In this document: positions 1-23,578 of the stretch, in pieces
How positions within the stretch are numbered: position 1 is the stretch's first letter
Layout: every line of letters starts with the position of its first letter
Source of the DNA: a virus
Reading direction: 5' to 3' (one strand)
Virus record (IMG/VR): IMGVR_UViG_3300021602_000025
Location: 1-23,578 of that record
Length of the DNA stretch: 23,578 nt
Translations under genes and position numbers: made by a program
The notes under the pieces: generated by a model
What the model was told of the DNA's origin: nothing
Databases searched by the model: none
The model's input: the letters and a program-made list of their open reading frames with translations, nothing else

Positions 1-41
1 ACTATTGCTTGACCAATAATAAATAAGAATGTGCTATCCAT
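1..41 (-). CDS. partial gene, N-terminus of a hydrophobic protein
   Basis: Only the first 13 codons are inside the window; the gene runs off the left edge. They read MDSTFLFIIGQAI, a short polar start followed by a hydrophobic run, as expected for the first membrane helix of a small phage membrane protein. The start codon shares one base with the stop of the 128-residue gene upstream (TAATG), the same coupling used repeatedly in this window, which is the main support for the start. A holin or other lysis-related role would fit a position after the tail genes, but nothing visible proves it. Confidence 0.5.
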   Translation of the reverse strand, partial: MDSTFLFIIGQAI

Positions 42-427
42 TATAATTCTTCTTCTTCTTCTTTAATAAACGAGATACCTGTTGTCCAATCTTCAAGGAA
101 AGTAAAGTTTTCTAAACCTTGTGGGTTAACCACAGGAATAGGCTTAAATTCAAATTCCGTATTGCTTAATTCGGTTACTTGAGCAGTTAGCTTTTTGATA
201 CTTTCTTTAGTAAACTTGTAACCACCTTTTTCATCCAATAATAAAATGTCTTTATCATCGGTTGATGCGTTATCAAGGCGGAGTTCTTCAACTTTGGCTT
301 GATAGTCTTCGTGGAAGGATTTGACTTTTTCATAAATTTTTACTAACTTTTTTTGAGTTTTGCTTTCGGAATTTCCGATAACCGCATTAATTGATGCGAC
401 TAGAGTGTTGAGTTGTTGATATTTCAT
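41..427 (-). CDS. hypothetical protein, 128 aa, charged, poly-Glu tail
   Basis: I do not recognise a function. The protein is 128 residues and rich in Lys and Glu. Residues 1-50 look helical and possibly coiled-coil, and a middle part rich in Asp and Lys follows. It ends in five glutamates and a leucine, encoded by a GAA trinucleotide run near position 46-62 that could be prone to replication slippage. Start: the ATG at 427 lies 15 bases after a TAnnTTTG element (443-450), so the gene may begin its own transcript. It is translationally coupled to the partial membrane gene on its left. Its place beyond the tail fibre suggests an accessory or lysis-region gene. I recall similar small proteins in Bacteroidota phages, without a known role. 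Confidence 0.75.
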   Translation of the reverse strand: MKYQQLNTLVASINAVIGNSESKTQKKLVKIYEKVKSFHEDYQAKVEELRLDNASTDDKDILLLDEKGGYKFTKESIKKLTAQVTELSNTEFEFKPIPVVNPQGLENFTFLEDWTTGISFIKEEEEEL

Positions 428-442
428 TTGATTGATTTTTTA

Positions 443-450
443 CAAAGATA
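443..450 (-). promoter_or_regulatory. candidate Bacteroidota -7 element
   Basis: The minus strand reads TATCTTTG, a match to the Bacteroidota -7 consensus TAnnTTTG, 15 bases before the ATG at 427 and inside a 97-base gap. No clear -33 TTG is visible at the usual 19-23 base spacing, so this is a candidate only. Confidence 0.45.
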
Positions 451-527
451 TGTTAATTGTTAAAATGTGTGCTTATTTTATCTATTAAATCGTTCTTATT
501 CACCCAACGACTATATGTTAATTGTTA
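448..527. repeat. 15-bp direct repeat pair in the 97-base gap
   Basis: The 15-mer atatgttaattgtta occurs at 448-462 and again at 513-527, 65 bases apart, at the two ends of the gap between the 63-aa and 128-aa genes. The right copy contains the stop codon of the 63-aa gene. The left copy overlaps the -7 candidate. The sequence holds TTAA and is AT-rich. It could be a duplicated regulator site or a remnant of a small duplication. The rest of the gap (428-524) shows no ORF. Confidence 0.6.
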
Positions 528-716
528 TAGGTTTTCTATCTCTTGTTTTACTTCTTGCCAATAGTTACGAGCCTTATATGGATTTATTTTCAATATTTCA
601 TCTACTGCTATTAATGCACATTGTTTAGCAGTAGTTTTTATAAAAGAGTTAGTAAAAAAATTTTGCTTTAATTTAAACTTATCTATTAATTCAATAGCCT
701 TTTCTTTTGGTGTCAT
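525..716 (-). CDS. hypothetical protein, 63 aa
   Basis: A small protein starting MTPKEKAIELIDKF, with a central AKQCALIAVDEIL segment and the end YWQEVKQEIENL. This layout (helix, AKQCAxIAVDE, helix ending in YWxxVKxEI) is one I recall from many short proteins in Bacteroidota phages and prophages; no function is known to me. It looks all-helical and soluble. The start at 716 is 14 bases after a TAnnTTTG match (731-738). It lies just downstream of the tail-fibre-associated gene and upstream of a 97-base gap. Confidence 0.75.
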   Translation of the reverse strand: MTPKEKAIELIDKFKLKQNFFTNSFIKTTAKQCALIAVDEILKINPYKARNYWQEVKQEIENL

Positions 717-730
717 AATATTGGTTTTGC

Positions 731-738
731 CAAAATTA
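731..738 (-). promoter_or_regulatory. candidate Bacteroidota -7 element
   Basis: The minus strand reads TAATTTTG (TAnnTTTG) in the 25-base gap before the 63-aa gene. A TTG lies 23 bases further upstream, at the long edge of the accepted -33/-7 spacing. Confidence 0.4.
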
Positions 739-741
739 GTA

Positions 742-1149
742 CTATTTGGTTACAATTTCATCAATAGGAGCATCTTGTCTTAATTCACCTAAAATACTAC
801 TTCTTGGTTCAACTTCTAAAACAGAAGGCTCTCCGACATATATTTCTGCTATTGGTTCAGGCACAGGTGGAACATAATCCCCTATAATTGTTAATCCCAA
901 TGTAGTTGCTAACCATTGCCATACATATGAGTTAGCATCATTTGAACTATTATAATCAATATAATCAGTACCAGTCATAGTAACAATACCATTTATTAAT
1001 GGCACTATATTAATATCTACTTCTTGATATAATTGATAATAAAAAATTGCTGTGTTTTGAAGATTGTCAGAATTAACTTGTGAAAATATCACTGTTGCAT
1101 CTTTAAATCCTCCATCAGTCCAAATTGGCTGTGCTGTTATTGTTTTCAT
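742..1149 (-). CDS. tail-fibre-associated small protein, 135 aa
   Basis: A 135-residue protein starting MKTITAQPIWTDGGFKDAT. Residues 1-90 appear beta-rich, with the segment YYQLYQEVDINIVPLINGIVTM followed by a Trp-containing stretch YVWQWLATTLGL near residues 75-86. The C-terminus (about 92-135) is rich in Pro and Glu and looks disordered. I recall proteins of this form next to the tail fibre gene in Bacteroidota phages. It begins one base after the stop of the 1885-residue fibre gene, so the two are almost certainly co-translated. Likely roles are a fibre chaperone or a small tail decoration protein; this rests on position only. Confidence 0.75.
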   Translation of the reverse strand: MKTITAQPIWTDGGFKDATVIFSQVNSDNLQNTAIFYYQLYQEVDINIVPLINGIVTMTGTDYIDYNSSNDANSYVWQWLATTLGLTIIGDYVPPVPEPIAEIYVGEPSVLEVEPRSSILGELRQDAPIDEIVTK

Positions 1150-1150
1150 A

Positions 1151-4100
1151 TTATTGTAATTGATAAGATTTTACATTTCCGTCTTGTTGTATTAAGGCTG
1201 TTGCACCCACTGCTATTGCTATTGTTGTAACTGATGTTGCAGCATTATTTATAATAGTAGAACCAGTATATGCTGTTAAAGTAATTATTCCTGTACCAGC
1301 ATTTTTTATCCAATATAATTGGTTATTACCACTAGGATTAGGTAAAGTCCAAACCGCAGTACCTGTTCCTGTATAAATATTAACAGTTGATAAATTTGAT
1401 ATTGTATATGTTGTAGAACTTGATGCCGTTGCTCCTACTGATATTGCTGGAGTATAAAAAATACCATTATTATTAAGACTATATGTAGCGTTATCGGTAG
1501 CAGCATTAACATTTAATCTACTTGATAAAGTACCTATTCCTGTACTTGTAAGTAAAAATAATGTTGATGAATTTGCATTATTATTAATACCAAAATCTCC
1601 ATTAGAGTTCATTACTATTCTACGAGGATAAAATAATACAGGAGATGCTTTTGTAAAATAAACATCATCCGTAAATCTTCCTGTACCATTAACATCTAGC
1701 TTGTATAAACCTTGTACGGTTGAATATCCTACTTCTACATTACTACTAAAATTATAATATGTTGCTCCTGTAAATAAAGCATTTGTACTAGAATGAGCAA
1801 AATCGATTCTTGCACCATAAACAGTTCCAACATTCCCACTTGGAATTAATTTAATATATCTCCCTGTTTCATCGGTTCTAATAGCTGATATTACTGCAAC
1901 ATTATCTGCTGCATTTGAACCATTTACAGTTATTCCATTGCTAAATGTAGCTGCTCCTGTGGATGCTAATATTAAAGCACCATTTGAAACTGACACCCCA
2001 TCACTTGCCGTACTTTCAATTAATGGTATGTTAGCAGTATTAGCAACATTCCTTGCCCTTATAGCTACTTGAGTGCCTAATCTTAACCCACCACTTGAAG
2101 CAGCCGTTGTGCCTACCACTAAAAAATCACTTGTTACACTACCAATAAACCTTCCTGTACCATTAACATCTAGTGTATAAGCAGGACTACTTGTTCCTAT
2201 ACCTACATTTCCTGCAGTGGTAATAACCATTTTAACATTGGAAGGAGTAGTAGTATTACTATTAGATTGATAAAATCTTAAATCAGTTTCATTAAATACA
2301 CCCCAAGAACTATCTGTTCTAGTTAAAGCAATTTGTGAAATATTACTATTTGAAGCTCCATCTACAATTAACTTAGCTGCCGTTACACTACTAGAGAATG
2401 TAGCTGCTCCTGTGAATGTTGCTGCGTTGGTTGTTTTATTTACTGAATATACAACTGTTCCATTTGAGTTAAATATTTCAAAAGCACTTGTTTCACTTGC
2501 AGCACCTGCTCCAATCAGCCATTGTTGTACACCGCTATTTTGAAATTCAATTCTTTGTGCCTTACCACTAACTCCGTTTAAATTTAATTGAACATTTGTT
2601 GCAGCTACCGCAGTACCTATTGTTGATAATGTAGCAGCAGTAATTGTACTAGAGAATGTAGCTGCTCCATTATAATCTAATGTTGATTTTATATTCCAAG
2701 TAGTACCATTCCAAAAAGCATAATTTAATACAGCAGTTCCACTTGAACCTGAAGCATATGTTCTTAATTTTTGACTTGATGCTTGAGGACCATAATAAAA
2801 TTCACCTGCAGTCATTACAATATTATCTCCTGTTGTAACCGAAGATGAGAATGTAGCTGCTCCGCTTGAATTAATGTAGAATGGTGTAAATCCACCTGTT
2901 ACATCTCTAATTTGGAAACCTGCATTTGAAATAGCTGTAATTCCGTTTTCAATTAAATATCTTCTTGCACTTGCTTGTGTTCCACTAATATAAAATTTAC
3001 CAGTAGTTCCACCACTTGCCGCTACTTCTAAATCCCCACTAAACCTTCCTGTACCATTAACATCTAGCAAGTAAGAAGGGCTTGCAGTTCCAATACCTAC
3101 ATTCCCATTTAAAAAAGCAAAGTTTGCATAAGCACTTGCTGAACTATAATCAGAATTAAATTCTAAATATTGACTACCACTTGCAGTATTGTGCTTTATC
3201 CAAGTTCTTGGATTTTGCGTTCCATCATTTGCAAAAAATCCAATCCCTCTACTATTTGTTAAAGTTGAATTTTCTATTACTAATGCAGTTGTACCTGCTT
3301 GAGTACTTGCAGTTGTGCCACCTATGTAAACTCTACTTCCATCATCATATATTAAACTATTCCCTATTGTATATGTACCATTTATTTTAGGTAAATATCC
3401 CGATGTCCAAGTTCCACTTGCTAACACAGGATTAGTTAAAGCACTTTGCTTATTGTTAAAAGTTGTCCAATCTGCAGCACTCAATGCTCCTCTATTCGTT
3501 GCACTTGCAGTTGGTACATTTAAAGTAATTACAGGAGTTGTTGTACCTGTTGCTACACTTGAACTTAAATCAGTTCCACTCGTTCCCAATGTTAAAGCAG
3601 CTACGCTTGTAACTGTTCCTACATAAGCATCCGCATATTGTGGAATGTTTAAAACACCTGTTGATGAACTATATGTCGCAGCACCGCTAGTTCCTGTTGT
3701 AGTTAAGCTAATCGCACTTCTAGCTTGTGCATTTGTAAAATATAAGTTAGTACCCTGTGAAATATTAGAAGTAGTTAAACTAACCGCACCTGTAAATCCA
3801 TTAACTGAAACTACCGAATCCGTATTATCTACCTTTTGCCATACACCACCATTAAAGATTGCCCAATCACCAATATTCCAATCAGTAATGCCATTTAAGT
3901 TTGTTGAACCTGCTACGCTAACAATATAATAATATCCTGCCGTTCCAACGCTACTTGTTAAAGTAGGACTATTAGTAGAAGCATTCCAAGTTCCTTGATA
4001 TATTGAACCACCAATTAAACCATTAATTTGATTTTGTACCTTACCAAATGCAGTAAGAATTGAATCAGTAGCGACAACTGTTCCTCCTGTTATATTTACC

Positions 4101-6808
4101 CCTGTTAATAATTTACCTGTAACCGCAGAAGTTGATAAAGTCAAAGCAATAGAAGGTGCAGTACCACTTGAACTTGATGTTCCTGTTGCCTCACCTGTTG
4201 CCGTAACTGTTATTGCTTGGTTTGCCGTTAAATAAGTATTAGTGTCGTAACTAATTACTCCAGCAGTTGATTTAACAAATCCTGTACCACTTAATGCAGC
4301 TTGTTTAGCATTCCAAATAGAAGCACTTGATATATTAGCATCAGGAAGTAATCCTGTTACTTTTGTAGTTAAATCAATACTACCTGCTAACATTGCATTA
4401 GTAACCTTTAAAGCACCAATGGTTGTTGTTATTGCAGTAGTTCCGCTTCCGCTTACATCACCACTTAAAGTGATTGTTTGATTGCCTGTTAAATAAGTAT
4501 TAGTATCTAATGAGAAAGTACCTGCTGCACTCATCTTTACAAATGAAGTAGAAGCATAAGTCAATCCTGATAATGAAGTTAAATTAGTTGCTAAAGGTTG
4601 TCCTCCTAATCCACTTAAAGTATAAGTAGGAATATTCAAAGTATTAGTAACTAAAGTAGCCGAACCTGAAGAACCTGTTGTTGTTAAACTTGTAATTCTA
4701 TTTGTATATGCGGTGTCCCAATTTGTTTGTGATGCCGTTGTAGGTATTGAATATCCTGCCGTTAAGCTAAATACCCCTGTAGTATTTGTATATGTTAATC
4801 CTGTTGCACTTGAACTTAATGAAGCTAAAATTATATAGTTTGCTCCATTAGTAATTTGATTATTGTTTGTAGGGATTGTTATAACCCCTGTTGTAGAATT
4901 ATAAGCACCACTACCTGCTACGAATGATAAAGCTAATCTTGCCCTTGAATCAGTAAAGTAAAGGTTACCACTTTCAGTAACTTGTGCAGTTGTATAATCA
5001 CCGCTAACCGCAACTACTGCTCCTGTTCTACCGAATACCGAAGTAACAGGATAAGATATGTCGCTTGTTAAAGCTAAAGTTCCTGTTCCGTTAGGTAAAG
5101 TAACTGTCCTATTTACGCTTAATGTTGGCGGTTGTAAAGTCAAGAAAAACCCTGAATTAGCAAAGGTTAAGTTGTTAGTTGTTACACTTGAACTAAAAGT
5201 AACCCCCCCGCTAAATGTTTTAGCACCGCTTATTGTTTGAGTTGTGGCTAATGTTACATAAGAAGCTAAATCACTTGTTAAAGCTATTGTACCTGTTGCG
5301 TTAGGAAATAAAAACGAATTACTTCCATTAGAAAATTGTAAAGTATTATTATATACTGTTGTAGATGGTTTTGTAGTAATTGTAATACCTGAACCATTAC
5401 TACCTAAACTTATATCCCCTGTTGAAGGTGTTGGGAAATAATTATATTGTAAAATTAAACCATTACTAAATGTTTTTACTCCTGATATCGTTTGAGTTCC
5501 TGTTGTAATCAATCCCCTTGCAGTTGCACTCGCATCAGGAATGTTAAAAGTATGAGTAGCCGTTGCACTTGAGATATTGAAATCCGTTCCACTCGTTCCT
5601 GTTTGGAAATATTGAACTTGAGCAGTTAACCCATTTAATGCAGTTATTCCTGTTGAAAAAGTTGTTATAACTGAACTCAAATTTGAATCCTGAGTGTGCA
5701 TTGTAATAGTCTTACTAGAATGTATTACATATACCCTTACTGCTAACCTATCAGTAACAGTTAAAGTTGTTGCTGGAACCGCTAAAGCAGTTGTATATAA
5801 ATCTACGGCAGTACCATTTGTAATGTATTCAGGATTTGCTGAACTTGTAGCTATTAAGGTAAAAGTACTTGAAGCATATTTATACAATTCTACATAGAAA
5901 CTTGGAGTTCCACCTGAAGAACTAGAGTTAAAATAAATCTCAAAGTTCCAATTACCTGCTGGTATGTTTAATTGATTAGGAGACCCTGAATCAGTTAAAA
6001 AAGAAGCTATATATCCATCTGCATTTATACTAAAATCAGTACTTGTACCTGTATTGGCAGTTGTACTCATTTGTTCATATCCTATAACGCTTGAAGCAAC
6101 ACTACCATTAAAATAAAATGTTTGACTAGAACCCCCACCGCCTGTACTTGGATTGTAAGCTGCTAATGTACCATCTCCTCTAATATATTGTGAAGCATTA
6201 CCTGCACCTGTTACAGAAATGCTCCCATTAGCCGTTAAAGGGCTATTAGAGACACTAAAAGCACTTGGCATAGATAAACCTATGGAAGTGATTAAGGTCG
6301 GAAATGTGGTCAAATTACCAGCACCATTTACATATTGAAGATTTGTACCTGCAAAAGCAAAAGCCAAATTTCCTGCGGTGCTAATGGGCGATCCTGTGAT
6401 TCCTACTGAATTTCCTGTAATGGATGCAGCAACCGATGTTACTGTTCCATTTTGTCCACTTGATTTCTGCCAAGTTCCTGAACCATACAAAACCCAATCC
6501 CCTACCACAAATGAAATAGGACCAGCTCCAAAGTTCACAGTTCCTGCTACATTACAAATATATAAATCCCCAGCATCCCCTGTTCCGTTAGCTAGAGTTG
6601 GAGTATTTGTTGCAGCATTCCAAGTACCTAAATAAGTAACTACCGATGAAGGCAATTGAGATACAGGAACTTTACCACCACTATCCAATGTAGCAACACC
6701 ATTAGCTGCACCCAAAGGAACTGAACTAACCACCCCACTTGTACCTGTTAAAACACCATTTAGATTCCTAACCTTCGCACCTGCTGAAACTACAATTTGA
6801 TTTGCCAT
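1151..6808 (-). CDS. giant repetitive tail fibre protein, 1885 aa
   Basis: The largest gene in the window, and very probably the host-recognition fibre. It is rich in Ser, Thr, Gly, Ala and Asn and poor in charged residues, as in trimeric beta-structured fibres. The N-terminus has a GVATLDSGGKVPVSQLP motif. A GTWNA...GDW...WQK module occurs near residues 56-130 and again near 930-1005. A GNLYFT/GTNLYFT module also recurs. In the last third, GNVGIGTxSPxYxLDVNGTGRF occurs twice and a shortened copy once, alternating with AATFSSSVT units. The last 80 residues form a distinct tip (WTLPNPSGNNQLYWIKN ... LIQQDGNVKSY). I see no S74 intramolecular chaperone at the end. The next gene starts one base after its stop. 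Confidence 0.9.
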   Translation of the reverse strand: MANQIVVSAGAKVRNLNGVLTGTSGVVSSVPLGAANGVATLDSGGKVPVSQLPSSVVTYLGTWNAATNTPTLANGTGDAGDLYICNVAGTVNFGAGPISFVVGDWVLYGSGTWQKSSGQNGTVTSVAASITGNSVGITGSPISTAGNLAFAFAGTNLQYVNGAGNLTTFPTLITSIGLSMPSAFSVSNSPLTANGSISVTGAGNASQYIRGDGTLAAYNPSTGGGGSSQTFYFNGSVASSVIGYEQMSTTANTGTSTDFSINADGYIASFLTDSGSPNQLNIPAGNWNFEIYFNSSSSGGTPSFYVELYKYASSTFTLIATSSANPEYITNGTAVDLYTTALAVPATTLTVTDRLAVRVYVIHSSKTITMHTQDSNLSSVITTFSTGITALNGLTAQVQYFQTGTSGTDFNISSATATHTFNIPDASATARGLITTGTQTISGVKTFSNGLILQYNYFPTPSTGDISLGSNGSGITITTKPSTTVYNNTLQFSNGSNSFLFPNATGTIALTSDLASYVTLATTQTISGAKTFSGGVTFSSSVTTNNLTFANSGFFLTLQPPTLSVNRTVTLPNGTGTLALTSDISYPVTSVFGRTGAVVAVSGDYTTAQVTESGNLYFTDSRARLALSFVAGSGAYNSTTGVITIPTNNNQITNGANYIILASLSSSATGLTYTNTTGVFSLTAGYSIPTTASQTNWDTAYTNRITSLTTTGSSGSATLVTNTLNIPTYTLSGLGGQPLATNLTSLSGLTYASTSFVKMSAAGTFSLDTNTYLTGNQTITLSGDVSGSGTTAITTTIGALKVTNAMLAGSIDLTTKVTGLLPDANISSASIWNAKQAALSGTGFVKSTAGVISYDTNTYLTANQAITVTATGEATGTSSSSGTAPSIALTLSTSAVTGKLLTGVNITGGTVVATDSILTAFGKVQNQINGLIGGSIYQGTWNASTNSPTLTSSVGTAGYYYIVSVAGSTNLNGITDWNIGDWAIFNGGVWQKVDNTDSVVSVNGFTGAVSLTTSNISQGTNLYFTNAQARSAISLTTTGTSGAATYSSSTGVLNIPQYADAYVGTVTSVAALTLGTSGTDLSSSVATGTTTPVITLNVPTASATNRGALSAADWTTFNNKQSALTNPVLASGTWTSGYLPKINGTYTIGNSLIYDDGSRVYIGGTTASTQAGTTALVIENSTLTNSRGIGFFANDGTQNPRTWIKHNTASGSQYLEFNSDYSSASAYANFAFLNGNVGIGTASPSYLLDVNGTGRFSGDLEVAASGGTTGKFYISGTQASARRYLIENGITAISNAGFQIRDVTGGFTPFYINSSGAATFSSSVTTGDNIVMTAGEFYYGPQASSQKLRTYASGSSGTAVLNYAFWNGTTWNIKSTLDYNGAATFSSTITAATLSTIGTAVAATNVQLNLNGVSGKAQRIEFQNSGVQQWLIGAGAASETSAFEIFNSNGTVVYSVNKTTNAATFTGAATFSSSVTAAKLIVDGASNSNISQIALTRTDSSWGVFNETDLRFYQSNSNTTTPSNVKMVITTAGNVGIGTSSPAYTLDVNGTGRFIGSVTSDFLVVGTTAASSGGLRLGTQVAIRARNVANTANIPLIESTASDGVSVSNGALILASTGAATFSNGITVNGSNAADNVAVISAIRTDETGRYIKLIPSGNVGTVYGARIDFAHSSTNALFTGATYYNFSSNVEVGYSTVQGLYKLDVNGTGRFTDDVYFTKASPVLFYPRRIVMNSNGDFGINNNANSSTLFLLTSTGIGTLSSRLNVNAATDNATYSLNNNGIFYTPAISVGATASSSTTYTISNLSTVNIYTGTGTAVWTLPNPSGNNQLYWIKNAGTGIITLTAYTGSTIINNAATSVTTIAIAVGATALIQQDGNVKSYQLQ
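1673..3067 (-). repeat. interspersed DNA repeats in the fibre gene
   Basis: A 27-base unit occurs at 3041-3067 and 2147-2173 (identical) and at 1673-1699 (one difference), each encoding the LDVNGTGRF motif. A second unit containing gaatgtagctgctcc occurs at 2391-2410 and 2649-2668 (20 bases identical), with shorter copies at 2847-2863 and 1944-1957, encoding AATFSSSVT-type segments. The identity is at nucleotide level and not only in protein, which suggests recent duplication or gene conversion and makes unequal recombination possible. Confidence 0.8.
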
Positions 6809-6830
6809 CTTATATTAATTTATAACTAAA

Positions 6831-7535
6831 TTATTGAAATAATGCCCTTACATACTCACCACTTTCTAAAACCCTACTAAATGTCAATACCCCTGTTGCA
6901 CTTGTCCATTTAACTTGTTCATCTATTGGTGTTCCTGTCGTTAAAATATCTTGAACATCAATACCACCACGAGAAACATAAAGACAACTCTTACCAATCA
7001 TATCAATCCAAGTAATAATAGTCTCGCCACCTGTTGCAGTATATCCTTTTGAGTATATAATTCCACCTGTTGCAATAACTGTTCCACTTGGATCAATTGT
7101 GTCTCCTGTTGTACCATAAGCACCTGTTCCTTGAAGATTAACCGAATAAGTTGCTATGTCCTTATAAGGTGCGTTTATTTGTAAACTTGTCAAGTTACAA
7201 TTACCACTTATAATAACCAATCCATCAACTCCATTATCAATAACAAACTTTACTAAAATAGTAGTTCTATTTTGTTGTTGTTGTAGTAAGAATAAATAGC
7301 CATAACCATCCAAAGTTATAAGACCATCACAAGTTACATTCCAACTAGCTATGTCATTTCTATATTCTCTATACCAAGCCGATGTTTGACTTGTTACCTC
7401 TTTTTGGTCAACACTTACACTAAATGTGCAATTTGTAGAACACGAAAAAGCAATATCCCTACCATCAGGATATGTCTCCGAAGCTGGTTCGTGATAATAC
7501 AACATTATATTATTTCCCTGTACCTTGTCTGCCAT
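6831..7535 (-). CDS. second tail-tube-like protein, 234 aa
   Basis: The N-terminal 150 residues resemble a tail tube protein: MADKVQGNNIMLYY start, a DIAFSCSTNCTFSVSVDQKE strand pair, a TSQTSAWYREYRNDIASW loop, and an alternating strand pattern ending near YSVNLQGTGAYGT (about 137-149). Residues from about 155 to 234 form an extra C-terminal beta domain. The gene lies after the tape measure and tip gene and before the fibre, not at the canonical tube position, which is filled by the 151-aa protein at 12238-12693. It may form the last ring of the tube or a tip adaptor that holds the fibre. The fold assignment is by pattern only. The start at 7535 is 5 bases after a TAnnTTTG element. Confidence 0.75.
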   Translation of the reverse strand: MADKVQGNNIMLYYHEPASETYPDGRDIAFSCSTNCTFSVSVDQKEVTSQTSAWYREYRNDIASWNVTCDGLITLDGYGYLFLLQQQQNRTTILVKFVIDNGVDGLVIISGNCNLTSLQINAPYKDIATYSVNLQGTGAYGTTGDTIDPSGTVIATGGIIYSKGYTATGGETIITWIDMIGKSCLYVSRGGIDVQDILTTGTPIDEQVKWTSATGVLTFSRVLESGEYVRALFQ

Positions 7536-7540
7536 AATTA

Positions 7541-7548
7541 CAAATTTA
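7541..7548 (-). promoter_or_regulatory. candidate -7 element, overlaps upstream stop
   Basis: The minus strand reads TAAATTTG. Its first three bases are also the stop codon of the 729-aa tip gene. It ends 5 bases before the ATG of the tube-like gene, so a transcript from it would be nearly leaderless. No -33 element is clear, and in AT-rich DNA a chance match is possible. Confidence 0.25.
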
Positions 7549-9735
7549 AGTATATATTCCTATAATGACCCCATCAATCCTAATTTGATAAACTTTTGTA
7601 TTTGGAAATACTGTTACAACTTTATACCATAAGTATTCTCCATTGAATGTTGTTGTTAAATCCGAATATTCATAGAATGTATCTCCAATATCAGGATCGG
7701 TTATTGTGCTTAAAGTAAATATTGTATTTATTGACAATGAAGCAGCATAAGCATCCGCACTTGTTAAATAACCATCTGACCTTAAATGTGAATTACCTAA
7801 TGCAAATGGAACTTTACTATTAGAGTTAATAATTTCATAAACATTAGCAAAAATATTTTCATAATTTATATCTAATAATGTTCCTTGTATAATATCATTA
7901 CCCAAATCAATATTAGTATTTCCAATCATATATTGCTTATTCTGAACACTAATTTGTGCTGGGTCGGTATCAGTTGCTTTTATTCTCATTGAAGCATCAA
8001 ATCTTCCACCTTCATTATTCATACCCATAAAACTAGAATCAATATTAATTACATTCTTATTTAGATTGTTAGAATATTGTCTAATTACCAATTCGGATAA
8101 AGAACGATATTTTTCATCAATATATTCATATCTATACCAATTCTTAAGATTTAATCCTGTTGAATCAGCTAAAAATCCTTTATACGAAAAATAACCATTT
8201 GAACTATCATTAAAACCAATTTCAAGAGTAGGATAATTTACATATTCCGTACTATCATTTATTGCACCTATACATTGATAAGAAGTAAATGCTGGTTCAA
8301 TGGTAAAAGAGAAATTTCTTACCTCCGTAGCTTGTACAGTAGATTTCCAATAAGGTGAAGCAGCTTGTGCTAATATATATTCAAAATAAATAGTTCCTGT
8401 TTCTGGAGCAGGTGGTAATGTTAAGTTCAAATCTACATTTGTTGTATTAACATCATACGCTTCAAAGTATTCGTGTGTACCTGCTAATTCCCAAGTATCA
8501 TCATTTGTATAAGTATAAAATGCACTTGGTGTTTGTAAATGTATTTTTAATATAAACATTGCATCAGGAGTTGTGCTTCCTACGGCAACAATACTAGCAG
8601 TAAAAGAAATATGTATTATTTCATTAAAAGCTATTTTAGGAAAATATGTAGGTCTAATTGACATATCATAAGGAGAAACTATTGTTCCTGTATCTAAATA
8701 ATATGAATTGAATGCCAAATTAGGATATGGGACAATCCACATTGTTCCACTATTTTTATTTTCAGTCCAAGCATAAGCAGGACTTCCTATTTCAAACTTC
8801 TTTAAATCCCAATTAGTTATATAGTTTGATGGGTATTCAATAGTTTTATCAAATTGAACTCTACTAAATCCTTTTCTTAATATTTTAGTTTGAGAATTAT
8901 CAACAAAGAATAATCCTGTTTCACTTGTATATGAATCTATTAATCCATTTGATGATCTATATTCTGATAAAATTACTAATCCTTCATTATCGTATTCTGT
9001 ATACCAATATTGTTCTTGTGCAAATTGAGAAATAGCTAAAATATTCCATTTCCCTTGTGCTTGAAATAACCTTGCACCAAATCCTTGTACTATTTTAGTA
9101 AGTATTAATAAACAATTTTCTACTACTCCATTATTATCAATAAAAGTACCATAATTCATATATGATTGTGCCAATGGGTCTGCCCAACTTACATCACTTC
9201 TATTATCCATTCCTTCTGCATAATAACTAATTCCTGTTAACACATTTAAGTTAGTAGGAAATGCAACTGCATTTAATGAATTTATAATATAAAATAAACA
9301 ATTATTAAAATCACTTAAAATATAATCAGTTGGAATTGGGAATGGTATTTTTTCTAACATACCTAATCCATCAATTGCATTAAATGAAAGTTCTTTGCGA
9401 CCTGTACTAAATGAAAATTGAACACTATCACTTAATGCCCATCCTTGCCATTCTATTGTTTCATCATAGAATAATTGGCATAAATATTTTCTATCATCTA
9501 ATGTTGATAGATTTGGCATATTGTTCAGGTCATCCGTAACATCAATACCAATAAATAATTGACTAACATATATAGGTTCAAAAATATCATCACTTCTAGG
9601 GATATATTGCAACTGAATTGTAGTTGCTGGATATTCAATTAAATCTCCTTCATATCCATCCTCTAATAAATACAATGTTGAAATGCTACCACTTTTAGTA
9701 GCCATTGTGATTTTATATTTGTTTTGGTATGCCAT
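7546..9735 (-). CDS. tail tip / baseplate structural protein, 729 aa
   Basis: A 729-residue protein directly after the tape measure, where siphophages encode distal tail and hub proteins. Visible features: an opening YKITMATKSGSISTLYLLEDGY, then a QLQYIPRSDDIFEPIYVSQL segment around residues 42-61, FYDETIEWQGWALSD near 89-103, and a SFSTGRKELSFNAIDGLGML stretch near 108-127. The middle and C-terminal parts are beta-rich with many aromatic residues and no visible enzymatic motif. I recall similar proteins in Bacteroidota phages, annotated only as tail proteins. A joint Dit/hub role is inferred from order and size. The start overlaps the tape measure stop by one base (TAATG), so translation is coupled. 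Confidence 0.8.
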   Translation of the reverse strand: MAYQNKYKITMATKSGSISTLYLLEDGYEGDLIEYPATTIQLQYIPRSDDIFEPIYVSQLFIGIDVTDDLNNMPNLSTLDDRKYLCQLFYDETIEWQGWALSDSVQFSFSTGRKELSFNAIDGLGMLEKIPFPIPTDYILSDFNNCLFYIINSLNAVAFPTNLNVLTGISYYAEGMDNRSDVSWADPLAQSYMNYGTFIDNNGVVENCLLILTKIVQGFGARLFQAQGKWNILAISQFAQEQYWYTEYDNEGLVILSEYRSSNGLIDSYTSETGLFFVDNSQTKILRKGFSRVQFDKTIEYPSNYITNWDLKKFEIGSPAYAWTENKNSGTMWIVPYPNLAFNSYYLDTGTIVSPYDMSIRPTYFPKIAFNEIIHISFTASIVAVGSTTPDAMFILKIHLQTPSAFYTYTNDDTWELAGTHEYFEAYDVNTTNVDLNLTLPPAPETGTIYFEYILAQAASPYWKSTVQATEVRNFSFTIEPAFTSYQCIGAINDSTEYVNYPTLEIGFNDSSNGYFSYKGFLADSTGLNLKNWYRYEYIDEKYRSLSELVIRQYSNNLNKNVINIDSSFMGMNNEGGRFDASMRIKATDTDPAQISVQNKQYMIGNTNIDLGNDIIQGTLLDINYENIFANVYEIINSNSKVPFALGNSHLRSDGYLTSADAYAASLSINTIFTLSTITDPDIGDTFYEYSDLTTTFNGEYLWYKVVTVFPNTKVYQIRIDGVIIGIYT

Positions 9736-11552
9736 TATGCTCCCCTTCTTAAGTTAAGTGAATGATTTGACCTATTTAACGCTAAAACTAGATCATTGCC
9801 TTTTAATACAAATTGACCACTACCTCCTACTCCGCCACCATTCATTGCACCTGCATTAAATGTAGTGTTAAGCATTCCACTTAATTTGTTTAAAGGAATA
9901 ATTGCTTCAGGACCAGCCTCTCCAATAAGTCCTAATGAAGGACCATTTGTAATTCCACCTTGTGCGTGTGCTCCTGAAAATGCACCTTGTAATAATCCAC
10001 CAGCAGCAAATAATGCTTTAAGTTCAGGGAATGCCGATAATATTGCTTCAAATATTGTTGCCTGTATAATTGCAGCAGCAATGTTTTTAGCTATGTTTAC
10101 AAACATTTGACCAATAGCATCTAATGGACTTGTTCCTTGCTCTAAAGCACTCCAAACATTCATTAAACCATTAGTTACCTCTCCTGCTAACATTGTTGCA
10201 AAGTTCTTATATGATTCTTTTGCTTGATCTACTTGTTTTATTTCAGCACCCCATATTTGTCTTCTTCGTGCTGAATCTTGTGTTAAAAATTTACCAAGAC
10301 TATTTGTTTCAGGATTATCTAATCTCTTTTTTTCTTTATTACTAAATACACTTTCCTTTATTGGTTTGTCTTCTTCTTTATAAGGTATAATGCTAATGTT
10401 TCCTAATTCAGCAAATCTCTTTTTATACTTCTCATAATCCATTAATTGCTGCGACAATTCATATTTTAATGAAGCAGAAAATTCTCTTAATGTATCAATT
10501 ACTTTATTACTACCATTTTTAATTGTTTCAGGTGTAGGAACTAAAGTTACATTTGCTAATTGTTTTAATGTATCTGATTCAAGTTTAGCAATATCAGTTT
10601 TAATAGTATTGCCTAATACATCATAAGTTGCATTTATTACATCTTTTTGTTGTTGGATTGTTTGTCTTTGTGTTGCATAACCTGTACCAATCAACTTTTC
10701 GGAAGTAATCTTCTTTAATTCTGCATTCCTTTTCTTCTCATTCTCTATTTGTGCTGCATAGGCAATATCTAATTGAGCAATATTATTTTTCTCTTTTGCA
10801 GTAGCATCACCTTGCATTGCTGCTTGGTTTACCAATGTTTGATAATATGCTTTATCTTGACCTAGTTTTGCATCTTTAATTGCAGCACTTTTGCTATATA
10901 AATCTTGTAATTGTTTTAATGCTTCTTTTTGTTGTGTAGCATTACCACCTACTATAATTTCAGTTAATAAAATCCCTTGTGTTCTTTTTGTTTGCTCTTT
11001 CCCTATTAACTTATTTAATTCTCCTGCAACCTTTTGTATTTCTTCATTAAACTTTTGTAATTCTCCTGTCGGTCCTTTAAAGAATTCGCTTATTTCTTTA
11101 CTAAATGTAACGGCTAATGAAGATACAATACCCAATGCAACACCAACACCTGCTGGACCTATTAATCCTGCTGCCATTGCTTTTAAAGCCTTTGTTGTGC
11201 CTCCTTCAGTTGCAGATAATCGTTGGAATGATTCCAACATTGGGTTAAGGTTATTCGCAATACCTATAATACCATAAGGAGCATCTTGGGCAATCCTTGA
11301 AAAGTTAATAAGGGATTGAGTTGCATCCCCCATTGGTTTACCTAATCTACCAGCTTGTTCATTTAATTGAGTAATTCTACCTTTTAAATTATCTATGTTT
11401 TTAGATAGATAATTTATCTCGCCTATATTAGTTGCCTTTCTTAATGCAGCTTCAAATTGTCCAAGTGTATTTTGTGCTGCCTTTAAACTAGATTGCAATG
11501 CCGAGACATCCGCATCAATTTCAATACTAAACTTATCAAATGAATCTGCCAT
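9735..11552 (-). CDS. tail tape measure protein, 605 aa
   Basis: This protein sets tail length and is ejected ahead of the DNA. The N-terminus is helical and coiled-coil-like (residues 10-70, for example DADVSALQSSLKAAQNTLGQ). A hydrophobic segment at about 124-150 contains GLIGPAGVGVALGIVSSLAV. The middle (about 165-430) is long, charged and helical. A second hydrophobic region lies at about 480-520. The C-terminus carries the typical tape-measure end GLIGEAGPEAIIPLNKL. At 605 residues it is short for the class. Using the usual rule of about 0.15 nm per residue, the tail would be roughly 90 nm. It sits just after the tail assembly chaperones, the canonical order. I see no lysozyme or peptidase domain. 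Confidence 0.92.
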   Translation of the reverse strand: MADSFDKFSIEIDADVSALQSSLKAAQNTLGQFEAALRKATNIGEINYLSKNIDNLKGRITQLNEQAGRLGKPMGDATQSLINFSRIAQDAPYGIIGIANNLNPMLESFQRLSATEGGTTKALKAMAAGLIGPAGVGVALGIVSSLAVTFSKEISEFFKGPTGELQKFNEEIQKVAGELNKLIGKEQTKRTQGILLTEIIVGGNATQQKEALKQLQDLYSKSAAIKDAKLGQDKAYYQTLVNQAAMQGDATAKEKNNIAQLDIAYAAQIENEKKRNAELKKITSEKLIGTGYATQRQTIQQQKDVINATYDVLGNTIKTDIAKLESDTLKQLANVTLVPTPETIKNGSNKVIDTLREFSASLKYELSQQLMDYEKYKKRFAELGNISIIPYKEEDKPIKESVFSNKEKKRLDNPETNSLGKFLTQDSARRRQIWGAEIKQVDQAKESYKNFATMLAGEVTNGLMNVWSALEQGTSPLDAIGQMFVNIAKNIAAAIIQATIFEAILSAFPELKALFAAGGLLQGAFSGAHAQGGITNGPSLGLIGEAGPEAIIPLNKLSGMLNTTFNAGAMNGGGVGGSGQFVLKGNDLVLALNRSNHSLNLRRGA

Positions 11553-11558
11553 AATATT

Positions 11559-11891
11559 TTAATTTACTCCGTACAACTTAAGTGTCCTTGCCAATTGGTC
11601 GCTAGTCAACATTACTTTTTCTTCTTCAACTTCTAGATCATCAATCGCAGGTATATGCCAAAAAGCCTTTATACTTTTGGGTGATTTTTCAGTTGTGTTA
11701 CTTAAATATACAATATAGGCAAGGTTTCTAGTCCTTGCCCATTCGTTTAACTCTTGTTTTTCTTTACCCATTACGATAATAGAAAAGTCTTTCCAAGTCA
11801 TATCCCAAAACTCATTGGGTCTTATATTGCATTCAGCAGCCTTAACTAAAATATCATCCCAATTTAACCTTGTTAGGCTTTTTTTTTTCAT
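11559..11891 (-). CDS. tail assembly chaperone, T-type downstream frame
   Basis: This is the second of two overlapping frames before the tape measure. From its own ATG at 11891 it reads MKKKSLTRLNWDDILVKAAE, then PNEFWDMTWKDFSIIVMG, a layout like tail assembly chaperones of the GTA/rcc01693 type (WxDI...PxEFWxMTxxEF). The frame is open further upstream to 11933, but that extension lies wholly inside the G-type gene. It is +1 relative to the upstream frame, and both frames cross a run of ten A. The likely main product is a frameshift fusion of about 221-222 residues. Independent initiation at 11891 is the alternative. It ends 7 bases before the tape measure start. Confidence 0.8.
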   Translation of the reverse strand: MKKKSLTRLNWDDILVKAAECNIRPNEFWDMTWKDFSIIVMGKEKQELNEWARTRNLAYIVYLSNTTEKSPKSIKAFWHIPAIDDLEVEEEKVMLTSDQLARTLKLYGVN

Positions 11892-12225
11892 CCTTTGGTA
11901 TTCCTTGTACTGCGGTAACTGTGTTTTGCACAATATACTTTAAGTATAAAAGAATTTGCCCTTCAGGATTAAAAATACCGCCTATTTCATCAACCCAATC
12001 GCAAACATCATCTTCGGTAAATTCAATTGATTGTTTGTTAGTAATACAAGCCGATTTATAACCGATGTGTATTAATTTAACAATGTTATCCAAGTCATAT
12101 TGATTACTACCTAAAAACTCAAAGTATTTATCAATTGTGATGTCTTTTGATTTACAAAATTCACGCATTGACCAAGTACCCCATTTTAATTGAATTGTTG
12201 TGTTGTTTAGTTTTAATTCAAACAT
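11854..12225 (-). CDS. tail assembly chaperone, G-type upstream frame, 123 aa
   Basis: A 123-residue protein between the tail tube and the tape measure, the place of lambda gpG. It starts MFELKLNNTTIQLKWGTWSM, has an all-helical centre (REFCKSKDITIDKYFEFLGS) and ends in a basic tail KDEKKKPNKVKLG. In the family, such proteins bind the tape measure and recruit tube subunits, and a small fraction of ribosomes shift frame to add the T domain. The shift candidate is at codons 113-116 (GAA AAA AAA AAG), only 8 codons before the stop, matching the position of known G/GT recoding sites. Confidence 0.85.
   Translation of the reverse strand: MFELKLNNTTIQLKWGTWSMREFCKSKDITIDKYFEFLGSNQYDLDNIVKLIHIGYKSACITNKQSIEFTEDDVCDWVDEIGGIFNPEGQILLYLKYIVQNTVTAVQGIPKDEKKKPNKVKLG
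11879..11888 (-). promoter_or_regulatory. A10 recoding / slippage site candidate
   Basis: Ten consecutive A on the minus strand, in the context GGATGAAAAAAAAAAGCC. In the G frame the codons are GAA AAA AAA AAG CCT. Moving +1 or -2 on the run enters the T frame at AGC CTA ACA. A -1 shift would read GCC TAA and stop at once, so the standard lambda-type shift does not work here. Loss of one A by RNA polymerase slippage would give the same fusion. Confidence 0.6.
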
Positions 12226-12237
12226 AGTTTAGTTGTT

Positions 12238-12693
12238 TTATGCTCCTTGTTCAGTTTGTGCAATTGGTGGTGTACATACTACAAAAGTTGCAGTAAATTT
12301 AACATCATCTTTATCAGCAGCAGTTACATCAAAGTCGCTAATGAATACTGTGCTAGTTTCTTCACCACCATAATATACATCACCAGCAGAAGGACTTGCT
12401 TTACCCATTTTAATGGTAAATTGAGTTCTTGCAGCGTGAGCAGCATACAATTGTTGGTAAGAATCTTTACTAGGAGTTCCTGTTTCATCAATTGCAAAAC
12501 CATCGGCTTTGAATGATTGAGTGAAAGCTGGACCTGCTTGGAATTGGTCGCCACATTTTGAAGTTGCATCAATAGTGTTTACAGTTGATGTCAATGAGTT
12601 TGTCGTTAAACAAGCCACAGGTATAAATGTTGTACCTCCAGCTAAATCTGCTAAAAGGATATAATCCCTTGCTGATACTTTAGTTTCTGCCAT
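12238..12693 (-). CDS. major tail tube protein, 151 aa
   Basis: A 151-residue protein that would form the hexameric rings of the non-contractile tube. It starts MAETKVSARDYILLADLAGG, has a beta-rich core with a long loop (DATSKCGDQFQAGPAFTQSF, about residues 42-61), a helix (SYQQLYAAHAARTQF, about 78-92) and closing strands TSTVFISDFDVTAADKDDVKFTATF. This helix-plus-barrel order and the start and end strands resemble TP901-1/lambda gpV-type tube proteins. It lies between the tail completion gene and the chaperones, the canonical tube position. An alternative frame inside it is open by chance and shows no protein-like composition. Confidence 0.85.
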   Translation of the reverse strand: MAETKVSARDYILLADLAGGTTFIPVACLTTNSLTSTVNTIDATSKCGDQFQAGPAFTQSFKADGFAIDETGTPSKDSYQQLYAAHAARTQFTIKMGKASPSAGDVYYGGEETSTVFISDFDVTAADKDDVKFTATFVVCTPPIAQTEQGA

Positions 12694-12699
12694 TTTATT

Positions 12700-13107
12700 T
12701 TAATTTTGAGTTATTATTAAATTATAAGTAATTATTGTTCTAAATACATTGTCCAAAGGGTTTAAACCATCTAAATTTCTAATTGCACCTACCACTAAAC
12801 TTGAAGCAGTAAACCCATTTGCTAGGGTTATATCCGTTTCTGAATTGATTGCAGTTAGTATTAAATCGCTTATTGTTTCGGCTCTTTTATATCCAAAGTT
12901 ACTATTTTTTATTACAATGTCAACATCAATAGTAACCGAGTTGGTGTAACTGATTTTACCTTGATCTTGTGCCGATGCCCTTCCATCCATAATGATATAT
13001 TCATTAGGTGCGGAATCAGGTGCTATACCATCATATACAGGAAGTGTACTTGAATTTGTCAAGTTAGTATAAAACCATTTCTTTATTTCTATATTAGGAT
13101 TTAACAT
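12700..13107 (-). CDS. tail completion / tail terminator protein, 135 aa
   Basis: A 135-residue protein of DUF3168/SPP1 gp17 style. An N-terminal helix (MLNPNIEIKKWFYTNL) is followed by LPVYDGIAPDSAPNEYIIMD, a common pattern in which a new phage gene product reports a value for a given Pro/Tyr-containing loop, then TNSVTIDVDIVIKNSNFGYK strands, a helix (RAETISDLILTAI) and closing strands. The family caps the tail tube or joins it to the head. It overlaps the end of the gp10-like gene by 14 bases and is followed by the tube gene after 6 bases, which supports this role. The assignment is by pattern and gene order. Confidence 0.75.
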   Translation of the reverse strand: MLNPNIEIKKWFYTNLTNSSTLPVYDGIAPDSAPNEYIIMDGRASAQDQGKISYTNSVTIDVDIVIKNSNFGYKRAETISDLILTAINSETDITLANGFTASSLVVGAIRNLDGLNPLDNVFRTIITYNLIITQN

Positions 13108-13543
13108 TCTTTATTACATTTTGTATATTTTTTCTTAAAACAGGTATTTGATTTTCAAATGCTGGAATTAAATAAGGTCTTGCTCGTAAGTTAATTTTTC
13201 TAATTCCTTTACCCTTAAATTGTATTGCAAAATCCTCATATCCAGCAGGAACATTTACTAAACCACCTGTGCCAAATTCTACATAAGGAGCATATTTTAA
13301 AGCACTTCCTACTGTGTATATTATCTTATCACCTTTATTAATTTCCTTTAATTGAATTGAGCCTAATAATCTTCCTTTATCAGTTGAATTTGTGGCAACT
13401 GACCTTCTTGCTTGGCTTTGAATGGCTAATGCAGATGCGTTAACCTCCATAGCTACCTCTTTAGCAATTTTAGGTGCTAATCTACCTATTTTTTGAATAA
13501 GTGCGTCTAATCCTTCAATCTTAAAAGATATGTGGTCTGCCAT
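13094..13543 (-). CDS. HK97 gp10-like head-tail / tail component, 149 aa
   Basis: A 149-residue protein with the HK97 gp10 layout: SFKIEGLDALIQKIGRLAP at the start, a helix with many Ala (EVAMEVNASALAIQSQARRS, about 30-49), DKGRLLGSIQLKEI, the conserved YAPYVEFGTG motif (about 87-96), and RARPYLIPAFE near the end (about 121-131). This family acts at the head-tail interface or in tail completion. Its start shares a base with the stop of the joining protein (TAATG), and it overlaps the next gene by 14 bases. Confidence 0.85.
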   Translation of the reverse strand: MADHISFKIEGLDALIQKIGRLAPKIAKEVAMEVNASALAIQSQARRSVATNSTDKGRLLGSIQLKEINKGDKIIYTVGSALKYAPYVEFGTGGLVNVPAGYEDFAIQFKGKGIRKINLRARPYLIPAFENQIPVLRKNIQNVIKNVKS

Positions 13544-13884
13544 TAGAAGTACATTATTATTTCAAAAAATCTATGTGCGTTATCTACATCCTTTATTGAA
13601 TGGATTGTGTACATATCCCCTTCAACCTCCAACTTATAAATATCGGTCAAAGTAATATCCCAACGAATAAACATTTTAGCCATACGAGTAAAACTCAATT
13701 GTGCCTCTAATAATGCTCTATTTTGCTCCTGTGGGCGGAAATCACCCCAAGTAGTACCTTGTAGGTCATAAGTCGTTGTATAGCCTCCTTGCCCATCGGA
13801 AACGCTTGTAGGCACATAAACATTCACCAACCTAGTCATTGAGTTGGCATCAACATAATTGTCTTTGTGTAATCCTATTCTCAT
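13543..13884 (-). CDS. head-tail joining (head closure) protein
   Basis: Carries a Phage_H_T_join-like layout: VNVYVPTSVSDGQGGYTTTY, an early Trp in TTWGDFRPQEQNR, then FIRWDITLTDIYKLEVEGDM and a terminal HRFFEIIMYF strand. Such proteins close the portal after packaging and receive the tail. I chose the ATG at 13884 (MRIGLHKDNY, 113 residues). It lies one base after the stop of the upstream connector, the TAA-T-ATG spacing also seen at 22016 and 17615. An in-frame ATG at 13941 would add 19 residues but would force a 56-base overlap with the connector gene. Confidence 0.8.
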   Translation of the reverse strand: MRIGLHKDNYVDANSMTRLVNVYVPTSVSDGQGGYTTTYDLQGTTWGDFRPQEQNRALLEAQLSFTRMAKMFIRWDITLTDIYKLEVEGDMYTIHSIKDVDNAHRFFEIIMYF

Positions 13885-13885
13885 A

Positions 13886-14416
13886 TTATAATATTGGGCT
13901 TGTTCTAGTCCATCGTTGACATACTCTCCAAGTCTTTTCACATATACCTAAATCGTTCACATCCATTCCCCTATTCTCATATCCATAGTTGATTTGGTCT
14001 AATATGGCAATCTTAATTTCTTTTGGTACACTTTCAAATCCTGTCTCATATTCTGCTTTCATATCTGCAAAATTGGGGAACCTTAATGTAAGATATTGTC
14101 CACCTACTAAACTATATTGTGATTCGGCTAAAATATTGCCATTGGCATCCGTTAAACTTGTAAAACTTGTTATAGGACCGAAAGGGAATTGAAAGTTTGA
14201 TGCAGCATTAGTAAACCAAACTACTGCCGTTTTAGGTGTAATACTTATTCCTGCTGCCTTTTCAACCGCTTCACGGCTTTGGGTAATTAATTCAAGGAAT
14301 AATTCATCTTCTACATCATTAGTAACACGAACATATTGCTTTGCTTCTGCTAATGTAACAGGTTCAGTTATTGGTGCAATATCGGTTAATGTGTAATCAA
14401 TAATGAAATTGTACAT
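13886..14416 (-). CDS. head-tail connector, gp6-like, 176 aa
   Basis: A 176-residue protein with the N-terminal signature of phage gp6-type DNA packaging/connector proteins: EPVTLAEAKQYVRVTNDVED followed by helix LFLELITQSREAVEKAAGIS (about 20-57), a beta-rich centre with FPFGPITSFTSLTD, and a C-terminal helical end. The family forms a ring under the portal. It is the first gene after the major capsid terminator and has a TAnnTTTG element 13 bases upstream of its start, so it may head a separate transcript for the connector and tail genes. Confidence 0.85.
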   Translation of the reverse strand: MYNFIIDYTLTDIAPITEPVTLAEAKQYVRVTNDVEDELFLELITQSREAVEKAAGISITPKTAVVWFTNAASNFQFPFGPITSFTSLTDANGNILAESQYSLVGGQYLTLRFPNFADMKAEYETGFESVPKEIKIAILDQINYGYENRGMDVNDLGICEKTWRVCQRWTRTSPIL

Positions 14417-14429
14417 AATTTCTTTTTTA

Positions 14430-14437
14430 CAAATTTA
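14430..14437 (-). promoter_or_regulatory. candidate -7 element after the capsid terminator
   Basis: The minus strand reads TAAATTTG, between the capsid terminator (14453-14480) and the connector start at 14416. A terminator followed at once by a promoter element is a natural boundary between the capsid and the connector/tail transcripts. The -33 region would fall in the terminator's T tract and shows no TTG. Confidence 0.5.
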
Positions 14438-14452
14438 CAATAAATATAATAA

Positions 14453-14480
14453 AAAACCCCACCGATTAAGATGGGGTCTT
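14453..14480 (-). terminator. intrinsic terminator after major capsid gene
   Basis: On the minus strand ACCCCA and TGGGGT (14472-14477 and 14456-14461) form a 6-bp GC-rich stem with a 10-base loop, extendable by a G-U and two A-U pairs, followed directly by six T. It lies 22 bases after the capsid stop, in the 86-base gap. It would lower readthrough from the highly expressed capsid gene into the connector genes. Confidence 0.8.
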
Positions 14481-14502
14481 TATTTCTATGTTTTTAGAAG
14501 AA

Positions 14503-15591
14503 TTAGTCTAATAAAGAAGCATAGATAGCTGAAGAATTTAACATCAAGTTGATTTCTTCTTGACACTCAATACGAGCAGTTACCAAGTTCTTTTGGAAGT
14601 TAGTACCATTCTCATAAGAGAACTCAATTGCTAAAGATTCAACCTCAACTCTTTCAATGTAGTCTCTATCAATTACTAAAGCCTTGTTATTAGTAACCCA
14701 AGATGCAGAAATAACAGGTACACCCCAAATAGTGATTCCACCATTAGGATTAACCATAACTGATCCTGAACCTGCGTAGTAACCAGCAGTAATTGTGTTC
14801 TTCAAGATATTAGCCATATTTTGCTCACTTACCAATACATAAGATGCGTTGAAGTTTGCAGTCTTTTGGTTACCGATTAAATCAACTAATTGACTTAAGT
14901 AATCAGCACCTGTTACTGTTGTAACTCCTGTTGCAGCACCTGAAATAGTACCAAAGAAAGAAGCATTCTCTTTTTTAAAGAAATCTCTTTGTAACATTCT
15001 TGGTAATGTTTGAGTCAAGAAAGGTAATGACTTCAACATTTGCTTACTGAATGTAGAGAAACCTGCAAGGTATTCACTAACAACTTTAACTTCAGTTAAA
15101 GCGTAGTTATTTTGTCCTTTGTCATCTCCTTCAGTTTGAAATCCAATGTTGTTTGTTTCACCACTATTTTCTTGATAGTAAACATACAATCCTGTTGCAC
15201 TTCTAACTGTTGGAACTAAATCACGGAAGTTGATTTTTTGAGAAGGGTAGATTGCTTGATTTACTGCGTAAGTAGCAACAGGGTCTCCTGTTAAACTTGC
15301 AGATAAAGTCATTGTCTTAACATCTGATAAATCCATACGGAACTTACCATTCTTCTTCATTTGGCTTTCCATTTCGCCCATTTGACCATCCAATTTCTCC
15401 ATAATAACCTCATCCATAAACTTCGTTTGTTTAGATTCAGCTATTTTCTTTGAAGCGAATGCAGCATCAATTTGCTTTTGCATTTCATCTTTTACAACAT
15501 TGATTTCAGATTTAACTGAATCAATTTGAGCAGTTACATCGGCTTTAATGCCTTTGACATTTTCTGCCATTTCGTTAATTACATTTTCCAT
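14503..15591 (-). CDS. major capsid protein, HK97 fold, 362 aa
   Basis: The main shell protein. Residues 1 to about 85 are a charged helix (MENVINEMAENVKGIKADVT and onward), matching the N-terminal delta/scaffold region that HK97-type proteases remove. The rest has HK97-fold landmarks: YYQENSGETNNIGFQTEGDD (extended-loop region, about 138-157), a spine-helix region SKQMLKSLPFLTQTLPRML, ANILKNTITAGYY, IWGVPVISASWV (about 290-301) and a terminal ARIECQEEINLMLNSSAIYA. There is no separate scaffold gene in the window, consistent with a built-in one. The gene starts 2 bases after the protease stop and ends in a strong terminator. Confidence 0.92.
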   Translation of the reverse strand: MENVINEMAENVKGIKADVTAQIDSVKSEINVVKDEMQKQIDAAFASKKIAESKQTKFMDEVIMEKLDGQMGEMESQMKKNGKFRMDLSDVKTMTLSASLTGDPVATYAVNQAIYPSQKINFRDLVPTVRSATGLYVYYQENSGETNNIGFQTEGDDKGQNNYALTEVKVVSEYLAGFSTFSKQMLKSLPFLTQTLPRMLQRDFFKKENASFFGTISGAATGVTTVTGADYLSQLVDLIGNQKTANFNASYVLVSEQNMANILKNTITAGYYAGSGSVMVNPNGGITIWGVPVISASWVTNNKALVIDRDYIERVEVESLAIEFSYENGTNFQKNLVTARIECQEEINLMLNSSAIYASLLD

Positions 15592-15593
15592 TT

Positions 15594-16349
15594 TTACTTT
15601 TTAAATATTTTATTAAATTCACTAATTGCCTTCAGGATTTGTTCATCATTATTTTTAACTTCTTCGTTTATCGGCTCTGGTGATTTCTCGGTCAAAGTGA
15701 TTTCTTTTACGATTTCAATTTCTAATAAGTCTGCTTGAATCCTTTTTATTTCAATCTCCATCAACGCAAAGGTTTCATCTGTGAAACGACCACCTTTAAA
15801 CGCTTTCAAGAGTTTCTCTAGCCTGTTTGCTAATTGTTCCCTTTTAACTTCACTCTTAACTGAAATAGTTGGTGTTTCAGGGTTTGCTGCCCATAATACC
15901 GCACTACCTTCATAAAGTTTAAGTTCAGTTATTGTTCTAATTCCGTTCTTATCTACATTTGAATTTATTGTGCTAAATCCAATAGAGTGTTGATTGATAA
16001 GACCAGCATCGTACATCTTTAAAATGTCCTCTCCTGTTTCAGTCATTACTATTGGAGTGATTGCAATAAGCATATCGCCTTCAACATAAAGTTGTTCAGG
16101 CTTACCTATTACTGCTTCCATTTCAGCACAATGATCTACTAATGACCATATCAAGTTTTTACCTGCTGGACCTCTTTCATTAAGGGTTTTGGTAAATGCT
16201 TCAGGAACGATAATATCGTTATCTAAATCAATGTTACCTGTTCTTGCCCATACGGCTTTTACTCTGCGTTGTTCAGTATCAACATCCATTACCTCGTAAC
16301 CGATGTCTTGTTTTTCAACAATAGTATCTTTTGATGCGTAAGTTTTCAT
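15594..16349 (-). CDS. prohead protease, HK97-type (S78), 251 aa
   Basis: The maturation protease that cleaves the capsid N-terminal helix inside the prohead. The core is residues 15-165. It contains NIDLDNDIIVPEAF (39-52), the His motif VDHCAEMEAVIGK (His73), the Ser motif LINQHSIGFST (Ser122) and LYEGSAVLWAANPETP (145-160). His73 and Ser122 are the likely catalytic pair, with Glu147 a possible third member. The last 85 residues are a charged helical extension, likely a prohead-targeting or scaffold segment. It lies before the capsid gene, as is usual. The ATG at 16349 is 5 bases after a TAnnTTTG match. Confidence 0.9.
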   Translation of the reverse strand: MKTYASKDTIVEKQDIGYEVMDVDTEQRRVKAVWARTGNIDLDNDIIVPEAFTKTLNERGPAGKNLIWSLVDHCAEMEAVIGKPEQLYVEGDMLIAITPIVMTETGEDILKMYDAGLINQHSIGFSTINSNVDKNGIRTITELKLYEGSAVLWAANPETPTISVKSEVKREQLANRLEKLLKAFKGGRFTDETFALMEIEIKRIQADLLEIEIVKEITLTEKSPEPINEEVKNNDEQILKAISEFNKIFKK

Positions 16350-16354
16350 ATTAA

Positions 16355-16362
16355 CAAAGTTA
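16355..16362 (-). promoter_or_regulatory. candidate -7 element before the protease gene
   Basis: The minus strand reads TAACTTTG (TAnnTTTG), in the 25-base gap before the protease. It ends 5 bases before the ATG, so the expected start of transcription falls on or next to the start codon. A very A-rich stretch precedes it. The -33 position holds TTA in place of TTG. Confidence 0.4.
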
Positions 16363-16374
16363 TATTTTTTTTTA

Positions 16375-17253
16375 TTATTCTAATGCTTGAGCAATTAAAT
16401 TACCAATTTGCATTCCAATAGTATTTGTTATAAATCCCCAAATAGTTCCGACATTCCCTTTTGGTGGATTGTCTTGTAGTTTTAATAACTTACCATTTTT
16501 ATCTCTTAATGCCTCAAATCCTAATGTACAACGGCAATTACAAACATCACCAGCACTTCCACTTGAATCGCAAGGATGTAGCATAAAGTCAAAACCGCCC
16601 TTCTTATTTTGTAGTTTAAATGTCGCATCCATTGGTATTTTAGTTCCATCCATATTAAGATGGTCAAATTGATCTCTTGGAATCCTTCTAGTTCTATTGT
16701 CTTTTGCTGCAATCCATTCTTTGACAGTTACCAATCCTGTACTTGTAGCACCTACCATTGAACCGATATTAGCAGCCCTGCCTGTTTCCGTTCTAGCAAT
16801 AAGTTCAGCACGATAATCCGTTATCCCTGCCGTTTTTAATAATGCAATTGTTTCAGGCAATGTTAAGTTTTGCTCTGCGGATTGAATCATAAATCTTCTT
16901 ATCTGCTCTTTGGTAGTTTCGGTTATATCGGAAGCTAATTGGTCTAATCCTTGTGTTTCTAAATACTGAAGGATAGTATAAGCAAATAGGTCAGTTTCTG
17001 CTGATTTAGTCTCTATTGCCTCATAAATGCCCTTTGTAGACCTTTTAACGGCTTTACTTGATATTTGAGCCATCTTTACACCCATAGCCAAATGAAGTTG
17101 TTTAATGGTCTTCTTAATGGCTTTGTCGCTGATTGCGGAATAGTCTTGGGTACGACAATAAGTATTCACTTGGGTTTGCAGTTCTTTCTTGAACTTGGGT
17201 GAATAAGTTTTTAATCCGTTGGCATATAGTTTTCTATAATCTTGCCAAATCAT
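16375..17253 (-). CDS. minor head protein, Mu F / SPP1 gp7-like, 292 aa
   Basis: A head morphogenesis protein that binds the portal and is probably carried into or near the head interior. The N-terminal half is helical. The C-terminal domain shows the family motifs: ELIARTETGRAANIGSM (about 155-171), VKEWIAAKDNRTRR (about 177-190), HLNMDGTKIPMDATF (about 198-212) and the Cys/Pro end HPCDSSGSAGDVCNCRC (about 227-243). The NCRC motif is typical. Its start overlaps the stop of the Dps-like gene by one base (TAATG), so the two are made together. Confidence 0.88.
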   Translation of the reverse strand: MIWQDYRKLYANGLKTYSPKFKKELQTQVNTYCRTQDYSAISDKAIKKTIKQLHLAMGVKMAQISSKAVKRSTKGIYEAIETKSAETDLFAYTILQYLETQGLDQLASDITETTKEQIRRFMIQSAEQNLTLPETIALLKTAGITDYRAELIARTETGRAANIGSMVGATSTGLVTVKEWIAAKDNRTRRIPRDQFDHLNMDGTKIPMDATFKLQNKKGGFDFMLHPCDSSGSAGDVCNCRCTLGFEALRDKNGKLLKLQDNPPKGNVGTIWGFITNTIGMQIGNLIAQALE

Positions 17254-17615
17254 TATGATAAGGTTAAAAGGTATAAAGTTTGAGCAACTAATTGAGCAAT
17301 TTCATCCACTTGATTTTGTATCCAGCTTTCTTGATAAATAGTCTTTCTTTCTCTTTGGATAAAATCGTACAATGATTTATAATACTTAACCAATTGTTCG
17401 TGTCCTGTATAGTTTTGTAATGTCTCTACTGAATAGCCAACAGGTCTGCCGTAAACTCCGCTTACACTTTCCACTAATTCATCAATCAAACCTACTATCT
17501 CATCGTAATAATTGTTCAATGCCTTATGCTCTGCATAGGATGTAGTTTGGTGATGCCAAACAATTGATTGTTGCTTTGAATCGTGTAATTGACTTATAAA
17601 TTCTACAAATTGCAT
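17253..17615 (-). CDS. Dps/ferritin-like protein in the head module, 120 aa
   Basis: A 120-residue all-helical protein. Residues 19-61 line up with the Dps ferroxidase segment: VWHHQTTSYAEHKALNN, then YYDEIVGLIDELVESVSGVY and GRPVGY. His30, Asp45 and Glu49 are spaced H-x14-D-x3-E, exactly as His43, Asp58 and Glu62 of Listeria Dps. His21 or His22 would be the first ligand, on a loop 3-4 residues shorter. I recall the DUF5856 family of Bacteroidota phages as matching this. Possible roles are iron binding, oxidation protection or a structural four-helix part of the head. It starts one base after the portal stop and overlaps the minor head gene, so it is made with the portal complex. Confidence 0.7.
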   Translation of the reverse strand: MQFVEFISQLHDSKQQSIVWHHQTTSYAEHKALNNYYDEIVGLIDELVESVSGVYGRPVGYSVETLQNYTGHEQLVKYYKSLYDFIQRERKTIYQESWIQNQVDEIAQLVAQTLYLLTLS

Positions 17616-17616
17616 A

Positions 17617-19002
17617 TTAAGGTTTTATATTGTCAGGAATTATTAATGGTTGGAATTGGTCTATTGGTTGCAAAGAAGAAGGTACATAAAGTTTCTCCAT
17701 TTCCTCTTGTGGAATATAATCAGGTGTTTTTAATCCCATTATCTCCATCTTTTGTGCTGGTGCAATCCACCAAGCATTGTTTAACCAAGTAGTTTGGTCG
17801 GCTTTATTTGCTTCCAATTCTTGATAAACCTTAATATCATAATCAACATAAATATTAGTACCTCTATAACCCCAATCAGTATGTAGTTTTCTATTAAGAT
17901 TATCTCTTAATGAATCTAGTAAAGGAATAGCACAACGAAGTGTTAATGCCTTCTCGCCTTCTAATTGGTTGTTGTATGTTTTGCTTCCATCATCGTTTAA
18001 TAGTTGACTAGGCACTCCGTAAATATTACAAAGGGCTTTCATATCCCATTTCTCCGATTCTATGATATTTAATTCAACAGGAGACAAACCTATTTGTTTC
18101 CAATCTACTTTATATCCTGATACCGCAATTGAATTAAAGTTTGATGATCCACCTTTCTCGCTGATAGCCTTTTTAAGTGCTTGTGCTTGTTGTGTTCCAC
18201 TTGTAGGGTCAAACCTATCATCATTCATAAACAATACACCAGCAGGTCCACCATTTTGAAAGGATGCAACCGCAGCAGTTTTAGCTTCGTTACTTCTTGT
18301 CAATGTTCTTGCAGCAGCCATCAATGGACTTTGTCCGTACAATTGATTACCTGTTACATTCCAAGCTGGATTAAAGTATTTGTCGTGTAATATTTCTTTA
18401 GTATCAAATGACCATAATTTTCCGTAGTAAAGTTGATAACCAACTCTTACAGGTGGGAATAATTCTACATTGGCAATGATAGCCATATATTGAGCAGGAA
18501 GGGCAACTAATTCAAATGGTTTGCTTTGATTTGCACCGCCTTCTATTAGTTTTGCGTAGATAAATGAATTACCTACTATTAGTTTAAATCCGCACCATTG
18601 TTCTACTAGATCACTCCAAGTATCCTCGCCATTAGGATATTTCAATAACTCATTTAGTCTTTGGTCTCCTGTATAAATTTCAAATGCCTTTTTGTGTAGG
18701 TCGTTTACCTCTTGCCAATTGGTAATCTTATCAGGTTGTGCAATTAATGTCTTGTATCTTTTGGCAGCAACTTCATCGGTAATCTTATAAACATGAAATG
18801 GAGCAAGTTTTGCTTTATCCGTTATAAGTTTAACAATTGAGTAAACAATATCATTCTTTTGGTAGCCATCATTCACATATGATTGACCATTTGCACCTTG
18901 CCAAGTAACTATCCCTTGTTGTATTGCTATTTGCGAGTTGGTCGGAAATGTTGGTAAAATAGTATTTATCTTCTTCTTTGAGAAGAAATCAAGTAAACCC
19001 AT
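17617..19002 (-). CDS. portal protein, HK97-type, 461 aa
   Basis: The twelve-subunit ring through which DNA enters and leaves. The length (461) is usual for HK97-type portals. It begins MGLLDFFSKKK, then KNDIVYSIVKLITDKAKLAP (about 49-68), the stem-region segment GLSPVELNIIESEKWDM (about 305-321) followed by KALCNIYGVPSQLLNDDGSK, and a C-terminal domain with QEEMEKLYVPSSLQPID. The GVPxxLL motif after an LxxxExxW-type helix is characteristic. It lies 36 bases after the large terminase stop and has a TAnnTTTG element in that gap. Confidence 0.92.
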   Translation of the reverse strand: MGLLDFFSKKKINTILPTFPTNSQIAIQQGIVTWQGANGQSYVNDGYQKNDIVYSIVKLITDKAKLAPFHVYKITDEVAAKRYKTLIAQPDKITNWQEVNDLHKKAFEIYTGDQRLNELLKYPNGEDTWSDLVEQWCGFKLIVGNSFIYAKLIEGGANQSKPFELVALPAQYMAIIANVELFPPVRVGYQLYYGKLWSFDTKEILHDKYFNPAWNVTGNQLYGQSPLMAAARTLTRSNEAKTAAVASFQNGGPAGVLFMNDDRFDPTSGTQQAQALKKAISEKGGSSNFNSIAVSGYKVDWKQIGLSPVELNIIESEKWDMKALCNIYGVPSQLLNDDGSKTYNNQLEGEKALTLRCAIPLLDSLRDNLNRKLHTDWGYRGTNIYVDYDIKVYQELEANKADQTTWLNNAWWIAPAQKMEIMGLKTPDYIPQEEMEKLYVPSSLQPIDQFQPLIIPDNIKP

Positions 19003-19018
19003 ATTATTAGAATTTAAA

Positions 19019-19026
19019 CAAAGTTA
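19019..19026 (-). promoter_or_regulatory. candidate -7 element before the portal gene
   Basis: The minus strand reads TAACTTTG, identical to the element before the protease gene, 16 bases before the portal start and inside the 36-base gap. No good -33 TTG is visible. Confidence 0.4.
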
Positions 19027-19038
19027 AAGAAATTTAAA

Positions 19039-20352
19039 CTAAAATACACTTACTTTAAATTTTGGTGTATATTCAAATATCATTCTCATTGCTAGGCAAT
19101 CACTAAAGTCAGGGGAACGACCGATGGCAGCTTTTACTTTATCCTTTGGTATAATTCCTTTTTTGCTATCATTATCAACTGACTTTTGTTTTACTTGCTC
19201 TAGTTCTTGAATGATTAATTGTTTTGTTTTTCCATCTGCTTGAATGTAAATATCCGACTTATTCATTACTTCGGATAACTTGAAATAACATTGTGATTTA
19301 AGGTTGTCAAAGTTTTCCTTTCCTCTTGTTATTGGGTTTTCTAATGGGGAACTATTATTGACAAATCCTCTGCAACCCCTTATCAGGTCAACGCAACCCC
19401 CTCCGACACCATCTTCATCTATGCAAATATTTGATACAGGTACTTTATGCTCTAAAGCAAAGTTCTTTATGAGTTCAGCGACCTCAACAACTGATTTACC
19501 ATTGAATTGATGAAGCCGAACACGAAACCCACTCCATATACCGATAACAGTACTATCGCTACCAAAGCGTGCCACATCACAAGTAATATAAGGATTACCA
19601 ATAGGCACAAAAGTATTGGTAAATGAATCAAGTATTTTATCATAGTCTATAAGTTGAGTAGGGTCGGATAAGTATTCCCAATTACCAAACAAAAGTCTTT
19701 CTTTGGAAACGGAATCAAGGGTTAATAGGTTTGCTTTGTAATGTTTAGATATGTAAGGGTTGTCATCAATTAACGATGAAATAAATCTTTTATTGTCTGC
19801 TATTGAATTGTCGGTTTGCGGTTTATAGAACTCCGAGTAAGTCCAATTCTTTGCTGGGTTACAAGTATAAAGAATCTTTGGTACCAATTCGTTTTGATCT
19901 AGTTGAAACCTTATCCTTGATTTGATAATATTCCTTGCTTTGTCATCTACTTGATTAGCCTCATCAATGAAGGCATCGGTTATTTCAAGTGAACCTAATT
20001 CATCAAAGTTTGGGTCGCTAGGATATGAATAAAGGTCTTTAAGTAGGATTGTTGAGCCATTAGGAAAGTCTATTGTTGATGATTGAGCATTAAACTTATA
20101 ATGTTTTCCTGATTCCATTCCTTGCATCTTTGCTACTTGAAAGAACGAAACAAGGGTAGTTTCTTTTAGCGTTTTAAGTACGGCACGACCAATTAATCCT
20201 CTTGTATTAGGATATTTTAGTCGTTGTTTAAGTTGCCAATAGCATCCAAGTAAAGTTTTACCACCACCAGCACCGCCTCCGAATAGTATTTCGTTTGTGG
20301 TTTTATCTTCTAATAGGTCAAGTGCAATAGTTTGTTTTATGGATAATTCCAT
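19039..20352 (-). CDS. terL: terminase large subunit, 437 aa
   Basis: The packaging motor and nuclease. The ATPase half has Walker A GGGAGGGKT (25-33), Walker B AFIDEA (127-132) and the coupling motif LYTCNPAKNW (161-170). The nuclease half has an acidic set: Asp259 in YITCDVARFGSDSTV, Asp312 and Asp314 in ICIDEDGVGGG, and Asp415/Asp418 in SPDFSDCLAM, which together fit the two-metal RNase H-like site. The length is normal. The start overlaps the small terminase stop by one base (TAATG). The portal gene follows. Clustering with known terminases could tell headful from cos packaging, which I cannot see here. Confidence 0.95.
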   Translation of the reverse strand: MELSIKQTIALDLLEDKTTNEILFGGGAGGGKTLLGCYWQLKQRLKYPNTRGLIGRAVLKTLKETTLVSFFQVAKMQGMESGKHYKFNAQSSTIDFPNGSTILLKDLYSYPSDPNFDELGSLEITDAFIDEANQVDDKARNIIKSRIRFQLDQNELVPKILYTCNPAKNWTYSEFYKPQTDNSIADNKRFISSLIDDNPYISKHYKANLLTLDSVSKERLLFGNWEYLSDPTQLIDYDKILDSFTNTFVPIGNPYITCDVARFGSDSTVIGIWSGFRVRLHQFNGKSVVEVAELIKNFALEHKVPVSNICIDEDGVGGGCVDLIRGCRGFVNNSSPLENPITRGKENFDNLKSQCYFKLSEVMNKSDIYIQADGKTKQLIIQELEQVKQKSVDNDSKKGIIPKDKVKAAIGRSPDFSDCLAMRMIFEYTPKFKVSVF

Positions 20353-20699
20353 TATAGGCTTCCTTTATTTTCTACATAGGTTTTCTTTTCTTCCCAATTT
20401 ATTTGTAATCCTCCTGATAATTCTATTTCGTTGGTTTGTTTTGCTCTGCCTTCTAATCGGTCAAGTATCTCCTGATAAGCCCTTAAATCACCTTTGAATG
20501 CCTTTTGCAATACCATCATATCCAATTGCTCTGCAACTGTAAACTCCTCTTTTTCCCCTGTAATTGGGTTGGTCTTTACTTGTACTAATTCTAGTAAACG
20601 CAAAAGCCTAGTTTTACTATTTGGTATTCCTTTAGGTTTTCCTGCTGGATTGCCAGAGACTCCTTTTGGGAATGGGGTTAAGTTTTGTTCATTTGCCAT
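20352..20699 (-). CDS. terS: terminase small subunit, 115 aa
   Basis: The DNA-recognition partner of the large terminase. It begins with the basic motif FPKGVSGNPAGKPKG (10-24), like the F-KGQSGNPKGRPKG opening of DUF5681-type small terminases, then helix-rich NSKTRLLRLLELVQVK and AEQLDMMVLQKAFKGDLRAY, and a short C-terminal tail. It directly precedes the large subunit and is translationally coupled to it by TAATG, the usual arrangement. The start has a 22-base gap behind it. No clear pac or cos site can be identified in this gene by eye. Confidence 0.85.
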   Translation of the reverse strand: MANEQNLTPFPKGVSGNPAGKPKGIPNSKTRLLRLLELVQVKTNPITGEKEEFTVAEQLDMMVLQKAFKGDLRAYQEILDRLEGRAKQTNEIELSGGLQINWEEKKTYVENKGSL

Positions 20700-20721
20700 T
20701 TCTCACTGAATTTTCATTGAA

Positions 20722-21825
20722 TCACAAAGGTAATCCGTTCTTTTTGATTATTAAGTTTGGGTCAAGTTTAAGCATCCTATCTACGATAACTTGACAGTAC
20801 TTTTCACTCATTTCCATACCATAACAAACTCTTTTCATTTGATGTGAAGCTATCATTGTCGTACCTGAACCGCAAAAAGGTTCAAATATTAAATGGTCTA
20901 ATTCTGCAAATGCTTCAACTAATTGTCCATATAATTTAACAGGCTTTGGACAAGAATGAAATTCTCTTAATGATTTTCCGTGTAATTCCTCTTTTTCAAC
21001 CATTAATTCAATTACATCATTATCTAATTTTTTTCTTGGTGGTTCTAATATTAATATTGGTTCCCAAGTAGATGCACCTCCTACACCATTCCCAGCTTGA
21101 GCAAATTTCTTATACCAAACTGCTACTTTAGTATTTCCAAATCTTGATATATCCCTTGATAAATTCATTAAACCCGGTGTCCATACTTTTCCGCATTGAT
21201 GCAATGCAAATACATCAGCAACTAATTGAGCGTTAACATCACTATCATTATCCTTATGTTTGTCATATTCATAACCTATTCCGTAAGGTGGGTCAGTTAA
21301 AACTAAATCTGCTTTTCTGCCATTCATTAACTTATCAATATGTTCAGGATTTGTACTATCTCCACATAATAAACGATGCTCTCCAATCTCAATAATATCT
21401 CCATAAACAAATTGAGTATCTATTTCGTTAGGTATTTTAAATTCATCATCTTTAGACTCTAAAACTTCAGCATCAAAATTAGGAATATCTAAACCCCATT
21501 CTGTTAATTCTAAAGCATCCCAATTATTTGCAAGGTCATCCCAATCCCATTCACCATATCCGACATTATCTTTAACGATAAATTCTTTCTTTTGTGCTTC
21601 GCTTAAATTGTTAGCGTGAATTACAGGAACATCGGTTAACCCAGCTTCAATACAAGCCTTTAGCCTCATATTACCACCTAATACCATATTGTTTTCATCA
21701 ATGACAATTGGTCGGAGTTCAAGCATTTGGGGGAAATCTTGGATTGACTTTACAAGTTGTTTAAACTTAATATCCTTTATAATTCTAGGATTGTTTGGGT
21801 TTGGTTTGATTTCGTTGATTAACAT
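20722..21825 (-). CDS. ParB-domain / N6-N4 DNA methyltransferase fusion, 367 aa
   Basis: A two-domain protein. Residues 1-115 form a ParB/Srx-like domain: INEIKPNPNNPRIIK, then VIDENNMVLGGNMRLKA with the GGNMR motif (50-54), and helices to WGLDIPNF. Residues 135-355 form an amino-methyltransferase: VLTDPPYGIGYEYDKH with DPPY at 178-181, then FEPFCGSGTTM with the AdoMet FxGxG at 317-321. DPPY before FxGxG is the beta-class order. It would methylate the exocyclic amine of A or C. The target is unknown, and no partner endonuclease is seen, so it is probably a solitary phage methyltransferase for self-protection, or one acting near packaging. It is coupled by TAATG to the zinc-ribbon gene and lies next to the terminase. 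Confidence 0.9.
   Translation of the reverse strand: MLINEIKPNPNNPRIIKDIKFKQLVKSIQDFPQMLELRPIVIDENNMVLGGNMRLKACIEAGLTDVPVIHANNLSEAQKKEFIVKDNVGYGEWDWDDLANNWDALELTEWGLDIPNFDAEVLESKDDEFKIPNEIDTQFVYGDIIEIGEHRLLCGDSTNPEHIDKLMNGRKADLVLTDPPYGIGYEYDKHKDNDSDVNAQLVADVFALHQCGKVWTPGLMNLSRDISRFGNTKVAVWYKKFAQAGNGVGGASTWEPILILEPPRKKLDNDVIELMVEKEELHGKSLREFHSCPKPVKLYGQLVEAFAELDHLIFEPFCGSGTTMIASHQMKRVCYGMEMSEKYCQVIVDRMLKLDPNLIIKKNGLPL
20725..20732 (-). promoter_or_regulatory. weak candidate -7 element before terS
   Basis: The minus strand reads TACCTTTG, overlapping the last codons of the methyltransferase gene, 25 bases before the small terminase start. It matches TAnnTTTG, but it is coding (Leu-Pro-Leu region) and has no -33 TTG. 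Confidence 0.25.
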
Positions 21826-22016
21826 TATCGGTTTTTTGTTGGTGTTCTAATAGATGCTGATTGAGTAATCTTATTTACAATTAAATTATTGTAGCCAATT
21901 TCTTTTTTACACTTGCATTTAATGGTATGTTCCTTTATGGAACTTTCCCAAACATAGTCCTCAATGATGGCACCACATTTGCAGTTGTATTCTCTTTTGC
22001 AAATAGTATCTTTCAT
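21825..22016 (-). CDS. zinc-ribbon-like protein, 63 aa
   Basis: A small protein with two cysteine pairs, YNCKCGAI (Cys12, Cys14) and KCKCKKE (Cys34, Cys36), about 20 residues apart, a likely zinc-binding knuckle pair though CxC spacing is unusual. I chose the ATG at 22016 (MKDTICKREYNCKCGAI), one base after the stop of the 39-residue gene. The frame is open upstream to 22103, but that extension overlaps the 39-aa gene out of frame and is a shadow. The stop overlaps the methyltransferase start (TAATG). Function unknown; a nucleic-acid-binding role is possible. Confidence 0.75.
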   Translation of the reverse strand: MKDTICKREYNCKCGAIIEDYVWESSIKEHTIKCKCKKEIGYNNLIVNKITQSASIRTPTKNR

Positions 22017-22017
22017 A

Positions 22018-22137
22018 TTATTTACCTTGTCCACGACTAGGCTTTGGTTTTTGTGTGTGTTTGTTGTAGGATTTCTTTGCTTTACCTTTTTTACGAGTTC
22101 CAAATTGAACTTTGCCTGATGGGTTTAGTTTAGCCAT
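22018..22137 (-). CDS. small basic protein, 39 aa
   Basis: A 39-residue, very basic, low-complexity protein that begins MAKLNPSGKVQFGTRKKGKA and ends PSRGQGK, with Lys, Arg, Gln, Gly and Ser dominant. I recall near-identical small peptides in other Bacteroidota phages, always of unknown role. It is a good candidate for binding nucleic acid. Its ATG overlaps the stop of the NinG-like gene (TAATG), and the zinc-ribbon gene starts one base after its stop. This double coupling makes it real even though the length is small. Confidence 0.75.
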   Translation of the reverse strand: MAKLNPSGKVQFGTRKKGKAKKSYNKHTQKPKPSRGQGK

Positions 22138-22508
22138 TATTTGTATTTTTCAATAATCATATTTAATTCAGTCCTTGACCATTTCTTTGGTGTTCGGTAA
22201 TTTGCCTCAATCCAATCTACCATTTCTTGACCAATCTTATTTATTAAATTCTTTCTATATCCTACTAAATGAAATTCATCAAATCCATTGCATCGCTTAC
22301 ATTCTCCTGCGGTGTTATATTCATTAAACCTTAAATATGAAGATTGTTTGACAGGTGCGTAGTGTCCGCAATCCATTAAATCAGTTGAATATACCTGACC
22401 GCAACTAATACAAGTAAAATAGCCATCTTGACTATCTCTAGTCCTAATGTAGCGGTTAAATATTTGTTGAGCCTTTGCGGTTAATCTTGGTATTGATTGT
22501 AAAGCCAT
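22137..22508 (-). CDS. ninG: NinG-like recombination protein, 123 aa
   Basis: A short NinG/Rap-type protein. It has CISCGQ (Cys33, Cys36), then DCGHYAPVKQSSYLRFNEYN (46-65) and the CKRCN motif (Cys70, Cys73, Asn74), giving a CxxC...H...CxxC zinc-binding HNH-like core, followed by helices GYRKNLINKIGQEMVDWIEA. Lambda NinG (Rap, about 204 residues) aids recombination by cutting joint molecules. This one is shorter and lacks the longer N- and C-terminal parts, as is common in Bacteroidota phages. It is coupled to the 39-aa gene and has a good promoter candidate just upstream. Confidence 0.82.
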   Translation of the reverse strand: MALQSIPRLTAKAQQIFNRYIRTRDSQDGYFTCISCGQVYSTDLMDCGHYAPVKQSSYLRFNEYNTAGECKRCNGFDEFHLVGYRKNLINKIGQEMVDWIEANYRTPKKWSRTELNMIIEKYK

Positions 22509-22512
22509 AATG

Positions 22513-22520
22513 CAAAACTA
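22513..22520 (-). promoter_or_regulatory. best promoter candidate: -7 and -33 elements before ninG
   Basis: The minus strand reads TAGTTTTG (TAnnTTTG), and a TTG lies 20 bases upstream, near 22541-22543, the usual -33/-7 spacing. It occupies the 16-base gap before the NinG-like gene and ends 4 bases before its ATG, so the transcript would be leaderless or nearly so. The -33 part lies inside the upstream PAPS-reductase-like gene. Confidence 0.5.
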
Positions 22521-22524
22521 GGGA

Positions 22525-23253
22525 TTAACTTGTACACGAACAACTAAATGCTGGACTTAAATCGGTAAGGTCTTGCCCTTTAAATAAATCGTTTTGTGCG
22601 TAGTTTAGTAATTGTTTGTAGGTTGTATCTTGAAAGTATGTATGTCCTTTACCTTTTGATTTGCTTAATTCCTCATCTTCAATCCATTCGGTTGCTAATT
22701 CAGGATATGACCTTAAAATATTAATTACTGCATTTTTACCTTTAAGAAAACATAAAGTGCAGTTTCCTAATATAGCTGGAATTTCCAAAGTGTAAGGTTT
22801 TTTACTCCAATAGTCATTAACTTGTGCCTTATCAATACCTTGTTCGTATAAAGGGAATACAGGATATATGTAGGCTTGTCGTTTCTCATATCCTTTAACC
22901 CTTCGCTCCTCATCTGCCCTAAATCCTACCATCCACTTATAATCTTGTTTACCATAGTTTGCCCTTAACCATCTTTTAGCGGTTTTAATCTTTAGTTCAA
23001 TCGTACATTCCCTTTTAACTCTATTAGGTATTAATCTCCATTTCTTATGCTCTAGCATACCCCTAAATCCACCTTCATAACTTATTCTTGTTACAGGTAT
23101 ATTTTCGTATGCCTCAAAGTCATTAATGAATTTGTATGTTTTTGGATGTTCTCTTTGGGTATCAGTAAATAAAACAATATCCCCTTCACGATAGTTCATT
23201 ATTGTCATCAATGCACTTGTCTTGCCTCCGCTAAAATTTATTACCCTTTGCAT
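22525..23253 (-). CDS. PAPS-reductase-like PP-loop protein, 242 aa
   Basis: A member of the adenine nucleotide alpha-hydrolase (PP-loop) superfamily in the PAPS reductase/DndC-like group. The PP-loop is SGGKTSALM at residues 8-16, then LFTDTQREHPKTY (28-40). Cysteines are at 83 (RECTIELKIK), 165 and 168 (GNCTLCFL), and 238 and 240 at the end (FSCSCTS). A set such as Cys83, Cys165, Cys168 and Cys238/240 could bind a 4Fe-4S cluster, as in related sulfur-transfer enzymes. The substrate is unknown. Sulfate assimilation is possible, but so is a DNA or RNA thiolation-like role, given the methyltransferase nearby. The start overlaps the 44-aa membrane gene by 23 bases. Confidence 0.8.
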   Translation of the reverse strand: MQRVINFSGGKTSALMTIMNYREGDIVLFTDTQREHPKTYKFINDFEAYENIPVTRISYEGGFRGMLEHKKWRLIPNRVKRECTIELKIKTAKRWLRANYGKQDYKWMVGFRADEERRVKGYEKRQAYIYPVFPLYEQGIDKAQVNDYWSKKPYTLEIPAILGNCTLCFLKGKNAVINILRSYPELATEWIEDEELSKSKGKGHTYFQDTTYKQLLNYAQNDLFKGQDLTDLSPAFSCSCTS

Positions 23254-23365
23254 ATAGTCGTTTTATTTCGTAATAAATGTCAAATGTTCCCAATATTATT
23301 ATGGCTAGTGTAAAGCCTATAAATATTCTTGTGAACTCAATTATTATTTTAAACAGTTCTTTCAT
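23231..23365 (-). CDS. small membrane protein, 44 aa
   Basis: A 44-residue protein that starts MKELFKIIIEFTRIFIGFTL, with a hydrophobic stretch (about residues 7-30, through FTLAIIILGTF) consistent with a single membrane helix, followed by a basic tail ending KRLYAKGNKF. The ATG overlaps the stop of the partial upstream gene by four bases (ATGA), and the 3' end overlaps the PAPS-reductase-like gene by 23 bases in another frame. Both overlaps fit the compact style here. No function is recognised. Confidence 0.55.
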   Translation of the reverse strand: MKELFKIIIEFTRIFIGFTLAIIILGTFDIYYEIKRLYAKGNKF

Positions 23366-23577
23366 AGTTGGTTATTAAATTTCATCATTAAAGAATATTT
23401 CTTGCATTGTTGTCTCATAGTCTCCTCATCAATTAACATATCTTGTGGTCGTTTTGAATCAGCTAAAAATACTGCCCTTACTTTGGCTTTAATGTTTTCG
23501 CCTTGATCCTTTGATATTTTAATTTGTTTACGCTTCCATAGGTAATCAAATACCTGATGGTTTAAAAACCGCCAATT
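23362..23577 (-). CDS. partial gene, C-terminus of an unknown protein
   Basis: The 5' end of the gene is beyond the right edge. The visible 71 residues begin NWRFLNHQVFDYLWKRKQIK and end KKYSLMMKFNNQL; they are basic and helical with no recognised motif. The reading frame is open across the whole stretch, and its stop overlaps the start of the 44-aa gene by four bases (ATGA). Its place upstream of the recombination and packaging genes suggests a DNA-metabolism gene, but this is only a guess from position. Confidence 0.6.
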   Translation of the reverse strand, partial: NWRFLNHQVFDYLWKRKQIKISKDQGENIKAKVRAVFLADSKRPQDMLIDEETMRQQCKKYSLMMKFNNQL

Positions 23578-23578
23578 C

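Follow-up and report, generated by a model that had tools for sequence, protein, structure and literature searches.

A predicted mini-Dps protein of the DUF5856 family in an accessory slot between the portal and MuF genes of a phage

What does a short gene with Dps-like residues do between the portal and minor head protein genes of a phage? An earlier note on this DNA had pointed to residues of the ferroxidase type in the product of such a gene, and had suggested that a small ferritin-like protein is made at the time and place of head assembly. The window (the whole analysed stretch of 23,578 nucleotides) encodes this product, here called mini-Dps, on the minus strand, the plus strand of 17253–17615 being full of stops. 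The gene and its surroundings are as follows:

19039..20352, minus strand: terminase large subunit gene (Terminase_3, E 2.9e-11)
17617..19002, minus strand: portal protein gene, upstream neighbour of the mini-Dps gene (Phage_portal, E 5.7e-37)
17613..17619, minus strand: junction of the portal stop and the mini-Dps start, TAATATG, with a 1-base gap, read from the sequence
17253..17615, minus strand: DUF5856 / PHROG_858 mini-Dps gene, 120 amino acids, start ATG at 17615–17613, stop TAA at 17255–17253
17251..17255, minus strand: junction of the mini-Dps stop and the MuF start, TAATG, with a 1-base overlap, read from the sequence
16375..17253, minus strand: MuF-type minor head protein gene, downstream neighbour (Phage_Mu_F, E 4.4e-9; PHROG_2468, E 1.3e-34)
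15594..16349, minus strand: prohead protease gene (Peptidase_S78, E 9.7e-11)
14503..15591, minus strand: major capsid protein gene, HK97 type (Phage_capsid, E 2.8e-14)

The MuF gene is followed by the genes of the prohead protease and the HK97-type capsid, and then by connector/neck genes. The linkage of the mini-Dps gene to the portal and minor head protein genes is tighter than had been claimed, with a single base between the first two genes and a single shared base at the other end; given the TAATATG and TAATG junctions, translation of the portal, mini-Dps, and MuF genes is probably coupled. Upstream of the terminase genes, the window also contains a DNA methyltransferase gene (20722–21825), whose product matches ParB-like proteins weakly at its N-terminus, and a gene with a PAPS-reductase domain (22525–23253); a relative of the latter is also seen near DUF5856 in loci L038, L095, and L111.

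The family assignment of the window protein is unambiguous at the level of profiles. It matches Pfam PF19174 (DUF5856) with E 1.5e-20 and 74.5 bits, the curated cut-off being 34.6, and PHROG_858 with E 4e-20 (residues 3–119 aligned to profile positions 15–127 of 129). Membership in the Pfam ferritin/Dps family, in contrast, does not hold: the window protein has no ferritin match at E values up to 1, and ferritin is not one of the 25 Pfam families shown for alignment A2, whose members (45/45) all match DUF5856. The NCBIfam search yields no real match, with only two members touching Dps models at about E 0.03, and none of the individual sequences in the set passes the models of Dps or ferritin. 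Relatives of E. coli Dps, sought in IMG/VR by peptide patterns, were not found there.

Pfam gives DUF5856 no function, and a literature search found no mention of the family. Judging by the PHROG_858 label, “starvation-inducible transcriptional regulator,” annotators seem to have met a Dps-like match before. Relatives are found by tblastn in 1,224 phage records, mostly of T4-like and Ackermannviridae phages, and IMG/VR holds at least 545 relatives; the T4 member is rI.-1 (MobD.6). A scan of a genome collection gives one match, on a 4.8-kb contig of a Taylorbacteria bin, hence no host assignment. In 21 loci (L034, L048, L052, L104, L128, and others) DUF5856 has a conserved N-terminal extension of about 50 amino acids, which is probably a coiled coil with an acidic linker and possibly a targeting segment; no tag common to these extensions and the other (head) proteins of the same loci was found. 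In two further loci (L043:852–1380 and L045:888–1416) DUF5856 is fused to an N-terminal zinc ribbon (CANCGWHW...CHKCGFDN).

Comparison of profiles and of structures nevertheless points to Dps. The profile–profile comparison of DUF5856 with seven Dps proteins gives a score of 32.1 (E 1.5e-4 for this single comparison; probability 52%), the top score among 200 column-shuffled controls being 19.1. In a profile search of PDB sequences the top match is Helicobacter NAP, a Dps (E 0.0019), while the single-sequence search of PDB yields nothing convincing, with the Dps 2d5k at E 0.089. The AlphaFold2 monomer of the window protein is a four-helix bundle (pLDDT 96.2, pTM 0.90) with helices at 3–23, 27–55, 72–89, and 97–118; the BC helix is absent from the model, there being no helix between 55 and 72. 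Foldseek matches in PDB are at the top mostly Dps, with probability up to 1.00 (for E. coli Dps, TM 0.79 and 2.7 Å); the best E value is 0.059, with no match below 0.05. The Dps-like four-helix protein of the earlier note is thus borne out by the AlphaFold2 model, by Foldseek, and by the profile–profile score with its shuffled controls. Foldseek against the viral library gives 11 predicted proteins that pass E 0.001. As a separate observation, the BFVD matches A0A481ZC29 and A0A7D3V608 (Pithovirus LCPAC404 and Fadolivirus) have predicted structures similar to the mini-Dps fold, with TM of about 0.8, and the fold may also be present in giant viruses of eukaryotes.

The residues that carry the comparison with the Dps iron site, and one family-specific residue, are encoded at:

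17553..17555, minus strand: His21 codon, aligned with Dps His31 (Listeria) / His51 (E. coli), invariant in all four alignments
17526..17528, minus strand: His30 codon, aligned with Dps His43 (Listeria) / His63 (E. coli), invariant
17481..17483, minus strand: Asp45 codon, aligned with Dps Asp58 (Listeria) / Asp78 (E. coli), invariant
17469..17471, minus strand: Glu49 codon, aligned with Dps Glu62 (Listeria) / Glu82 (E. coli), invariant
17304..17306, minus strand: Asp104 codon, helix 4, a family-specific, near-invariant acid with no fixed Dps counterpart (134/136 rows; one Gln, one gap)

His21, His22, His30, Asp45, Glu49, and Gly56-Arg57-Pro58 are all present as described earlier, and the H-x14-D-x3-E pattern of Dps is matched exactly by H30-x14-D45-x3-E49. 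This pattern arises in 1.5% of shuffles of the protein and in one of 64 window ORFs of at least 60 amino acids; by itself the spacing is weak evidence, a fair lead from one sequence and not proof. The ligand set stands above chance because it is conserved across the DUF5856 family. His21, His30, Asp45, and Glu49 are invariant in 45/45 diverse viral-contig members (A2), in every non-gap row of 136 family ORFs, and in all 14 rows of alignment A4, which adds T4 rI.-1, LIMEstone1 ORF78, and five other phages at 24–38% identity; here, down to 24% identity, they make up four of only seven invariant columns. When five DUF5856 proteins are aligned jointly with two Dps proteins, only five columns stay invariant, the four ligands and one Gly. 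Four of the five residues of the Dps ferroxidase site are kept as DUF5856 invariants. Neither a fold other than a four-helix bundle nor loss of the His, Asp, and Glu residues in homologs, either of which the earlier note regarded as refuting its claim, was found.

Residues shared by the window protein, T4 rI.-1, and the Ackermannviridae members in A4 are His21, Thr24, His30, Asp45, Glu49, and Gly53; Asn101 is family-specific, like Asp104, among the 136 ORFs. The profile–profile register with E. coli Dps pairs His21 with His51, His22 with Trp52, His30 with His63, Asp45 with Asp78, and Glu49 with Glu82. Two elements of the original description were rejected: His22 as a ligand, since its column is variable (H/N/F/W/Q) and aligned with Dps Trp52; and the “GRP” segment as special evidence, since Arg57 is kept in close relatives and lost in distant ones.

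Two departures from Dps had been missed. His21 and His30 are 9 residues apart (most Dps have a distance of 12), and Asn34 stands where Listeria Dps has Asp47, in a column that has D/E in 36/135 family rows, T4 rI.-1 among them. Due to the shorter spacing and Asn34, the putative iron site of the window protein may be incomplete. Phage zth2-2 (L084) has HLMTTGPGSFAAH with the 12-residue His spacing of Dps, while the other members aligned in A4 are cut to 9; its sequence bridges the DUF5856 and Dps families.

The expectation that His30, Asp45, and Glu49 cluster in the monomer fails: all three lie on helix 27–55, with His30 about 22 Å from Asp45 (15 residues along one helix at 1.5 Å per residue), hence, these two are unable to meet within a chain. 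The ferroxidase site of Dps is split across a two-fold dimer, so that the same check would fail even for a genuine Dps. The match of the residue register with Dps suggests an intersubunit site of the Dps type, in which two antiparallel subunits would pair through helix 2, as in Dps, and iron would be bound where His21 and His30 of one chain come together with Asp45 and Glu49 of the other.

As judged from profiles and the predicted fold, the window gene is a phage-specific shortened Dps homolog (DUF5856), its product descending from the Dps/ferritin line. The protein probably works like Dps, although it is assigned to DUF5856 and fails several Dps-defining features. With Dps of E. coli, Listeria, and Helicobacter (NAP) it shares the predicted four-helix bundle, the equivalents of His31/His43/Asp58/Glu62, and the identical H-x14-D-x3-E; it differs in length (120 amino acids), in the His–His spacing (9, not 12), in Asn for Asp47, in lacking the BC helix and a basic tail, and in being unmatched by ferritin/Dps HMMs. 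Bona fide phage Dps (from Lactobacillus, Streptomyces, “Gratiaviridae,” and Campylobacter CP220 phages) are likewise phage-borne proteins of the Dps superfamily; however, these match bacterial Dps directly, whereas DUF5856 is phage-specific, shorter, and head-linked. The Lactobacillus phage gene is reported near DNA metabolism genes (PMC6669764). T4 rI.-1 and LIMEstone1 ORF78 share the full-length DUF5856 / PHROG_858 profile with the window protein at only about 27–34% identity, and differ in location: rI.-1 belongs to the lysis-inhibition operon and ORF78 lies within a group of unknown structural genes, while the window gene is in the portal–MuF slot.

Expression together with head genes, as proposed earlier, is supported by the junctions and by head-module neighbours across the family. 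Among 136 DUF5856 loci, the order portal–DUF5856–MuF is seen in 54, and the portal is on one side in 4 more; an XkdF-type head protease adjoins in about 24; a connector upstream together with a small “YPW” protein downstream is seen in 10; and a DUF6321 gene is nearby in about 29. Given these differing neighbours, the DUF5856 gene has joined head modules of at least three different, unrelated make-ups. In one head-module group (L066, L070, L068) a small conserved protein, ..YPWDQCVADQTERYGDEETAKKVCGAIK.., is encoded downstream of DUF5856; it matches no known family.

The portal–MuF junction is an accessory slot, and the mini-Dps is not needed for head formation. In 117 distinct close relatives, selected by portal or MuF, the portal abuts MuF with no insert in 87, DUF5856 fills the slot in 24, and another small gene does so in 6; these counts refer to 4-kb flanks, and the genomes of the relatives may have a DUF5856 gene at another site. 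In the tree built from 108 portals, the slot label changes at least 5–7 times (gains or losses). The earlier suggestion of a structural four-helix part of the head is, hence, not sustained for a core part, since 87/117 relatives lack the gene in the same operon. Some T4 stocks carry a natural frameshift in rI.-1 (PMC8573959), consistent with dispensability.

Other genes are seen in the same slot. One, of about 130 amino acids (..YGKWFLGID..KQHWHYIYTSDF.NVDRAGLIAIRQRAGQQ..; L152, L156, L186, and others), lies between portal and MuF alone or after DUF5856, and has a weak match (E 6e-4) to residues 1–105 of phrog_34096, a head maturation protease in PHROG, as if a domain fused to a protease also existed as a protein of its own. 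Another, of about 125 amino acids and ending in ..CPSKRDISLKNWAYNPSK (L260, L278, L172), matches DUF3140 (E 1e-4) and DUF6321 (E 0.04) below threshold.

Homologs have been detected in virions. ORF78 of Dickeya phage LIMEstone1, a family member with all four ligand residues, was found in virions by mass spectrometry with 3 unique peptides and 28.21% coverage (PMC3296691, Table 2); the LIMEstone1 record has a putative late promoter directly upstream of ORF78, and the unknown structural proteins of this phage all have structural counterparts in phage ViI (PMC3296691). In CsCl-purified virions of Klebsiella phages ValerieMcCarty03/04, gp108/gp100 gave 26/27 peptide-spectrum matches, above the authors' virion-protein cut-off of 15 (PMC13119998, Table 3); gp108 of OR106137 is the rI.-1 ortholog, adjoining rI and sharing 32% identity with the window protein. 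The samples yielded 153 and 135 proteins (PMC13119998), so that carry-over is possible as the source of the signal. The detected homologs belong to other phage families, at about 31–34% identity to the window protein; by way of these homologs in LIMEstone1 and ValerieMcCarty03/04 virions, rather than from the window phage itself, a virion-borne mini-Dps, as suggested earlier, is plausible. In the parts of the virion papers on phiPD10.3, phiPD23.1, and phiD3 that were consulted, the DUF5856 protein is not named. The late-promoter motif TATAAATA is found once just upstream of T4 rI.1 and once just upstream of the matching gene of ValerieMcCarty03, counts that are within chance.

On balance we favour an accessory, virion-associated mini-Dps that binds iron. 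Such a protein would be produced late, alongside the head proteins, and would travel in or on the virion as an accessory component; there it would bind or oxidise Fe(II), remove peroxide or loose iron, and limit Fenton chemistry, so that packaged DNA or the first steps of infection would be protected. DNA coating through a basic tail, in the style of E. coli Dps, would have no part in this role. With a pI of 5.0, a net charge of −7, and no more than 8 Lys/Arg, the window protein is acidic; its first helix begins at residue 3, and a basic N- or C-terminal tail is absent, hence, DNA binding or Dps-style coating is unlikely. A genuine Dps dodecamer, binding phage DNA and condensing or shielding it, as the PHROG label suggests, would agree with the Dps homology seen in the profile–profile and Foldseek comparisons, and with the classing of gp108/gp100 as DNA-associated by the ValerieMcCarty authors (PMC13119998); however, the same charge, the scarcity of Lys/Arg, and the lack of basic tails argue against it, and we consider it highly improbable.

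The main rival is a late protein that stays in the cell: a mini-Dps that would bind metal in the cytoplasm and keep oxidative damage down or adjust lysis timing, with the virion peptides explained by carry-over. It seems unlikely to us, although host cell protection is the usual proposal for phage Dps proper (PMC8008677; PMC6669764), and T4 rI.-1 is in the rI operon, its overexpression slightly extending lysis inhibition (PMC6832632). Against it are the 26/27 spectra above the cut-off in CsCl-purified virions (PMC13119998), the separate detection of ORF78 in LIMEstone1, and the repeated location of DUF5856 beside portal, protease, or connector genes in head modules; a role in lysis timing also fits poorly with phage RaK2, which has a homolog and neither T holin nor RI antiholin (PMC3622015). 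These head-module neighbours in several architectures, together with portal/MuF junctions suggestive of co-translation and with the invariant Asp104, Asn101, Thr24, and Gly53, which have no ligand role in Dps, would also suit a non-catalytic four-helix protein that attaches to portal, MuF, or capsid and adjusts assembly or the packing of the genome, its H/H/D/E set being a structural (e.g., Zn) site or internal salt bridges. We find this rather improbable: 87/117 otherwise similar head modules do with the same portal and MuF and without the gene, and the family invariants are the iron ligands of Dps, not a new set.

The virion-associated, iron-binding mini-Dps can be extended, tentatively and with more doubt than confidence, from this locus to the whole widespread family, T4 rI.-1 included: the members might be virion-borne miniature ferroxidases, iron-binding mini-Dps proteins that enter the cell with the phage DNA, and the portal–MuF junction of one large group might be an optional slot for virion cargo. 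What the analysis adds for DUF5856, an orphan family of more than 1,200 phage genomes, is that it keeps the iron-site residues of Dps, that its genes are linked to head genes in unrelated phages and can be dispensed with, and that its products can be detected in virions; T4 rI.-1 is otherwise known by a vague lysis-inhibition phenotype only. The question raised is whether phages ship an iron-handling protein with their DNA, which is testable in laboratory phage T4 via rI.-1, and which bears on the source of virion iron and on the survival of packaged DNA in oxidative hosts.
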